Origin: an uncultured Flavobacteriaceae bacterium
GTDB taxonomy: Bacteria > Bacteroidota > Bacteroidia > Flavobacteriales > Flavobacteriaceae
DNA length: 64,000 bases
Reading direction: 5' to 3'
Assembly: GCA_947494565.1 (NCBI GenBank)
Contig: CANLVG010000004.1
Coordinates: forward strand, 248,001 to 312,000
How positions within the stretch are numbered: position 1 is the stretch's first letter; each line of letters opens with the position of its first letter. This document shows positions 1-64,000 of the stretch, piece by piece. Made by a program: the position numbers and the translations under genes. The notes beneath the pieces are model-generated. The model saw nothing but the letters and a program-made list of their open reading frames with translations. It ran no database searches and was not told the DNA's origin.

Positions 1-2
1 TC

Positions 3-488
3 TGCTTATTTTTATGGGTTGTACAAGGGTATTCCCAAACTCCGGATCATGACCCGAACCGAGTATATGAAGCTTTCGCCTTGGCGTATCTTGATATGAA
101 TGCAAGTAATATTGATCAACTGTATGTCGAAGATGCCGTACTTTTAAATCTGTATGATTCGTCCAATCCAAGTTCCATCAGTGGGAATAAGGAGATTGCG
201 AACTACTTTTCCGAGATGTTCGCGCGATTTGGAAAAACCGGACAAAAACTGGAACTTACTTTTAAAATCATCGACAGAAAGAAAATAGAGGATACCATTC
301 TTGATAACGGTTTTTATGCCTTGACCATTCATGGTGATGACCAGGCAAAAAGAGTGTCCTACGGCAAACTGTCGACCATTTTAAAATTGGAGCAGGAGGG
401 TTGGAAATTCATGATCGATGCCAACAGCAATACGGATGAAAGCGAGTATCATAATGCCGAGGGCAATGAAATACGCCGACCGCATTGA
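3..488 (+). CDS. SnoaL-like (NTF2 fold) secreted protein, 5' end missing
   Basis: The reading frame is open from the first bases of the window, so the true start lies upstream. The visible N-terminal part (CLFLWVVQGYSQTPDHDP) looks like the end of a signal peptide with a cleavage region around GYSQ. The rest fits the NTF2-like/SnoaL/DUF4440 fold: an AYLDMNASNIDQLY helix, a VEDAVLLNLYD strand, a GNKEIANYFSEMF helix, then three beta strands ending in GWKFMIDANSN. Such proteins are small alpha+beta barrels that bind ligands or act as isomerase-like enzymes, and the substrate cannot be read from sequence. It ends 42 bases before the TRAP genes on the same strand and may be co-transcribed. The TTG at 81 is internal and is not taken as the start. 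Confidence 0.7.
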   Translation, partial: CLFLWVVQGYSQTPDHDPNRVYEAFALAYLDMNASNIDQLYVEDAVLLNLYDSSNPSSISGNKEIANYFSEMFARFGKTGQKLELTFKIIDRKKIEDTILDNGFYALTIHGDDQAKRVSYGKLSTILKLEQEGWKFMIDANSNTDESEYHNAEGNEIRRPH

Positions 489-530
489 ACACGAAGAGAT
501 GCCTAAAAACCCCTAGAGCGTAGTTTTTCT

Positions 531-1523
531 ATGAAATATGTGATACTTCTTATGGCCTTCTTGTTGCTTGTGAACTGCAAGTCAACCGAACGCGAACCGG
601 AATTCCTGTTTCGGACGGCGATTATCGTGAAGGAGGACCATACCTGGTACAAGGCGTTCGATTACTTCAAGCAACTCTTGGAGGAACGCTCCGAAGGCCG
701 AATCAAAGTACTCTTGTACCCCTCGGAACAACTGGCCAAAGAAATCGAGGCCATTCGTTTGATACAGGCCGAAGTAATCGATATCACCACAACGGGCTCG
801 ACCTTGACCAACTGGTTTGAGGTCGCGACTTTTTGTGAGTTGCCTTATTTGATGAAAGACTCTACCGATATGAATCTTTATATCAACGGGAGGGTCGGAA
901 AATTGATGGAGACCGAGATGATTGAAAAGGCCGGAGTACGGGCCCTTTGCCATTTTGAACGCGGCCCCAGACATTTGACTTCAAATCGTCCGATTCGGCA
1001 TCCTGATGATTTAAACGGTCTCATACTGCGGGTGCCCAACGTTCCTTCGTTCGTAACCACATGGAGCGCCCTAGGGGCAAAACCGACACCAATGGCATTT
1101 TCCGAAGTTTTTACATCGCTGCAGCAGGGCACGATACAGGGACAGGAAAATCCGTTTGCCATGATCAACAATGGGGGGTTTGCCGAGGTTCAGAAGTATG
1201 TGAATCTTACCGGACACGTCATAAGTTGGGTCTACGCCGTAATTGGCGAAAAACAGTTCCAGAAGTTACCACCAGATCTTCAGGAAATGGTGGTGCAGGC
1301 CGGGAAAGAAATGCAAAAATATGAGCATGACCTTTTTTTGGAAAACGAAAAAAATATCCAGAAGGTACTAAAGGATAAGGGGATGGAATTAATCGAAGTA
1401 GATACTGAAGCATTTGCTAAAAAGTGTGAAAAGGCCATATATGATAGTCTATCCCCTGAAATGCAGGAAATCTATCACGAATTGAAACGCGAACAAGAAG
1501 CTCATGCGAAAAGGAATAGGTAA
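531..1523 (+). CDS. TRAP transporter substrate-binding lipoprotein (DctP family)
   Basis: This is the solute-binding protein of a tripartite ATP-independent periplasmic transporter. The 330-residue length is usual for DctP. The N-terminus is a lipoprotein signal with lipobox LVNC (Cys16), so the protein should be anchored rather than free in the periplasm. Family features include the FDYFKQLLEERSEGRIKVLLYPSEQL-type opening (only partly quoted here), a hydrophobic segment with PYLM, and RVPNVPSFVTTWSALGAKP, where the arginine normally holds the carboxylate of an organic acid ligand. The next gene starts inside its last 20 bases, so binding protein, small and large permease form one operon. The ligand is unknown: in the family it may be a C4-dicarboxylate, a sugar acid such as a uronate, or sialic acid. 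The sugar genes downstream make a sugar acid plausible, but this is inference. Confidence 0.93.
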   Translation: MKYVILLMAFLLLVNCKSTEREPEFLFRTAIIVKEDHTWYKAFDYFKQLLEERSEGRIKVLLYPSEQLAKEIEAIRLIQAEVIDITTTGSTLTNWFEVATFCELPYLMKDSTDMNLYINGRVGKLMETEMIEKAGVRALCHFERGPRHLTSNRPIRHPDDLNGLILRVPNVPSFVTTWSALGAKPTPMAFSEVFTSLQQGTIQGQENPFAMINNGGFAEVQKYVNLTGHVISWVYAVIGEKQFQKLPPDLQEMVVQAGKEMQKYEHDLFLENEKNIQKVLKDKGMELIEVDTEAFAKKCEKAIYDSLSPEMQEIYHELKREQEAHAKRNR

Positions 1524-1965
1524 ACTACTTAAGATCGGCACTTTGATAAGTACATGGGGCCTGATTGCCATGGTCTTACTCCAGATTATTTGTCGTTTTT
1601 CATGGTTCGATACTCCCTCTTGGACCGAAGAGGCATCGCGAATTCTATTTATCTATGCGATTGCATTCGCCTCGGGTCTTGCTTTGAAATCCAACTACTA
1701 TGTGCATTTAGATGCTTTTTACAATAGGTTCGACCCGAAACTGAAAGTATTTTTAGATAAGTCCATACCCATTGTCATATTTATATTGTTCGCTGTTTTT
1801 GCCTTTTACTCCATTCAATTCATACGATTGGGAATGATTGAAAAATCGCCGAGTATGGGATTTAATATGGGTATTTCGTTCTGCAGCATGTTCATTATCG
1901 GGGCTGCCCTATGTTATTATGCTTGGCATAAAATAGTGCGCGTATTTAAAAGAAAAGACCCATGA
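1504..1965 (+). CDS. TRAP transporter small permease (DctQ family)
   Basis: The four-helix small membrane subunit of the TRAP transporter. At 153 residues it has the usual DctQ length, with hydrophobic segments near residues 11-30, 48-65, 84-108 and 122-142. The DctQ signature is visible as PSWTEEASRILFIYAIAFAS after the first helix, where the WxEE motif is typical. The ATG start overlaps the end of the binding-protein gene by 20 bases, and the stop overlaps the large permease start by four bases (ATGA), which indicates translational coupling. It forms a complex with the large permease and scaffolds it for delivery of ligand by the binding protein. The separate Q and M subunits place this in the three-gene rather than the fused class. 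Confidence 0.92.
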   Translation: MRKGIGKLLKIGTLISTWGLIAMVLLQIICRFSWFDTPSWTEEASRILFIYAIAFASGLALKSNYYVHLDAFYNRFDPKLKVFLDKSIPIVIFILFAVFAFYSIQFIRLGMIEKSPSMGFNMGISFCSMFIIGAALCYYAWHKIVRVFKRKDP

Positions 1966-3236
1966 TTTGGATACTGGTCATTGTATTTGTAGTTGCACTT
2001 GTGCTTCGCTACCCCATCGCTTTTGCCTTGGGTCTGGCCTGTTTGGTCTATTTGATCGGTGCGGATATCCCCTTGATTTTAATGCCCATGAAAATGTACT
2101 CGGGCATTGATGTTTTCGTGTTGCTTAGTATTCCCGGCTTTATCATCGCTGGAAATTTGATGAACCAAGGTGGACTTACGGAAAAGATCATTAGCTTTTG
2201 CAATCATCTGTTAGGTCATATTCGAGGCGGACTCGCATTAGTGAACGTAGGGGCCTCAATGCTTTTTGCGGGAATTTCAGGTACGGCGATTTCCGATACG
2301 GCCAGTATGGGTTCGGTCATGATACCGGCTATGAAAAAGGAAGGATATGATGCTGATTTCTCATGTGCCATAACCGCCGCTTCCTCTACCGTAGGACCTA
2401 TTATTCCCCCTAGTGTGCCCATGATTATTGCAGCGACCCTAAGTGGCCTGTCGGTCGGCAAACTGTTTTTGGCAGGCGCCATTCCGGGCTTGCTTCTGGG
2501 TGTTGGTTTGATGTTGGTCGCATATGTTATCGCGAGAAAGAAAAACTATCCGAAACATCCGAAAAGCACTTTTGGTCAAGTTGCGAGAGGTTTTGTGGAC
2601 ACCTTTTGGTCGCTGTTGATGACCTTTATCATTCTTTTCGGAATTATTGGTGGAATTTTCACACCGACCGAAGCTTCTATCGTTGCCGTATTGTATGCAC
2701 TGGTCGTAGGTCGCTTCGTTTACGGGAAATTGAATTTTAAAAACGTACAGGTGGTCATTCTCGATTCCATGAAGACCTCCGCCTCATTGATGATTTTGGT
2801 AGGATTTGCAAATTTGTTCGGTTATATCTTAATTACGGAACACATCCCGCAGACGATTTCCAGTGAAATATTGGGTTTTAGTTCGAACAAATATGTGGTT
2901 TTGCTTCTAATCAATCTTTTGCTCATCGCCGTCGGAACTTTTATGGAAACCATAGCCGCGCTGCTAATTTTGTTCCCTATTCTCTTGAAAGTGGCCTTGG
3001 CGGTCGATGTAGACCCTATTCATTTCGCCGTAATCGCGGTGTTGAATTTAATCATCGGTTTGACCACGCCACCCGTAGGCGTTTGTCTGTTCGTGGCTTC
3101 CAGCATTGGAAAGGTCTCCATCGGAAAGGTCAGCAAAGCGGGCTTTCCTTTTTTATTGGTCAGTTTGATCGTATTGATTTTGGTAACCCTGATTCCTGAA
3201 ATTTCTTTATGGCTACCTGGCCTATTCAATGATTAA
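1962..3236 (+). CDS. TRAP transporter large permease (DctM family)
   Basis: The ion-coupled transport subunit of the TRAP system, which uses a Na+ gradient to drive uptake. It has 424 residues, close to the family norm of 425-440, with about 11-12 hydrophobic segments. Recognisable DctM elements are SIPGFIIAGNLMNQGGL near residue 50, GISGTAISDTASMGSVMIPAM near 103-123 (shown in part, rich in Gly, Ser and Thr as expected for the ion site), SSTVGPIIPPSVPMIIA around 143, and a C-terminal repeat with GLTTPPVGVCLFVASSI. The Gly-Leu-Thr-Thr-Pro-Pro-Val-Gly motif is highly conserved in the family. It is translationally coupled to the small permease by an ATGA overlap. No odd feature was seen. Confidence 0.95.
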   Translation: MIWILVIVFVVALVLRYPIAFALGLACLVYLIGADIPLILMPMKMYSGIDVFVLLSIPGFIIAGNLMNQGGLTEKIISFCNHLLGHIRGGLALVNVGASMLFAGISGTAISDTASMGSVMIPAMKKEGYDADFSCAITAASSTVGPIIPPSVPMIIAATLSGLSVGKLFLAGAIPGLLLGVGLMLVAYVIARKKNYPKHPKSTFGQVARGFVDTFWSLLMTFIILFGIIGGIFTPTEASIVAVLYALVVGRFVYGKLNFKNVQVVILDSMKTSASLMILVGFANLFGYILITEHIPQTISSEILGFSSNKYVVLLLINLLLIAVGTFMETIAALLILFPILLKVALAVDVDPIHFAVIAVLNLIIGLTTPPVGVCLFVASSIGKVSIGKVSKAGFPFLLVSLIVLILVTLIPEISLWLPGLFND

Positions 3237-3248
3237 GTGTAAAAGAGC

Positions 3249-3611
3249 ATGCCTGCTGACAGTACCTTCTATTTCGACAAGCCGGAACCTCAAAAAGGGT
3301 GCTTGCTGGCGATGCGCGATATAGTTCTCGGAATGGATGTGAATATTTCTGAAACCACAAAATATGGGATGCCCTGTTTTTGTTACAAGGAAAAAATGTT
3401 TTGCTATCTATGGATGGATAAAAAGACTTTGGAGCCCTATTTTTTGATGGTAGAAGGAAAACACTTGAGCCACCCGAACCTTGAAGCCGGAAATCGCTCA
3501 CGGATGAAAATATTTAGGGTGGACCCGAATGCGGATTTACCGATAACGGATATCGATACACTCATGAACAAAGCTTTGGATCTGTACAGAAACGGAACGA
3601 TCAACTTATAA
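3249..3611 (+). CDS. DUF1801 family protein
   Basis: A 120-residue protein of the DUF1801/YdhG-like family, which shares a fold with the iron-chaperone-like YdhG proteins. Family features are a first helix ending in LLAMRDIVLGM, then ISETTKYGMPCFCYKEKMFCYLW, where TxKYGMPxF is the family signature, a substrate-binding-like strand PYFLMVEGKHLSHP, and a C-terminal helix DIDTLMNKALDLYRNG. The molecular role is not established. It starts 12 bases after the TRAP large permease and ends 10 bases before the esterase gene, so it probably rides in the same transcript. Nothing links it functionally to transport. No signal peptide is seen, so it should be cytoplasmic. Confidence 0.8.
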   Translation: MPADSTFYFDKPEPQKGCLLAMRDIVLGMDVNISETTKYGMPCFCYKEKMFCYLWMDKKTLEPYFLMVEGKHLSHPNLEAGNRSRMKIFRVDPNADLPITDIDTLMNKALDLYRNGTINL

Positions 3612-3621
3612 GGAAGAACAG

Positions 3622-4449
3622 ATGGTAAGAAAGAACACTTTTGTTTTAATATTCCTTTGGGCGGCTCATATGGTGGTTTCACAAGAAATCGCATATGAAC
3701 TCAAAGTAGCTATTTCATATTACGACAGTACTTCCCAAAGTATGGATGCGTACCTCAAGGAACGCTGCAAACTGGACGTCTATTTTCCGAAAGACACGAC
3801 AAATGTGGCTACCATCGTATGGTTTCATGGCGGGGGATTGGAATTTGGCGAAAAACACATTCCTGAGGGCCTGTTGGAAAAGGGAGTTGCTGTAGTAACC
3901 GTAAATTACCGTTTGCATCCAAAAGTGAAACATCCTGTTTATATCGAAGACGCTGCCGCTGCCGTAGCATGGACCTTCAAGAACATTGAAAAGTACAACG
4001 GAGACCCAAAAAAGATTTTCGTCACAGGCCATTCTGCCGGAGGGTATCTGGCCAGTATGGTGGGGCTTGATAAAAGTTACCTGCAAAAACACGACCTCAG
4101 TGCGGATTCTCTAGCGGGCCTGATTCCCTTTAGCGGCCATACCATAACCCATTTTACGATTCGCAAGGAAATGGGCATTGCCGGCACACAGCCTATCATT
4201 GACAACTATGCACCACTATTTCATGTGCGTAATGATGCACCGCCTATGCTTCTGATTACCGGCAATCGTGAAAAGGAGCTTTTGGGGAGGTATGAAGAGG
4301 TGGCCTATTTTTATCGAATGATGAAGGTGATTGGACACCCAGATGTCGAATTAATGGAATTGGATGGGTATGGGCATAATATGGTGTATCCGGCGATACC
4401 TCTTTTATTGAATTTCGTTCATCAAAAAACAGGTGTACGTCCCAAATAA
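3622..4449 (+). CDS. Secreted alpha/beta hydrolase (HSL-type esterase/acetylesterase)
   Basis: A serine esterase with an N-terminal signal peptide (MVRKNTFVLIFLWAAHMVVS, cleavage near SQE). The oxyanion-hole motif HGGG lies near residues 68-71, the nucleophile elbow GHSAGG near 135-140, and the late acid and histidine fit D in APPMLLITGN... and H in DGYGHNMVYPAIP. The HGGG plus GxSAG pattern places it in the hormone-sensitive-lipase/carboxylesterase class, which removes acetyl or other acyl esters from carbohydrates or small molecules. It is the last gene of the TRAP run (10-base gap) and sits just upstream of the polysaccharide locus, so a role as carbohydrate esterase is plausible but not proven. 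Length 275 is normal for the class. Confidence 0.82.
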   Translation: MVRKNTFVLIFLWAAHMVVSQEIAYELKVAISYYDSTSQSMDAYLKERCKLDVYFPKDTTNVATIVWFHGGGLEFGEKHIPEGLLEKGVAVVTVNYRLHPKVKHPVYIEDAAAAVAWTFKNIEKYNGDPKKIFVTGHSAGGYLASMVGLDKSYLQKHDLSADSLAGLIPFSGHTITHFTIRKEMGIAGTQPIIDNYAPLFHVRNDAPPMLLITGNREKELLGRYEEVAYFYRMMKVIGHPDVELMELDGYGHNMVYPAIPLLLNFVHQKTGVRPK

Positions 4450-4451
4450 TT

Positions 4452-4470
4452 CTACATCTTAGCTACGTCA
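4452..4470 (+). promoter_or_regulatory. Candidate operator: two direct repeats CTAC[AG]TC with 11-bp period
   Basis: CTACATC at 4452-4458 and CTACGTCA at 4463-4470 are spaced exactly 11 bp, one helical turn apart, 65 bp before the start of the Y_Y_Y regulator gene. The same paired element (ACTACGTCA and ACTACATCA, also 11 bp apart) occurs before susC at 7315-7334. Sharing between the two promoters suggests binding by the regulator encoded at 4536-7295 and autoregulation. The repeat is seen directly and the binding is inference. Confidence 0.45.
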
Positions 4471-4535
4471 ATGAGGTACGAGATAGACACTATTTCCTAA
4501 TAAAATCATATATTCATTTTAGATATAGTCTGTGA

Positions 4536-7295
4536 ATGGGCATACAAAACGCTCCGAGATATATATGGGTTTTCTTCCTCTTACCTATTTTGGTTATGGG
4601 TCAGAATCTGATGCCGCCAATCCAAAATTATCGCCTGTTCGAATACAAAGCGGATAGTAAGAATTGGGGACTGTCGGTAAGTGAAGACGGAGAGCTATTT
4701 GTAGCGAATAATCAAGGTTTATTGCACTTTAACGGTGAAGAATGGACGCTGCACAAACTGCCCCATGAAACTACCATACGTTCCGTATCATATACGGGCG
4801 GAAAAATATTCACAGGCTCCTATGAGGAGTTCGGGTATTGGCAAAAAAGCAACTATGGAGAGCTGGAGTATACGTCTTTGACACACCTGATCAAAAACCA
4901 CGAGTTCACCAATGAGGAATTTTGGCAGATACTGCCATACAAAAATGGACTACTCTTTCGATCTTTTTCTACGATTTATCACTACCAAGATGGAAAAATC
5001 GATGTCATCGATGTGGAAATCGTCGTCTCTAAGATCGCCCTATTTCAGAAGGAAATCGTAGTGGCCGGAGGGGAAGGTGAACTCTATCGTTTAGATAATG
5101 GAAAGTTGACGCCTTTTGTAGATGACACGATACTCGAGGGGAAAACGATCATCGATATGGTGGAGACCGATAAAGGCTTATTGGTCGGCACTAAGCTTGA
5201 TGGCTGTTATATGCTTCAAGATGGATCACTTTCGTCTTGGAATGATGCTATAAATGCTGAGCTAAAGATGCAACAGCTCAATAGGATTTTACTGATTGAC
5301 TCCGGTACTTTGGCCTTTGGTACCATCAAGAACGGTATTTATCTATACGATGTGTCTCGAGGGCTTTGGGATATATTGAATAGGGAAAATGGACTGCAGA
5401 ACAATACGGTGCTCTCGATGCTACAATTCAATGATCAACTTTGGGCCGGACTTGACAATGGCATCGATAGAATTCAATTGAATAATCCTATTACCTACTA
5501 TACCGAAAAATCGGGAACATTGGGCACGGTATATGACATTGCCCGTCATGATGATTTACTTTACTTGGGTAGTAATACCGGCATTTATTATTTTCAGAAG
5601 AATCAACTCCAATTCGTAAACGGAACCCAAGGGCATGTATGGGATCTTGAAGTCATTGAGGGTGACCTTTTCGGAGGACATAATACGGGTACTTTTAGAC
5701 TTGTCGATGGTAAAATAGCAGACTTTTTTGATTATTCAGGAGGCTATCAAATAACCAAAGTGCCGAACCAACAGCAGACCTATTTGCAAGGAACGTATAA
5801 CGGTTTTGTGAAATTTGTCAAGCAAGAATCCGGTGTATGGACTACCCAAAAAATGGCCGGGATGGATCACCCTGTCGAACAGTTTTGTTTTGAGAATGAA
5901 ACTACCGTTTGGGCCGCCCATCCGTATAAGGGTTTTTATCGAATTAAGATCGATCAGGAGTATGAGCAAATAGTGGAATTTCGAGAGTATACTACCGATT
6001 CTATTCCCGACAATTATAATATCGAGCTTTTTAATATCAAAAATCAAATCGTATTTAGAAATGAGGGGCACTGGTACAAGTATGATCCTATTTTAGACAG
6101 AATCATTGGTTTTGAAGAGTTCGAGGCGTATACCAACAAAAAACTCCTCTATCATGATGAAAGACATTTCTGGTTTTTGGACAGGGAATCTAAGGAGATG
6201 GCGTTTACCGATTTCAAGGGAAAAGATTTGATTATTGAAGAACCCCAATTGACCCGAAGACAGGTTCCAGAGGCCGAGAACATTATTAAACACAGTGATT
6301 CGGCCTACTATTATACATTGGGTGATGGACTCGCCAAAATTGATCTTGCAGCATTGCAATTTCATGTGGAACGTTTGAATTTGTCAACACCGAAGCTTGG
6401 TTCCTTCATTGCCGGTGGTGAAAAGAAAAATATTGACAATACCCCAATAAATCTGACATTCCAAGAGGCTAAAAAAATCGAGATAAAGGTTGCCACGCCA
6501 GAGGAGGTCGACCCGAAATACCATTATGAACTAAAATCCAACGAAACGCAATCGGGTTTCAGCGATCATGGAACCTTGAACTTTCAGAATCTGGCCTATG
6601 GGGAGTACTTGCTCGCTATTGCTACGGTCGGTATCGATAACCAAAAATCCGAACCTCTCGAGGTTGCTTTTACAATTGCGCCTCCTTGGTACCTTTCGAA
6701 AATGAGCATACTTGCGTATCTCTTGGCAATTGTTGCACTGGGTTACCTCATACGGGTGTATCATAGACAAAAGTTAGATAGAAAGCAGAGAGAGTTAAAA
6801 GATGAGCTGGTACGCGAGCAAGAAGATAAATTGGCCATACTCGAAAAGGAAAAATTGGCGAAGGAAATCAAACTCAAACAAAATGAATTGACCATCAGTA
6901 CCATGAACGTTGCCGAGAAAAATGAGTTGCTTTTAGAATTGAAGAATATGCTCGTAATGGGCAAAGATCAGTTTAGCGATAAGCGACGTTACCGTGCGTT
7001 CATGAAAAAATTGGATAATTCAATTCACGGAGAGGGTGATTGGAAGCGATTTGAATACAACTTCAACGAACTTCACGAGGATTTCTTCGAAAAACTCCTG
7101 AAACGATACCCAAAACTAACACCCAAGGACCTCAAGCTATGCGCCTATCTTAAAATGAATCTATCCACAAAGGAAATTGCACCGTTAATGGCTATCTCGG
7201 TAAGAGGGGTAGAGATCCATAGATATCGATTGAGAAAAAAGCTGCAAATCGAGAGTTCTGAGAATATCTCCAACTTCTTGATAACCTACAAATAG
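4536..7295 (+). CDS. Periplasm-sensing Y_Y_Y propeller regulator with cytoplasmic LuxR-type HTH
   Basis: A 919-residue membrane transcription regulator of the two-component-propeller type without a kinase. Order of parts: signal peptide (to about residue 22, VMGQ), a propeller of short repeats spanning about 25-640 (for example GLSVSEDGELFVANNQGLLH, LWAGLDNGIDRIQ), a Y_Y_Y domain at about 650-715, one membrane helix at about 722-741 (SILAYLLAIVALGYLIRVY), a charged coiled coil at about 745-800 (KLDRKQRELKDELVREQEDK), and a C-terminal helix-turn-helix at about 858-901 (TPKDLKLCAYLKMNLSTKEI) of the GerE/LuxR-like kind. Family members sense oligosaccharide in the periplasm and switch on an adjacent susCD locus. 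It directly precedes susC in the same direction, which supports control of the downstream locus. The ligand is unknown. Confidence 0.88.
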   Translation: MGIQNAPRYIWVFFLLPILVMGQNLMPPIQNYRLFEYKADSKNWGLSVSEDGELFVANNQGLLHFNGEEWTLHKLPHETTIRSVSYTGGKIFTGSYEEFGYWQKSNYGELEYTSLTHLIKNHEFTNEEFWQILPYKNGLLFRSFSTIYHYQDGKIDVIDVEIVVSKIALFQKEIVVAGGEGELYRLDNGKLTPFVDDTILEGKTIIDMVETDKGLLVGTKLDGCYMLQDGSLSSWNDAINAELKMQQLNRILLIDSGTLAFGTIKNGIYLYDVSRGLWDILNRENGLQNNTVLSMLQFNDQLWAGLDNGIDRIQLNNPITYYTEKSGTLGTVYDIARHDDLLYLGSNTGIYYFQKNQLQFVNGTQGHVWDLEVIEGDLFGGHNTGTFRLVDGKIADFFDYSGGYQITKVPNQQQTYLQGTYNGFVKFVKQESGVWTTQKMAGMDHPVEQFCFENETTVWAAHPYKGFYRIKIDQEYEQIVEFREYTTDSIPDNYNIELFNIKNQIVFRNEGHWYKYDPILDRIIGFEEFEAYTNKKLLYHDERHFWFLDRESKEMAFTDFKGKDLIIEEPQLTRRQVPEAENIIKHSDSAYYYTLGDGLAKIDLAALQFHVERLNLSTPKLGSFIAGGEKKNIDNTPINLTFQEAKKIEIKVATPEEVDPKYHYELKSNETQSGFSDHGTLNFQNLAYGEYLLAIATVGIDNQKSEPLEVAFTIAPPWYLSKMSILAYLLAIVALGYLIRVYHRQKLDRKQRELKDELVREQEDKLAILEKEKLAKEIKLKQNELTISTMNVAEKNELLLELKNMLVMGKDQFSDKRRYRAFMKKLDNSIHGEGDWKRFEYNFNELHEDFFEKLLKRYPKLTPKDLKLCAYLKMNLSTKEIAPLMAISVRGVEIHRYRLRKKLQIESSENISNFLITYK

Positions 7296-7314
7296 GGGTT
7301 TTCAACATTTCAAG

Positions 7315-7334
7315 ACTACGTCATTACTACATCA
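7315..7334 (+). promoter_or_regulatory. Candidate operator upstream of susC: ACTAC[GA]TCA direct repeat, 11-bp period
   Basis: ACTACGTCA at 7315-7323 is followed by ACTACATCA at 7326-7334. Eight of nine bases agree and the period is 11 bp, so both units face the same side of the helix. It lies in the 208-bp leader between the regulator gene and susC, about 170 bp before the susC start. The related pair at 4452-4470 upstream of the regulator makes a shared operator likely. A weak -7-like TAATTTAG is at 7467-7474, with no clear -33 element. Confidence 0.5.
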
Positions 7335-7503
7335 GAATGTTAAAAGTCAGCGGCTCTTCAGCTTTTGTACTACTGCAAATCCTGTGAATTCAGGCAATTG
7401 CAATGCCTTTCCCCTTGATGTATCCGTAATGTATTGCTTCATCAATAGGTCAGCAGGGCTTAATGCTAATTTAGCAACAGAACAATCAAACTATTGAAGA
7501 ATT

Positions 7504-10500
7504 ATGAAAATGAAAAACATCTTTTTATTAATATCGTTTTTCTCGGTTCAGATTTTTGCCATTGCGCAAAGTACGATCACCGTCGCGGGTACCGTATCCG
7601 ATGCTGGTGGGCAACCCCTTCCCGGGGCGTCCGTCGTAATCAAAGGGACTACTACAGGAATCCAGACCGACTTTGATGGAAACTATTCCTTGAGCGATGC
7701 ACCTTCTGATGGCATACTCGTCGTCAGCTATCTTGGTTTTACCGCTGTCGAGATTCCGATAAACGGTCAAACGACCCTAGATGTGACTTTACAGGAAGAT
7801 GCGGAAGCGCTTGATGAGGTTGTCGTCATCGGTTATGGTGAAATGAAGTCGAAAGATCTGACCTCCGCCATTACGACTTTAAAGTCGGAAGAACTGTCCG
7901 CCACTCCAACGGGTCAAGCCGTCGCCGCGTTGCAGGGGAAGGTCGCCGGACTTCAGATCGTGAACGCTGGTGCGCCCGGTCAATCTCCAACGATAAGGGT
8001 GAGGGGTATTGGCTCGTATGACGACGAGGATGGAGATTCTGCTCCCCTCTTTGTTGTTGACGGTATGTTTTTTGACAATATCGATTTCTTGAATACGGCC
8101 GACATTGCTTCGGTGTCCGTATTGAAAGATGCCTCGGCAGCAGCCATCTATGGAGTTCGCGCAGCAAATGGGGTAGTGCTGATCGAGACCAAATCCGGAG
8201 CGTTGAACCAGAAAGCGCAGATAACATATGACGGATATTCTGGTTATCAGGTTGCCCAAAATGTACTCAAATTGGCGAACGCCGAACAGTTTGTGACCCT
8301 TGCCCTTGAATCAGGATCCGAACCCGATGCGCAGTTCATTGAGAACGCCATGCAGCGCTACGGTCGCAGTAGGATCAACCCAAATGTGCCGAATGTCAAT
8401 ACGGACTGGTACGACGAAATACTGCGTGTGGCGCCGATTCAAAACCATAGCTTGAATGTGACAGGAGGTAGCGAAAGCGCCACCTATGCCATCGGTGCCA
8501 ACTATTTTGAGCAGCAAGGACTACTCAAAATGAAGAATGAGTACCAACGCTTTAATTTGAGAGCGAGGGTCGACTTCAGAGTCAATGCCTGGCTCAAAAT
8601 CGGGGGTAATGCCATATTGAGCAACGCCCAGCGTTTCGACGCTGAAAATTCCGCTTGGCGAAGAGCTTATTTCGCGGTGCCGATCCTTCCTGTTCGCGAT
8701 GAAAGTTTGACCGATGACCCGGCAGTTTTTCCAACCAACTATGCAAATGCTCAAGATTTGGGATATCGCGGAGGGCAGAACCCCTTTCCGATTATGGACA
8801 ATAGCGAGTTGCGGTCGAAAATCCGGAATATTTTGGCCAATTTTTATGCGGAGATCGACCTCATTCCCCAGAAGTTGAAATTTAAGACCGCGTATAACCA
8901 CAATTTTGAGACGACCAATCGCCGTGAGGTGCGCCTTCCCTATTTTATTGGGAATAATTTTCAACGTGAAAATGCGGAGCTCTTAAAACGAACCGATGTT
9001 GTTTCCAATCAGATATGGGACAACACCCTGACTTATACCGAAACCTTCGGGAACCATAATCTGACCCTATTAGGAGGTACTTCCTTTCGTGACGAGGCCT
9101 TTGATAGATTGGAAGCCAAAGGGCTCAATTTTCCCTTATCGGGAGAAGAGGCCTATTTTCTAGATCAGGCCCAAACCATTGTAGAGGAAGATGTTCTCGA
9201 CGATGGGCGGCGTGAATTTGGCTTCTCTTATTTTGGAAGACTCTCTTACAACTATGCCAACCGCTATTTACTCTACGGCACCTTTCGGGCTGACGGCACC
9301 AATAAGTATCAAGAGAAATGGGGTTATTTCCCGACCGTTGGTCTTGGTTGGGTGGTGTCGGAAGAAAACTTTATGCAGAACAATGGCATTTTCGATTTCC
9401 TGAAACTTCGAGCCAGTTGGGGAGAATTAGGGAACGATAAAATCGATTCCAGCTCAGGTTCCATTACATCTGAAGTAGTAACCACGGCTTTGGGCGATAC
9501 CATGTTCAGCGGTGTAAATACTGATAGTGACTTTACTGCCTTGCGCTGGGAAGTTACCGAAGAAGTAAATGGAGGGCTTTCGGCACGATTGCTCAACAAT
9601 AACCTGTCACTGGAGGCTGACTATTATGTTAGGGAAACCAATAATGCAGTGATTCCGGTATTGCGGGCCTTGATTCCCGGATCCACACGCCAGAACATCG
9701 GGAAGATTCGAAATTCCGGATTTGAACTGGCGCTCAGTTGGAATAAAAGGGTGTCCGATGATTTTAGCTATTCGCTGGGGGCCAACTTTTCAACCTTGGA
9801 AAACGAGGTACTCGATTTAGGAGGCCAGCCCCATTTAGATGCCGGTAGCGCCGAATTTCGCCAACGTTCGATTGTAGGGGAGCCCATTTTCGCCTTCTAC
9901 GGAAGGGAAATTGCCGGGGTATATCAAAATGATGCCGAGATCCAGGCCGACCCCGTGGCCGTGGCTAATGATTTGGCGCCGGGCGACCTTAAGTTTAGGG
10001 ATATCAATGGCGATGGCGATATTACCGATGATGATAGAACCGTACTAGGGTCTTTTTTACCCTCCTATAATTATGGTTTTAATCTTGGTTTCAATTACAA
10101 GGGATGGGATTTTAACGCTACAGGACTAGGCCAAGGGGGCAATAAGATCTTGAATAGAAAAAGGGGAGAGGTCATCTTTACCAATGATACGAACTGGGAC
10201 CGTGATTTTGCCCTGAATCGATGGCATGGTGAAGGCACCTCCAATGCATACCCCTCCTCTGCCGGTATCCGTAAAGGATGGAACCAACGTCTCAGTGATT
10301 TCTTTGTCGAAGATGGTGACTTTTTTAGAATACAGAACATCACCTTGGGCTATACGATCAATAAGAAAGGAGATATGAAGGGCATTCCACAGACGCGCAT
10401 CTATATCACTGCCGAAAAGCCCTTGACACTGTTCAAGTACAACGGATTCAACCCTGAAGTAGCCAATGGTGTTGATAACGAAACCTATCCGATACCTGCG

Positions 10501-10533
10501 GTATATACGATGGGTGTGAATATTAAAATTTAA
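7504..10533 (+). CDS. SusC/RagA-type TonB-dependent outer membrane glycan transporter
   Basis: The outer membrane barrel that imports glycan fragments together with the SusD lipoprotein encoded next. It has 1009 residues, normal for SusC. Order: signal peptide (cleavage after IFAIAQ, residue 22), a carboxypeptidase-like domain at about 24-105 (TVSDAGGQPLPGASVVIKGT), a TonB-box-like stretch DEVVVIGYGE near 104, the plug domain at about 115-230 with the SusC signature SVLKDASAAAIYGVRAANGV, then the barrel, ending in an aromatic/hydrophobic strand (YTMGVNIKI). The start at 7504 gives MKMKN, and the ATG at 7510 would serve as well. It lies 208 bp after the regulator and 11 bp before susD. TonB energy could come from the TonB protein at 58478-59200 or from others outside the window. 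Confidence 0.97.
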   Translation: MKMKNIFLLISFFSVQIFAIAQSTITVAGTVSDAGGQPLPGASVVIKGTTTGIQTDFDGNYSLSDAPSDGILVVSYLGFTAVEIPINGQTTLDVTLQEDAEALDEVVVIGYGEMKSKDLTSAITTLKSEELSATPTGQAVAALQGKVAGLQIVNAGAPGQSPTIRVRGIGSYDDEDGDSAPLFVVDGMFFDNIDFLNTADIASVSVLKDASAAAIYGVRAANGVVLIETKSGALNQKAQITYDGYSGYQVAQNVLKLANAEQFVTLALESGSEPDAQFIENAMQRYGRSRINPNVPNVNTDWYDEILRVAPIQNHSLNVTGGSESATYAIGANYFEQQGLLKMKNEYQRFNLRARVDFRVNAWLKIGGNAILSNAQRFDAENSAWRRAYFAVPILPVRDESLTDDPAVFPTNYANAQDLGYRGGQNPFPIMDNSELRSKIRNILANFYAEIDLIPQKLKFKTAYNHNFETTNRREVRLPYFIGNNFQRENAELLKRTDVVSNQIWDNTLTYTETFGNHNLTLLGGTSFRDEAFDRLEAKGLNFPLSGEEAYFLDQAQTIVEEDVLDDGRREFGFSYFGRLSYNYANRYLLYGTFRADGTNKYQEKWGYFPTVGLGWVVSEENFMQNNGIFDFLKLRASWGELGNDKIDSSSGSITSEVVTTALGDTMFSGVNTDSDFTALRWEVTEEVNGGLSARLLNNNLSLEADYYVRETNNAVIPVLRALIPGSTRQNIGKIRNSGFELALSWNKRVSDDFSYSLGANFSTLENEVLDLGGQPHLDAGSAEFRQRSIVGEPIFAFYGREIAGVYQNDAEIQADPVAVANDLAPGDLKFRDINGDGDITDDDRTVLGSFLPSYNYGFNLGFNYKGWDFNATGLGQGGNKILNRKRGEVIFTNDTNWDRDFALNRWHGEGTSNAYPSSAGIRKGWNQRLSDFFVEDGDFFRIQNITLGYTINKKGDMKGIPQTRIYITAEKPLTLFKYNGFNPEVANGVDNETYPIPAVYTMGVNIKI

Positions 10534-10544
10534 AAAAAAGAAAA

Positions 10545-12083
10545 ATGCAACTGCTAAAGAACACGATTATTCCAAAGGTGATGGCCTTGTCCGTAGTGAT
10601 GACAATAGCATGCACCGACAAACTTGATGAACCACAATTGAACAACAACTTTGCAGGGGGTACTGATTTTACCGATACATCTGGCATGCAATTATCCGTT
10701 GTAGGGGTTTATGAGGCCTTTCATTCCCGTGGATGGGAACAACCGCTACTGATTTCGGTGCGTGGGGATGATGTAAATTCAGGAGGTCTTGGGGATCAGC
10801 CAGACTTCATGGAAACGGATCTTTTCAACTACAACAAAGACTATTGGATGTACAATTCCCTTTGGGAAAACATCTATGTCGATATCATCTCGGCCCATAC
10901 CGCTATGGAACAGATCGCAAGGTTTCAAGAATTTGCCGATGATGCGGGTATAGGGCAGGGAGCGCAATATATCGCAGAGATAAAGGTACTTCGCGCGGCC
11001 ATGCTGTTCCAAATTGCACAGGTTTGGGGCGATGTGTTCATACCTGAAAGTTCGGACACCAATGAACTGTTGGAGGTAGACGTGCTACCGACGAGGAGCG
11101 AAGTGATGCAACACATTTCCGACCAGATGGATACGGTCATAGGGCTATTGCCCGATATGCGGCCTAACGAACGAACAGACCTGCCCGGGGGTGTTACAAA
11201 ATATACGGCACTGGCCATCAAGGCCCTGGCCAATCAAGAGTTGAAGAATTATCAGGTGGTAGCCGACGCGGCGGGCCAAATCGTAAATTCGGGTAAGTTC
11301 AGTCTGTTTCCCGACTTTTATGAATTGTTCAAAACACCGGGAAAATTGAGCGATGAGAATATTCTCGATTTGCAATATTCCGATTTCGGACAGGGGGAAG
11401 GCGATCGTTCCGCACATCTCTATGCACCCTATGGTCCACAAGGTTGGACACCCGCAGTCGAAGGGGCCGCTAGTGGTTGGGGGTTTTATGAGCCCAGTTT
11501 GAAATTCATAAAATTCATGTTGGATCGTGGCGAGACGGTACGTTTAGAAACCAGTGTACTCTTTACCGACCGAGGGATTGCGGAACTTCAGACCGACCCG
11601 GCTTACGCGACCTTACCGGCTTTCGTTTCAAACACCACCCGCGACGGTGATGTCATCAACGACTATGCACGAGCCCTATTTGCCAGTGGAAAGCATTACC
11701 TACCGTCGAATCAACTGATTCCGGGCAGAACCGCCTATGGTAGTAACAAGAACTACAACCTTCTACGATACGGGGAAATTCTATTAATGTACGCAGAAGC
11801 CTTGTTGCAGGGTGCCTCAGCTTCAGGAATGACCGCTGACGAGGCCGTCAATTTGGTGCGGGCAAGAGCGGGAATGCCAGCCTTGTCAGGAGTTACCTTG
11901 AATCAAGTAATCGATGAGAAGTTTGCCGAACTGGGTATGGAATGGGGCAAACGGTACTATGACATGGTACGTTTAGGTCGGTTAGATGAACTCAGTTATG
12001 ATGGAAGAACCTTTTCCGAAGCTGATAGCTTCTTGCCCTATCCCCAAAGTCAAGTAGACCAATTTCCGATTTTGGAGAATTAA
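10545..12083 (+). CDS. SusD/RagB-type surface glycan-binding lipoprotein
   Basis: The lid subunit of the SusCD complex, a 512-residue lipoprotein with lipobox TIAC (Cys23) in its signal peptide. SusD features are the N-terminal ELDEP-like segment after the cysteine (DKLDEPQLNNNF), TPR-like helices with EIKVLRAAMLFQIAQVWGDV (the typical RAxxYFxLxxxxGDVP equivalent), and a C-terminal half with YNLLRYGEILLMYAEALLQ, which matches the signature RYAEvLLmyAEA. It ends in the usual xYPIPxxE-like form, here LPYPQSQVDQFPILEN. It starts 11 bp after susC and is followed after 22 bp by the LamG lipoprotein gene, so one transcript is expected. Substrate specificity cannot be read from SusD sequence. Confidence 0.96.
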   Translation: MQLLKNTIIPKVMALSVVMTIACTDKLDEPQLNNNFAGGTDFTDTSGMQLSVVGVYEAFHSRGWEQPLLISVRGDDVNSGGLGDQPDFMETDLFNYNKDYWMYNSLWENIYVDIISAHTAMEQIARFQEFADDAGIGQGAQYIAEIKVLRAAMLFQIAQVWGDVFIPESSDTNELLEVDVLPTRSEVMQHISDQMDTVIGLLPDMRPNERTDLPGGVTKYTALAIKALANQELKNYQVVADAAGQIVNSGKFSLFPDFYELFKTPGKLSDENILDLQYSDFGQGEGDRSAHLYAPYGPQGWTPAVEGAASGWGFYEPSLKFIKFMLDRGETVRLETSVLFTDRGIAELQTDPAYATLPAFVSNTTRDGDVINDYARALFASGKHYLPSNQLIPGRTAYGSNKNYNLLRYGEILLMYAEALLQGASASGMTADEAVNLVRARAGMPALSGVTLNQVIDEKFAELGMEWGKRYYDMVRLGRLDELSYDGRTFSEADSFLPYPQSQVDQFPILEN

Positions 12084-12105
12084 GAAAACCACTAAATAGC
12101 AACAG

Positions 12106-14487
12106 ATGAAAAACATAAAATACATACTCACCAGTTTGGTCGCGGTTGCCCTTTTCTATGGATGTGAGCAAGGAATCGACCCTATAACCGAGGTAGCGCC
12201 CCCAGCGGATGCGACCGCTCCGCAGATTGTCGTAAATAAACCCACCGAAGGCCTGGTAGTCAAGGTTTTCGAGGATATTACCTCCTTGGATATCGATTTG
12301 GAAGTTACCGATGACGTTGAAATCGCTAGCATTATGGTCCTTCTTGATGGGGCTCAAATTGCTACGTTTAATGATTTTAAGGATTACCGTAGGGCCTTGC
12401 AGGAATTCAGTTATGATCGACTGGCCAATGGAGAGCATACCCTGACAGTGACTGCCACTGATATCGAAGGTAAGACGACCACGGTTGAAGTCAACCTCTC
12501 CAAAGAACCACCATATGTCTCGATGTTCGAAGGAGAATCTTTTTTTATGCCTTTCGATGGGGATTATCGCGATCAAATCGGATTTGAACAGGCCACTGAG
12601 ATTGGTACACCGGGATTCAACAGTCCTGGCTTCGCTGGCCTGAGTTCATATAAAGGCGCCACCGACACTCACCTCACATTTCCGGCAGAAGGATTGTTGA
12701 GTGACGAATTCAGTGCTGCGTTTTGGTACAAGGTCAATGCCGACCCGGGCCGGGCCGGTATTCTGGTCGTTGGCGATAATGCCGATGATCGCTTTCAAGG
12801 GTTTCGTTTGTTCCGGGAAGGAAACGAAGAGGAACAACGCATCAAACTCAACGTGGGCGTAGGAACGGGCGAAAGTTGGAACGACGGGGGCGTTATCGAT
12901 GTGGCAGCAGGAGAATGGGTACACGTCGCCTTCACCATTTCACAGGATAAAAGCGTAATTTACTTCAACGGAAACCAGGTCAACATGGCCGATATGGCAG
13001 GCCCCATTGATTGGTCAGGTTGTACCGGGTTTACCATAGGCTCTGGGGGTGAGACCTTCAGTTATTGGAATCATCTATCCGATAGTAGCGATATGGACGA
13101 ACTGCGTTTTTTCGATCGGGCACTCACCCAGACTGAAATTCAGATTATGTTGAGTTCGTTTAATCCGTATACCCCACAATTTGATGGCGAATCGTTTTAT
13201 ATGCCATTTGAAGGAGGCTATGTGAACCTTGTGGGAAGCACCGCCGCAACCACTGTGGGATCACCTGAAATTACCGATCAGGCCTTTGACGGGTCAGGGG
13301 CTTATTTGGGCGCTACGGACGCTTATATAACTCATCCTGCCGCTGGTTTTTTAAGCAATCAATTCAGTGCTACGATGTGGTATAAGGTGAATCCCGATCC
13401 TGATAGAGCCGGTATTCTGGTCGTTGGCGATGATGCCGATGATCGTTTTCAGGGGTTTCGTCTCTTTCGGGAAGGGAATGCCGACGAACAGCGTATCAAA
13501 CTTAATGTCGGAACAGGTAGCGGCGAGAGTTGGAACGATGGTGATGTCATTACCGTCGCTGACGGCGAATGGGTTCATATTGCTATGACCATCTCCGACA
13601 CCAAAAACAAAATCTATTTGAACGGGGTGGAGGTACGCGCATCCGATATGGCTGCACCTGTTGATTGGACGGGTTGCGAGCTGTTCACCATCGGGTCAGG
13701 TGGCCCCACCTTTGATTATTGGAACCACTTATCAGATTTTAGCAGTTTGGATGAACTCCGGTTTTTTAACAAAGAACTGTCGGCCGAAGAAGTGGCGGCC
13801 GTAGCAGGCGGTGAATTCACACCAAAGAATTTTGGCTCCACCTTATACATGCCTTTCGATGGCTCGAACACCGAAGTAAATAAAAATATCGAACCGACCG
13901 TTGTTGGAATCCCTGGATTTGCGGGGGACAGCCAGGTGGGCTCGGACGCCTATACCGGCGCTGCCGATTCGTACCTCACCTTCCCCATCGATGGTCTGTT
14001 CAGCAATCAGTTTAGTGGGGCATTTTGGTACAAGGTCAATGCTGACCCCGACCGTGCAGGGATTCTTGTGGTGTCTCCGCCTATGAACGGCACCGATAAT
14101 GATCTTTCTGCCGGCTTTCGACTAATACGGGAAGGAAATGCCGATGAGCAGCGCATCAAATTGCACTTGGGTACCGATGGGGGTAATGTATGGAACGATG
14201 GTGAGGTCATTGATGTTTCCGCGGGTGAATGGATCCATATTGCCTTTACCGTTTCCGATACCGCTACACAGATTTACTTTAATGGGGAACCTGTCGCCAA
14301 TAGGGGTGATATGAGTGGGAAACTCATCAGTTGGGCCAATTGTGAGATACTATCTATAGGTTCTGGAGCACCCAATTTTATTGGGTGGAACCACTTATCG
14401 GATTTGAGTTATATTGATGACCTCTATCTTTTCGACCGGACATTGACGCAAGAAGAAATTCAAGAGTTGCGTGATTCGGGATTATAA
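12106..14487 (+). CDS. Lipoprotein with Ig-like domain and three tandem LamG domains
   Basis: A 793-residue lipoprotein (lipobox FYGC, Cys20) in the position where many utilisation loci encode surface glycan-binding proteins (SusE/F-like). After a linker there is an Ig-like or cadherin-like domain at about 40-135 (DDVEIASIMVLLDGAQIATF), then three concanavalin A-like/LamG domains at about 138-350, 355-570 and 573-793. The three repeats share FWYKVNADPxRAGILVV, DRFQGFRLFREGNxxEQRIK, ESWNDG, GEWVHxAFTIS, IYFNG and WNHLSDxSxxDELRFFD, so they arose by internal duplication. Repeats one and two are the closest. LamG domains bind carbohydrate or calcium, and several copies suggest avidity for a long polymer. 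It lies between susD and the hydrolase gene with short gaps. No enzyme motif was seen. Confidence 0.88.
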   Translation: MKNIKYILTSLVAVALFYGCEQGIDPITEVAPPADATAPQIVVNKPTEGLVVKVFEDITSLDIDLEVTDDVEIASIMVLLDGAQIATFNDFKDYRRALQEFSYDRLANGEHTLTVTATDIEGKTTTVEVNLSKEPPYVSMFEGESFFMPFDGDYRDQIGFEQATEIGTPGFNSPGFAGLSSYKGATDTHLTFPAEGLLSDEFSAAFWYKVNADPGRAGILVVGDNADDRFQGFRLFREGNEEEQRIKLNVGVGTGESWNDGGVIDVAAGEWVHVAFTISQDKSVIYFNGNQVNMADMAGPIDWSGCTGFTIGSGGETFSYWNHLSDSSDMDELRFFDRALTQTEIQIMLSSFNPYTPQFDGESFYMPFEGGYVNLVGSTAATTVGSPEITDQAFDGSGAYLGATDAYITHPAAGFLSNQFSATMWYKVNPDPDRAGILVVGDDADDRFQGFRLFREGNADEQRIKLNVGTGSGESWNDGDVITVADGEWVHIAMTISDTKNKIYLNGVEVRASDMAAPVDWTGCELFTIGSGGPTFDYWNHLSDFSSLDELRFFNKELSAEEVAAVAGGEFTPKNFGSTLYMPFDGSNTEVNKNIEPTVVGIPGFAGDSQVGSDAYTGAADSYLTFPIDGLFSNQFSGAFWYKVNADPDRAGILVVSPPMNGTDNDLSAGFRLIREGNADEQRIKLHLGTDGGNVWNDGEVIDVSAGEWIHIAFTVSDTATQIYFNGEPVANRGDMSGKLISWANCEILSIGSGAPNFIGWNHLSDLSYIDDLYLFDRTLTQEEIQELRDSGL

Positions 14488-14512
14488 ATACTTTTTTTCA
14501 AGTTGTTTTTTT

Positions 14513-15871
14513 ATGAAGTTAGTTTTGATTCAGGTTTTAGTCGTCATTGCATTCCATTTGATTGGATGCAATGGCTCTAAAGCCACCGAGATTGAAAAAG
14601 AGAATGGGAATGGTGATGTTCCTCAACTGACCGACACAGAACTGTTGGATCGTGTACAGCGTCAGACGTTCGAATATTTTTGGGATGGGGCCGAACCAAT
14701 TTCGGGCTTGGCCCGAGAGCGTATTCATTTAGACAATATATATCCCGCCCATGACAAGGACATCATCACCATCGGAGGATCAGGGTTCGGACTCATGGCT
14801 ATTTTGGTAGGTGTTGAACGGAATTTTATCACACGTGAACAGGCTTTGGAGCGACTGGAACGGGCCGTTGAGTTTTTGGAGAATGCCGACCGTTTTCACG
14901 GGGCATGGCCGCACTGGCTAATGCCTTCGGGTAGTGTGACTCCTTTCAGTGCCAAAGATAACGGAGGTGATCTGGTAGAAACTGCCTTTTTGGTTCAAGG
15001 TCTTTTGACCGTAAAGGAATATTTTAAAGAGGGTAGCGAGAGGGAAAAACAACTGGCTGATAAAATTCAACGGCTCTGGGAAGCCGTAGAATGGGATTGG
15101 TATACCAAAAATGGCGAAAACGTCTTGTATTGGCACTGGTCGCCCAATTATGCTTGGGATATGAACTTTCCCGTCGGAGGATATAATGAGGCATTGATTA
15201 TGTATGTTTTGGCAGCTGCCTCGCCTACACATCCCGTAACGAAGGCGGTGTACGAAAAAGGATGGGCTCGAAACGGAGGGATTACCAATGACACCGAATT
15301 TTACGGTTTACGAACGGAACTCGATCATTACGAACACGACAATTCCCCCGTAGGCCCGCTTTTCTGGGCGCACTATTCCTATTTGGGACTTAATCCCAAG
15401 GGATTATCCGATCAATATGCGGATTATTGGAAATTGAATACTGCCCATGCGCTAATACACTACCGCTATTGTGTCGACAATCCGAATAATTTTGAGGGAT
15501 ATGGGGAAGATTGTTGGGGACTTACCTCGAGCTATTCCGTCAAAGGGTATTCGGCACATCGGCCCGATGAGGATTTAGGAGTCATCTCGCCAACTGCAGC
15601 ACTATCATCCATGCCATATACGCCAGATCAGAGCATGCGTTTTTTAAGATATATGTATGAGGAACAAGATTCCCTTATTGGGAAATATGGCCCATATGAT
15701 GCTTTTAGCCTAGAAGAAAATTGGTATTTACCCCGATACCTCGCCATTGACCAAGGCCCGATTCCCGTGATGATCGAAAACCATAGAAGCGGTCTTTTCT
15801 GGAACCTATTTATGAAAAACGAAGAAGTGCGGGCGGGGTTGGACAAACTTGGCTTCCAATATGCAGATTGA
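14513..15871 (+). CDS. Glycoside hydrolase lipoprotein of the PF10091 'glucoamylase' family (GH144-type)
   Basis: A 452-residue hydrolase in the family often named glucoamylase (PF10091). The characterised relatives are GH144 endo-beta-1,2-glucanases, but family members vary, so the bond is not certain. Visible family features are the opening helix LLDRVQRQTFEYFWDGAEPISGL, quoted in part, the glycine-rich IGGSGFGLMAILVGVER, the stretch FHGAWPHWLMPSGSV, and the (alpha/alpha)6-barrel elements DLVETAFLVQGLL, NYAWDMNFPVGGYNEALI and ENHRSGLFWNLFM. The preferred start is the ATG at 14513, which gives a clean lipoprotein signal with lipobox LIGC (Cys19). The GTG at 14471 would overlap the upstream gene and add a poor leader. 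The end overlaps the sulfatase start, so the two are coupled. Confidence 0.86.
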   Translation: MKLVLIQVLVVIAFHLIGCNGSKATEIEKENGNGDVPQLTDTELLDRVQRQTFEYFWDGAEPISGLARERIHLDNIYPAHDKDIITIGGSGFGLMAILVGVERNFITREQALERLERAVEFLENADRFHGAWPHWLMPSGSVTPFSAKDNGGDLVETAFLVQGLLTVKEYFKEGSEREKQLADKIQRLWEAVEWDWYTKNGENVLYWHWSPNYAWDMNFPVGGYNEALIMYVLAAASPTHPVTKAVYEKGWARNGGITNDTEFYGLRTELDHYEHDNSPVGPLFWAHYSYLGLNPKGLSDQYADYWKLNTAHALIHYRYCVDNPNNFEGYGEDCWGLTSSYSVKGYSAHRPDEDLGVISPTAALSSMPYTPDQSMRFLRYMYEEQDSLIGKYGPYDAFSLEENWYLPRYLAIDQGPIPVMIENHRSGLFWNLFMKNEEVRAGLDKLGFQYAD

Positions 15872-17507
15872 TAAGATAGCCTACTTTTTAGTACTGATTT
15901 TTTTATGTTCGAACTGTAAAGAATCGATAAGACCTCTTCCTAAAGATGAAATAGCAGGAGTAAGGCCGAACATCATCTTTATCATGGCAGATGATCATGC
16001 CGTACAGGCCATAAGTGCCTATGGACATCCGTTGAGCCAGTTAGCACCTACTCCGAATATCGATCGTATCGCAAAAAATGGTGCGCTATTTACCAAAAGT
16101 TTCTGCACCAATTCGATCTGCGGTCCGAGTCGGGCCGTGATACTAACGGGAAAACACAGCCATATCAACGGGTTCCGACAAAATGGGGACCATTTTGATG
16201 GTAACCAACCCACCTTACCCAAATTATTGGGTAAGGAAGGATACCGCACCGCAGTTATCGGAAAATGGCATTTGCATGGAGAACCCCAGGGTTTTGATCA
16301 TTGGAATATATTGAATGATCAAGGAAATTACTACAATCCTGAGTTCATCCATGGAAAGGACACAACCGTGGTAGAAGGATATGCTACCGATTTGATTACC
16401 GATTTTTCGCTCGACTGGATCAAGAAGAATTCGAAAAACGAAAGTCCATTTTTCTTGATGGTACATCATAAGGCTCCACACCGCAATTGGATGCCTGCCT
16501 TACGCCATATGAACAAGTATGACTCGATCAGGTTTCCCCTACCGGAGAGCTATTTTGATGCACATTTAGGGAAGCGTGCTGCACAGCAACAACAGCAAAC
16601 AATTTATAGGGATATGTATGAAGGGCATGACCTCAAGATGACCGAATCTTACCGAAAGCCCAAATTAGCGCATAATCCTTGGACCAACGATTTTGACCGA
16701 ATGACCCCTGAACAGAGGCGAAAATGGGATGCGGCTTACGCCGTAAAAAATGATAGCTTTCATGCGGCCAAATTGTCGGGGAAGGCATTGGCCGAATGGA
16801 AAGGCCAACGCTATTTACAAGAATATTTGAGTACTGTTGCTGCGGTGGACGAAGGGGTAGGGCGTCTCTTGGATTATCTAGAAGAGTCGGGTTTAGAGGA
16901 GAATACTTTGGTGGTCTACACCTCGGATCAAGGTTTTTATCTGGGAGAAAATGGTTTTTTTGACAAACGGTTTATGTATGAGGAATCGTTTCGAATGCCT
17001 TTATTGATGCAGCTCCCCGGTAGGGTTCAAAAAGGATCCAAAATTGATGCATTGGTACAAAATTTAGATTTCGCCCCTACTTTTTTAGACGTAGCGAACG
17101 CTTCCGAAGCTTCGGCTATGATGCAGGGCGATTCATTCCTTGACCTGCTGGATAAGGGGGGTGGCACTATGAACAATAGAAATGTAATTTATTATCACTA
17201 CTACGACTATCCCGCATTTCACATGGTAAAAAAACATTATGGTATTCGAACAGATCGCTACAAATTAATGCACTTCTATGACGATATCGATACTTGGGAA
17301 TTCTATGACCTCAAGACCGATCCAAATGAGGAACACAATGCTATCGAAGACAAGCAATATGCCACGGTCATTCGGAAAATGCACCGGACCTTAGATTCCG
17401 TACAACAGCATTATAAAGTCACCGAAGTCGAATTTAAAAAGGCTTCGCCAAAGCAAATCGAAAAAGCGCATCGTGATTTTAAGCGTTTAAGGGGGCAATC
17501 CGATTAA
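15861..17507 (+). CDS. Formylglycine-dependent sulfatase, S1 family, lipoprotein
   Basis: A type I sulfatase that removes sulfate esters from glycans in the periplasm or at the surface. The metal-binding start is NIIFIMADDHAV. The maturation motif CGPSR (Cys87, followed by AVILTG) fits C-x-P-S-R-x-x-x-[LI]-T-G, so the cysteine is converted to formylglycine by an enzyme encoded elsewhere. Other conserved parts are GKWHLHG, HHKAPH, the late calcium site YTSDQGFYLGENGFFDKR and the segment FRMPLLMQLPG, which together resemble N-acetylglucosamine-6-sulfatase/heparan-type S1 subfamilies. This subfamily guess is tentative. The start is ATG 15861 with lipobox CSNC (Cys19). The TTG at 15849 only adds three residues. 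It overlaps the hydrolase gene by 11 bp and closes the locus. Confidence 0.92.
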   Translation: MQIDKIAYFLVLIFLCSNCKESIRPLPKDEIAGVRPNIIFIMADDHAVQAISAYGHPLSQLAPTPNIDRIAKNGALFTKSFCTNSICGPSRAVILTGKHSHINGFRQNGDHFDGNQPTLPKLLGKEGYRTAVIGKWHLHGEPQGFDHWNILNDQGNYYNPEFIHGKDTTVVEGYATDLITDFSLDWIKKNSKNESPFFLMVHHKAPHRNWMPALRHMNKYDSIRFPLPESYFDAHLGKRAAQQQQQTIYRDMYEGHDLKMTESYRKPKLAHNPWTNDFDRMTPEQRRKWDAAYAVKNDSFHAAKLSGKALAEWKGQRYLQEYLSTVAAVDEGVGRLLDYLEESGLEENTLVVYTSDQGFYLGENGFFDKRFMYEESFRMPLLMQLPGRVQKGSKIDALVQNLDFAPTFLDVANASEASAMMQGDSFLDLLDKGGGTMNNRNVIYYHYYDYPAFHMVKKHYGIRTDRYKLMHFYDDIDTWEFYDLKTDPNEEHNAIEDKQYATVIRKMHRTLDSVQQHYKVTEVEFKKASPKQIEKAHRDFKRLRGQSD

Positions 17508-17534
17508 GAAAAGGCATGAAGCGCTAGTGACGGT

Positions 17535-17972
17535 TCAGGTCAAGATGGTCAAAAGATTATCGGCAACTTGGGTGTTGTAGATTTTCAGCCCTCCTGTTCC
17601 AAAGTTATTCAGACCAATGCCCGATTGGTCGAAACGGGCTCCATGGGCCCCACAAAAAAATTCGTTTTCCTGAAATGTAATTTCCTTTCTTGATTCATGC
17701 GAACATATCACGGTGGCCGCGAGATACGCACCGCTCAAACTTTTTGCGATGACCACATCGTCCTTGATCATAAAACCGCCGTCTTTGGATAATTCACTGG
17801 CTTCTGTTGAGTTTAGGTCGATGGTGAAAAGGGGAGTGTTTGATGGCAGATTACTTCCGTTGGGAGCAATAAAAGGGGGTTTCTCATCTTTAGAACAAGC
17901 CCCTAAGCATCCGTAGGTCAAAGCAAAAGCTGCACCTATTCCAATCGATTTGAGAAATTTTTGTCGTTCCAT
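17535..17972 (-). CDS. Rieske-type [2Fe-2S] lipoprotein
   Basis: A small exported Rieske iron-sulfur protein of 145 residues. The cluster ligands are visible as C-x-H in VICSHES and C-x2-H in FFCGAHGARFD, so both the two-cysteine and two-histidine ligands are present. The N-terminus is a signal with a lipobox-like LGAC (MERQKFLKSIGIGAAFALTY precedes it). The start at 17972 is chosen because an AGGAG site lies a few bases upstream and the gap to the preceding gene is five bases. An upstream in-frame start would run into that gene. Rieske proteins of this size act as electron donors to oxygenases or as respiratory subunits. No oxygenase partner is next to it. It is transcribed with the AraD1-like gene. 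Confidence 0.85.
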   Translation of the reverse strand: MERQKFLKSIGIGAAFALTYGCLGACSKDEKPPFIAPNGSNLPSNTPLFTIDLNSTEASELSKDGGFMIKDDVVIAKSLSGAYLAATVICSHESRKEITFQENEFFCGAHGARFDQSGIGLNNFGTGGLKIYNTQVADNLLTILT

Positions 17973-17977
17973 TCTCC

Positions 17978-18961
17978 TTATAATCGTCGCACCTCCCAAG
18001 GTTCGCTTTTTCTTTTTTTAAGGGTGTTCCGTAAAGGCATTCCAAAGGTATCCGATTCGATTTGAAATTGGTCTCCCTCTTCAATTTTGAGGCCATCTCC
18101 AAAACTTAAGGTGGCCGTGCCAAAAAAATGACCATGAAGATCTCCGGGGGTGCGAAAGAGGTCGTATTTGAAATGATGGTATTCTAAATTCGCCAGACTG
18201 TGGATCATATGGTCGGCTCCACTCGAAAACGCCTTGCTCCAGATGGGTTGTTCCTTTCTAATGACCGACACGTTTCCTGTGACGGAAGCGGGCAATTCCC
18301 CCAAAAGCAGTTCGGGGCCGAAGGCACATTGGCGTAGTTTGGAGTGGGCCAAATAGAGGTAATTGATCCGTTCCATGATATGGTCGCTGTATTCGTTGCC
18401 AAGGGCATATCCTATGCGGTAGGGATGACCATCTGCTCCGATCAGATAAAAACCGATTATTTCAGGCTCCTCGCCACCATCCATGGCATAATCGGGCAAA
18501 TCGATGTCACCATTCGGTCGAATTACCGAGGTGCCATTTCCTTTGTAAAACCATTCTGGTTGTACCCCTTTTTCGCCGTGTCGGGGTTTGCCTCCCTCTA
18601 GGCCCATCTTGAATATTTTCATGGAGTCGGAAAGATCCTCCTCTTGCAATGCCTTATGCATTGCATCACGGGTGGCAGCAGACCCGGAATGGGTCAGGCC
18701 TGTACCGGTAATCCAAAAATGGGCGGGTTCAGGGTGATGAATTGGTGATAACAGTCGACCAGACTCAATGACCTCGAGGTAATCTGTACGCTTAACGGTC
18801 AAATGACTTTCGATGAGCTTTTCTAACGGAATGCCTTTGGAAATTGCAGACCGGGCCAATTCATACGTAGAGGTAAATTTGGAAATGAAACGTAATTTCT
18901 CCCCTTCGACCACGGCTACGGTGGTTGTGCCTTCTAGGGCTGTGAACTGAACCAATCTCAT
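17978..18961 (-). CDS. AraD1/GguC family enzyme (fumarylacetoacetate hydrolase fold)
   Basis: A 327-residue protein of the AraD1 family (also named GguC), a branch of the fumarylacetoacetate hydrolase superfamily. Characterised relatives dehydrate or cleave 2-keto-3-deoxy sugar acids such as 2-keto-3-deoxy-L-arabonate. Motifs include MRLVQFTALEG at the start, the family-specific ITGTGLTHSGSAATRDAMH, the metal-ligand region DGGEEPEIIGFYLIGADGHP (acidic residues expected to bind Mg2+), LGNEYSDHIME, and the C-terminal GTATLSFGDGLKIEEGDQF with FGMPLRN. No signal peptide is present, so the enzyme is cytoplasmic. It starts opposite the sugar isomerase gene, with a 112-bp shared promoter region, which suggests a joint role in sugar or sugar-acid breakdown. 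The exact substrate is inference. Confidence 0.82.
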   Translation of the reverse strand: MRLVQFTALEGTTTVAVVEGEKLRFISKFTSTYELARSAISKGIPLEKLIESHLTVKRTDYLEVIESGRLLSPIHHPEPAHFWITGTGLTHSGSAATRDAMHKALQEEDLSDSMKIFKMGLEGGKPRHGEKGVQPEWFYKGNGTSVIRPNGDIDLPDYAMDGGEEPEIIGFYLIGADGHPYRIGYALGNEYSDHIMERINYLYLAHSKLRQCAFGPELLLGELPASVTGNVSVIRKEQPIWSKAFSSGADHMIHSLANLEYHHFKYDLFRTPGDLHGHFFGTATLSFGDGLKIEEGDQFQIESDTFGMPLRNTLKKRKSEPWEVRRL

Positions 18962-19073
18962 ACCAATTGCTTATGATGCAATATAACCATTAAGTGAACA
19001 TCAGGAAAACTGAGTTTGTGGTTCAAGTCTGTGTTTTCAAATTTTAGTTATTTTTAGTCTAGAAAAACGAATC

Positions 19074-20045
19074 ATGAAAAGAAAAGAATTTATGAAGCAA
19101 CTGGGATTGCTTCTTGGGGCCGGCACCGTAGGCTCGGACTTGCTTTTTGCGAATCCCTTTACGAATTTTTCCACGGGTGTCATTGACCAAATGGGTATTC
19201 AGCTATTTTCGTTACCCGCGTTACTGGAAAAGGATTTTGAAGGGAGTATGAAACTCTTGGCTGAAATGGGCTATACCGAACTCGAACTCTTTGGTCCGTT
19301 TGAATTCAGCACGGATAGCGCAAAGGCAAGCTGGAATGCGATCACACCGATGCTCGGTTTTTCGGGAAGTGGTTATTTTGGACGTTCCGCCGATGAGGTG
19401 AAGGCTGTTTTTAAGGAACACCGGATGTCCATTCCCTCCATTCATACCGATCTTGACACGATGGAAACGAATATGGAAGGTTTTGCCCGGGCAAGCGAGG
19501 TGTTGAATTTTGAATATATCACCTTGCCGGCGATACCCGATGATCGAAGAAAGACCATAGATGACTATAAAAAAATGGCCGACACCTTTAATGCCATTGG
19601 AGAAAATGCCAAAAAACACGGTTTAAAGTTGGCCTATCACAATCATGGGTATGGCTTACAGGAAGTTGAGGGGCAGGTGCCTTTTCAGGTCATGATGGAT
19701 GCAACTGATCCCGAATTGGTCTTCTTAGAAATGGATGTGTTCTGGACCACTGCCGGACGCGCCGATCCGATTGCATATCTCAAGAAATATTCAGGCCGAT
19801 ACCACCTTATGCACTTGAAGGACATGAATCCCATTTCGTATTTCAAGGGCGATGGTTCAAATGCCCCACAATGGATGGAATTGTTTCCGAAAATGACAAC
19901 GGCAGGTGACGGTGAAATCGACTTGGAAGGGATCGTGAAGGTAGCCAAGGAGCATGGAGCTAAACATTTTTTCGTAGAGCAAGACTTGGTACAACAACCC
20001 GAAATAGCATTGAAAAGAAGTTACGACTATTTGAAGCGAATTTAG
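19074..20045 (+). CDS. Exported sugar phosphate isomerase/epimerase-like TIM-barrel protein
   Basis: A 323-residue xylose-isomerase-like TIM-barrel protein. The N-terminus (KRKEFMKQLGLLLGAGTVG) is a hydrophobic export signal. It has a KRK rather than the RR of a strict Tat motif, so Tat use is uncertain. Barrel strands carry the expected metal and substrate residues: TELELFGPF (Glu), SIHTDLDTME (His/Asp), LAYHNHGYG (His), VFLEMDVFW (Glu/Asp), YHLMHLKDM (His) and HFFVEQD (Glu). Related exported Bacteroidota proteins are often annotated as sugar phosphate isomerases, although the real substrate is usually an unphosphorylated sugar. It is divergent from the AraD1-like gene and convergent with the FAD oxidoreductase gene (stop codons three bases apart). 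Confidence 0.82.
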   Translation: MKRKEFMKQLGLLLGAGTVGSDLLFANPFTNFSTGVIDQMGIQLFSLPALLEKDFEGSMKLLAEMGYTELELFGPFEFSTDSAKASWNAITPMLGFSGSGYFGRSADEVKAVFKEHRMSIPSIHTDLDTMETNMEGFARASEVLNFEYITLPAIPDDRRKTIDDYKKMADTFNAIGENAKKHGLKLAYHNHGYGLQEVEGQVPFQVMMDATDPELVFLEMDVFWTTAGRADPIAYLKKYSGRYHLMHLKDMNPISYFKGDGSNAPQWMELFPKMTTAGDGEIDLEGIVKVAKEHGAKHFFVEQDLVQQPEIALKRSYDYLKRI

Positions 20046-20048
20046 GTT

Positions 20049-21896
20049 TTAATTCCGCATGATATCCCCGTTCCAATCGATTTCAATCGCAAAAGGATGG
20101 AGAATTCTATCGGTCAGGATGCTTACCGTTCTACGGTTCAATGGGGTGGTTTCACTGAACTCCTGTTGCACTCCCCAAGGCCCCCAGTTTGTTTTAAAAT
20201 CTATAGTTGCGTGATTCGAATCGATTTTCTCTAGAACCGATTTCACAAAGGATAAGGTGAGCGCGGCACCCGAAGCAGGAGTGTTTTTTAGTTCGGGATA
20301 GAAAGGAAGCAATCCCATTTTCCATTCGTATTCCGAAACCACCCGTTCTGGATAAAACCAAGTCTGATTGGCCCATTTGTAAGGGATACCCGTCGCTTTC
20401 AAAATACCGGTAGCCCCGATGCGCTGCATAGAGGCAAAGCCCGAATCTTCTTTCTTCACATCATAGAAGGGCATTACGTAGGCCTGGCTTTCGAGTAAAG
20501 CGTTTTGCACCTGACGTATAGATACCTCGGATGGCTTTTTATTCCTTTGAATAGCAGTGGCGGCCAAGGCCCCCGCAGCTTGTCCGATTCCTAAAACTAC
20601 AGGCTGCAGACGTGTAGCCCCGTTGACGATGTTGGATACGCTGATATTTTTTTCCGCAACAATGAAATTTTCGACTGTTTCGGGAACCAAACTCCCCAAA
20701 GGCACATTGTAACTCGGCACCTTGATATTGATGAATTCGATTTCCGGCGCATCGGGATTTTTATCATGGTGATGATCAATAGGATAGTCTCCCACAGCTA
20801 TTCCCGTACGATAATAATTGAACTCATAGGGCCGTTCTAGATGATCTACGGTCAAAAAGGTTTTTCCACGAATTCTTCTCGCCTCACGATCATAGGGTAT
20901 CATCGGAAAATCATCTTCGGTCGGAAATTCTTGGGCTACCCTGAGGTTGCGAAAACCAAGTTCATTCTGGATATAGTACACAAAACCCTGAGTGAATGCC
21001 TTTGCCTCTTGAAGCTTTTGCCCTCTTTCCGTCGCGGTCAGCTCCGGCCAATTCAGGTAGAAGTCGTTACCACAATTGGGCCAGTTCATCATGTATTTAT
21101 TATTCGGTAATTTTCCATAATTCAACATCTGTTCACAACCGGATACTCCGCCGAACATTTCGCCATCTTCCCGTTTGCAGGCACAGGCGTAGGCTTCAGG
21201 GTTATAGTTGCTCGGTTTCCTTACCAGTCCCTTTCTCCCCTTTTTCGTGCCCACGTCCTCCAATAGCAACACATAGGTCAGGTCTTGTACGATGCCGTTG
21301 GCGGTTTCAGGAGCCTCCTTTTCGCCCGTATCGGATTTCGCATCCATGCCCAAACGGAAATCGGCACCGACCAAGGGCAGTAATTCCCCGATTTCAGTAG
21401 CGTCAATAAGTATGTTGGTTTTTGTGGTGAATGACTTTCCGTTTTGATTGTAAGTAATCGACCAACCCTCACCAGCTTTGACCACCTCGGTGTAGGTGGC
21501 CTTAAAGGCGATATCAAGGTTGGGAATGTCGGCCATTTCCTGGAGTATGTTATTGCCTACCGAAGGCTCGAACAGGGTGTGGCTGACCCACCCCGTGGCC
21601 AATGCTTTGGCACCTCCATAATGATCTCTAAGACGCTTCTGAAATTCTCCCCAGATGCCCGAGGGCATTTCATGGTTGCCATCAATGGCGGAAACCCCGG
21701 CCGAGGTCAACATACCACCCAGCCAGGGCGTACCTTCGATAATTTGTACCCTAGCCCCCATTCGAGCAGCTTGTATGCCTGCGGCAGTACCTCCGGCACC
21801 TCCCCCGATAATCAGAATATCGACTTCGTTTTGGCCTATTGCCATGGAAAACCACAGCAAGAAGAGCACTTTAATGATTCCTTTTTTTGACATCAT
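20049..21896 (-). CDS. Secreted FAD-dependent oxidoreductase (PF12831 type)
   Basis: A 615-residue flavoprotein with a signal peptide (MSKKGIIKVLFLLWFSMAIG, cleavage near IGQ). The FAD site is the Rossmann motif DILIIGGGAGGTAAGIQAAR, followed by GTPWLGGMLTSAG, which is typical of the FAD_oxidored (PF12831) family. Further parts are DATEIGELLPLVGADFRLG, the Cys-rich ACACKREDGEMFGGVSGC, and a late FAD-contact region RLQPVVLGIGQAAGALAA. Family members occur in sugar and sialic acid gene clusters and are thought to oxidise or dehydrate sugar derivatives, but the reaction is not well established. It is the last gene of the five-gene operon that begins with the symporter, and it overlaps its upstream neighbour by ATGA. 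The C-terminal 130 residues may form a separate domain. Confidence 0.86.
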   Translation of the reverse strand: MMSKKGIIKVLFLLWFSMAIGQNEVDILIIGGGAGGTAAGIQAARMGARVQIIEGTPWLGGMLTSAGVSAIDGNHEMPSGIWGEFQKRLRDHYGGAKALATGWVSHTLFEPSVGNNILQEMADIPNLDIAFKATYTEVVKAGEGWSITYNQNGKSFTTKTNILIDATEIGELLPLVGADFRLGMDAKSDTGEKEAPETANGIVQDLTYVLLLEDVGTKKGRKGLVRKPSNYNPEAYACACKREDGEMFGGVSGCEQMLNYGKLPNNKYMMNWPNCGNDFYLNWPELTATERGQKLQEAKAFTQGFVYYIQNELGFRNLRVAQEFPTEDDFPMIPYDREARRIRGKTFLTVDHLERPYEFNYYRTGIAVGDYPIDHHHDKNPDAPEIEFINIKVPSYNVPLGSLVPETVENFIVAEKNISVSNIVNGATRLQPVVLGIGQAAGALAATAIQRNKKPSEVSIRQVQNALLESQAYVMPFYDVKKEDSGFASMQRIGATGILKATGIPYKWANQTWFYPERVVSEYEWKMGLLPFYPELKNTPASGAALTLSFVKSVLEKIDSNHATIDFKTNWGPWGVQQEFSETTPLNRRTVSILTDRILHPFAIEIDWNGDIMRN

Positions 21897-22990
21897 TTTA
21901 TTTTGGAATATAATTTACCAAAAAAGCGATCATGTTCCTGAAGTCCTTCATAAAAGAAGAATACCTCACTGGTCAATCCGCGTTTTCGGTTGGCTTTGAC
22001 CATTTGTTTTAGAAAACGTTTTGAAGGGCTGTAATCGTTAACTTTTAAAAGGACACCCGGTACCAGGGCCGTTCGCTTTCCTTGTGGCATAAAGTCGAGA
22101 TTTGAATCCAATGTTTGGGTGTAAGCCTTGATATCGTAGCGATATACTTGCGGGATGATCACGTCGACCCATCTATTTTTGACCCAAGTAGGCCAGTCTT
22201 GAAGGTATTCTTCCTTACTCCATGGGAAAATACTAGGGGCCATGCTCACGACGATATCGGGATTGATGCTTTTTACGGTTTTGTAGACTTTTTGGGCAAA
22301 TAGATTGAGTCGCTTGGCCCGCCAATCGACCCATTCAGGATCTTTGTAATCCATAGGAGGCATAGCATCATCATGTTCCGCTTTGTACTGCGCTAGGGTA
22401 AATTTATCATAGCCGGCCGTGGAAGGATTGGCGGGCAATCGGTCATCTCCTTGTATGCCATCTACTGCATAGTTTTCGACGACTTCAGTGATCAATGCTA
22501 ACAGAAAACCCTGTACTTCAGGATGAAAGGCGTTCATCCACTGGAAGCCGTTTTTTGAGACGAGCTTGCCTTCATTGTCTATAGCCCTCCACGCTGGTTT
22601 TGATTGGAGAATGTGCCCGCCATCAGACTCCTGATAACTGCTTGAAAATCCGAATTCGAACCAGGCGTGTACCTGCAGCCCGTTGGCATGTGCGATTTCG
22701 ATCAATTCTTGTAACATATCCCGATTCGCAAAACGCGGGGCCACTTTTCTACCAAAGGTTTTTTCCATATGGGCACTGGGGTAGAGAGTATATCCGCGGT
22801 TCCAAACTACCACATAGATTTGGTCGATGCCATAACTTTTACAGCGCTGCACAACCTCTTCGATACCCGCTTTGGAGTCCAATGCCTTACTGGCAACATC
22901 AGTGAGCCAAATTCCTTTTTGTGATTGTCCTAGGGCTAATTGACCAAGGGTGAAGAGCAGTATACCTACGGTGTGTGGAATGCGTTTCAT
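21893..22990 (-). CDS. GHL10-type glycosyl hydrolase-like protein (PF02638)
   Basis: A 365-residue exported protein of the glycosyl-hydrolase-like 10 family, a TIM barrel related to GH10/GH13. The signal peptide is MKRIPHTVGILLFTLGQLAL with cleavage near ALGQ. Family features are KGIWLTDVASKAL at strand 1, YGIDQIYVVVWNRGYTLYPS, LQVHAWFEFGFSS with the conserved aromatic pair, YAVDGIQGDDRLPANPS at the presumed acid positions, and VDVIIPQVYRYDIKAY near the end. The start at 22990 (ATG, overlapping the previous stop as ATGA) is preferred because upstream in-frame codons lie inside the preceding gene. Most relatives with activity data act on bacterial cell-wall or N-acetylhexosamine polymers, but this member's substrate is unknown. 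It is part of the symporter-to-oxidoreductase operon. Confidence 0.82.
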   Translation of the reverse strand: MKRIPHTVGILLFTLGQLALGQSQKGIWLTDVASKALDSKAGIEEVVQRCKSYGIDQIYVVVWNRGYTLYPSAHMEKTFGRKVAPRFANRDMLQELIEIAHANGLQVHAWFEFGFSSSYQESDGGHILQSKPAWRAIDNEGKLVSKNGFQWMNAFHPEVQGFLLALITEVVENYAVDGIQGDDRLPANPSTAGYDKFTLAQYKAEHDDAMPPMDYKDPEWVDWRAKRLNLFAQKVYKTVKSINPDIVVSMAPSIFPWSKEEYLQDWPTWVKNRWVDVIIPQVYRYDIKAYTQTLDSNLDFMPQGKRTALVPGVLLKVNDYSPSKRFLKQMVKANRKRGLTSEVFFFYEGLQEHDRFFGKLYSKIK

Positions 22991-24147
22991 AAGCTGTGTT
23001 CGAGGGTTTTCCAAACTTCGAGTAGCGCTCTGGGAACGTGAAAACAGCCTTTCCATTTTCCACCTTTTAAGGAAAGATGTACCTCACCTTGGCGATTGAG
23101 ATAGCCAAACCATTCCCCTCCGTTTTCACGGTCCCTAAAATGGTTCCAGGTATACTCGTGCACCTTCTTGAACCATTGTGCCGCTTTAGGATTTTGATTG
23201 TAGGCATAGGTCTTGGCCAAGGCCACCAGGGTCTCTAAATGGACCCACCAGAGTTTTTGATCGTGTTCCAATTGTTGTGTAGGATGGCCTTTGATATCCA
23301 TGAAATAAAAAATACCTCCATAGGTATCGTCCCACCCATGCTCCAACTGTTGGAACATGATTTTCTCCGCCTTCTCCACGAGTTGCAGGTCGTTTTTGCG
23401 AATCCCCAAGTTCATGATAAACCACATGGCTTCAATAGCATGCCCTGGATTCAACAACCGTCCTTCAAAACTGTCTACGAAGGCTCCGGTATCCGATACG
23501 TTTTCAAGCACTAGCCCGGAAGCTTCATCATAAAAAGTGTTCATGACCAAATCGATAACCGAATCCGTCACTTCTGAAACCCTTTCGGAACCCAAAAGTG
23601 GTTCCAGTTCCAAAGTGAGATTGCAGAGGATCATCGGAAGTGCAAAGTTTTGCAAATTGCGTGTTCCTGGGTAGATCTTAGAGTAGCTTCCCTTGGGATG
23701 ATCTTGCCGTTTCAAAATAGTCTCGAAAGTGTCTTTTGCTATGGTGGCATAGGTCTGTCGCGCGTCTATTTCCGATAGTTTTCCAAAGGCCATAGCCGCG
23801 AAACAATCGGAAAAAATATTATAGGGTTGAACCAATGGCTCGCCTTTCCTGTTTAAAGAAAAGTACCAATTTCCGTGTGGGTCACGACCGTTTTTTTCAA
23901 GAAAATCAGCGCCCGATTTGGCAATAGCCTTCCATTTTTCAGATTTTTGTACCGTTTGGTATAGCGTAGAAAATAGCCAAATTTGGCGTGCTTGCAACCA
24001 AATAAACTTATCGGTATCATAAACCTCGCCCTTGGCGTCCAAACAAGTGAAGTAGCCTCCAAACTCATGGTCTATCGCATGATCTTCCCAAAAAGGAATG
24101 ACCTTATTTAGTAGTTCATTCTTATAGATTTCAGCGTAGTGCTTCAC
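22987..24147 (-). CDS. AGE family sugar 2-epimerase/isomerase
   Basis: A 386-residue (alpha/alpha)6-barrel enzyme of the N-acylglucosamine 2-epimerase family, which interconverts N-acetylglucosamine and N-acetylmannosamine, or glucose- and mannose-type ends of sugars. Conserved parts are VIPFWEDHAIDHEFGGYFTC at the start, FIWLQARQIWLFSTLY (Arg in the active site), NPGHAIEAMWFIM (catalytic His), QLEHDQKLWWVHLETLVAL (His) and NGGEWFGYLNRQG. No signal peptide was found, so it acts in the cytoplasm. The start is GTG at 24147, and no ATG lies close by. The protein would begin only a few residues before the family start. It is flanked by DUF4434 and GHL10 genes and follows the symporter in one operon. 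Cellobiose or mannobiose epimerase is the main alternative. Confidence 0.88.
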   Translation of the reverse strand: MKHYAEIYKNELLNKVIPFWEDHAIDHEFGGYFTCLDAKGEVYDTDKFIWLQARQIWLFSTLYQTVQKSEKWKAIAKSGADFLEKNGRDPHGNWYFSLNRKGEPLVQPYNIFSDCFAAMAFGKLSEIDARQTYATIAKDTFETILKRQDHPKGSYSKIYPGTRNLQNFALPMILCNLTLELEPLLGSERVSEVTDSVIDLVMNTFYDEASGLVLENVSDTGAFVDSFEGRLLNPGHAIEAMWFIMNLGIRKNDLQLVEKAEKIMFQQLEHGWDDTYGGIFYFMDIKGHPTQQLEHDQKLWWVHLETLVALAKTYAYNQNPKAAQWFKKVHEYTWNHFRDRENGGEWFGYLNRQGEVHLSLKGGKWKGCFHVPRALLEVWKTLEHSL

Positions 24148-24162
24148 AATGTTTTTTTAGCA

Positions 24163-24223
24163 CCCGATAAATCGGGCAAGTTCCTTTGACGTTCCAGATC
24201 TAGTTCTCGACTCGGTTCGAACT
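24163..24223. repeat. Intergenic palindromes resembling dispersed flavobacterial repeats
   Basis: The 85-bp gap between the DUF4434 and AGE genes holds CCCGATAAATCGGG at 24163-24176 (6-bp perfect stem, 2-base loop) and AGTTCTCGACTCGGTTCGAACT at 24202-24223 (5-bp stem AGTTC/GAACT; longer element quoted in pieces: AGTTCTCGACT and CGGTTCGAACT). Both resemble short palindromes that are common in intergenic DNA of Flavobacteriia, as far as is known from general experience. No T-tract follows on the minus strand, so neither looks like a terminator. Confidence 0.35.
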
Positions 24224-24232
24224 GACGGTCGA

Positions 24233-25162
24233 TTAACTTTTGAAATGTTCGCGATATCGGTTATACAGATGCCCCGCCTGTGCATAGGCCGATTGCGGAC
24301 TCATAAAATGAGAGAATTCAAAAGTAATGGCTTTTTCGCACCCTGCGCGTTTGGCAGCTTCGAGTTTAAACAATAGCTTTTCCCATTTGATGGGTAAAAA
24401 TTTAATAGGCATGTCACGATCGAACGATTCGGAATTCGTCCATGATCGCAAGCCATGCGTATCGGCCAGAGCCTTGTTTAGGTGCAAATAACCTTCTAAG
24501 TCATTATACCCCACATGACCATCTTGAAAGGCGACGATATCAACGCTGTCTTTTATACCGTCAAAGATTTCGTTCCACTCTTTTTCATGCTCTTGTAACG
24601 ATATTCCCGAATCTTTGGTGATTTGACCGGTTGTTGCCATAACAGCTTTTTTCCCGTCTATCCAGGGCGAGAGCATCACAGGTAATCCGCCGCTTATGGT
24701 CTTGCATTGAGTGCCCAGTTTGGCAATGGCATCGACCGCCCCTTTTGTTTTTCTGCTGAGTTCCAAGCTCAGATACCAACCACCAAAACTTTGGTAATGT
24801 CCGTACATGCGATATACTTCTTCGATGACGTGAAGATTGATATCGATCTCATGATGCATATCGCCGGTCTCCCAATACTTGCCACTATCATAGGTGCCGA
24901 AATAAAAGGTCATGCCATATTTATCCGCCAATTGCAAATACAGTTTGACCAGATCTACTGGAGGTCTGAAGCGATTATGTTTTTCGATCAGATAGGGAGA
25001 AGGGTAGGTCAAAAATTGATGGTAGCCACAGCGAATAAGAATAACGGTGTCTATTCCCATCTTTTTCATGTGGGCGAAATCGGCATCCCATTCTTTGGCA
25101 CCCCAGTTTTGATGGGGAATATCATGACTGATTTCGTCTATGAAGGTGCCTGTTATTTTCAT
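24233..25162 (-). CDS. DUF4434 TIM-barrel protein (putative glycoside hydrolase-like)
   Basis: A 309-residue protein of the DUF4434 family, which is predicted to be a TIM barrel distantly related to glycoside hydrolases. Characteristic pieces are KITGTFIDEISHDIPHQNW at the N-terminus, FAHMKKMGIDTVILIRCGYH, MTFYFGTYDSGKYWETGD, YGHYQSFGGWYLSLELSRKT, the DIVAFQDGHVGYNDL stretch and the C-terminal KAITFEFSHFMSPQSA. No signal peptide is evident, so it appears cytoplasmic, which is unusual for a polymer-degrading enzyme and suggests action on an imported oligosaccharide or a non-hydrolytic role. It sits 48 bases after the symporter gene and before the AGE epimerase. No catalytic residues are established for the family, so the function is unassigned. 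Confidence 0.8.
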   Translation of the reverse strand: MKITGTFIDEISHDIPHQNWGAKEWDADFAHMKKMGIDTVILIRCGYHQFLTYPSPYLIEKHNRFRPPVDLVKLYLQLADKYGMTFYFGTYDSGKYWETGDMHHEIDINLHVIEEVYRMYGHYQSFGGWYLSLELSRKTKGAVDAIAKLGTQCKTISGGLPVMLSPWIDGKKAVMATTGQITKDSGISLQEHEKEWNEIFDGIKDSVDIVAFQDGHVGYNDLEGYLHLNKALADTHGLRSWTNSESFDRDMPIKFLPIKWEKLLFKLEAAKRAGCEKAITFEFSHFMSPQSAYAQAGHLYNRYREHFKS

Positions 25163-25210
25163 ATGTTCTTATTTCGTTTCCGCCCTTTTCGCTTTCCGTA
25201 AAAAGAACCG

Positions 25211-27037
25211 TTATTCTCTTTCCAAAGTATCCCACCAGTATTTCTTCAATAGCACGCTGGTCAGTATCAAGACGCCACTCCAAATGACCATTTCCGTATT
25301 TTGACGGAGCATAAAATACATCGGGATGACCACCTGTGCCATTTGCCAGATGATTCCAACGATGATATTGAACGCATCCCGTTTGAAATCCAGATTGGGT
25401 ACAAATTTTGGGTCTTCGGCCATTACTTCCCGTTGTATCGGGCCCCAAAAACCCCACGGTTTGGTTTGTTTATAAAACTGTTTGATCTGTTCTCTGTTGG
25501 GTAGCGGTTCTATATAAGTTCCGATGATACATCCCATAAAGGCAAAGGCAAAAATCAACGGGAAGACAAAGATGTCAACGTATTCCGCGAAGAACATGAA
25601 CTTTATGGTTGAAGCGATCAATCCGAATAACATCCCCCAGAAATAACCATTGCCGGAAAAGCGCCACCAGATCCATTTCAAGACATTGGCGGCTACATAC
25701 CCTCCATAAAGAGACGAACTCAACCATAGAATCAAGGAATTCAGGGAGCCGGCATTAAAACCGAAAACGATCCCCACCATCACCAGGACCAGGGACGAAA
25801 TAATACTTAGGCGAACCAATTTTTTATCCGGAGCCCCGGGGTTGATGTATTTTTTATAAATATCATTGACAATATAGGCCGGTGCGGAATTTACAAAGGC
25901 CGCAAAGGTACCCATAAAGGCCGCTAAAAAACCGGCAAGCATTAAGCCCTTCAGACCCACCGGAAGAAATTTGTTGATGGCCATAGGCAGTACTTGTTCA
26001 AAATCTAGGGTTGTGCCCATAGCGGTTAATTCGGGGCCTAGATAGACCAGAGCCAATACCGCAAAGCCGATGATCATGAAATATCTGGGAATATATAGGA
26101 CACAAATGGTCAGAAAGCTCATTTTCGCCGCTTCTGCGGGTGTTTTGGTGGCCAATATCCGTTGCATATCATAGCTGGGAACTGGCCCTGCAATCGAGGC
26201 GAAAATACCTTTAAGCACCATGAGGATAAACAAGATTCCGAAGAGGTCGAATCCGTCGGAGGCAATTTTATGGTTTACCTGCGGAAAGGCCGAGTTGCTC
26301 CAATCCAGATCAAGGTTCCATCCGAACCATAGTTTGTCCCAAGTGTCCGGTACTACTGTAGCGATTTGTTCCGCCGTGACCATATTGTAGGCCACAATAC
26401 CGACACCGATACAGGCAATGGTCATGATAATGAACTGCATCACTTCGGTGGCTACCACACTATGCATTCCGCCCTTGACGGTGTACAACGAGGTCAATCC
26501 GCATATGATGAGCGCATAGCTTCTGGCTGACGAAACTTGATAGCCCAAGAACTCAAAACCCATATCCCACGGAAGGATCGAGGTGCAGTATTTACCGATG
26601 CCCTCAAAGAAATAGGCAATGAACCCCAGTACGCTGATGACCGCGAAAATGACGATGATGATATGGGAAAGTTTGGCTCCCTTTCCATCCCCGAAACGAA
26701 AGGTGATCCATTCCGCTCCGGTCATCACATTCGAACGGCGCATCCAAATGGCGAGATAGACGAAAACGAAGACTTGGTTCCAGACGGGCCAAAGCCAGGG
26801 GAGCCATGCGCTCTTCAATCCGTAAACAAAGAGGATGCCCACGCTCCACATGGTACCTGAAATATCGAACATACCAGAGGCATTGCTTAAACCTAGGTAG
26901 TACCAAGGCAGTTCATTTCCCCCTAAAAAATAGGACTCCAGATTTTTGGATGATTTTTTGGAGAGGTAAAAACCGAGGGCCAGAACGCCTACTACATAGG
27001 CGATTACAATTCCGATATCCCAAGGGGAGAGGGTCAT
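25211..27037 (-). CDS. Sodium/solute symporter, SSS family (SGLT-like)
   Basis: A 608-residue secondary transporter with about 13-14 hydrophobic segments, long for SSS because of C-terminal additions. The SSS signature is visible as DIGIVIAYVVGVLALGFYLS at helix 1, the ESYFLGGNELPWYYLGLS loop, NASGMFDISGTMWSVGILF, the SLYTVKGGMHSVVATEVMQ region and LMLAGFLAAFMGTFAAFVNS (Na+ site motif around helix 8). A C-terminal SSS-like segment with EPLPNREQIKQFYKQTKPWG is typical of Bacteroidota SGLT-like members found in sugar clusters. It probably imports a monosaccharide or N-acetyl sugar with Na+. It is the first gene of the five-gene operon. The promoter should lie in the 27038-27449 spacer. Confidence 0.92.
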   Translation of the reverse strand: MTLSPWDIGIVIAYVVGVLALGFYLSKKSSKNLESYFLGGNELPWYYLGLSNASGMFDISGTMWSVGILFVYGLKSAWLPWLWPVWNQVFVFVYLAIWMRRSNVMTGAEWITFRFGDGKGAKLSHIIIVIFAVISVLGFIAYFFEGIGKYCTSILPWDMGFEFLGYQVSSARSYALIICGLTSLYTVKGGMHSVVATEVMQFIIMTIACIGVGIVAYNMVTAEQIATVVPDTWDKLWFGWNLDLDWSNSAFPQVNHKIASDGFDLFGILFILMVLKGIFASIAGPVPSYDMQRILATKTPAEAAKMSFLTICVLYIPRYFMIIGFAVLALVYLGPELTAMGTTLDFEQVLPMAINKFLPVGLKGLMLAGFLAAFMGTFAAFVNSAPAYIVNDIYKKYINPGAPDKKLVRLSIISSLVLVMVGIVFGFNAGSLNSLILWLSSSLYGGYVAANVLKWIWWRFSGNGYFWGMLFGLIASTIKFMFFAEYVDIFVFPLIFAFAFMGCIIGTYIEPLPNREQIKQFYKQTKPWGFWGPIQREVMAEDPKFVPNLDFKRDAFNIIVGIIWQMAQVVIPMYFMLRQNTEMVIWSGVLILTSVLLKKYWWDTLERE

Positions 27038-27449
27038 TTCGTACGGTGGTTAAACTTACAATCTCCTAAGATAGTCAATGTTGGCAATTATTTGGTAAAG
27101 AGGCCTAGAATCGATTGCTCCTGTTTTTTTGCCCTAAAAAGAGTAGGCTACGACCCGATGAAATGCAATGGAAAGCCAATTATTCCTACGATACTTAATA
27201 CCAAGATAGTCGAAGATGTGCTTCAGTCGAACGATGCAGCTTTTAGCCAATTATGATTTAAAAGAGTATTTGAAGAATTAAATATCAGGCGGAAAGCTCC
27301 CTGGGGAAATGCTAAATCCGATGCGGACGCAATACCAAATTGTGAACCTGATTAATCGGTTTCAACCAAGATGATTCGAAACGTAAAACCATTGATTTTG
27401 GCCTGCCTAAAAACCCTATTATTGGTGAGTGCTCATCCCTGCGCACTAT
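27038..27449. other. Gene-poor spacer, with a short open stretch that may be a gene remnant
   Basis: About 410 bp separate the symporter start from the tRNA. No convincing full gene is seen. On the plus strand one frame is open from near 27033 to a TGA at 27254-27256 and, after that stop, for another 32 codons to a TAA at 27353. An ATG at 27158 would give only 32 residues (MKCNGKPIIPTILNTKIVED...). A one-base shift near the TGA would instead give YDLKEYLKN and stop. This may be the decayed end of a gene or just chance. The symporter operon promoter must also be here: TAAGTTTA (minus strand, near 27050) is a poor match to TAnnTTTG. Confidence 0.35.
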
Positions 27450-27524
27450 TGGTGGCCTCACCAGGACTCGAACCTGGATCTAAAGTTTAGGAAACTTCTA
27501 TTCTATCCCTTGAACTATGAGGCC
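27450..27524 (-). tRNA. trnR: tRNA-Arg, anticodon CCT
   Basis: Read on the minus strand, the gene folds into a full cloverleaf. Acceptor GGCCTCA (27524 down to 27518) pairs with TGAGGCC. The D arm is GTTC-AAGGGATA-GAAT, the anticodon arm is GAAGT-TTCCTAA-ACTTT with anticodon CCT, the variable loop is AGAT, and the T arm is CCAGG-TTCGAGT-CCTGG. The discriminator base is A at 27453 and CCA is encoded at 27452-27450. CCT reads AGG arginine codons. It stands alone between two minus-strand operons. Confidence 0.95.
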
Positions 27525-27620
27525 ATTAAATATGGATGGCAAAAATAAAACTTTTAATGATACCAAACTTCAATTAGTACTGTAGGATTCATAGCGCAAG
27601 TCAGGACATCACTGCGATGG

Positions 27621-29024
27621 TTATTGCCTATTGTTGATTAGCTTGATATTTTTGTTTTCCGATAGTATCCGATGGGCCAAAGAGTCAGTAACTTTCGTTT
27701 TCCATAGATAAATTCTTTGAAGACGGGTCAGTTTTGGCAGCAATTCCAACACCCCTACAGAGACCTCCGTATGGTAGAGATTGAGGGATTCTAAATGCGT
27801 CAACTGGGCCAAATGCTGCAGGCCTTTGTCGGTAATGGGATTCCCACTGAGATTTAACTTCATCAAGTTATCCAGTCGTGCTATTTTTTTGAGGGATGCA
27901 TCGGTTAGTTGGGCATTGCTCAAGTCGAGCCAAATCAATTGTTCTTTGAGGTCGGTCAAGAGGTCAAGACTGCTCAGTGCGATCGGTTTTTCGCTCAAAC
28001 TAAAATTGGCCTCTAACAAATAGTTGTCTTTCATCAGTCGATTTATGATGAAACCATCATCGATAAGGGAATCAATGGTCGTCTGGTTGGCGGGTGGGAC
28101 CTCCCTACTCAAAACCGTGTTCTTATCAAGTCCCAAATAGTTAGTGATGGTCTGGATAGTCTTTTTTTCGGAATCCAAATCGGTGACAAATCCGTTCGGC
28201 GGCGCTCCAGAACTGATCCACCATTCGATAATAGCAACCTCTTGCTGTGTCAAAGGCCTTTTTCCCTCTGAAGGCATAAAGTCATCATGTACTTCGGGCA
28301 ACGTAATTCTCCTGAAAAGTTCACTGGCTTGAACGTCTCCGGGTATAAGTACTTCGCCGTGGTCCCCGCCTTTCATCATGCTAGCATAGGATGTCAGTAG
28401 TAAATCCCCTTTCTTTTTTCCAGTGTTGTGACAGCTAGTGCATTTCTGTTCCATCATCGGTGCAATCAAATCTAGATAGACATCCGCTGAATCCAAGACC
28501 GTTACTTTGGGCCGTGGTTCTTTTTTCGGGGGAAGTCCGGCAACCGTGCGAACCGTATTCGGTGCATATTCCCATAAGTAAGTAGATCCGTGTGTGAGAT
28601 TCCCTCCCAAATGTCCTGTATAGACCATTGTGGCCAGTGCTAAAGCAACGAAAACCCACTGCATTGGCCTATGGTTGTCTTTTTGCTTTTTAAAAACAAG
28701 ATAGCAGAGGAGGCAGGAGACCAAAACGGCCACACCGCTCCATTTATGCCAAAATAAGGTATCCGTATCATAGTCTCCCGAAAGTGATAATAGATACCCC
28801 AATAGAATGGCCAAAGCGGCACTTGCAGCCCCTAGTCCCCATAAATAAATGAGGAATGGCCTTAGAGAATAGAATTTGGGTTGACCGGTAGCCCATTGCG
28901 CTATAGCGGCCAAAGCCAAAAACCCAATGGGGAGATGTACTACCAAAGGATGAAAACGTCCCAAGAAGATGATGAAATCAGAAGGGTCTTCAAGTAGATT
29001 ACTGAGTAAAAAGGTCAACTCCAT
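27621..29024 (-). CDS. Membrane c-type cytochrome with DUF2231-like membrane domain and leucine-rich repeats
   Basis: A 467-residue protein that fuses three parts. Residues about 20-140 hold four hydrophobic segments of a DUF2231-like membrane domain (FHPLVVHLPIGFLALAAIAQ starts it). Residues about 190-275 are a planctomycete-type cytochrome c domain with haem motif CTSCH near 195 and the distal FMPSEGKRPLTQQEVAIIEW, where Met is a probable axial ligand. Residues about 345-460 are leucine-rich repeats (LDLSNAQLTDASLKKIARL, LNLSGNPITDKGLQHLAQL). The combination is common in genes next to DUF1501/PSD1 pairs. It is probably an inner-membrane cytochrome with its haem and repeats in the periplasm. 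It lies six bases after the propeller gene and ends the operon. No biochemical role is established. Confidence 0.84.
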   Translation of the reverse strand: MELTFLLSNLLEDPSDFIIFLGRFHPLVVHLPIGFLALAAIAQWATGQPKFYSLRPFLIYLWGLGAASAALAILLGYLLSLSGDYDTDTLFWHKWSGVAVLVSCLLCYLVFKKQKDNHRPMQWVFVALALATMVYTGHLGGNLTHGSTYLWEYAPNTVRTVAGLPPKKEPRPKVTVLDSADVYLDLIAPMMEQKCTSCHNTGKKKGDLLLTSYASMMKGGDHGEVLIPGDVQASELFRRITLPEVHDDFMPSEGKRPLTQQEVAIIEWWISSGAPPNGFVTDLDSEKKTIQTITNYLGLDKNTVLSREVPPANQTTIDSLIDDGFIINRLMKDNYLLEANFSLSEKPIALSSLDLLTDLKEQLIWLDLSNAQLTDASLKKIARLDNLMKLNLSGNPITDKGLQHLAQLTHLESLNLYHTEVSVGVLELLPKLTRLQRIYLWKTKVTDSLAHRILSENKNIKLINNRQ

Positions 29025-29030
29025 TCCAAT

Positions 29031-29951
29031 TTATTTCAGGGGGGTGTCTTTTAAGGGTATTCCGTTAGTGGTTAGCATTTGAAAATGATGCACGTTGTGC
29101 CCAGAGTAGCTCCAGACTATCTTTTTAGCACGATCGACCTCAAATAATTTGATGCCTTCTTTCGCTCCATAACTGGCGATAACCGTGTTTCCATTTGGCA
29201 ATCGTTGGGCCCCACAAGGATCTGCCAAAGGATTGCCGTTAAAATCGGAATTCACTACCGACCAAACGATTGCGCCATCTGAATCAAATTCAACAACTCG
29301 ATTTCCATTGGTAAGGGTAACCAGGGTATTTCCATTTTGCAAACGAATGGCCGTAAAAGGCCAGGTCTTCGCTTTTCTTCCGCCAAAATCTTCAAAATCA
29401 GTACTTAAAACACTTAAAATGGCACCATTGGAATTATATTCCTTGACGGCGAACGCCAATAAATGGGGAACCAAATAATTTCCATTTTCCAATTTTCTGG
29501 CCATTCGAGTTTGCATGTGTACATTATCGGTTTCTGGTTCTAAGGGAACACTTTTAACAACTTCTCCATTGGAATCGACTTCTATTATCCTTGGGCTTTT
29601 CCCAGATTCGGTAATCATGGTATTTCCATTTTGAAGGCGAACGGCAGTTCCCAATTCCATGGATTCTTCTGCTCGTGAGTACCGAAAAATGACTTCTTTA
29701 TTGGTATTGTATTCGGCTACGACATCAGCCCAACAGATTAAGATATTTCCATTTTTCAGAACATACCCGTCACGTGCTCCGGGTTTTCCTGAATCCCAGA
29801 TTTCTTCACCTGATTCTCCTATAATTCCTGTAAACTGAGGGCCTGCAACAAAAAAGGAATGCCTGATTTCTACTACCTCCTGTCCGAAAAAGGCAATCGG
29901 AAGAAGTATTATAAGATAAATGGTCCTAGTCAACTTCGTAGTTATGGTCAT
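29031..29951 (-). CDS. Secreted beta-propeller protein of quinoprotein/arylsulfotransferase-like type
   Basis: A 306-residue exported propeller. The signal peptide is TRTIYLIILLPIAFFGQ (cleavage near FFGQ). At least five copies of a short blade motif occur: LKNGNILICWADVV, RLQNGNTMITESGKS, LENGNYLVPHLLAF, RLQNGNTLVTLTNG and LPNGNTVIASYGA, each followed by a V/IxEfDxdGxivw strand. This NGN-rich pattern is shared with arylsulfotransferase- and PQQ-like propellers of Bacteroidota. No catalytic motif of a sulfotransferase or quinoprotein dehydrogenase can be confirmed by eye, so it may be a binding or scaffold protein. It is six bases before the cytochrome gene and 89 bases after the DUF1501 gene on the same strand, which supports one operon. 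Confidence 0.75.
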   Translation of the reverse strand: MTITTKLTRTIYLIILLPIAFFGQEVVEIRHSFFVAGPQFTGIIGESGEEIWDSGKPGARDGYVLKNGNILICWADVVAEYNTNKEVIFRYSRAEESMELGTAVRLQNGNTMITESGKSPRIIEVDSNGEVVKSVPLEPETDNVHMQTRMARKLENGNYLVPHLLAFAVKEYNSNGAILSVLSTDFEDFGGRKAKTWPFTAIRLQNGNTLVTLTNGNRVVEFDSDGAIVWSVVNSDFNGNPLADPCGAQRLPNGNTVIASYGAKEGIKLFEVDRAKKIVWSYSGHNVHHFQMLTTNGIPLKDTPLK

Positions 29952-30040
29952 TTAGTTTATTTGCTCTTTTCATAATACGCAGCCTTTAAGTGGAGAGAAA
30001 CAACGAATACATTACTTCGTGTTTCCAACGTTATGCTTTT

Positions 30041-31486
30041 TCAAGCTAAAATATCCTTTACCACATGTCCGTGCACATCGGTTAATCGAATATCACGCCC
30101 TCCAAACCGAAAGGTCAATAATTCATGGTTAATTCCTAGTAAATGCAGTATGGTAGCATGTAGATCGTGTATGGTGACTTCATTTTCGATAACGCGATAC
30201 CCATACTCATCGGTACGTCCGAAGATCGTTCCTCCTTTAATTCCTGCTCCGGCCATCCACATACTGCAGGCCGAAGGATTGTGGTCTCGTCCGTCGGTGC
30301 CCTGGGCAAAGGGCGTTCTGCCGAATTCACCGGTCCATACGACCAAGGTCTCTTCCAACATGCCCCGCGATTTTAAGTCTTTCAACAAGCCGGCAATAGG
30401 TTGATCTACGGCATGTGCATTGGCTTCATGGCCTTTTTTGAGATTGCTGTGTTGGTCCCAACGATCAGCGCCTACATTTGGGCAGGTCAATTCAATAAAG
30501 CGCACGCCCCGCTCAACGAGTCGTCGGGCTAAAAGGCATTGCGCGGCATAACCGCGGGTATGCGGGTCATCGGAATCAAATCCGTATAACTTTTTAGTGG
30601 CTTTGGTTTCATCCGAAAACTCGGTTAATTCCGGAATGGAAGACTGCATCTTATAGGCCAATTCGTAGTTTGAAATGGCCGATTCTACGGCATCGACTTC
30701 GCCCATTTTACCCATTAAACTATGGTCCATTTGTTCGATGAACCGTAATTTTTCTTCTTGAAGGTTTGGTACCCCTTCTTTTGGGGCAATATTAGCTACC
30801 GGTTCGGCTCCGGCTTTTAAAATCGAGGCCTGATAGGATGCGGGCAAGAAGCCGTTTTTGAAATTATCGAGTCCGCCGGGGGGAATCAAACCACCATCCA
30901 AAACCACATAACCCGGAATATTTTTATTTTCACTTCCCAGGCCATAGGTCATCCATGAACCCATACTAGGTCGACCTTGAATGCCGCTTCCGGTATGTAG
31001 AAAATAATTAGCGTTGGTATGTTCCGGAAATTTTGAAGTCAAGGAGCGTATTAGGGCAATATCATCCACACAACTTGCAATATGGGGAAACAGATCGCTC
31101 ACGGGTATCCCAGATTCCCCGTATTTTTTAAAATCCCAAGGACTCTTCAAAATCTTGCCCACATTGTCGAATTGTGTGGCGTCTACCTTGAATTTTTTTC
31201 GCGGATCCTCGCCATTTTCTCGAGCTAGTCTTGGTTTTGGGTCAAAAGAATCTACCTGTGAAACCCCACCATCCATGTAGAGGAAAATCACATTTTTGGC
31301 TTTGGGCAAATAATGCGGACCTAGATACAAATCGGGTTTTGAAGCGATTGGTTTTTTGCGGTCACAGCCTATGGGTAAGGCTCCAAAAAGACTCGTAAAA
31401 GCCAATGCGCCAAATCCCCCTTTGCATATGCCCAGCATTTCACGTCTTGAAAGCGGCCTTTTCATAAAGTTGTGGTACTTGCTCAT
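30041..31486 (-). CDS. DUF1501 family protein (sulfatase-fold relative)
   Basis: A 481-residue exported DUF1501 protein. DUF1501 proteins share the alkaline phosphatase/sulfatase fold, and their activity is not known. The N-terminus has a twin-arginine-like run (KRPLSRREMLGICKGGFGAL), so Tat export is likely. Conserved parts are VIFLYMDGGVSQVDSFDPKP (metal-site Asp pair), HTNANYFLHTGSGIQGRPSMG, VVLDGGLIPPGG, RLVERGVRFIELTC and VVWTGEFGRTPFAQGTDGRDH, the last being the family signature. Its start overlaps the PSD1 gene stop by one base (TGATG), so the two are coupled. DUF1501 and PSD1 genes form a well-known pair in Planctomycetes and in marine Bacteroidota, where they occur near sulfatases. 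The reaction is unassigned. Confidence 0.9.
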   Translation of the reverse strand: MSKYHNFMKRPLSRREMLGICKGGFGALAFTSLFGALPIGCDRKKPIASKPDLYLGPHYLPKAKNVIFLYMDGGVSQVDSFDPKPRLARENGEDPRKKFKVDATQFDNVGKILKSPWDFKKYGESGIPVSDLFPHIASCVDDIALIRSLTSKFPEHTNANYFLHTGSGIQGRPSMGSWMTYGLGSENKNIPGYVVLDGGLIPPGGLDNFKNGFLPASYQASILKAGAEPVANIAPKEGVPNLQEEKLRFIEQMDHSLMGKMGEVDAVESAISNYELAYKMQSSIPELTEFSDETKATKKLYGFDSDDPHTRGYAAQCLLARRLVERGVRFIELTCPNVGADRWDQHSNLKKGHEANAHAVDQPIAGLLKDLKSRGMLEETLVVWTGEFGRTPFAQGTDGRDHNPSACSMWMAGAGIKGGTIFGRTDEYGYRVIENEVTIHDLHATILHLLGINHELLTFRFGGRDIRLTDVHGHVVKDILA

Positions 31487-34416
31487 CAGACGAGGTATAT
31501 AAATTCCTTTAAGTTAAAGATACTGTGACAATAATGCTTCCAAAGTTCAAGTTCTTTGTGTTCCGAATACTCCTTATGTGCTTCTAATTTCTTGAGCATA
31601 GCCATGAATTCCTTGGCTTTTTGCACTTCATTAGGCGACGGTTTTCGTGCCAAGGAATGCAAGTATATCCAGGTCACTCGTTCCTCGAAGGTGAGGTTTT
31701 CTTGAGTCAATAGTCGTTGTGCCATGCGTTCGGCTTGTTGTGCGACAAAGGGGTCGTTCATAATGATCAGCGATTGGGAGGGAACGTTGGTCACATCGCG
31801 TTTGCCGAACGTACTAAAAGGAATGGGACGGTCAAAAGTGGTCATCATGGGTTCTAGGAAATTACGTCTCACTTCTAGGTAAATACTTCTTCTGCCATCG
31901 CCATCAAGGGGCCCGGAATTTTGAGGTCGCCCTCGCCCTTGCATAAAATCTGTCAAGTAGGTAGCCACCGGGCGGCCATAAAGACTGTCGTTCAAACTTT
32001 GGGAAGCTACTAGAATTCCATCGCGAATGGCTTCGGATTCCAATCTCCGTACCGGAAACGAAGCTAGGTATACATTGGTCGGATCTGCCTCAGGAAGAGC
32101 GTCGGTGTGCAAGGTGCTTCTTTTGAAGGCATTGCTCAAGACTATCGATCGGATTATTTTCTTGACCGACCAACCCTCATTCTGAAATGTTAGGGCGAGA
32201 TAATCCAGAAGTTCAGGGTGGGAAGGAAGCTTTCCTTGCAGTCCAAAATTATCTACGGTTTCTACAATTCCCCTACCGAATAAATGATGCCAAATACGAT
32301 TCACCATTACCCGTGCTGTCAACGGATTGTCTTTGTGCAATATCGCATTGGCCAATTCCATTCTACCACTACCTTCCGATGTAAAGGGGACTTTTCCTTG
32401 AGGTAGCGCGGACAAAAAACCTCTCGGAATATGTTCTTCGGAAGGCTCTTGGTGATTGCCGCGATTAAAGATAGGGCTGTCAATGCCGAACCCGTCCGTG
32501 ATTCCGTAAATAAAGAATGTGCTGGTCAAGTTTTTACCGAGCTGTCTTTCTTTTTTGATTGGAACCTTTAATTCAGGGAATCGGGAGGCAAGCTTTCCTT
32601 TTTTCAACCGTGCATTGAGCCGATCGATAGTACTGCGGAATTCAGATGAACCTTGCAGGGCTTGAGGTATTTTGGAATCATATGAAATCGCATACTGCGC
32701 TTCTACATAGGCGTCATCGGGAAGTTGGTATTTGTGGCCTTGATAGCCCCCGGGAAGTATTTCTAGGTACGCTTTATGACCCTTCCACGGTGTTACGTCG
32801 ACTGTATAGGTTTGCCACTTTTCGTGATCTACACGCATCTCCAATTCGCCGTAAATAGGGTCTTGGATCAACTGGAAATTATCAATGACCAGACGTATGG
32901 TGCTTTTAGCTCCTCGAGCCCGTACACTGATAAAATCCTTTTCCAGAATAAAATCCCGGGATTGTAAGGTGCCAAAGATTCCAGTTCCAAAAAGCCTGCT
33001 CGAAGCATGGCCGTCTTTCAGTTTTAGGAGTGTTCCCGTAACCGGATCGACAATGGGATTTCCGAAGGTCGTGCGGTTGCCAAATGCCACGCCGTTACTT
33101 TTCCATCCACTTAGATCGACGCCCCTGAAATCCCCGATGACCTGATACGTGGTGTCTGGTAGCACTTCCTTAGCCTTGGAATTGAATTTATCTTCGGCAA
33201 CGGTCGGCTCATTCCATGCGTCGGAAATCGTTTTGCGCATATAGGCCTGTACCTCCTCGATTTCCTTGGCAGTCTGTTCTTTCGTCTCCGACCAGTGCGC
33301 ATCAAGCGGCGTAAATCGTGTACTTTCCATCACCCCGTATAGCGAATAATAGTCGGCAGTGAGAATGGGATCGAATTTATGGTCATGACATTTGGCACAC
33401 GATACGGTTAGCCCTTGAAAGGTTTTAGAGGTCACATCTATGATGTTATCGATACGATCGGCCTCATCTTTCTTGATGTCGACCGGACTATGAGTGCCTT
33501 CTGCCATGGCGAAGAAAGCGGTGGCCAGGGGTGATTGCCCAATTCCGGATTCGGGATGGTAACGCTTAGTTTCCAACAAATCACCAGCGAGGTGTTCCCG
33601 CACCATTTGGTCATAGGGAATATCATCATTGAAGGCCCGGATAAGGTAGTCGCGATATTGCCAAGCACCTACGATGGAGTAATCAAATTCGTGGCCCTTG
33701 GTTTCCGCATAGCGAACCAGATCCATCCAATGTCTCGCCCAGCGTTCACCATAGGCCTTGGAGTTCAAATACTGATCGACCATTTTTTCATAAGCGTTCG
33801 ACGCGTTGTCTTCCTCATAGTTTTGTATCGCTTCGGGAGAAGGGGGTAGGCCGGTTAGCAAATAGGATACCCTTCGAATAAGTGAGTTTTTATTGGCTTC
33901 TGGGGATTTCACCAATTGTTTTTGGTTCAATTTCACGTCGATTAGCGAATCAATGACGGTAGTGCTCTTGTCGGATAGCTGGGCACTAGGTGTAATAAAG
34001 GCCCAATGTTCTTTCCATTCAGCTCCTTGATCGATCCATTTTTCCAGTAGCGCCTTTTCCCGTTCGGTCAGTTTGTAATTGGATTCTGGAGGGGGCATTA
34101 GTAGGTCTTCCTCCTTGTGGTTTATGCGATAGATCAATTGGCTTTTTGAAGGTTTTCCCGGCACAATGGCATGTCCTCCTTCTTTTAGCGCAGAAGTAGC
34201 TCCGTTATAGGTGTCCAATCGCAAATCGGCCTTGCGACCACTGGGATCGGGTCCATGGCATAAATAGCAATTTTGTACCAATATGGGGCGTATGTGAAAA
34301 TTAAAATCGACCGTTTCGGGTAAGGGTTCCGCAAAATCGTGACGGTCACTACAAGAGGACAGGAATACAATAAGACATCCTAGTGCAATACAACTATTTT
34401 TTCTGCGACCGAACAC
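31486..34416 (-). CDS. Planctomycete cytochrome C/PSD1 protein (PF07635, DUF1549, DUF1553)
   Basis: A 976-residue lipoprotein-like protein. The N-terminus has a lipobox-like SSC (LGCLIVFLSSCSD). The first cytochrome motif CYLCH (near residue 50) with GPDPSGRKADLRLD is the PSCyt1 domain. The DUF1549 domain spans about 155-370 and ends with a second haem-like motif CAKCHDHKFDPI. A beta-rich insert at about 420-580 resembles a carbohydrate-binding module. DUF1553 spans about 690-950 (GKVPFTSEGSGRMELANAIL, NRIWHHLFGRGIVETVDNFG). The start codon is GTG at 34416. It is first in the four-gene operon with DUF1501, the propeller and the membrane cytochrome. The pair is thought to work at the cell envelope, but no substrate is known. 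Confidence 0.92.
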   Translation of the reverse strand: MFGRRKNSCIALGCLIVFLSSCSDRHDFAEPLPETVDFNFHIRPILVQNCYLCHGPDPSGRKADLRLDTYNGATSALKEGGHAIVPGKPSKSQLIYRINHKEEDLLMPPPESNYKLTEREKALLEKWIDQGAEWKEHWAFITPSAQLSDKSTTVIDSLIDVKLNQKQLVKSPEANKNSLIRRVSYLLTGLPPSPEAIQNYEEDNASNAYEKMVDQYLNSKAYGERWARHWMDLVRYAETKGHEFDYSIVGAWQYRDYLIRAFNDDIPYDQMVREHLAGDLLETKRYHPESGIGQSPLATAFFAMAEGTHSPVDIKKDEADRIDNIIDVTSKTFQGLTVSCAKCHDHKFDPILTADYYSLYGVMESTRFTPLDAHWSETKEQTAKEIEEVQAYMRKTISDAWNEPTVAEDKFNSKAKEVLPDTTYQVIGDFRGVDLSGWKSNGVAFGNRTTFGNPIVDPVTGTLLKLKDGHASSRLFGTGIFGTLQSRDFILEKDFISVRARGAKSTIRLVIDNFQLIQDPIYGELEMRVDHEKWQTYTVDVTPWKGHKAYLEILPGGYQGHKYQLPDDAYVEAQYAISYDSKIPQALQGSSEFRSTIDRLNARLKKGKLASRFPELKVPIKKERQLGKNLTSTFFIYGITDGFGIDSPIFNRGNHQEPSEEHIPRGFLSALPQGKVPFTSEGSGRMELANAILHKDNPLTARVMVNRIWHHLFGRGIVETVDNFGLQGKLPSHPELLDYLALTFQNEGWSVKKIIRSIVLSNAFKRSTLHTDALPEADPTNVYLASFPVRRLESEAIRDGILVASQSLNDSLYGRPVATYLTDFMQGRGRPQNSGPLDGDGRRSIYLEVRRNFLEPMMTTFDRPIPFSTFGKRDVTNVPSQSLIIMNDPFVAQQAERMAQRLLTQENLTFEERVTWIYLHSLARKPSPNEVQKAKEFMAMLKKLEAHKEYSEHKELELWKHYCHSIFNLKEFIYLV

Positions 34417-34529
34417 GATGTGAGAGGGTTAGGGATGTCTCTCAAATATAAGGATTTATCTCCTCCCTTTCCATGTGATTTGTAAACTTCAGCCGTGTTC
34501 ATGAACCGGTCAAGCCATTTTTGGGATAC

Positions 34530-35240
34530 TTATTTTCGCTTCCCCCAAATCTCGTACATGGGTTCACCCTTACTGTTCTTTCCAGTATGGTGCCAATCGC
34601 CCCCTTTGAGTTCGTAATCGAACTTTAATTCTGCGCCGACCCGAGAGTTGTCACGTGAGAAGAATTCGATTTTTTCAACGTATACCCCGTTCTCTGACGA
34701 ATAACTGCCTCCACCGGTACCCTTAAATTGCATTCCTTCAGTGTCATAGGCAATCCATTGAAATCGCCCGCCTTGAAGGTATTTGAGTGTTTTTCGCGTA
34801 TTGGCCTCTCCTCTTCGATCTTGACCTTGGTCCGGGCCCCGTGTAGCGAAGAGCCATTGCCCGTCCAAGTCTTGTGCTTTGGATTGCATGGGGCTAAAAA
34901 CCAATCTTGGGGTCGTGCCGAGAACCAACCGACCTTTCTCTAGGGCAAAAGGGATTTCCAGGGAAGAAACCGAATCGGCTTCATAGTTGGAGTTGAATTC
35001 TAGCTGCACCTTCAATTCTGAACCATCAATGGTGTAAAAACCGCCTTCCGTTTTTACAAATCGTGCGGGATCAGTATCGTAGATGGTATGGATCATATAG
35101 TCTTCGGTCATTTTCAGCTCATGTCGAACGTCATCGAGTTCGGCAATATAAACGCCCGGTTCGATCTGCGCCGATACCTTGAAACCAATGGTCAAAAACA
35201 AGACTGAAACTACATATCGGAAGGAGTGTAACGTTTTCAT
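34530..35240 (-). CDS. Secreted conserved hypothetical protein
   Basis: A 236-residue exported protein that was not recognised. The signal peptide is FRYVVSVLFLTIGFKVSAQ (cleavage at SAQ). The rest is mostly beta strand, with two halves that look alike: YIAELDDVRHELKMTEDYMI followed by TEGGFYTIDGSELKVQLEF, and later QGGRFQWIAYDTEGMQFKGT followed by GGSYSSENGVYVEKIEFFSR. This suggests a lipocalin-like or duplicated beta fold. Proteins annotated as membrane or secreted proteins in Bacteroidota show this layout. It is on the same strand as the PSD1 operon but lies 113 bp upstream, so a separate promoter is likely. A TATATTTA-like -7 element lies about 30 bp before the start. Function unknown. 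Confidence 0.65.
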   Translation of the reverse strand: MKTLHSFRYVVSVLFLTIGFKVSAQIEPGVYIAELDDVRHELKMTEDYMIHTIYDTDPARFVKTEGGFYTIDGSELKVQLEFNSNYEADSVSSLEIPFALEKGRLVLGTTPRLVFSPMQSKAQDLDGQWLFATRGPDQGQDRRGEANTRKTLKYLQGGRFQWIAYDTEGMQFKGTGGGSYSSENGVYVEKIEFFSRDNSRVGAELKFDYELKGGDWHHTGKNSKGEPMYEIWGKRK

Positions 35241-35377
35241 AATCAGGTGTGTTCGGAGTTCATTCCAGTAAATATAAAGAATAGATGAATGCCGTTCATA
35301 TGATTTTAGCCTCCGTATTGAAAAATACCATAAATTTAATTGACAAATGAGTGCCTTTACTTGATTGATGAAGTGTT

Positions 35378-35683
35378 ATGAAAAGTCTGAGAAGAGTTAT
35401 CGTAGATTTCAAAAAACTGACTCCCGAAGTTCTAAAGCTTTTGGTGGATACCTATCCTGACGGTTATGACGACCGAAATATCATTTCGTTTAAAAATGCA
35501 AAGGGTGAGCGGGTAGAAGCGGTTGAGGTGTTGGGCGGAGATACAAAGTACTTGGTCAAGATCTCGGCAAAACTCGAATATACCATGGAGCATTATGATG
35601 CCGAGGATTATGATGATTTCGATGATGATGATCCCGAAGCCGTACCTGAACCCGATCTAACCGAGGATGAGGAAGACATGTGA
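35378..35683 (+). CDS. Small protein with strongly acidic C-terminal tail
   Basis: A 101-residue protein conserved in appearance but not assigned to a function. The first 70 residues form an alpha/beta unit (SLRRVIVDFKKLTPEVLKLL, then TYPDGYDDRNIISFKN, EAVEVLGGDTKYLVKISA). The last 35 residues are mainly Asp and Glu (YDAEDYDDFDDDDPEAVPEP and DLTEDEEDM). It has no signal peptide. The ATG at 35378 is not preceded by a clear Shine-Dalgarno site, which is normal for this phylum. It ends one base before the threonine dehydrogenase gene of the opposite strand. An acidic tail of this kind may help contact basic partners such as RNA-binding proteins, but that is a guess. Confidence 0.65.
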   Translation: MKSLRRVIVDFKKLTPEVLKLLVDTYPDGYDDRNIISFKNAKGERVEAVEVLGGDTKYLVKISAKLEYTMEHYDAEDYDDFDDDDPEAVPEPDLTEDEEDM

Positions 35684-36625
35684 TCAGCGCTTGAGCTGCG
35701 TCAACATTTCAACGGTCGTTTTTTCGAGATCAAAGTCCGCTTTCCATCCCCAATCCGTTTGCGCTTTTCCATCGTTGATACTTGAAGGCCATGAATCGGC
35801 TATTGCCTGACGAAAATCGGGTTCGTAGTCGATCGTAAAATCAGGGATGTGTTTTTGAATACGCTCTGCTATCTCTTCGGGCGTAAAACTCATCGCCGAA
35901 AGATTGTAGGCCGAACGCACTTTGATGTCTTCCGGATCGCTTTCCATCAATTCCAAAGTCGCACGTATGGCATCGTCCATGAACATCATGGGCAAGCTGG
36001 TATCTTTATTTAGGAAACAGGTGTAGGTTCCTTCTACTAGAGCTTTGTGGTAAATCTCAACGGCATAATCGGTAGTGCCTCCACCGGGCATGGTTTTCCA
36101 GCTGATCAACCCCGGATATCGGATGCTACGCACATCGACATCGAACTTGTTATGGTAATATTCACACCAGCGTTCACCGGATTGTTTACTGATACCATAG
36201 ACCGTACTCGGTTCCATAATGGTATTTTGTGGGGTGTCGTTTTTTGGGGTATTCGGGCCGAAAACAGCAATACTTGAGGGCCAAAAAATTTTCGATACCT
36301 TCTTTTCCCGAGCTAGGTTCAGCACATTAAAAAGAGAATTCATGTTGAGGTTCCATGCACGCATCGGAAATCTCTCTGCTGTGGCGCTCAACATGGCGGC
36401 CATCAGATATACTTCTTCGATTTCATAATAGGCAACTACCTCTTCCAGAGCATCATAGTCGGTCGCGTCAAGTAGTTCGAAGGGCCCTGAATCCATTAAA
36501 GGCTGGTCACCTTCTCGAATATCACTGGCGACCACTATTTCATTTCCGTGTTTTTCTCTTAAGGAGTAAGTTAGTTCCGTTCCTATTTGACCACAAGCAC
36601 CGATGATCAGAATGTTTTTCTGCAT
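35684..36625 (-). CDS. tdh: L-threonine 3-dehydrogenase, short-chain (SDR) type
   Basis: A 313-residue extended SDR enzyme. It oxidises L-threonine with NAD+ to 2-amino-3-ketobutyrate, the first step of threonine degradation. The Rossmann motif is LIIGACGQIGTELTYSLREK. The catalytic site is S/Y-x3-K with STVYGISKQSGERW, plus the Ser in IFWPSSIAVFGP. The segment SWKTMPGGGTTDYAVEIYHK and DTSLPMMFMDDAIRATLELM match the SDR-type threonine dehydrogenases described from Flavobacterium, which are unrelated to the zinc-containing E. coli enzyme. NAD+ use fits the Asp at the end of strand 2 (VVASDIREG). The gene stands alone between convergent and divergent neighbours. The KBL lyase partner is not in the window. 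Confidence 0.87.
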   Translation of the reverse strand: MQKNILIIGACGQIGTELTYSLREKHGNEIVVASDIREGDQPLMDSGPFELLDATDYDALEEVVAYYEIEEVYLMAAMLSATAERFPMRAWNLNMNSLFNVLNLAREKKVSKIFWPSSIAVFGPNTPKNDTPQNTIMEPSTVYGISKQSGERWCEYYHNKFDVDVRSIRYPGLISWKTMPGGGTTDYAVEIYHKALVEGTYTCFLNKDTSLPMMFMDDAIRATLELMESDPEDIKVRSAYNLSAMSFTPEEIAERIQKHIPDFTIDYEPDFRQAIADSWPSSINDGKAQTDWGWKADFDLEKTTVEMLTQLKR

Positions 36626-36688
36626 TAAATTGGAGTTAAATGAATTCGGGTTAAAGATAGCTTTTATTAAAATTTGTACATTCGCCCT

Positions 36689-37180
36689 ATGCGTAAAATA
36701 TTGTTTTTCGGGTTAATCTTTTTGTCACTTACCGCCTGCAAACAGGGTGCGCAAGAAGTAACCGAAGAAACGACTGCATTTGACATTTCTACCGAAAACT
36801 GGCCTGTAAAATCAACAGTGAGCGCGAAGACAGCAACGGCACTAAAAGAATGGCCTGAATACGTTGAACTCGATCAGACCTTTGAGGGACTTTATACCGT
36901 CGAGAATACAGAGGATTTAAGTCTCATCATCGAAGATCTTATCGAGAAGCAAAAGCTTTTGGCCGAATCAGGGTATCCCGAAGCTTTTGACAAACCTCAA
37001 ATAAAAAGTAGGCAGAAAGTATTTCATACCTTTATTTTGAAGACCAAAGGTGATTTGGAGTACAGAACAGATCCCCAATTATCGGTAGGGGAAATGATCG
37101 ATGCCTACAATGCCTTACGGAATCAGTTCGATATCATTTCTACAAACACCTTGGATATCAAAAAGCTATTGGAACAATAA
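36689..37180 (+). CDS. Small lipoprotein of unknown function
   Basis: A 163-residue lipoprotein. The signal is MRKILFFGLIFLSLTACKQG with lipobox LTAC. The start ATG at 36689 is preferred over an upstream TTG at 36674 because it begins the signal cleanly and lies just after TAAAATTTG, which is close to the Bacteroidota -7 element, giving a short leader. The mature part is mainly helical: TFEGLYTVENTEDLSLIIED, LIEKQKLLAESGYPEAF, then VFHTFILKTKGDLEYRTDPQ and a helix MIDAYNALRNQFDIIS. No known domain was recognised. It is transcribed away from the threonine dehydrogenase and ends 77 bp before the DUF2652 gene. Confidence 0.65.
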   Translation: MRKILFFGLIFLSLTACKQGAQEVTEETTAFDISTENWPVKSTVSAKTATALKEWPEYVELDQTFEGLYTVENTEDLSLIIEDLIEKQKLLAESGYPEAFDKPQIKSRQKVFHTFILKTKGDLEYRTDPQLSVGEMIDAYNALRNQFDIISTNTLDIKKLLEQ

Positions 37181-37257
37181 GCGATACCAGTTGATCGCCC
37201 AGTGGATAGGTGATCATGGCCTTAAGGTTTTTGCTTATTCTTCGACTTATAAACTGT

Positions 37258-38337
37258 ATGGAAAAGTCTTTTCTGTTTTTACCTGACATTTCAGGCTTCA
37301 CGAAGTTTGTTCAATCTACCGAGGTCGAGCATAGCCAGCATGTGATTGCCGAATTGCTGGAAGTTTTGATCGCTGCGAATACCCAAGATTTGAAGCTTGC
37401 CGAAATCGAAGGGGATGCCCTTTTCTTTTACAAGGAAAATGAAATACCATCCCAAGAACGGCTTTTGGCGCAAATAGAGACGATGTTCACCGCTTTTTAC
37501 AGTCATTTAAAGCTACTGGAAACCAATCGGATATGCCCTTGTAATGCCTGTGCCTCGGCACCTAACTTGCAATTAAAGATAGTGGCACATTGTGGAGACC
37601 TACAGTTTATAGAGGTACAAGGCAATCGCAAACCATTTGGCCAAGAGGTCATTCAGGCTCATAGGTTACTTAAAAACTCAATAGCCAGTGAAAACTACGC
37701 CTTGATCAGTAAACAATTGGCGAGCGCTATTGAATTACCCATTTACTATTGGAGCAAGCTCTACCGGTTCAAAGAAGGAACGGATACGTATGACGAACGG
37801 GAAGTAGCATATATTTATTCATTGATCGACCGTGATAAACTGATGCTCCATGATTTTTCAAAGGGCAAGAAAGTACATTTCGAAAGACCTCCGAATTTGG
37901 AGGATGAACAGGAGTTTCCCATTTCGGCTAACGAACTTATGGAATACATTACGAACTACACATATCGCCACTTATGGGTAAAAGGGGTCGACAAGTTTGA
38001 ATACAATGAAAATGAGGTAACGAGACTGGGCTCGGAACATGTGTGTGTCATTAATGGCAAACATTTGAATTTTGTCACGGTCACCAAGCACGTGGCACCT
38101 GGCAAACTTATTTATGGAGAGATGACCACGAGTCCTCCTCCAGTTGATGCCCTGTATCAATTTTATATCATCGAGCCCCTATCAAAATCTTCGTCAAGAT
38201 TACGGTTAGAGACCTATTGGGAAGCTAAATCGCTGGTAAAAAAGCTGCTTATGGCCCTTTTTGTAAAGCGTATTTTCAAGAAAAATACTGCGGCTAGTCT
38301 ACGGCAATTGGGTGAATTCGCTTCTTCCAGATCTTAG
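37258..38337 (+). CDS. DUF2652 protein: degenerate class III cyclase-like domain plus SRPBCC-like domain
   Basis: A 359-residue cytoplasmic protein. The N-terminal half has class III nucleotide cyclase features: LFLPDISGFTKF (Asp10, the first metal ligand), LAEIEGDALFFY (Asp53, the second) and FGQEVIQAHRLLK, where the usual Asn of VNxAAR is not in place though Arg is kept. The usual Lys before GD is Glu. So both metal Asp residues remain while base- and transition-state residues are changed, and cyclase activity is doubtful. A Cys pair (CPCNACASAP) sits between. From about residue 225 a beta-rich region (YRHLWVKGVDKFEYNENEVT, LIYGEMTTSPPPVDALYQFY) fits a polyketide-cyclase/SRPBCC-like fold. 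The ATG at 37258 is chosen. Its stop overlaps by four bases the end of the opposite-strand ArsR gene. Confidence 0.75.
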   Translation: MEKSFLFLPDISGFTKFVQSTEVEHSQHVIAELLEVLIAANTQDLKLAEIEGDALFFYKENEIPSQERLLAQIETMFTAFYSHLKLLETNRICPCNACASAPNLQLKIVAHCGDLQFIEVQGNRKPFGQEVIQAHRLLKNSIASENYALISKQLASAIELPIYYWSKLYRFKEGTDTYDEREVAYIYSLIDRDKLMLHDFSKGKKVHFERPPNLEDEQEFPISANELMEYITNYTYRHLWVKGVDKFEYNENEVTRLGSEHVCVINGKHLNFVTVTKHVAPGKLIYGEMTTSPPPVDALYQFYIIEPLSKSSSRLRLETYWEAKSLVKKLLMALFVKRIFKKNTAASLRQLGEFASSRS

Positions 38338-38657
38338 GCCTTGTTGTCGAGATAAGATTGAAGATCGCCCAATGTATCTTCCCAAAATTTCTCATAGAAC
38401 TTCAGCCATTTATTCACTTCTTGTAGCGGTTGTGGGTCGGCGATGCAAAAGCGCTCTCGCCCTTTGCTGGTAATTTGAACAAGGCCCGCTTCTTCAAGGG
38501 TCTTTATGTGTTTGGTGATCCCTTGTCGACTGATTTCGTACTGATTTGAAATCTGGGTTATCGGCAATGCGGTGGAAGCCACTACCAGAGCGTGGAAAAT
38601 TTCACGTCTGGTAGGATCTGCAATGGCTTTGAGTATTTTGGTGATTTTATCCTGCAT
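38334..38657 (-). CDS. ArsR family winged-helix transcriptional repressor
   Basis: A 107-residue regulator of the ArsR/SmtB class without metal-binding cysteines. The fold is visible as IADPTRREIFHALVV (helices 1-2), then TQISNQYEISRQGITKHIKT as the helix-turn-helix recognition region and EEAGLVQITSKGRERF as the wing. The C-terminus has an aromatic helix (KWLKFYEKFWEDTLGDLQSY) typical of the ArsR members paired with SRPBCC proteins. It overlaps the SRPBCC gene by 11 bases and is therefore co-transcribed with it. Two palindromes GCAAC-N6-GTTGC on the promoter of this pair are the probable operators, so negative autoregulation is expected. The inducer is unknown. Confidence 0.88.
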   Translation of the reverse strand: MQDKITKILKAIADPTRREIFHALVVASTALPITQISNQYEISRQGITKHIKTLEEAGLVQITSKGRERFCIADPQPLQEVNKWLKFYEKFWEDTLGDLQSYLDNKA

Positions 38658-39075
38658 GTACTTCTTTGATTAGGTATTCGACCAGTAAATTAAAACAGTT
38701 ATCCCAACCAGCACTAAAGTGACCCATCATGGTTACTGCCGTCTCCGCGGTGTAATTTGAAATTCCTGAATGCTCCAAAATCAGTTTGGTTTTTCCTTCA
38801 AGCGCCTGTAAAGACCATTTGACAGTTGTTTCGACGTCAGTGTTTTCAACCATCCACGTATAGATCAACGTATACGGATCGGCCTCCTTAACCACTCCCG
38901 TAATCTGTGTGCAGTCTTTTTCAGGACCGGCTGTAAAGGTGTATTTATAGCCGGGTTCCGGCTTGAAATCAGCCTGGATAAACCAAGTTGAGATTTCTTC
39001 CCCTTTTGAGATGGCGTTCCAGACCTTATCGATGGAATGATCTAAAATTTGTTCTTTGATAATAACATCACTCAT
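38647..39075 (-). CDS. SRPBCC/AHSA1 domain protein
   Basis: A 142-residue protein of the activator of Hsp90 ATPase homologue 1-like (AHSA1) branch of the SRPBCC superfamily, with a hydrophobic cavity that binds small molecules. Family features are EQILDHSIDKVWNAISKGEE at the start, WFIQADFKPEPGYKYTF in the middle, TYTWMVENTDVETTVKWSLQ and a C-terminal helix with GWDNCFNLLVEYL. Genes of this type are often coupled to ArsR regulators, as here. It is the first gene of the pair and the main target of the upstream palindromic operators. The ligand or role is unknown, although detoxification and stress functions have been suggested for relatives. Confidence 0.88.
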   Translation of the reverse strand: MSDVIIKEQILDHSIDKVWNAISKGEEISTWFIQADFKPEPGYKYTFTAGPEKDCTQITGVVKEADPYTLIYTWMVENTDVETTVKWSLQALEGKTKLILEHSGISNYTAETAVTMMGHFSAGWDNCFNLLVEYLIKEVHAG

Positions 39076-39099
39076 GACAGTTTATTTTAAAATTAATAC

Positions 39100-39156
39100 G
39101 CAACTATATGGTTGCAAATATAAACATTAAAATTTAATACGCAACTTTTTGGTTGC
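39100..39156 (-). promoter_or_regulatory. Promoter of the SRPBCC-ArsR pair with two palindromic operators
   Basis: On the minus strand, the -7 element TATATTTGC (39122-39114) matches TAnnTTTGY, with a TTG at 39144-39142 exactly 19 nt upstream, the spacing of the Bacteroidota housekeeping promoter. Two palindromes GCAAC-N6-GTTGC lie at 39100-39115 and 39141-39156. Their starts are 41 bp apart, about four helical turns. One overlaps the -7 end and the other overlaps the -33 TTG, so a bound ArsR repressor would block polymerase. Flanks AATACGCAACT and the run TGGTTGC recur in both copies. Confidence 0.8.
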
Positions 39157-39177
39157 TTTTAAATCAAATGGGGATAT

Positions 39178-39206
39178 AAAAAAAGCGGGCATTGAGCCCG
39201 CTTCAA
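39178..39206 (-). terminator. Rho-independent terminator after the TPR gene
   Basis: AAGCGGGC (39183-39190) pairs with GCCCGCTT (39196-39203) across the loop ATTGA. On the minus strand a run of seven or more T follows the hairpin (A-run at about 39178-39184 on the plus strand). It lies 24 bp past the stop of the TPR gene. Confidence 0.85.
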
Positions 39207-39229
39207 TAGTTATCTGTCGTTTCGAAATA

Positions 39230-39934
39230 CTATTTATTCTCACTATTCGCGGCAGGTTCTTCTTTTCGAGAACTCAACGCCTGTTTGCTTAAGCTAGCCA
39301 AATTAAAATTCGGGTCGATCTTTAGTGCTTCATCGATTAATGCTACGGCCCCATCAATATCATTTTTGTCCATATTGTACTTCATAAGACCTTTCAGGTG
39401 TAAAAACGCAGCTTTAAGGGGCACCTCGTAAGGTTGTTGTCTTTCATAGAAGGCATACTTCATGTCGTCTTTGGAATTGGTAATTCCGTATTCGATATGT
39501 TCGGTGGCTCCGGTATTGTCACCGGTCTGAATTTTTAGATCAGATAGTTCATAGGCGAGATAGGCATTTGGAGATCTTTTGAAAAGTATCTCAAATTGCT
39601 CTAGTGCACGCTTAGGCTGATTTAAGGCCTTTAAGGAAATTGCCTTTACCTGTACCGAAAGATCTGAATCGCCATCGTTTTTTTCAATACCTATGGTATT
39701 TAGCGCCTGCATGTGTTGATTATTGTTCGCGTAGATATAGGCAAGTGTGTCTTTTCGTTCTTGTGTAGGTGCGAGTACATTGAGGTGTGTCAATGCACTT
39801 ATAACACCGTTCACATCCCCTTGAAGTCTCATTTCTTTGTAGAATGCTTCATAGTGATTTTGAAGTTCCGTACTGGTTTGTGCTAAAGCGACGCTTCCCA
39901 TCCCTAAGAGCATCACAAAGACTAATTTTTTCAT
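39230..39934 (-). CDS. Exported tetratricopeptide-repeat protein
   Basis: A 234-residue exported protein with signal peptide (MKKLVFVMLLGMGSVALAQ, cleavage at ALAQ). Helical repeats of TPR type follow: LQNHYEAFYKEMRLQGDVNG, TQERKDTLAYIYANNNQHMQ, LKALNQPKRALEQFEILFKR, SPNAYLAYELSDLKIQTGDN and a last copy DIDGAVALIDEALKIDPNFN, which ends like a canonical repeat. It should act in the periplasm as a protein-interaction scaffold. No close partner is visible, since a terminator follows and its own promoter lies in the 39935-40028 region. The last 15 residues are polar (SSRKEEPAANSENK). Role unknown. Confidence 0.82.
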   Translation of the reverse strand: MKKLVFVMLLGMGSVALAQTSTELQNHYEAFYKEMRLQGDVNGVISALTHLNVLAPTQERKDTLAYIYANNNQHMQALNTIGIEKNDGDSDLSVQVKAISLKALNQPKRALEQFEILFKRSPNAYLAYELSDLKIQTGDNTGATEHIEYGITNSKDDMKYAFYERQQPYEVPLKAAFLHLKGLMKYNMDKNDIDGAVALIDEALKIDPNFNLASLSKQALSSRKEEPAANSENK

Positions 39935-40028
39935 TGTTTATTGTTTTTTTGGTGCGCTAAGCTAAAAAAATTATTTGAAGTAAGCTGTTAATGAAAACTT
40001 TAAAGGGTATACGGGGTATTCAAAAATA

Positions 40029-40057
40029 AAAAAAGATGCCACTTGGGCATCTTTTCT
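40029..40057 (-). terminator. Rho-independent terminator after the hypothetical 124-residue gene
   Basis: AAAAGATGCC (40031-40040) and GGCATCTTTT (40046-40055) form a ten-pair stem around the loop ACTTG. On the minus strand the stem is followed by a T-run (plus-strand A-run from about 40023). It lies 33 bp beyond the stop at 40090. The symmetrical A/T flanks mean it could work in both directions. Confidence 0.8.
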
Positions 40058-40089
40058 ATAAACTTGGTTCGGTTGTTTCCTAGTGGCAT

Positions 40090-40464
40090 CTATGCCGTCA
40101 TCAATTGTCGACCCTTACCCTTGAATTTACGAATAAGGCAGGCATAGAATACGATACTCTTGGTGTCTTGATCTACGCATGATTTTAGAAAATCACGGAG
40201 ATCCCTGTATCGCAGGTTCACATGTAATGTTGGCAAATAGAGATTAACCGTTTTAGGATCATAATCCGTATCGTTAACCACTAAGTCCATCTCCACCCTT
40301 TTTCGGTGGTAGTCGATTGAAACCTCGGTTGCGTTGTAGTACTTTTTGATCAGATCTACATGCAAGGATTCAAAATGTTGATCAACCTTTTGCTGCGGAC
40401 AACTTTGGGCTATCAAATCTTCCATTTCCATAAGAATTCGCCCTGTTAGATTAGAATTTTCCAT
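40090..40464 (-). CDS. Conserved hypothetical cytoplasmic protein
   Basis: A 124-residue protein that was not recognised. It has a charged N-terminal helical part (GRILMEMEDLIAQSCPQQKV, then HFESLHVDLIKKYYNATEV) and a central beta part (VSIDYHRKRVEMDLVVNDTD, YDPKTVNLYLPTLHVNLRYR) ending in a basic tail (CLIRKFKGKGRQLMTA). There is no signal peptide. An exact -7 promoter element precedes it and a terminator follows it, so it is a single-gene transcript. The basic C-terminus may bind nucleic acid, but this is a guess. Confidence 0.7.
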   Translation of the reverse strand: MENSNLTGRILMEMEDLIAQSCPQQKVDQHFESLHVDLIKKYYNATEVSIDYHRKRVEMDLVVNDTDYDPKTVNLYLPTLHVNLRYRDLRDFLKSCVDQDTKSIVFYACLIRKFKGKGRQLMTA

Positions 40465-40487
40465 GGCAAAATGATTTAATTATATAA

Positions 40488-40495
40488 CAAAGTTA
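40488..40495 (-). promoter_or_regulatory. -7 promoter element of the 124-residue hypothetical gene
   Basis: TAACTTTG, followed by T, reads on the minus strand at 40495-40488 and fits TAnnTTTGY. It lies about 24 bases before the ATG at 40464. A clear TTG at the usual 19-nt distance is not present, so only the -7 element is supported. Confidence 0.5.
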
Positions 40496-40580
40496 GGCGT
40501 TAATCGACGAAATACACCTTTTGTTAACACTTTTTGCCCTACTTTGTTGTGTAAGGGCAAAAATGCGTGGTGAACGATAA

Positions 40581-41384
40581 CTATAACGATGTAGTGAATT
40601 TGTAGTTTTTAACAGTTAGAAGCGTTTTTGGGACTATTATTTTGCTTTTTTCTTCTGTATCTTCTTGATAATCTGGCTCTTGTAGATTTCTTTTTCGTGC
40701 CTCTTCCCCATAATATTGACGTTTGGTAGGGTGGTATGGATATACACCGTTTATGATCTCGTCATACCATGAATTTAAGAAGATGGCTTTAATAATATGG
40801 ATGCAATCATTTAAGTGAATAAGGTTAATCGGGGCATTGCCATTCGAGAGTCCTTTTTTGCCTGTAAGCATGGTTATCGGATGTCGATCAGGGCCTATGA
40901 GACCTCCAAAACGGACAACGGTCGTTTGTAGGTCCGCGTCTGCATGAAAAAGGGTTTCCGCGCGGAAGAGTTGCTTGCCAGATTCAGTGATTGGCACAGG
41001 GGTCGTTTCTTCGGTAACTTTACCGTCAACGGTACCATAGACTGAGGTACTGCTAATAAAGATTATCTTACGGACGGCGCTCTTTTTGATTTCGCTATGT
41101 AGCAGTTCCATCTTTTTGACGTAGTTCTCACCCGTACGACTTCTTAATTTAGGCGGAACATTCAGCACCAAGACTTCTATCTGCTGCAGAAAGTCATAAA
41201 TATCCCCGTCAATGGCCTGCTCATGAAGCGAAATGACAAAGGGACGGATACCCTTTTCCTCAAGAGACTTTACTTTTTCATTCGAAGTAGTACTGCCGTG
41301 TACGCGGTACCCGTCTTCCACTAAGGAGCTAGCTAAGGGAAGGCCCAACCATCCGCAGCCCATGATGCCGATGGACTTATTCAA
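40581..41384 (-). CDS. NAD(P)-binding SDR-like protein (YeeZ-like)
   Basis: A protein of about 267 residues with an extended SDR/Rossmann fold. The nucleotide motif is IGIMGCGWLGLPLASSLVED (GxGxxG near residue 8). Other parts are RVHGSTTSNEKVKSLEEKGI, VLVLNVPPKLRSRTGENYVK, KKSAVRKIIFISSTSVYGTV and a later FGGLIGPDRHPITML. Pattern and length match the YeeZ-like group of unknown substrate. No ATG precedes the Rossmann strand. The TTG at 41384 gives MNKSIGIMG, which is preferred to the TTG at 41405 that runs further into the upstream gene. It overlaps the upstream peptidase gene by eight bases. The true start is uncertain within these two. Confidence 0.75.
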   Translation of the reverse strand: MNKSIGIMGCGWLGLPLASSLVEDGYRVHGSTTSNEKVKSLEEKGIRPFVISLHEQAIDGDIYDFLQQIEVLVLNVPPKLRSRTGENYVKKMELLHSEIKKSAVRKIIFISSTSVYGTVDGKVTEETTPVPITESGKQLFRAETLFHADADLQTTVVRFGGLIGPDRHPITMLTGKKGLSNGNAPINLIHLNDCIHIIKAIFLNSWYDEIINGVYPYHPTKRQYYGEEARKRNLQEPDYQEDTEEKSKIIVPKTLLTVKNYKFTTSL

Positions 41385-43662
41385 AATGAACCGTTTTAGT
41401 GACAAGAATCGCGTCGTTTAGAACAAATGGCATGGGAATGTCATGTTCTGGCCGGGCTGGAATACTGAATTGGGAATTTTGCAACAAGTCGTTCGATGCC
41501 TCGTAGATGGTAAGACGTAAGGTTTCCTCTTTCGGTAGAATCAGCTCTAGGTCCGTATAGGGCCTATCGCTGATATAATGGGTAACCAGTTTCCCATAGC
41601 GACGATTTTTTAAATAGTATTCAGAAAGCTCAACACCATTAACGGAAGCTTTTTTCAAGTGTACATCATTCGTAAAAACCTCAAGTCGATTGATGTTCCG
41701 CTGCGGTGTAATGCATACTTCAAGATAGCGGTTTTCCCCAATAATGGTATCCCTGGTCTTTTCAATGGTCATCATCGGAATCGCCTTTTTCGGGGCCTTG
41801 CTGACATAAGTGAAGCTCGAACTGTATTTACTACTGATCGTGCTATTGTCCAATTTTTCGGGAACCTCTTTGTCGGCACCCAAATATTGAGCTGTCCATG
41901 TCGAAAGAGAATTTTCATAGGTGGCCCATTTTGCCGATTTCGTATCGGCATCATAAACGTACAATAGGCTGGTCGGTTTGGCATTTTCCACAGAAAACCC
42001 CGAATTGAAATGCGCGACGATCATAGCGCCCAAGAATATCAAAAGACAAAGCGAGGCCAGTGTTTTTTTTCTTTTGATAAAACCAAAAACAGGTAAGAGC
42101 AGTAGAAAGACCAGTGTAGCGAATGCTGTTGAAGCCACCATCATTTTAAGACCGAGGCCTACCGGAAACATCTTGAGAAAGGGAGCGAAAATGAAAATCG
42201 CCGGTAGTCCTAGAAAGACCATTAAGTAGGCGGAAGGAACTTCTTGATTCAGCACCACCCAAAAGGAGGCCAACAAAGCAAATAGGGGGATGATAAAAAA
42301 ACTAGCTCCAGGTAAATAGAGGGCTATCAGCGCACAAATGAGGAGCCAGAGTATGATAGGGCCAACCAGTAAATTCGACATTTTTAATTTTCTGAACTGC
42401 CGATAGCCATAAAAACAGATCCCCAAAGACAAGAAAACAAAAGCGGCAATATAGGTATGCCCATTATAGGTGAAGCCATGAAGGATATCTTTGTAGTGGG
42501 GATAAATCGATTTCAAGATGGACCAACTAAAATATCCAATGGCACCATTGATAACGAGTACTAAAACCATCGGAAGGAAACCCTTGAGTATAGCATTTAT
42601 TTCAAGTTCTTTGTTACGGAAACCATGAACCAACAAGACGATAAATAGTAAAACCGCCAGCGCGAACATGGGCCAGATCCATTCAAAAGGGTAGGATACC
42701 AATTTGAAAAAGGGCATGTTGAAATAAATGGAATCGTTTAGACTTTTGAGATCGGTCAAATCGGCGTCGCTAAAGTGTTTGAGAAGAGGCATGAGGTAGG
42801 TGCCCTGATGGGTCAAGGTATTTTTATCAAGGCGCTCATAGGTGTCATGTTCCGTGTGGTAATCGTAGTGGTCATCGATAAAGGCAAAATTGAAACCCTC
42901 GATGTCGCCATCTTCCCTGAAGACGGTGAGATCCGTGTCATTGGGCAGCATTTTATAGATGCTGTACGCCAAGGAGTTGGCAACCGGGTAATTCGGATTG
43001 GCCTTGGTAAACTCTTTAATCAGTTTTGAATTGCCGCGGTTGGTTTCAATAAGCATATAACTTGGTCCGCCGCTGCCACGGGCCTCAAAATTTAGGACCA
43101 GCCCAACATCTTTCCGCCACGGATGTTCCTTGACGAACAGGTCGGCTCCGTTAAGGCCTAACTCTTCGGCGTCGGAAATCAAAACAATAATATCGTTCTT
43201 TGGTTCGGTATTTTCGCTCAAAAACGCCCGGAGACCTTCCAAGATGGTCGCCACCCCGCTACCCGCGTCGCTGGCACCCAATGAAGAATGCGGACTGCTG
43301 TCATAGTGCGAAAGCAATAAAAGGGCCTTTCCGTCAGAGGTGCCCTTGATTCTGGCTAAAATATTCACGGCCTTGCTGAGGTTGCCCCAATCACCCGCAG
43401 TATACCCTTCTTGTAATGAAGTTTCAAGTCCTAGTTTTTCAAGTTCGGAAACAATATAGGCCCTCACTTCCGTATGGGCTTCAAAGCCCACTGCGTGCGG
43501 TTTTTGTGCTATTTGCTCTACATGTTCAAAGGCCTTTGCGGTGGAAAAATGATGCTCGGGACCCATCGCATCCTCGGAATAGGAAGGCATTAGCCCTTCA
43601 TAACTCCAATACACGGCAGCTATGATGAGCAACAAGGCGGTTAGGGACGAAAACTTTTTCAT
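41377..43662 (-). CDS. M28 family membrane metallopeptidase
   Basis: A 761-residue membrane-bound zinc aminopeptidase. The N-terminal part is an M28 domain at about 45-310: LLLLSHYDSSPHSSLGASDA (His and first Asp), DAEELGLNGADLFVKEHPWR (Glu-Glu), FEARGSGGPSYMLIETN and DHYDYHTEHDTYERLDKNTL (late His). The catalytic zinc ligands are therefore all visible. From about residue 335 several hydrophobic segments follow (WIWPMFALAVLLFIVLLVHG, AFVFLSLGICFYGYRQF, LLICALIALYLPGASFFIIP), so the protein has the layout of fungal vacuolar-type M28 proteases, with a soluble periplasmic tail at about 575-761. It probably trims peptides at the cell envelope. It is coupled to the SDR-like gene downstream. Confidence 0.86.
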   Translation of the reverse strand: MKKFSSLTALLLIIAAVYWSYEGLMPSYSEDAMGPEHHFSTAKAFEHVEQIAQKPHAVGFEAHTEVRAYIVSELEKLGLETSLQEGYTAGDWGNLSKAVNILARIKGTSDGKALLLLSHYDSSPHSSLGASDAGSGVATILEGLRAFLSENTEPKNDIIVLISDAEELGLNGADLFVKEHPWRKDVGLVLNFEARGSGGPSYMLIETNRGNSKLIKEFTKANPNYPVANSLAYSIYKMLPNDTDLTVFREDGDIEGFNFAFIDDHYDYHTEHDTYERLDKNTLTHQGTYLMPLLKHFSDADLTDLKSLNDSIYFNMPFFKLVSYPFEWIWPMFALAVLLFIVLLVHGFRNKELEINAILKGFLPMVLVLVINGAIGYFSWSILKSIYPHYKDILHGFTYNGHTYIAAFVFLSLGICFYGYRQFRKLKMSNLLVGPIILWLLICALIALYLPGASFFIIPLFALLASFWVVLNQEVPSAYLMVFLGLPAIFIFAPFLKMFPVGLGLKMMVASTAFATLVFLLLLPVFGFIKRKKTLASLCLLIFLGAMIVAHFNSGFSVENAKPTSLLYVYDADTKSAKWATYENSLSTWTAQYLGADKEVPEKLDNSTISSKYSSSFTYVSKAPKKAIPMMTIEKTRDTIIGENRYLEVCITPQRNINRLEVFTNDVHLKKASVNGVELSEYYLKNRRYGKLVTHYISDRPYTDLELILPKEETLRLTIYEASNDLLQNSQFSIPARPEHDIPMPFVLNDAILVTKTVHFE

Positions 43663-43864
43663 TTAGTGCGGTTCTAGGTTTAAATGTAAGAAATTCTTAT
43701 GGCACCTTGGCGATTCAAGACCCTTCCGAATTTCTCATATGACAAGGGCGATATATGCTGATTGAACTGTTTTTTAGACAAAAAGGGAAAGGTTTTACAT
43801 CGAAAAAATGTCAAGCACATGGATTAATTTGCTATCTTTAGTAATCAACCTAAATTGTAACGTT

Positions 43865-44332
43865 ATGGGAATCAAGAGTTTTCAAGGCCGTAGGGCAAAG
43901 GCAGATGTAAAGAAAGAATATAAAGCTCCGATACTGGTGACCGATTATATGACCAAAAAGTTAGTGACTTTCACTCCTAAGCAATCGATTTTGGAGGTTA
44001 TGGAGCTGTTCACCAAATATAATATATCTGGGGGTCCGGTGTTGGATGACAATGGATTTTTAGTAGGAATCATCTCCGAAGCGGATTGTATGAAACAAAT
44101 ATCGGAAAGCCGCTATTTCAATCAACCTATTCTCGACAAGAGTGTCGAGCGTTTTATGACAAAAAACGTTGATACCATTCCCCATGACATAAGCATCTTT
44201 GATGCAGCGGGTGTTTTTCATAAAGGAAACAGGCGCCGACTTCCGGTCATGAAAGATGGTCTTCTTGTCGGGCAGATCAGTCGTAAGGATATTGTGGTCG
44301 CTGCCCTCAAACTCAGTGGACAAAACTGGTAA
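43865..44332 (+). CDS. CBS domain protein
   Basis: A 155-residue protein with two CBS domains and no other domain. The first is at about 25-85 (VTDYMTKKLVTFTPKQSILE, GGPVLDDNGFLVGIISEADC), the second at about 95-150 (VERFMTKNVDTIPHDISIFD, RRLPVMKDGLLVGQISRKDI). Paired CBS domains bind adenosine nucleotides such as AMP or ATP and regulate a partner protein. The start is ATG 43865, and an in-frame upstream ATG at 43808 would add a poor leader of 19 residues. TATCTTTA at 43833-43840 is a one-mismatch -7 element. The gene is alone, convergent with the zinc-ribbon gene nine bases away. No partner is encoded close by. Confidence 0.85.
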   Translation: MGIKSFQGRRAKADVKKEYKAPILVTDYMTKKLVTFTPKQSILEVMELFTKYNISGGPVLDDNGFLVGIISEADCMKQISESRYFNQPILDKSVERFMTKNVDTIPHDISIFDAAGVFHKGNRRRLPVMKDGLLVGQISRKDIVVAALKLSGQNW

Positions 44333-44340
44333 TTACACCT

Positions 44341-44697
44341 TTATTCCCTTTTCACAATCATATAGTAGTCGTTGTCAAGCGGTAGATACCCTAAATCGTA
44401 AACGAAGTAATAAGTGGTACCTTTTTTTGTAGTATAGAGATTGGTAATGAAGTCGAAATCGAAATTTTTATCAAGCAAACGTGTCTTGGTGGTCCTTGTT
44501 TTCCCATCCTTTAGGGTAAAACTGTCCAGTACCTTGTAATTTTTTCGCAATCGGTTGTTGATATTTCGGATGAGATTCTTGGTAGCGGGATTTACTTTGT
44601 TGTGATAGGCATTTCGGCATCCGTCTGAACAGAATTTCTTGTCGATACGGCCCATGAGTTCCCCGCCACATTCCTGACATTTTTTCTTTTCGTTCAT
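44341..44697 (-). CDS. Small zinc-ribbon protein
   Basis: A 118-residue protein. The N-terminus is a treble-clef/zinc-ribbon-like motif CQECGGELMGRIDKKFCSDG with a last CRNAYHN, so cysteines CxxC and CxxxC bind one zinc. The FCSDxCRNAYHN form is that of small zinc-ribbons found in Bacteroidota (DUF2116-like). The rest is a helix (NLIRNINNRLRKNYKVLDSF) and beta strands with aromatic residues (NLYTTKKGTTYYFVYDLGYL). It could bind nucleic acid or protein. It starts by ATGA overlap with the DUF6265-like gene, so the two are co-translated. Confidence 0.72.
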   Translation of the reverse strand: MNEKKKCQECGGELMGRIDKKFCSDGCRNAYHNKVNPATKNLIRNINNRLRKNYKVLDSFTLKDGKTRTTKTRLLDKNFDFDFITNLYTTKKGTTYYFVYDLGYLPLDNDYYMIVKRE

Positions 44698-45182
44698 TGT
44701 TTCTTATAGTTGAAAACGACCTCTTCTTCGGTACCGTTTTGATGTATACGGGCATAGATGTTGATTTCGTCAGTAGTGACTTTTTCAAAGGTGAACCCTT
44801 CAAAATACAATCGATTTCCCACTACTTTGATCAGTTTGAAGCGTTGCACTTCTTCTCTTTCTTCCCAGCCTTTCAAATCCCCTCCGAAATGTTTGAGCTC
44901 AAAGACAAGGGTTCCGTCAAGTTCCCTGATATGTCCCAATTCATAGAAGTTGACCGCGCTGTCAACGACTAATTTAAAGGAGAACATCATGGAACCGCCT
45001 AGAGGTGGGCTCCAAATTTCCTCGGTGATGCCGCCAAAAGCCTCACCTTTCCAGTGTCCTTCCATCCAAGTGATTTCCGATAAAGTGGCTTTTGGTGAAT
45101 TCTCCCCAGCATTTAATGATAGGGTATTTTGGGCATGGCAAGTGATACTTGCCAATACGAATACGAGTGTGGTAAGCTTCAT
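44694..45182 (-). CDS. Exported DUF6265-like protein
   Basis: A 162-residue protein with signal peptide (MKLTTLVFVLASITCHAQ, cleavage at HAQ). The mature part resembles the DUF6265 family, with LSEITWMEGHWKGEAFGGI and EIWSPPLGGSMMFSFKL near the start and a lipocalin-like strand order (YELGHIRELDGTLVFELKHF, YFEGFTFEKVTTDEINIY). The start ATG at 45182 is preferred to the in-frame start at 45227 because it begins the signal. Its end overlaps the zinc-ribbon gene (ATGA). The role is not known, and some related proteins are annotated as domain of unknown function only. Confidence 0.7.
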   Translation of the reverse strand: MKLTTLVFVLASITCHAQNTLSLNAGENSPKATLSEITWMEGHWKGEAFGGITEEIWSPPLGGSMMFSFKLVVDSAVNFYELGHIRELDGTLVFELKHFGGDLKGWEEREEVQRFKLIKVVGNRLYFEGFTFEKVTTDEINIYARIHQNGTEEEVVFNYKKQ

Positions 45183-45295
45183 GATGGTAATTTTGAATTG
45201 AACAATATACGAAATATCCGTTTTCAAACGGCTGAGTTACAAGTCCGAATGGAATTGTTATATAGATGACGTAATCAAAAAAGACTGTCCGGACA

Positions 45296-45856
45296 TTATT
45301 CCACCATTAATTGATACTTTTTTAAAAGGCCAGGTAGTCCCTCTTTTGTAAACCTGGCGTTCTTCAACTGATTTTTTTCGGGGTCAATGGAAAAATTCAA
45401 GGCCTTCGTGAAGTCCGCATTTTGAAGATTTGTTTGCGAAAAAATGGCATTGTCCAAATAGCTGTATTCAAAATTGGCATGTGCTAGGTTCGCTTGGGTA
45501 AAATCAACTTCCATGAGCTTACAGGCCTTAAAATCTTGCTTTTTAAGGGCCAGTCCATAGAAGGAGGAAAAATTCAAAGTGCAATTTTGAAATGTGAAAT
45601 CCATCAAGAAATCATTGCAGTCCTCAAATTTGAGTCCGATCATTTTACAATCGGAAAAGTGTACTTCCTTAAAGATGGTATGGGCCACATTCGCATTGCT
45701 GAGGTTGCACGCTATAAACTCACACTCCATAAAATTTTGGTTGTCCAAATACCCATTTTCGAAAGTACATCCTTCAAAAACACAGTTTTCATATTCACCT
45801 CTAGGCAGCCGGGTTTTTGAATACTCTTGGTTGGTAAAGGTTTGGTCTAAAATCAT
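45296..45856 (-). CDS. Pentapeptide-repeat protein
   Basis: A 186-residue right-handed quadrilateral beta-helix protein. At least 18 five-residue repeats of the form A(N/D/E)(L/F)xx are visible: [80 protein letters not shown] and [15 protein letters not shown]. Size and shape resemble the MfpA/Qnr proteins that bind DNA gyrase, but most pentapeptide proteins do not protect gyrase and no specific motif supports that here. It overlaps the large repeat-protein gene by four bases and is transcribed after it. Confidence 0.85.
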
Positions 45857-48800
45857 TCCGGCAAAATAATCGCGGGTAATCCAAGTTCTTTATACATTGA
45901 ATTATAGGCATTCATTTCCTCTTCAACAATGGCGTTTCGTTCATTTTCATATACTTTCCAGTCTTTTGACAGGTCGGCCCACCGCTCTTTAGCCCCTTGG
46001 GTCAGCTGTGGTTCGGCAGCGTCAACGTAACCTTTTAAATGGATAAGCTGTGCGTTGAGTTTGTTGTTGTAATTAATGACATCTTGAAACGTTTTTTGCT
46101 TGGCCTGTATCAAGTTTTCCTCCCACGAGACGATTCGCTTCACTAGTGCTTCTCCCTTCTCTAAAAGTGCCTTCGCCTGATCTTTGTCCGTGAGAAGTTT
46201 GGCATACCCTTCTAATTGGGCTTTTGCGGAACGCATGTCGTTCACCGACTCATGTATGGTATGGAGTACTTCTTCAATACCTTCTAACATGGCTTGTTGT
46301 TCCTGATACTCCGATGCGCTTGCTTTGACTTTAGGATTGGCCAGTACCTTCACCTCCGTTTGGACGGTTTGCTCCTCTAAGGAGAGTTTCAACGTATAGG
46401 TGCCCGGGCCGACATTGGAACCTGTATCTCCTCCGAAAACAAATACTTTATCTATTGCCGGTAGGCTCTTCCTTTTGAAATTCCATGTAAAGCGGTTGTA
46501 CCCTTTTTTTGAAGGCAATACCTGTGGTTTTGATGGTCCTCCTGGCCAGGTCTTGAATTTTTTGTCTTTTTTATTGGTGTACGTACGAATGACTTTGTTC
46601 CCTTGAAGAACTTCCAACTTCAGCGCTAAACTATCGCTATTGGCAGGTAAATAGTAGTCAAAAGTGACACCGCTTTTTGGATTGTCACCTAAACCTGGAC
46701 GAGGCTTGTCACTACTGCCGCCAAAAATCAAATAGGTGTCTTTGGGTTGAAATAGCTGTACGGTTTCTTTAGCCGAATCGGCATTTTGTACGGCAGCCAG
46801 ATCATCTAAAATCCAAAAGGAGCGACCGGCTGTAGCCGCAACGAGATCATTGTCTTGAATGATGAGGTCATTGATGGGAACTACCGGAAGGTTCAATTGA
46901 AAAGGTTGCCAATTTTGACCGTCGTTCCAGGAGATGAATAGGCCGGTTTCCGTACCGGCATATAACAACCCTTGCCTTTTATGGTCTTCACGTACGACAC
47001 GTGTAAATGTGTGCTCGCCCACAATACCGGTTACGATTCGACTCCAGGTCTGTCCATAGTCGGTGGTCTTGAAAATATGTGAATTCAGATCCATTGATTT
47101 GTAGCGCATTACGACAACATAGGCCGTGGCGGCATCATGTGGGGAAACATCAATACTGTTCACAATACCATCGGGAACGTTTGGAGGAGTTACATTCGTC
47201 CAATTCTGCCCGCCATCCCTCGTGATATGCAACCAACCGTCATCACTACCGGCCCAAAGCACTCCTTTTTCATGAGGCGACTCTACCAAATAGGTGAGGG
47301 TGTTGTAGTTCTCGCCCCCAGCGGCTTCGTTTGTATAGGGTGCACCACCCGGCCCGTGTTTTTCAATTTCGTTTTTAGTGAGGTCAGGACTCACGGCTTC
47401 CCAACTTTGCCCTTCGTCCGTAGACTTGAAAACTACATTTCCGGCGTGGTAAATCGTTTTTCGGTCGTGAGGGGAAGTTATTACGGGAGCGTTCCAATTA
47501 TATCTATATTTTGAGTCTTTAGGCGCAATACTTAGACCCAATTCGGGATATTCTTTAATTGGTTTGGATTCTCGTGATTTCGCGTCCCATTTGTCTAAAT
47601 TTCCTTGGTATGTACCGCCATAAATAATTTCGGGATTGTCAGGGTCAAAGGCTAAGAAAGCACTTTCGCCTCCTGCCACAGCGTACCAGTCTTTCCAGTC
47701 GATACCCGCATCATTGGTACGACTCGCTATCGCCACAGTGGAATTATCTTGCTGCCCTCCATATACATTATAAGGCACCAGGTTATCCGTAATTACACGA
47801 TAAAACTGCGCTGTATTTTGATTGGTCTGTGTGCTCCAACTGCTGCCTCCGTTATTGGAGACATTCGAGCCTCCGTCATTGGAGTTGATCATCCGTTGGT
47901 TGTTGTGGGGGTCAATCCACAAGTGGTGGTTGTCGCCATGAGGCGTGGGTAGAGGTTTGAAGCTACGTCCAGCGTCAATCGATTTGGTTACCGGCGCATT
48001 TAATACGTAAACGACATTTTCGTTCTGTGGATCGGCAAAAATTTCCATATAATACCACGAACGTGCTATGTTGATTCTGTCTTTGTTGACCTGCGTCCAT
48101 TTTTTCCCTGCATCGGTCGATTTGTATACGCCTCCTTTTGTGCCTTCGGCTTCCAATACGGCATAAACAATTTCATTATTCGCCCGAGAGACCGAAATAC
48201 CGGCTTTTCCGAAATCCTTAGGTAGGCCCTCTTTCATTTTTTTCCAAGTGCTACCACCATCAGTGGATTTGTACAGCCCCGAGTCTTTGCCGCCCGACTC
48301 CATAATCCATGGGTAGCGTCGATGTTGCCACATTGCGGCATATAAGATCGATGGGTTTTTCATATCCATCGATAAGTCCGATGCTCCGGTTGTATTATTT
48401 ACAAAAAGCACACGCTCCCAAGTGTTTCCCCCATCCGTGGAACGATAAATACCGCGATCGGGTGTGGCTCCGTATTGCGCTCCTTGGGCCGCTACGAAAA
48501 TGATATTCGGATCGTTAGGGTGAATGATGACATCCGAAATGTGACGTGTATGGTCCAAACCGATATGTGTCCACGTTTTTCCGGCATCCGTAGATTTGTA
48601 GACCCCATCTCCCATGGAAGTCATTACACCACGTGCAGCATGCTCGCCCATGCCCGCGATAACGATATTCGGATTATTTTCAGAAACGGCGATAGCACCG
48701 ACCGTACCTGTTTTTAAAAATCCGTCGGAGATGTTTTTCCACGAAATTCCCGCGTCGACGGTTTTCCAGATACCTCCTCCTACAGTACCCATGTAATATG

Positions 48801-48999
48801 TCATGGGGTCACCTACAACCCCGGATGAAGCTACGCTACGACCGCCACGGTGTGGGCCTATATTGCGCCATTTGAGCCCATGAAAAAGGGAGTCTTGAAT
48901 GGTTGTAACAGGCGTGCTACCCTTCTTTTTCCTTCTTTGGGAAAGCAGTGTTAGCGGTAATACGAGCAAGAGGACGAGAAATAATTTTAGGATTTTCAT
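45853..48999 (-). CDS. Large secreted VPS10/BNR-type propeller protein (glycosyl-hydrolase-like)
   Basis: A 1048-residue exported protein of the family annotated as WD40/YVTN/BNR-like repeat or glycosyl hydrolase. The start is ATG 48999 with signal [20 protein letters not shown]. Two propellers span about residues 35-700: [20 protein letters not shown], then many Asp-box-like blades such as [58 protein letters not shown] and [14 protein letters not shown]. The C-terminal 300 residues hold a beta-sandwich ([20 protein letters not shown]) and a helical coiled region ([20 protein letters not shown]). These proteins resemble sortilin-type propellers and may bind peptides or glycans, and hydrolase activity has not been shown. 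No sialidase RIP motif was seen. It is followed by the coupled pentapeptide gene. Confidence 0.85.
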
Positions 49000-49082
49000 C
49001 TCAGGGAGTGGTTTTGAATTAGTCGTGATGAAGATAGTGAAAACGAACTTCAAATGTTTAACAAAAGTTAAAACGGTTTTTT

Positions 49083-49140
49083 ATTTTGGAACAATCGTTC
49101 TGATATTGATATATTTGTATCGGAACGATAGTTCCAAAAT
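49083..49140 (+). promoter_or_regulatory. Promoter and long inverted-repeat operator of the SDR-TetR genes
   Basis: The 23-bp arms ATTTTGGAACAATCGTTCTG (49083-49102, going on to 49105) and the inverse copy at 49118-49140 (ending GATAGTTCCAAAAT) match in 21 of 23 positions. Each arm itself contains a GAAC...GTTC palindrome. The -7 element TATATTTG (49110-49117), followed by T, lies exactly between the arms. A TTG at 49086-49088 is in the left arm, 21 nt before the -7 element. Binding of TetR to both arms would cover the promoter. Operator function is inferred. Confidence 0.7.
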
Positions 49141-49170
49141 AGAAACATAAATCCCTTAAAGACGATTACC

Positions 49171-49920
49171 ATGAAAAAATTAGCGAATAAAGTAGCCATT
49201 ATTACGGGCGCCACTAGTGGAATGGGCCTTGAAACGGCCAAACGATTTTTGGCCGAAGGAGCCAAGGTTGTGCTCACCGGAAGAAGCCAAGAAAAATTAG
49301 ATCGATTACCTTCAGAACTGTCGGGCGACTACTTATTGGTAAAAGCGGAAGCTTCAAGTGTGGCGGATAGCAAAAAACTTATTGAAAAGACGGTCGATAC
49401 CTTCGGCAAAATAGATGTACTGTTTCTGAATGCCGGTATTTTCAGGCTAGAGACGATTGACGGACTTACCGAGGAACTCTTTGACGAAGTGTACAATATC
49501 AATGTACGTGGCCCTTTATTTACGGTCAATGCAGCCTACAACCATCTCAATGAGGGCGCGAGTATCATGTTCAATACATCAGTTACCGACGTGAAAGGAT
49601 TTCCGGGCATGTCTGCTTATGCCTCGAGTAAAGCGGCATTACGTTCGTTGACCCGTACCTTGGCTGCCGAACTGGGTCCGAAAGGAATTCGCGTGAATGC
49701 CCTTTCACCAGGCCCGATAGACACTCCTATTTATGGAAAACACAATGTACCTCAAGAAAATATCGATGCCATGGCGGCTAATTTCCCTTCAATGATAAGC
49801 CTCGGTCGTTTTGGGAAATCCGAAGAAATCGCAACTACCGCTTTGTTTTTGGCATCTTCCGATAGCAGTTACATTACTGGTGCCGAGATTCCTGTGGATG
49901 GTGGGTTTGCTCAAGTATAA
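49171..49920 (+). CDS. SDR family oxidoreductase
   Basis: A 249-residue classical short-chain dehydrogenase/reductase. The cofactor motif TGATSGMGLETAKRF (TGxxxGxG) is near residue 13, with VVLTGRSQEKLDRLP at the end of strand 2, where Arg suggests NADP preference. LFLNAGIF is the NAG motif, NTSVTDVKG holds the catalytic Ser, and SAYASSKAALRSL is YxxxK. SPGPIDTPIYGKHN and a terminal GAEIPVDGGFAQV complete the family pattern. It is divergent from the large propeller gene and lies 37 bp before the TetR gene on the same strand. The promoter between carries an inverted-repeat operator, so TetR control is expected. The substrate may be a toxic carbonyl compound, but this is not visible. Confidence 0.9.
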   Translation: MKKLANKVAIITGATSGMGLETAKRFLAEGAKVVLTGRSQEKLDRLPSELSGDYLLVKAEASSVADSKKLIEKTVDTFGKIDVLFLNAGIFRLETIDGLTEELFDEVYNINVRGPLFTVNAAYNHLNEGASIMFNTSVTDVKGFPGMSAYASSKAALRSLTRTLAAELGPKGIRVNALSPGPIDTPIYGKHNVPQENIDAMAANFPSMISLGRFGKSEEIATTALFLASSDSSYITGAEIPVDGGFAQV

Positions 49921-49957
49921 TATCATTTCATACATTTGGCGGTAAGATTTTCGGATT

Positions 49958-50539
49958 ATGCCACGAACGAAGCAATTTGATGAGAAAGAAGTATTGAATA
50001 AGGCGATGGAACTCTTTTGGGAAAAAGGGTTCCACGCCACTTCAATACAGGATTTAGTGAGCCATATCGGAATCAATAGGGCAAGTATTTATGACACCTA
50101 CGGAGATAAAACCGCTCTCTTTGATAAGGCCTTCGAACAATATCGGAACAACAGCCTTGAATCACTACGGAATATACTGCACTCGGAACCGGATGTCAAG
50201 AAAGGGTTTCAAAATCTATTTCAGTTGGTGATTGACGATGTCAAGACGGGTAGGTGTACAAAAGGCTGCTTTGTCGTGAATACGATTACCGAGCTTGTGC
50301 CCGGAGATGCTGCGCTGCAAAATAAACTGGTTCAAAATTCAGCAATAACGGAAGCGCTTTTTGCCGAGTACATTCGCAACGGAATCACGAGCGGCAACCT
50401 GACCACTTCCAAAAACCCGGAAGCTATGGCCTTTACCCTGTTCACACTCTTCAGTGGGTTGCGAGTCATGGCCAAAATAGAGCAAAACCCATCAAAGTTG
50501 AGTGATACTATAGCTATTGGACTGACTATTTTGGATTAA
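49958..50539 (+). CDS. TetR/AcrR family transcriptional regulator
   Basis: A 193-residue TetR-type repressor. The N-terminal DNA-binding domain is visible as LNKAMELFWEKGFHATSIQD, with LVSHIGINRASIYDTYGDKT as the helix-turn-helix. The recognition part RASIYDTYGDKTALF is close to the LmrA/YxaF branch, which often controls SDR or efflux genes. The ligand-binding domain has a conserved Cys stretch TGRCTKGCFVVNTITELVPG, typical of the TetR_C_Cys-type group that may sense quinones or other thiol-reactive agents. It follows the SDR gene by 37 bp. It probably binds the inverted repeats at 49083-49140. Confidence 0.9.
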   Translation: MPRTKQFDEKEVLNKAMELFWEKGFHATSIQDLVSHIGINRASIYDTYGDKTALFDKAFEQYRNNSLESLRNILHSEPDVKKGFQNLFQLVIDDVKTGRCTKGCFVVNTITELVPGDAALQNKLVQNSAITEALFAEYIRNGITSGNLTTSKNPEAMAFTLFTLFSGLRVMAKIEQNPSKLSDTIAIGLTILD

Positions 50540-50548
50540 ACCATGGTC

Positions 50549-52102
50549 TTATTTGTCTAACCCGCCTTTTCTTTTTGGGCTACGTGGCGTAGGCCATGTT
50601 AGTGGTTTTCCGGTCCGTCGACTATTGCCGATCAAGGTTGCTTTTTCACGGGGAGTTCGTTCAGGGTCTTCAGAGGCCATATACGCCAAGATTGCCGTGA
50701 GAATAGCATTGTTGCGCACATCGTCAAAAACAATCTTATCATAGGTGTCAAGATTGGTGTGCCAAGTATAGTTCCAATAACTCCAACTCAGTGAACTCAA
50801 TGAGAACCCTGGAGCACCGACCGCCACGAAAGAGGCATAATCAGAACCTCCACCGCCGGGTGTACCCGGAAAGGTAGTCTCAATATGTTGGGTGATGTCC
50901 TTAGGTACGCTTTCCAACCAACGCCCCAAGAAGTCGTAGGCATGTAGAAATCCTTGTCCTGAAATATTGACCACTCTACCCGTGCCATTGTCTTGATTGA
51001 ACAATGCCTGAAGGCCGCCAACGATTTCCGGGTGATCTTCAACAAAAGCCCGTGACCCATTCAAACCTTGTTCTTCACTTCCCCAATGCCCAACAAGTAT
51101 GGTCCGTTTTGGGTTGGGATACACTTTTTTAAGAATACGTGCCGCCTCGAGCATAGTGATCGTGCCCGTACCATTATCCGTTGCTCCAGTGCCACCATCC
51201 CATGAATCAAAATGTGCAGATAGTATCACATACTCGTCGGGCAGTTCTGTACCGGGTATTGTCGCTATGGTATTAAAGGTAGGTACCTCTCCTAATTCTT
51301 TGGATTCCGCAACAATCTTTATCTGCGGATTCGCTCCATTTTCTACCATGCGATAGAGCATGCCATAGTCTTCAAGTGAGATATCTACCACTGGTATTTT
51401 ACTAGTATTTGCACTGAAAATCTTATTAGCACCAAATGCTTTCGACCAACGGGACTGTGCGATGCCTATGGCCCCTGCTTTCTCTAGAGCAGCATTGATA
51501 TTTCTACTGGTATATCCGGTATTTTTCATGTTTTGCTGCCAAGCCTCTTCTATTTTTTTTCGCTCGGATTTCATTTTTTCAAAGGAGACTTTGGTGGCGA
51601 ATTCCTCCCAGTTATAATCCGGCCTTCCGGTGGGCTGTTTCATGCTTACCAGTACTATTTTTCCTTTGACATTTGGCAACCATTTTACGAAAGCCATCGA
51701 ATCCGATACTTTTGGAAGGGTTATCAAAGCCCCTGTAATTCCCTTTTTTCCGGTACCCGGGTTCCATGCCAATTGTGTAGCATGTAGCGATGCTACCCGA
51801 GGGAAAACCATGTCTACATGGGTTATTCCACGTTCCCATCCTCGCCATGTGCCCCATTCTTGGTTTTCGGCGGAAATACCCCACTTTTTATAGGTATTCA
51901 CAGCCCAATCATGGGCGGTTTTCATTTGCGGAGTACCCACTAATCGCGGTCCGTTGAGGTCCATAAGTTCGTAGGCCAATTGCTCTAGTTGTGAGTTTTC
52001 ATTCGCTTCTTTGTGAATGGCTTCCACGATTTCTTCCTTAGTTTGGGAAAATCCGAATGCAATAAATAAAAGGAATGAGAAAGGGAGTAGTCTTTTTTTC
52101 AT
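50549..52102 (-). CDS. Secreted M28 family metallopeptidase
   Basis: A 517-residue exported zinc peptidase. The signal peptide is MKKRLLPFSFLLFIAFGFSQ (cleavage at FSQ). A PA-type insert spans about 115-235 (GALITLPKVSDSMAFVKWLP). The catalytic domain has AHFDSWDGGTGATDNGTGTI with His and Asp as ligands, GHWGSEEQGLNGSRAFVEDH with the catalytic Glu, FNQDNGTGRVVNISG with Asp, and NYTWHTNLDTYDKIVFDDVR with His. The C-terminus is basic (RTGKPLTWPTPRSPKRKGG). It is like the carboxypeptidase Q/plasma glutamate carboxypeptidase group. It lies in a run of exported hydrolases on this strand, 82 bp after the amidohydrolase gene region begins, and probably digests peptides in the periplasm. Confidence 0.9.
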   Translation of the reverse strand: MKKRLLPFSFLLFIAFGFSQTKEEIVEAIHKEANENSQLEQLAYELMDLNGPRLVGTPQMKTAHDWAVNTYKKWGISAENQEWGTWRGWERGITHVDMVFPRVASLHATQLAWNPGTGKKGITGALITLPKVSDSMAFVKWLPNVKGKIVLVSMKQPTGRPDYNWEEFATKVSFEKMKSERKKIEEAWQQNMKNTGYTSRNINAALEKAGAIGIAQSRWSKAFGANKIFSANTSKIPVVDISLEDYGMLYRMVENGANPQIKIVAESKELGEVPTFNTIATIPGTELPDEYVILSAHFDSWDGGTGATDNGTGTITMLEAARILKKVYPNPKRTILVGHWGSEEQGLNGSRAFVEDHPEIVGGLQALFNQDNGTGRVVNISGQGFLHAYDFLGRWLESVPKDITQHIETTFPGTPGGGGSDYASFVAVGAPGFSLSSLSWSYWNYTWHTNLDTYDKIVFDDVRNNAILTAILAYMASEDPERTPREKATLIGNSRRTGKPLTWPTPRSPKRKGGLDK

Positions 52103-52184
52103 ATTTAAGTTTCTTAGGTTAAAAGGGGTAACTAATATACTGATAAAGGAGGAGGTATTTTGTAACGGGAATGCGACTTCGATT

Positions 52185-53648
52185 TTATTTCAAAGGGTTT
52201 TTGGCTCGTTTGAGAATTTCCCTCAATTGACTTTTGTCAAAGTACGTTCCATTTTTAATGACGGCTCTGATGCTTTTGGTATGGGCAATATTTTCAATGG
52301 GGTTTGCATCAAGTAAGACCAAATCTGCCCACATTCCTTCTTGAACCAGGCCCAGCTCATCTTCCATATTAAAATATTTTGCAGGATTTATGGTTGCGGT
52401 TTTTAACGCCTCTAGGGGGGTGAGGCCTGCTTGAACTAAAACAGCCAACTCTTCATGCAAACTTTCGCCAGGTGTCAAAAGCGCAATGGGGCAGTCGGTA
52501 CCGGCCATAATTTCAATCTTCGTTTGGTGTATCTTTTTGACCATATTTAAAGACCAATCGGAATAGGATACTCGAAATGGAGTAACGGGCATCTCTTTTA
52601 AGGATGCGACACTTTTGCTCCATTGTTGTGCTATGGTTTCCGGTAAAAATGCAATGCTCTCTTGCCATGATCGACGTTCGAAATGGCGGTTGGTGAGAAA
52701 AGTGTTCAAAGCCAAGGTCGGAATTTGCCAAGTTTCGTTTTTGGCCAGCACTGCCAAAACCTTATTTGCTTTAGTTTCATCGTAGTTCTTTACCGCTGTT
52801 TCCCTTTGTAATTCGTGAATTTTACTTCTCAGAATACCTCCTGCGCTATCTTTTTGGGCGATTAGCAATTGTTGTCTTTGTTGTAATAATTCATCTGCAT
52901 TGGAGGCACATGACAATTCTAAATTTCGCATGTGCTCCATGCTGCTGAGCCCTGCGTTTGAGGCACCGATTACATCCATACTCAAAGGCACGTGTCCGGT
53001 TACTTTGAGTCCTTTTTGCTTCGCCATTTTGGCAATTATGGTGAACTGTTCAGGGGTTAGCATTTCGTACGCTTTCAATAAATCGACCTCTAAACTATCT
53101 AATTCGTTCACCTTTTTGACTGCTGCTTCAACTGTGGGTAAACCAACGGATAACGGAGGGCGTTGCGGTGTGCTTCCATCATAGACATTCGGCATTCCAT
53201 CAAGCAATGGGCCCACTATCATTACCCTAGGAGCAGCATTTGGATTTGCTGCTGCTTTATCTTTCCACATTTTGACAAAATCTATTTCGCCACCTGTATC
53301 CCTAACACTGGTAATACCGTACCCTAAAAACAAATCAAACATGCTCGGCGCCAAGTTTTCCATATAGGCAAAATGTACATGGGCGTCCCATAGACCGGGC
53401 ATTATATATTTTCCTGTACCATCAATGATCTGGTTTTCTGGAGATAGCTTCAAATTGGAAGAGGGGGTAACTCTAAGAATTTTCTCCCCTTGTATGATTA
53501 TGGTCTGATTTTCGGTTAACCCGTCTTCAGGATGAATCACCGAAACGTGTTCAATACAGATGGCATCTGGAAAAGTTTCACCACCGGGTTGACAAGAAAC
53601 CATGCTTATGAGAAGAGTGAGGGATAGAAATCTGAGACCGTATTTCAT
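52185..53648 (-). CDS. Exported amidohydrolase family lipoprotein
   Basis: A 487-residue metal-dependent hydrolase. The signal has a lipobox SMVSC (LTLLISMVSCQPGGETF), so it is membrane-anchored in the periplasm. Metal-binding motifs of the amidohydrolase superfamily are GLWDAHVHFAYMENLAPSMF (HxH), LKVTGHVPLSMDV (His), GLSSMEHMRNLEL (His) and IEIMAGTDCPIALLTPGESL (Asp). The small beta-sandwich ends flank the barrel (GTGKYIMPG and VLLDANPIENIAHTK). It resembles imidazolonepropionase/prolidase-like members such as those that cut dipeptides. It is followed after 82 bp by the M28 gene and lies four bases after the M20-type gene. A shared role in amide or peptide use is inferred. Confidence 0.87.
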   Translation of the reverse strand: MKYGLRFLSLTLLISMVSCQPGGETFPDAICIEHVSVIHPEDGLTENQTIIIQGEKILRVTPSSNLKLSPENQIIDGTGKYIMPGLWDAHVHFAYMENLAPSMFDLFLGYGITSVRDTGGEIDFVKMWKDKAAANPNAAPRVMIVGPLLDGMPNVYDGSTPQRPPLSVGLPTVEAAVKKVNELDSLEVDLLKAYEMLTPEQFTIIAKMAKQKGLKVTGHVPLSMDVIGASNAGLSSMEHMRNLELSCASNADELLQQRQQLLIAQKDSAGGILRSKIHELQRETAVKNYDETKANKVLAVLAKNETWQIPTLALNTFLTNRHFERRSWQESIAFLPETIAQQWSKSVASLKEMPVTPFRVSYSDWSLNMVKKIHQTKIEIMAGTDCPIALLTPGESLHEELAVLVQAGLTPLEALKTATINPAKYFNMEDELGLVQEGMWADLVLLDANPIENIAHTKSIRAVIKNGTYFDKSQLREILKRAKNPLK

Positions 53649-53652
53649 GAGC

Positions 53653-54963
53653 TCATTTGAGTTTTTTGTCCAGTGCTAAAATGGTATGCAACAATACGTT
53701 GGCGCCATTGGCCATATCTTCAGCAGAAGTGAATTCTTTGGGAGAATGGCTAATACCTCCTCTACTCGGGACAAAAATCATTCCTGTCGGCGCGATCAAG
53801 GCCATATCTTGAGCATCGTGGCCCGCTCCACTGGGCATTCTCTTTGTAGAAAGCCCTAAGTTTTCAGCAGCCGTGGCGATTTCATCTTGAATGGCCGCGG
53901 TCATTATGGCGGGATCGGCAGTAGTGTCCAACGGACGGAATTCAATTTGCACGTTTGACGACCGGGCGATCGCTTCCCCTCTTTTTTTGATAGCGTCGAA
54001 AACTTGAGTGATTACCTCAGATGAAAGATCACGAATCTCCAAACTGGTGATGACCTTGCCAGGAATGACATTAGGGGCGCCGGGTTCGGCCTTGATTTGA
54101 CCAACGGTCGATACCTGGGCTCCTTCGAAACCAGTGACAGTCTCGTTTACGGCCACAATGAATTTAGCGGCCGCTAAAAGGGCATCTTGTCTTGCGTTCA
54201 TTGGGGTGGTACCGGCATGGTTGGAAAAACCGGTAAATTCTACCTCCCACCATTTGAGCCCTACAATACCCTCGACGATCCCGATCTGTAGGCGCTCTTT
54301 TTCCAAGGTGCCCCCTTGTTCAATATGCAATTCAAGAAAAGCGGCGATGTCATCCTTCTGGCGGGCTACCTCTGCAATTCGGGTAGTATCTCCACCGAGT
54401 CTCATGATTCCTTCGCCCATGGAATAACCGGTCGAATTCATCACGTTAAGTGCATCTTTGCCAAGATGGCCCGCTATCGCGCGACTACCCATAACCCCAC
54501 CTTCTTCATTGGAAAATATAATGATCTCCAAGGGGTGCTTGGTGGTTACATTGTTTTCATGAAGTACTTCCAAAACCTCCAAAGAGGCCATAGAACCTAC
54601 ACAGCCATCGTAATTACCTCCATTGGGCACTCGGTCAATATGTGAACCAAAAGAAATAGGTTTTAGACCTGCTTTTTTCCCCTTTTTTCGCCCTATGATA
54701 TTTCCAGCAAAGTCTATATGAACCGATAGGCCCCATGCTTCGAGTTGCCGAACCAACCATTGTTGTGCCTCTACATCCGCGTCGCTGAAGGCTACGCGTT
54801 CGGTTTCCCCATTTTCTTGGAGCCCGAATTTGGCAAGGTCGAAGATTCTTTTTTCAAGGCGGTCTTGGTCGACCTGCAATTTCTGGCGCTGCCCTTGAAC
54901 TAGGGAACAGGCAAAGAACAGGCAAATGATGGAAAGTACAGGTCTGAAATAGTTATTTTTCAT
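53653..54963 (-). CDS. M20 family Zn-dependent amidase (hydantoinase/carbamoylase type)
   Basis: A 436-residue exported enzyme of the hydantoinase/carbamoylase (allantoate amidohydrolase-like) group. The start is ATG 54963, and an in-frame TTG at 54978 adds five residues. The signal is NNYFRPVLSIICLFFACSLV with cleavage near VQG. Dinuclear zinc ligands are visible: FGSHIDRVPNGGNYDGCVGS (His, Asp), SNEEGGVMGSRAIAG (Glu-Glu), LELHIEQGGTLEKE (His) and a late PSRGGISHSPKEF (His). SGAGHDAQDMALIAP is the usual conserved loop. Relatives hydrolyse N-carbamoyl amino acids, allantoate or similar amides. Most are cytoplasmic, and export here is unusual. It overlaps the alpha/beta hydrolase gene by 11 bp and precedes the amidohydrolase by four. 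Confidence 0.88.
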   Translation of the reverse strand: MKNNYFRPVLSIICLFFACSLVQGQRQKLQVDQDRLEKRIFDLAKFGLQENGETERVAFSDADVEAQQWLVRQLEAWGLSVHIDFAGNIIGRKKGKKAGLKPISFGSHIDRVPNGGNYDGCVGSMASLEVLEVLHENNVTTKHPLEIIIFSNEEGGVMGSRAIAGHLGKDALNVMNSTGYSMGEGIMRLGGDTTRIAEVARQKDDIAAFLELHIEQGGTLEKERLQIGIVEGIVGLKWWEVEFTGFSNHAGTTPMNARQDALLAAAKFIVAVNETVTGFEGAQVSTVGQIKAEPGAPNVIPGKVITSLEIRDLSSEVITQVFDAIKKRGEAIARSSNVQIEFRPLDTTADPAIMTAAIQDEIATAAENLGLSTKRMPSGAGHDAQDMALIAPTGMIFVPSRGGISHSPKEFTSAEDMANGANVLLHTILALDKKLK

Positions 54964-55735
54964 GAGGTGAGTTTTCAAGTATAAAGTCTACGATGGGTTT
55001 TGGGTCTTTTAGGCTATGCGGGTGATGACCGACTCCCTTTTTTGAGATGATTTGGATCGTACCTCCAGCGGCCTCGAACAGGTCTTTCAGTTTTCCTGTA
55101 TTTTCTTCATAGGGAACGACTTGATCCGAATCTCCATAAACATGTAAAACGGGAATGTTGGCCTCGGCTACTTTTGTGCTTGTGTACAACGGAATACCCT
55201 TAAATGTCAGTACGCTTTTGTCGTCAAGCCCATAGGCATCCAAACAGGTTTTCCAGGCTTCCATACTTCCCTTGCTAGTGTATAGTCCTCCGGGCCAGCT
55301 CTTTATGTCGCAAACAGGGGCATCCGCATAGATACAGGCAACTTTATCTGTATTTTGAGCAGCCCAGTTGTAGACAATAAGTCCGCCGCGACTCATCCCC
55401 TCTAGTACGACCTTCTTTTTTAAGGTGTATTTGTCCCGACAGTACGTATAAAAATCATTCCAAAGTTGTACTGCTTCTTGGTTGCCGAACAGGTCGGCCA
55501 CATCAATGTACACTAAATGAAAACCTTTGTCGAGTAGGGCCTTATCGGTCTGGGGTTCGTGGCCCCAAAATCGCGCTCTCCATATCCATTCCCCATTCGG
55601 TTCCCTATTCGGGAAAACCACTTTTGCCGGTTTCTCTTGAAAAAGAAATTCATCGATTCGGTATTCGGTAAATAACGTGTCCCTACGTTGGCCATACGAT
55701 GCCATACTCATTGTTATCCATACGATAAGTACCAT
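54953..55735 (-). CDS. Exported alpha/beta hydrolase
   Basis: A 260-residue hydrolase. The start ATG 55735 gives MVLIVWITMSMASYGQ as signal peptide and has an AGGA site close upstream. An ATG at 55828 is possible but would add 31 residues that hide the signal. The nucleophile elbow is GMSRGGLIVYNWA (GxSxG, near residue 121). Later parts are YADAPVCDIKSWPGG, VLHVYGDSDQVVPYEENTGK (acid Asp) and KKGVGHHPHSLKDPKP (His). These three give a complete Ser-Asp-His set. It is close to prolyl oligopeptidase-like S9/acetylxylan esterase relatives in Bacteroidota. It is the first gene of a four-gene run of exported hydrolases on this strand. Confidence 0.82.
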   Translation of the reverse strand: MVLIVWITMSMASYGQRRDTLFTEYRIDEFLFQEKPAKVVFPNREPNGEWIWRARFWGHEPQTDKALLDKGFHLVYIDVADLFGNQEAVQLWNDFYTYCRDKYTLKKKVVLEGMSRGGLIVYNWAAQNTDKVACIYADAPVCDIKSWPGGLYTSKGSMEAWKTCLDAYGLDDKSVLTFKGIPLYTSTKVAEANIPVLHVYGDSDQVVPYEENTGKLKDLFEAAGGTIQIISKKGVGHHPHSLKDPKPIVDFILENSPHEK

Positions 55736-55877
55736 AGTCCTAAGGGATCGAGTAATTTTTGGCACTCCATCACGAAATAAATACGAATGGATTTTTACAC
55801 CACCCTTTGGAACGGACCGAATATTCATGGCCTAAAAATAGGCATTTAATGGGATTCCATTTTTATAGGGGCTATAC

Positions 55878-56999
55878 CTAGGTTTTGGGCTTTAAACCGA
55901 AGAAAGGATGCAATACCCGTATCCGAAGTATAACGAAATCATAGAGCAACCAACTGAGCAGAAAAGTTCCTAAGGTCATTACGGTAAACTTGGGGGCCAG
56001 CCCCCAATTTAAATCCATTAGCGCATACCCGAGCCCGACTGTAATGGTTTGATGTAGTATATAGAAAGGATATACCGCCCTATTGCAGTAAGCAATACTA
56101 TGACTCGACTGATTGAGATATTTTGCAGCGTAACCTAAGAGCACCAGAATCCATGACCATAGATTAGTGACCTTCAACAACGCTTCGGTAAAGTGTACCA
56201 CATAGCCATCCTCCAACTGCCAAATCAAGACTAGGGCAGAGAAGGCAATGGTACCGACAACCAACGCCTTTTTTCTTATGTTCTCTAGGCTTTTCCAAAA
56301 TACTTCCCCAGCCAAGAGGAGCACAAAACCATAGAAAAAGAGAATCATACTAAAGATAAAGTTAAACCAGTCGTCTATCAAGGCATGCGTCACCGGAAAG
56401 AAGGGTTCGATGAACGCCTCTGTCATATAAAGCGGAATAACAAATGCATATAAAGCCCAAGGTTTTTGAAGAAGTCGGGTAATTTTTGTTTTAAAAGTAG
56501 AGGGTTTGTTCTTCAACCTATGGAAAATAGGGGAGAGTAAAACCGAGAAACAGAGCAAATAAGGTAAAAACCACAGGTGATGCCAACTGAGGTTTCCTTC
56601 TGGATAGACCCCAATAAATGCCTCTTTTGGGAAAAAGTCAAAATATGAACCTGTAAACTGCCCATTGGCCAAGCGTTCAAAATACACTTGGGGCGGTACA
56701 ATGATCAACATGCCAAATGCCAACGGAACCCATAATCGCTTGATTCGCTCCATATTGAATTGCCATAACGAACGACGTGATAGGGCATAATAGGTGCCCA
56801 TACCGGATATCAAAAAAAGTATCGGCAATCGCCATTGGTTCAAAAAGAGCATGGGCCAACGTAACCATTCATAGGTGATGTTGTTTTTAACGTGCCATCC
56901 CCAAGGAACGAAAAACATACCGACATGGTAAAAAATGAGCAAGGCAAAAACAATAACCCGTAACCAATCTAAATCGTAACGCCTGATGGCTGTCTTCAT
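55878..56999 (-). CDS. Acyltransferase family 3 membrane protein
   Basis: A 373-residue integral membrane acyltransferase (acyltransferase 3/OafA-like). The N-terminus RRYDLDWLRVIVFALLIFYH holds the conserved Arg-Leu and His near residue 21, and about ten hydrophobic helices follow (WPMLFLNQWRLPILFLISGM, FYGFVLLLAGEVFW, LWSWILVLLGYAAKYL, PFYILHQTITVGLGYALM). The family transfers acetyl or other acyl groups to sugars of surface polysaccharide or to lipids. No extra cytoplasmic domain is present. It is divergent in function from its neighbour, an AraC-type regulator 98 bp away that is read in the same direction and may be upstream in one transcript. The acceptor is unknown. Confidence 0.88.
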   Translation of the reverse strand: MKTAIRRYDLDWLRVIVFALLIFYHVGMFFVPWGWHVKNNITYEWLRWPMLFLNQWRLPILFLISGMGTYYALSRRSLWQFNMERIKRLWVPLAFGMLIIVPPQVYFERLANGQFTGSYFDFFPKEAFIGVYPEGNLSWHHLWFLPYLLCFSVLLSPIFHRLKNKPSTFKTKITRLLQKPWALYAFVIPLYMTEAFIEPFFPVTHALIDDWFNFIFSMILFFYGFVLLLAGEVFWKSLENIRKKALVVGTIAFSALVLIWQLEDGYVVHFTEALLKVTNLWSWILVLLGYAAKYLNQSSHSIAYCNRAVYPFYILHQTITVGLGYALMDLNWGLAPKFTVMTLGTFLLSWLLYDFVILRIRVLHPFFGLKPKT

Positions 57000-57097
57000 G
57001 ATGAGAAAATTTTAAGTTGCTCAAAATTGCCCCATCACCATTAAAATCCATCATTTTTTCTAGCCGTCTTTGTTCAGAATTACAATTGTGAACGTAT

Positions 57098-58306
57098 TTA
57101 AAGGTCCTTATTCTGATTCACGTACTGTTTTGGAGATTGTTCCGTATGTTTTTTAAATGCGCTGTAGAATGCGGTTTTTGATTTGAAGCCTACTGAATTG
57201 CCGATAGCCTCAATGGTCAAGTGAACAAATTTCGGATTCAGTAAGCGCTCTTTAGCACAATTCACCCTGAAAGAGTTGATATATTCATTGAAGTTCATGC
57301 CCGCTTCAACATTGATGACCTTGGAGACATGGTTTGTTGTGGTTTGTAATGATTGGGCCAATTTTTGCAATGACGCGTCTTGAGAAAGAAAAAAAGAATG
57401 TTCTTGAATGTATTTATCAACGATGGAGAGGCTGAGTTTGGTTTGTTGATGACCCAGGGTTTCATATTTGTCGGCAATCCATGAGTTTTCAAAAAAGCGG
57501 GATTCCGAGAGCATGACAAAACTTGTGGCAAAGGCTACCATCGTATTAAAGATACCGATATAGTGGTCTCCGGCATCATCATCGTGATTCAAGAAAACTA
57601 GAAAAACCAATACTAAGGCCGTAATCATTAGAAAGACCACATTTCTACTAAAGCGATATTTATTGGTCAAGTTTTTTTTTGAAGGTAATGGGGTAGTTCT
57701 TTTTCTTGAAAGGATCATGCGTATGGAAAGAAAGGCATAACATAGAAAGCTGGCCAAAACCAACCATCGAAATTCATCTTTGACCCAATGATATTCATAG
57801 GTAATGTGCGTCGGTACTACAGCCTCTTTGAGGTTCGCATGATAGGCGCCCAGATAGGCATTGTACTTTACGGACAAAGGATGGAGGTAGTATTTGATTT
57901 GCGTGAAGGCATAAATCAAGGCCGGCACAAAATGGATCCAATGTTTTTTGACAAGCAACGGCTTTCGCTCTAGCAATTGATATAGAAAAAGGTAAATCAA
58001 GGGAAAAAGTAATAGCACGAGGGGTTCGGTCGAATCATTCAAATGGAGTACATGTTTCATTAATCCCGTATAACATAGATGATTGTCTAAGATGACCACG
58101 GACTGTAGTAAGAGTAGCCAGGCGAACGTTTTCAAGGCCTTGTTTTTACTCCCGCCCCTTAATAGGATGACCAATCCGAGAAAAACCCCCTGAGCAATAC
58201 CCAAAAGAACGATTCGCGATATGTTATCAAATCGAAGCGGAATCTGATCGATTAAGGGCTGTAATTCTTGCATGCTGCTTTGCTGGTTTTTGCGGTTCCG
58301 AGACAT
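57098..58306 (-). CDS. Membrane-anchored AraC family transcriptional regulator
   Basis: A protein of about 402 residues. It has an N-terminal membrane part with seven or so helices at about 25-250 (ISRIVLLGIAQGVFLGLVIL, FAWLLLLQSVVILDNHL, PLVLLLFPLIYLFLYQLLER, NVVFLMITALVLVFLVFLNH) and a C-terminal AraC DNA-binding domain at about 300-395 (LQKLAQSLQTTTNHVSKVIN and FVHLTIEAIGNSVGFKSKTA). The membrane part probably senses a signal and the HTH domain acts at the DNA. The ATG at 58306 is taken as the start. A GTG at 58327 and an ATG at 58273 are alternatives. The acyltransferase gene downstream in the same direction may be its target. Confidence 0.85.
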   Translation of the reverse strand: MSRNRKNQQSSMQELQPLIDQIPLRFDNISRIVLLGIAQGVFLGLVILLRGGSKNKALKTFAWLLLLQSVVILDNHLCYTGLMKHVLHLNDSTEPLVLLLFPLIYLFLYQLLERKPLLVKKHWIHFVPALIYAFTQIKYYLHPLSVKYNAYLGAYHANLKEAVVPTHITYEYHWVKDEFRWLVLASFLCYAFLSIRMILSRKRTTPLPSKKNLTNKYRFSRNVVFLMITALVLVFLVFLNHDDDAGDHYIGIFNTMVAFATSFVMLSESRFFENSWIADKYETLGHQQTKLSLSIVDKYIQEHSFFLSQDASLQKLAQSLQTTTNHVSKVINVEAGMNFNEYINSFRVNCAKERLLNPKFVHLTIEAIGNSVGFKSKTAFYSAFKKHTEQSPKQYVNQNKDL

Positions 58307-58477
58307 CTGATCTCGGAAAGTTGGCACTATGACCTTTAGATGATTGCAAGATCTATTTGGCCAAAGATGCTGTTTCGTCTAAAGATATTTCAATTTACAA
58401 GACCTCGCAAAAGCTGATAAATGTCATATGAATACGGTGGTAACTCTTTTATATTTAAGTAATTAAAACCTAAAGCC

Positions 58478-59200
58478 ATGCAAGTAAAGAAAAACCCAAA
58501 AGCGGATTTGAATCGAAGTAGCGGCCTTTTTTTTCAAATAGGCCTTACCCTTGTTCTCTTTGTTACGTGGAGAGCTTTGGAGTATAAATCGTATCAAATG
58601 GATGACGAAATTGTGCAAATGATCAGTGTTCAGGATGATTTGAAGGAACAGGTGCCTATTACCGAGACCATCAAGACGCCGCCACCACCGCCACCGCCTT
58701 CCGCTCCGGAAGTCATTGAAATTGTGGAAGACGAGGCCGAAATTCAAGAGACGATTATAGAGAGTTCAGAGATCAACCAAGAAACGGTCATCGAAACGGC
58801 AATTGCCGTTGATGATGTAGAGGTGGGCGAAGAGGAGGAAGAGGTTTCGGTGCCCTTTGCGGTAATCGAGAATGTACCGGTCTATCCGGGTTGTGAGAAC
58901 CTGGCTTCAAATACCGAAAAGAGAACGTGCTTTCAGCAAAAAATGCAGGAGCACATCAAAAAGAATTTTAAATATCCAGCTACGGCCATGGAATTGGGTA
59001 TTCAGGGAAGGGTACACGTGCAGTTTAAAATCGATAATAAGGGGTATATCACCAACATTAGAATGAGAGGCCCGGACACGGCCTTGGAGCAGGAGGCTTC
59101 CCGGATTATTGCGGCACTACCTCAGATGATTCCGGGCAGACAACGTGGTAGAAACGTGGCGGTACCTTACAGCATACCTATAAATTTTAAGTTGCAATAG
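58478..59200 (+). CDS. TonB family energy-transducing protein
   Basis: A 240-residue TonB protein. A single membrane helix near residues 20-36 (GLFFQIGLTLVLFVTW) anchors it in the inner membrane. A Pro-rich stretch (KTPPPPPPPSAPEV at about 67-80) and acidic repeats (EIVEDEAEIQETIIESSEIN) form the periplasm-spanning region. The C-terminal TonB domain at about 150-240 ends with VPYSIPINFKLQ and contains HIKKNFKYPATAMELGIQGR and VHVQFKIDNKGYITNIRMRG. It links the proton motive force to outer-membrane receptors, possibly including the SusC protein at 7504-10533, but no ExbB/D pair is encoded here. TATATTTA before the ATG is a one-mismatch -7 element. It is convergent with the metallophosphoesterase gene. 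Confidence 0.9.
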   Translation: MQVKKNPKADLNRSSGLFFQIGLTLVLFVTWRALEYKSYQMDDEIVQMISVQDDLKEQVPITETIKTPPPPPPPSAPEVIEIVEDEAEIQETIIESSEINQETVIETAIAVDDVEVGEEEEEVSVPFAVIENVPVYPGCENLASNTEKRTCFQQKMQEHIKKNFKYPATAMELGIQGRVHVQFKIDNKGYITNIRMRGPDTALEQEASRIIAALPQMIPGRQRGRNVAVPYSIPINFKLQ

Positions 59201-59209
59201 ACCATGTAA

Positions 59210-60112
59210 TTAGTCGGCGGCCTTTTGGTAATCGACTAGTTTTTGAGGCCCTTCCAATAAGATGCGTACGACTTTGAGCGTACCCCCTTCGGTAGTTGCG
59301 ATTTGCCATTTGATTAACGAGATTTCCCCATTTTCGATTTCAATACCGGTAATGCTTCGTGGATGCACACAGCTACCATCATTGAACAAGGGGATATCTC
59401 CGGGTTCCGGAAATCGAGGACGATGGGTGTGGCCCACAACCGTAATCAAAAGGTTGTTCTGTAAAATCCATTTTTTAAGGCGCCTCTCGATTTTGCGTAG
59501 TTCAGTGTAGTTTCTCGCCGGACTCGTGGGGTCAGCAATGCCCCAGACCTGAAGGGGTTTCCAAAGTACACGAACGAGAAAGCGTCCCCACCGCCAAAAT
59601 TTATAGTTCCACCAATCGGCTTGGTGGCCATGGGTGAGAAAGAGTTCTTGTTGGGTTTCGGAATGCTTCAAAACGATGGCTTCATTATAGGTTATCCCCT
59701 CAAAAAGCTCTTTTTCACATTCATCTATAGGTTCAAAATAGCTCCACAAATGCTTTTTTACATAGTTAGGGTCTTTGTATACCATGTCATGATTGCCCCA
59801 TACCATATGTAGTCGCTTTTCAATATGAAATTGCCGTAAGAGTTTGAACACATTTTTGTGGGCCTCAAAAATCGATTTGAATTGAATATTCTCCCATAGT
59901 TCATCACCATCCCCTAATTCGCAATATTCGAAACCCTCATTGTAGTAGTGATTCAGTGCATGAAAATAAATATTCCGATTATTGGCAAAATCATCCGCAA
60001 AACTGTTATCCCCACGATGACAATCACTGAATAAAATGAATTTTGAGGTATCGTCAAAGTGCACCGTTTTGGCTTTCTTATAGGCACGCGACAATCTGAA
60101 TCTTGATGACAT
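59210..60112 (-). CDS. Metallophosphoesterase family protein
   Basis: A 300-residue calcineurin-like phosphoesterase. Metal motifs are all present: FILFSDCHRGDNSFADDF (DxH), CELGDGDELWENIQF (GD with a Glu after it), VWGNHDMVYKDP (GNHD), FLTHGHQADWWNYKF (GH) and VVGHTHRPRFPEPG (GHTH). The GDxxE form is that of LpxH-type enzymes (UDP-2,3-diacylglucosamine hydrolase), but the sequence is clearly larger, and bacterial relatives of this type act on other phosphoesters. No signal peptide is found. It lies convergent with TonB (nine-base gap) and divergent from the GAF protein. Confidence 0.88.
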   Translation of the reverse strand: MSSRFRLSRAYKKAKTVHFDDTSKFILFSDCHRGDNSFADDFANNRNIYFHALNHYYNEGFEYCELGDGDELWENIQFKSIFEAHKNVFKLLRQFHIEKRLHMVWGNHDMVYKDPNYVKKHLWSYFEPIDECEKELFEGITYNEAIVLKHSETQQELFLTHGHQADWWNYKFWRWGRFLVRVLWKPLQVWGIADPTSPARNYTELRKIERRLKKWILQNNLLITVVGHTHRPRFPEPGDIPLFNDGSCVHPRSITGIEIENGEISLIKWQIATTEGGTLKVVRILLEGPQKLVDYQKAAD

Positions 60113-60238
60113 AGTTCAAAGTTAGCCAAATATCCTAAAAACAAAGGAATACCCTGGTTTACTACCTAGGATTCACTTTAACAAAATTTCGTGTGATATT
60201 TTGTAATTTTATAGGCTAATAGTAGACTATATAGTACT

Positions 60239-62617
60239 ATGTCATTGAACAACTTTGAAAATATGCCGATTCAGCGTCTCATAAGTTTCAATAAACTATT
60301 GGAATACTATGATGAATTGGCCAAAAGTGAAGATTCATTTCTTGCGGACAAGGCCAAACGTGTTTTGGATGCGCAAGCACCGCACCCTGAACTACGTGAA
60401 GGGTTTACCGACCTCACGCTCTTGGATAAACATAGAGCAGTGATCGATATCATCTTGGAGGATACTTTTTCGGATGTACTAGGAGCCAATGAGATCAAGG
60501 TCGCTTCTTTGCCCTACGATAATACCATTTTTAAGGCTTCAAAAAGATTCCAAAATATTTTGGCAGAAGCAGGTCCTGATTTTGAGCCTAAGATCAGAAA
60601 TCAGGAAGAAGAGGTAAATTACATTATGGCCGCGGTTGTGGTCCTTAATTTTTACTACGGTTTTAAACTTGATTTTTCCCGCCCATATTTCTATGACATT
60701 CCTGATGCCAAGGGGGTTATGCACCACTACCGCATTCTGTATAATGCCGACTTTTTAGAATTGGAGGCGACCGATAAAGCGAAAGAGCTGACTCAAGAGG
60801 ATGTTGACGAGTTATTGGAAAATTATGATAAAATAGAATTATGGCAAGAGAAAATCCCTCCGGGGAGCTTCATATCAAAGGGTTTCGTCATTTCGAACAT
60901 GTTCGATGTTACTGCCGAGCATTCGATTTCCGAGATTAAATCGGCATTGATTTCCAATGAGAAGGAAAAGGAAGAAGGTTCCTTCATGGAGAATATGCAG
61001 GAAACCTTTCGATCTTTTTTCAGGCTTAAATCCATTACCGTTGGTTTTGTGGCATATAACGATCAACAAGATCAGTTTGAATGTGTACATGGCGGGGGTA
61101 TTCAGAGCGTAATCTTAGGGGATGAAGAGTATGTTTCGTGTGAATCGGCCCTGTGCCCGGGTTCTTATCAGTCGTTAATGGAAAACAACGAGTTTTTTGC
61201 CGTTACCGATGTCAATAAATATTTTGAGCTTTCAGGAGGTATCGCGCCCTATAAAAATCTCAAGGAGGCAGGATATCAAAGTGCCATATTTGCCCCTATT
61301 GCCGACAATGGGCATTTGTTAGGGGTTTTAGAAATCGGCTCTCCCAATAAGAATGAACTCAACAGTGTGGTAGCCACAAAGTTGGAAGATATTATGCCTT
61401 TTATAATTACTTCGGTATTGCGATCAAAAGCAGAAGAGGCGAATTTTATCGATGCTATCATCCAAAATGAGTGTACTACGGTACATTCATCTGTGTATTG
61501 GAAATTTCAAGAAGAGGCTCGAAATTTCATCAAAGATAGTTTGTACGGGGAAGAACAACCGTCATTCAATGAGATCGTCTTTGAGAACATCAATCCACTC
61601 TATGGTCAAATCGACATTAAAGATTCTTCAAATGCCCGTAATGTTTCCATACAGCGCGATTTGATGATTCAATTGTCTGATATTAGCAGGGTTTTAGAGA
61701 AGGCATTTGAGATGACCAAGTTGCCCATTTACGAGGAGTTGATCTTTCGCGTTAACAATCATCTCGATGATATAAAGGGAACGCTGCACACCAATAGTGA
61801 GCAGGCCATATTTAACTTCGTGATGGATGAGATCAATCCTGTTTTCGAGCACCTTAAGGGGGAAGATAAGTCCCTGGCAGCACATATCGCGAGCTATGAG
61901 ACCAATATCGACAAAAAGACACATTCGTATTATGATCATCGCAAAAATTATGATACGAGCGTAATGACCATCAACAAAAAATTGGCGGCTTTGATCGATA
62001 AGCGTCAAGAAGAAGCGCAACAGATGTTTCCGCATTATTTTGAGCGGTACAAGACAGATGGTATTGAGCACAACATGTACATTGGCGACGACATTACCAG
62101 AGAACGAAGGTTCAGCCCTATTTATCTGAACAATCTACGTTTGTGGCAGTTGCAGGTGATGTGTGAAATGGAGAATAAGCACTATCGATTAAAACCTGAA
62201 CTTCCGGTTCAGCTAGATGTGGCTTCTTTGATTCTTGTGTATAATACCTCGCTATCCATACGCTTTCGAATGGACGAAAAACGCTTTGATGTTGATGGTA
62301 CCTACAATGCGCGTTACGAAATTATCAAAAAACGCATCGATAAGTCTTTTGTAAAAGGAACTTCCGAAAGGTTGACCCAAACAGGGAAAATGGTCATTGT
62401 CTATAGTCAGAAAAGTGATGAGCTTGAATATTTGCGTTACATCAGATTTCTCAAATCCAAAGGTTATTTTACGGGTAAGGTCGAAATCGTTGAACTAGAG
62501 GGGCTTCAAGGGGTCGCCGGTCTAAAAGCGATACGAGCGGAGATTCTTTATAAAAAAGACAAGCAATCGGAGCGCACGTATACGTACGAAGATTTGATGG
62601 AAGAATTAAAATCGTAG
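60239..62617 (+). CDS. Large GAF domain protein of unknown output
   Basis: A 792-residue cytoplasmic protein. The N-terminal 230 residues are helical and not recognised (FENMPIQRLISFNKLLEYYD, LDKHRAVIDIILEDTFSDVL). A GAF domain lies at about 250-400 (FRSFFRLKSITVGFVAYNDQ, APIADNGHLLGVLEIGSPNK), preceding a long helical region (ISRVLEKAFEMTKLPIYEEL, INKKLAALIDKRQEEAQQMF). The last 120 residues are a mixed alpha/beta unit (LTQTGKMVIVYSQKSDELEY). There is no kinase, cyclase or DNA-binding motif, so it may be a sensory scaffold. GAF domains bind cyclic nucleotides or other small molecules. It is convergent with the HD-PycTM gene, eight bases between their stops. Confidence 0.72.
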   Translation: MSLNNFENMPIQRLISFNKLLEYYDELAKSEDSFLADKAKRVLDAQAPHPELREGFTDLTLLDKHRAVIDIILEDTFSDVLGANEIKVASLPYDNTIFKASKRFQNILAEAGPDFEPKIRNQEEEVNYIMAAVVVLNFYYGFKLDFSRPYFYDIPDAKGVMHHYRILYNADFLELEATDKAKELTQEDVDELLENYDKIELWQEKIPPGSFISKGFVISNMFDVTAEHSISEIKSALISNEKEKEEGSFMENMQETFRSFFRLKSITVGFVAYNDQQDQFECVHGGGIQSVILGDEEYVSCESALCPGSYQSLMENNEFFAVTDVNKYFELSGGIAPYKNLKEAGYQSAIFAPIADNGHLLGVLEIGSPNKNELNSVVATKLEDIMPFIITSVLRSKAEEANFIDAIIQNECTTVHSSVYWKFQEEARNFIKDSLYGEEQPSFNEIVFENINPLYGQIDIKDSSNARNVSIQRDLMIQLSDISRVLEKAFEMTKLPIYEELIFRVNNHLDDIKGTLHTNSEQAIFNFVMDEINPVFEHLKGEDKSLAAHIASYETNIDKKTHSYYDHRKNYDTSVMTINKKLAALIDKRQEEAQQMFPHYFERYKTDGIEHNMYIGDDITRERRFSPIYLNNLRLWQLQVMCEMENKHYRLKPELPVQLDVASLILVYNTSLSIRFRMDEKRFDVDGTYNARYEIIKKRIDKSFVKGTSERLTQTGKMVIVYSQKSDELEYLRYIRFLKSKGYFTGKVEIVELEGLQGVAGLKAIRAEILYKKDKQSERTYTYEDLMEELKS

Positions 62618-62625
62618 CGAATGGT

Positions 62626-63816
62626 CTATCCAAGTCGTTCCGGACCCAAAAAGGCAAAAGCCAGTGCGAAAGCCACTACTGAAATCACGATGCCTATCAT
62701 AAAAATCACATAGGTCAATCGTAGTATTTTATACTTTCGGTGCAACACTAATCCTAGAAAATACAGATCTTTTGTGAGCGAGGAATAGATGTACTCTTTG
62801 TCTTTGACCAACTCACCTATCGCCCATTCATAATCCGACAATTTCATTTTATGGAAATTGCCGAAGAACAAGAGGTTCACCTTTTTCTCTGCTACATCCT
62901 CTTTTGTGAATTGACCACCCGTAATGTTCGGTCGTGTAGCCAATACGGCCAAAACCATTGACACTACGCTGAATGTTAAGAATATAAGGGTCGGGAAAAT
63001 CAAATAGGTATTTGATGGGTTGTCTAATTTCGGAATGAGATTTGAGAGCGCCACTGAAATGATAATCGCGTTGACAGAGAGCAGAATGTTCGCTTTGGTA
63101 TCGGCAATATCACTCAGTGTTAAGTGGTTTTTCAGCGTTACACGAAACAGGGTTTGCACCCCTCGATCCGGGCTTTCCGATTTGTATTTGGCCTTTAAAG
63201 CTTCCTTCTTTGCGATTTCTTTTTCAATCTTCTTATCCTTAATCAGGCTTTTCAGGTTTTTCTCTTTTGTTGGCTGCCAGTGTTCTTTCGCATATTCGGT
63301 GTAGAATTGATGCTCCGTCTTGAACATTTCAATATTGGCATTTCGCCATTCCTTATTGGAATACTCCATTATTCCCAATAGGGCGAGCTCTTCTCTGAGA
63401 TAATCGGCTGTTTCTAAGTAGCTTTTTTGACCAAAATGTGACGAATCCGCGTCTCGGATGATTTGTTCGTGGAGGCTTCTAGGTTCATGAAAACGTTTTG
63501 TGGCCATGATGCAATCTGAAACCTTCTTGATTTTATCTTCTGGATAACCTTCCTTGGTCAGAAATGCAACTGCCAAGGCACAGCTACTCTCCTCGTGGTC
63601 TTTCGTTCCTTTGGTATAGCCAGTGTCATGTAACCAGGCTGTCAACATAAGTATCTCGCGATCTTCATCGGCAAGATTATGCGCATCCAATAATTCTTTA
63701 GTACTTTTAGCGACACGCTCGGTATGTCTTAGATTGTGGTACAAATGCTTTGGATCCAAAACATTGGTCAATAAATCCGTGGCGAAAACTTTAGTTTTCT
63801 CTATGATATCCGACAT
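62626..63816 (-). CDS. HD domain protein with PycTM membrane effector domain
   Basis: A 396-residue protein. The N-terminal HD phosphohydrolase domain is complete: HNLRH (His31), LHDTGY (His63-Asp64) and IRDADSS (Asp122). A charged coiled linker follows (KNLKSLIKDKKIEKEIAKKE). The C-terminus from about 220 is the Pycsar effector TM domain (PycTM, formerly DUF5706): HLTLSDIADTKANILLSVNA, then hydrophobic segments IIISVALSNLI, LIFPTLIFLTFSVVSMVLAV and a last one VIFMIGIVISVVAFALAFAF. In Pycsar anti-phage systems such a membrane effector is switched on by cCMP or cUMP. Here no cyclase is adjacent, so the link is by architecture only. The start is ATG 63816, and the TTG at 63843 is rejected. Confidence 0.86.
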   Translation of the reverse strand: MSDIIEKTKVFATDLLTNVLDPKHLYHNLRHTERVAKSTKELLDAHNLADEDREILMLTAWLHDTGYTKGTKDHEESSCALAVAFLTKEGYPEDKIKKVSDCIMATKRFHEPRSLHEQIIRDADSSHFGQKSYLETADYLREELALLGIMEYSNKEWRNANIEMFKTEHQFYTEYAKEHWQPTKEKNLKSLIKDKKIEKEIAKKEALKAKYKSESPDRGVQTLFRVTLKNHLTLSDIADTKANILLSVNAIIISVALSNLIPKLDNPSNTYLIFPTLIFLTFSVVSMVLAVLATRPNITGGQFTKEDVAEKKVNLLFFGNFHKMKLSDYEWAIGELVKDKEYIYSSLTKDLYFLGLVLHRKYKILRLTYVIFMIGIVISVVAFALAFAFLGPERLG

Positions 63817-63874
63817 ATCTTTTATGTTGTGTAAGTGCCCCAAATTACGAAATTTTCGACTGTAGAACGTTTAT

Positions 63875-64000
63875 ATGAAAAAATATTACTTCGCTTTGAC
63901 CGTAGCATTGATTTTTAGTAGTTGTGCTACTTATACTTCCAAGTTTCTTGTGGATGCTCCACAAGAAGATAGAGCAAACGACAAGCCTGTGGTACATACG
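63875..64000 (+). CDS. Lipoprotein, 5' part only (cut by the window end)
   Basis: The first 42 codons of a lipoprotein gene, divergent from the HD-PycTM gene with 58 bp between starts. The signal is MKKYYFALTVALIFSSCATY with lipobox FSSC (Cys17). The visible mature start (TSKFLVDAPQEDRANDKPVV) resembles flavobacterial exported metallophosphoesterase-like proteins that continue into a metal site, but the window ends before any diagnostic motif, so the family is not assigned. Confidence 0.6.
   Translation, partial: MKKYYFALTVALIFSSCATYTSKFLVDAPQEDRANDKPVVHT

Follow-up and report, generated by a model that had tools for sequence, protein, structure and literature searches.

The locus raises the question of which protein uses the short direct repeats that lie in front of a regulator gene and in front of susC, and in what arrangement. 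The window analyzed here (the whole stretch of DNA, 64,000 nucleotides) carries the regulator gene at 4536–7295 (forward strand), followed by susC (TonB-dependent receptor; 7504–10533, forward strand), the predicted target. The rest of the predicted operon (10545–17507, forward strand) encodes susD, a LamG protein, a GH144-like endo-β-1,2-glucanase, and an SGSH-type sulfatase.

A membrane-anchored regulator beside a probable glucan PUL

The regulator comprises 919 amino acids and, by sequence and model, is anchored in the membrane. Its AlphaFold model (mean pLDDT 82.9) consists of two β-propellers, an Ig-like domain, a long transmembrane/coiled-coil helix (residues 722–808), and a C-terminal HTH. 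A Foldseek search with the model returned the periplasmic sensors of hybrid two-component systems (PDB codes 4a2l, TM score 0.74 by target length, 3v9f, and 3ott), and thus the regulator possesses the HTCS-type sensor fold. A profile search led to the same group of structures, whereas searching the PDB with the single full-length sequence returned nothing. The HTH belongs to the GerE/LuxR type, as residues 861–908 match GerE (PF00196) with 24.9 bits at a Pfam cut-off of 23.5; the region also aligns with the DNA-binding domain of EsrB. GerE is the only domain found in the 919 residues; there is no histidine kinase, receiver, or AraC-type HTH in the chain, and the protein is therefore not an HTCS. 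The first-pass annotation had described a Y_Y_Y/LuxR-HTH regulator. The LuxR part of this description stands, whereas a Pfam search at E ≤ 0.001 returned no Y_Y_Y, although the model resembles the sensors of hybrid two-component systems. With a modeled periplasmic sensor, one membrane helix, a cytoplasmic HTH, and susC/susD next to its gene, the protein has the layout of a SusR-like PUL regulator. The C-terminal region also matches the NCBIfam model BT3442_fam weakly (31.8 bits, model cut-off 940).

The GH144-like protein matches the solved endo-β-1,2-glucanase 5gzh with E = 1e-178, and orthologous loci usually encode a second GH144-like protein, a GH3, and an esterase besides. From this enzyme content, the substrate is likely to be β-1,2-glucan or a glucan related to it. 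The PUL of the window (7504–17507) looks like a reduced version, with one GH144-like gene and no GH3 where most orthologous loci carry a GH3 and two GH144-like genes. Upstream of the PUL, at 531–3236, lies what reads as a three-gene TRAP-type transporter, an unusual neighbor of SusCD. Paralogues of the regulator, in the loci examined, accompany laminarin-type PULs with GH16, GH64, and GH3. One of them is encoded in the same genome (G000:C10:166926-169709), in a GH16-containing locus with its own ACCCCAACATTACCTATACA pair and a reversed partner.

Three repeat pairs and their conservation

Direct reading of the window confirms the repeats of the first-pass annotation in sequence, coordinates, and spacing. 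Pair A (7315–7334, forward strand) is ACTACGTCA-TT-ACTACATCA, its half-sites starting at 7315 and 7326, and is the putative distal operator of susC. Pair C (4452–4470, forward strand), 84 bp before the regulator start, is the imperfect repeat CTACATCT-TAG-CTACGTCA, with CTACATC at 4452 and CTACGTCA at 4463, and is a probable autoregulatory site. The offset is 11 bp in both. Scanning the window for CTACRTCA-N3-CTACRTCA gave 0 mismatches at 7316–7334, 1 at 4452–4470, and 3 for the next best match. The two matches at ≤1 mismatch compare with 0 in 100 copies of the window generated by a first-order Markov model, and the repeats thus lie far above chance expectation. They are also the sole matches at this threshold in the 5.39-Mb genome, where exact CTACRTCNNNNCTACRTC is found nowhere besides pairs A and C; the many copies at unrelated genes that would have spoken against a specific role are thus absent. 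No further regulon members appeared in the genome at ≤1 mismatch, and with up to 3 mismatches allowed the pattern is at background (73 matches versus 89 for a reversed control pattern).

The earlier statement that these are the only such pairs noticed in the window holds at ≤1 mismatch, but a third, reversed copy with 3 mismatches had been overlooked. This pair B (7416–7434, reverse strand; TGATGTATCCGTAATGTAT on the forward strand) is conserved in orthologues and is a putative promoter-proximal operator. In an alignment of 73 loci, the reversed pair TGATGTAnTTTTTATGTA follows ∼100 bp 3′ of pair A in nearly every locus and is nearly invariant, and the half-sites of pair A are conserved as strongly. 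A TAATTTRG box begins 33 bp past pair B in most loci. The box likely represents the −7 element that the Bacteroidota sigma factor recognizes, an element with the consensus TAnnTTTG. In the window, the corresponding TAATTTAG (7467–7474, forward strand) is the candidate −7 box for susC. Pair B would then span roughly −47 to −64, with pair A ∼100 bp farther upstream.

Other short elements accompany the pairs. Directly after pair A lies a TGTTAAA box (7338–7344, forward strand), conserved in most of the 73 aligned loci. The box, which has a T-rich tail, is unlike the half-site and may point to bent DNA or to the binding of another protein. CTACTGCA (7370–7377, forward strand) is a possible degenerate third half-site, which roughly half the near orthologues retain. 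In some loci (L130, L134, L139, L140, L005, and L120–L127), AACGTTTTCG/CGTTTGCG-like palindromes, possibly LacI-type sites, lie near pair B or replace it.

The comparison with relatives takes in well over a hundred loci. About 84 of 397 Flavobacteriaceae genomes encode an orthologue whose score lies above those of the common paralogue family. Pair A exceeds the best shuffled score in 78 of 81 sampled orthologues, usually 20–180 bp past the regulator stop, with a matrix trained on the same orthologues that it scored; the independent test is therefore the motif-blind one described below. A second, partly overlapping set comprises 80 named orthologues (from Flagellimonas, Allomuricauda, Maribacter, Zobellia, Cellulophaga, Arenibacter, and others). 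Pair A lies 3′ of the regulator in 68 of them at ≤1 mismatch and in 74 at ≤2 mismatches, and the proposed scan of related genomes for paired repeats at orthologous susC loci thus finds them conserved. Exact pairs occur in 29 of the 397 genomes and lie just 3′ of an orthologous regulator in 27; the exceptions are a tandem array, found in G327, and a single site, found in G019. The former (G327:C6:5264-5304) consists of three overlapping exact pairs in a tandem CTACATCA array with no orthologue adjoining. Pair A or B is degenerate in a few orthologues (L083, L131–L141, L201, L266, and L268).

Most relatives outside the Flavobacteriaceae have neither an apparent susC after the regulator nor the pair; sites are recognizable in family f55 and at locus L304. 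In three loci of f55, another Bacteroidia family (L273–L275), CACTACATCATTACCTCTCA is accompanied by a reversed TGATGTA...ATGTAG about 152–166 bp downstream. The 13 genomes of the same genus that were searched (G001–G013) yielded no close orthologue of the regulator, which is present in other genera, a patchy distribution that possibly reflects horizontal transfer.

A pair upstream of the regulator, as in the window, is found in 13 of the 80 named orthologues, whereas the null yields none at ≤2 mismatches. These upstream pairs are mostly reversed and located at about −134, most being followed by a TTTTGTATATT box; pair C of the window lies at −84 and is followed by TATATTCATTTTAG. Some of the 13 have a divergent neighbor gene, which they perhaps serve. 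Because the pair is present here and in only 13 of 80 orthologues, the suggested autoregulation is plausible for this locus and not a rule of the family. Universal autoregulation was rejected, as most orthologues have no upstream pair.

Helical spacing and a proposed residue-to-base code

For the motif-blind test, we took the best 9-bp self-match of each regulator–susC gap at lags 7 to 33, with dinucleotide shuffles as the null. At lag 11, 76% of the 80 gaps contain a match of at least 8 of 9 identical bases, compared with 5% of the shuffles, and every other lag stays at ≤15%. Lag 11 again ranks first in the paralogue family of the laminarin PULs (41% versus 7%), with extra peaks at 21 and 31–32. 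The half-sites of these paralogues read ACC[AT][AC][AT]ACA, and a third half-site lies 21 bp upstream.

The distance between pairs A and B is likewise periodic. Over both families it falls into classes of 101–106, 114–117, 125–128, 134–140, and 145–149 bp. Among 67 loci of the β-1,2-glucan family, the offset is 101–106 bp in 63 and 115–117 bp in 4, with none between, and the longer spacer represents one event on the tree. The laminarin family occupies 114–116, 125–128, 134–140, and 145–149 bp, and on the tree it moved from one spacing class to another at least 14 times, with class boundaries that were set after the gaps were seen. Its circular concentration at a period of 10.9 bp is R = 0.69, compared with a maximum of 0.65 in 2000 random draws, a result that holds with uniform clades collapsed. 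The two families share the same helical phase within about 1 bp. Such a phased ladder would be expected if the two pairs had to share one face of the DNA. The first-pass annotation envisaged a single tandem repeat for a dimeric regulator, a view that is therefore incomplete, the conserved unit being two facing pairs at a helically phased distance.

The recognition helix of the regulator comprises residues 889–902 (7200–7241, forward strand), with Gly-891, Ile-894 (codon at 7215–7217), and His-895 as putative specificity residues. In the alignment with EsrB, and in line with what is known of NarL, residue 894 falls at a base-contacting position. Across the loci, the sites vary with the helix: RGVE[IVL]HRYR helices pair with CTACATCA sites, RG[VL]ETHRYR helices with CTACGTCA sites, and [RK]SVE[VI]KRYR helices with ACCACAACA sites. 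Residues and bases were counted at the second half-site of 152 loci. Base 6 is G in 29 of 33 loci with Thr-894 and in 1 of 119 with Ile-, Val-, or Leu-894, which go with A or T. Base 7 is A in all 42 loci with Lys-895 and T in 94 of 97 with His-895, and base 3 is C in 44 of 46 loci with Ser-891 and T in 98 of 106 with Gly-891. These counts suggest a code in which residue 894 would read base 6, residue 895 base 7, and residue 891 base 3. Two loci with paralogue-like scores (L151 and L168) nevertheless combine an RGVELH helix with sites of the CTACATCA type (TACATCA).

Thr-894 arose about three times (in the CTACGTCA clade, in a laminarin clade, and at L304 of another family), each time accompanied by G, and because there are only about three origins the link falls short of sign-test significance on independent events. 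Downstream of the L304 regulator, an 11-bp TACGT/TACGTCA repeat was read by eye. A search of the 397 genomes with DNA alone, for the G-type laminarin site ACCNCGACANNACCNCGACA, gave five matches, all of them just 3′ of regulators with a VET[KR]RYR helix. Together with L170 the five form one clade, and one of them is the L170 locus itself.

Proposed mechanism, alternatives, and known systems

Taken together, the phased ladder, the link between residues and bases, and the outcome of the DNA-only search make it very probable that the sites are bound by the regulator itself, as an activator of susC that would need both pairs on one DNA face. The reading of the repeats upstream of susC as an operator of the adjacent regulator is strongly supported by conservation, genome-wide uniqueness, and the co-variation of recognition helix and bases. 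In the mechanism we propose, a LuxR/GerE-type HTH would read the 9-bp half-site ACTAC[A/G]TCA, and two HTHs would sit head-to-tail at a distance of one helical turn (11 bp). The full susC promoter would contain two facing pairs on the same helix face, B beside the TAnnTTTG-like −7 box and A ∼100 bp upstream. Once the periplasmic sensor takes up its oligosaccharide, probably derived from β-1,2-glucan, the membrane-held regulator would occupy A and B, bridging or aligning them, and thereby activate susC. The sites, their conservation and phasing, and the co-variation of residues with bases are seen in the sequences themselves, and from this comparison binding, the dimeric or tetrameric state, bridging as opposed to same-face docking, activation, and the ligand are inferred. 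As a whole, the explanation that pairs A, B, and C are operators of the regulator and that the phased pairs A and B activate susC is, in our judgment, highly likely. With somewhat better than even confidence, we extend it to a family-wide design, in which opposed pairs of one-turn direct repeats on the same face, whole turns apart, would be bridged or aligned by a membrane-held LuxR-type regulator whose residue-to-base code predicts the site.

The most serious alternative, which we consider less likely than not, is that the regulator binds A and B independently, and that the phasing merely turns both sites toward the membrane with no bridging or loop. A protein that is membrane-anchored by sequence and model would reach only one face of the DNA and could produce the same ladder; the near-constant spacing in the β-1,2-glucan family (101–106 bp in 63 of 67 loci), however, suggests a constraint tighter than facing alone. 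It is unlikely that the pairs repress susC. The position of a site is in itself no proof of activation, but pair B ends ∼33 bp ahead of the −7 box, where activators are placed, and SusR is an activator of its targets (PMC3878776).

Another DNA-binding protein, for example of the LacI or Crp type, might use the sites with the Y_Y_Y/LuxR regulator as a bystander, and the additional conserved boxes (TGTTAAA and, in some loci, the AACGTTTTCG-like palindromes) are places where other proteins may bind. This is very improbable for the pairs themselves, since their sequence follows the recognition helix of this regulator, L151 and L168 included, since the DNA-first search with ACCNCGACANNACCNCGACA led to matching regulators, and since the sites adjoin only this gene. 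Just as little credit is due to an RNA hairpin of the mutually complementary A and B, acting as an attenuator or 5′-UTR element. In a predicted fold, TGATGTA of B does pair with TACATCA of A, but z-scores of −1.4 to +0.7 in five loci show no significant fold, and we rejected this reading. Moreover, because the conserved −7 box is 3′ of B, neither A nor B should belong to the susC mRNA, and their spacing is helical rather than free. Recognition of both pairs by the regulator itself remains the preferred explanation.

SusR-like regulators control glycan use in Bacteroidota, and in the literature searched their sites have so far been predicted only, and in Bacteroides only. A site grammar that can be searched as a pattern would link regulators to target operons across marine Flavobacteriaceae, and it raises the question of how a membrane-fixed transcription factor handles two phased DNA sites. 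For the SusR-like class, a search of largely open-access literature brought up no description of pairs 11 bp apart, of opposed pairs, or of a phased distance between pairs.

Head-to-tail binding to 11-bp direct repeats is known from PhoB/OmpR boxes, which are recognized by a winged-helix fold and not by a LuxR-type one. GerE-type HTHs on direct repeats were shown or proposed for MilO (PMC11784345) and phosphorylated Bacillus subtilis DegU (PMC9263151). The repeats bound by MilO comprise 11-bp units separated by 2-bp spacers (PMC11784345). Both proteins are soluble, and neither is known to use an opposed, phased second pair. With HTCS (BT4663, BT3049, and BT4673), the regulator shares the periplasmic sensor fold of two propellers and an Ig-like domain. 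It differs from them in having a LuxR-type HTH in place of histidine kinase, receiver, and AraC-type HTH, and its repeats are 11 bp apart, whereas HTCS operators are direct repeats averaging 21 bp apart (PMC3878776).

The closest likeness is to the SusR-like regulons of Bacteroides, where a membrane-bound glycan sensor with a C-terminal HTH is likewise encoded beside susC/susD, direct repeats were predicted by footprinting, and motif similarity follows regulator similarity (PMC3878776). Ravcheev et al. (2013) predicted that these motifs are direct repeats at a distance of 67 or 77 bp, and described the SusR sites as not yet characterized (PMC3878776). The Bacteroides sites are two in the same direction, with centers 67 or 77 bp apart, a pattern that differs from the 11-bp pairs found here, which are inverted with respect to each other and separated by 101–149 bp on a helical ladder. 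Beyond the work on Bacteroides, the present analysis adds a link between regulator residues and operator bases, in Flavobacteriaceae.
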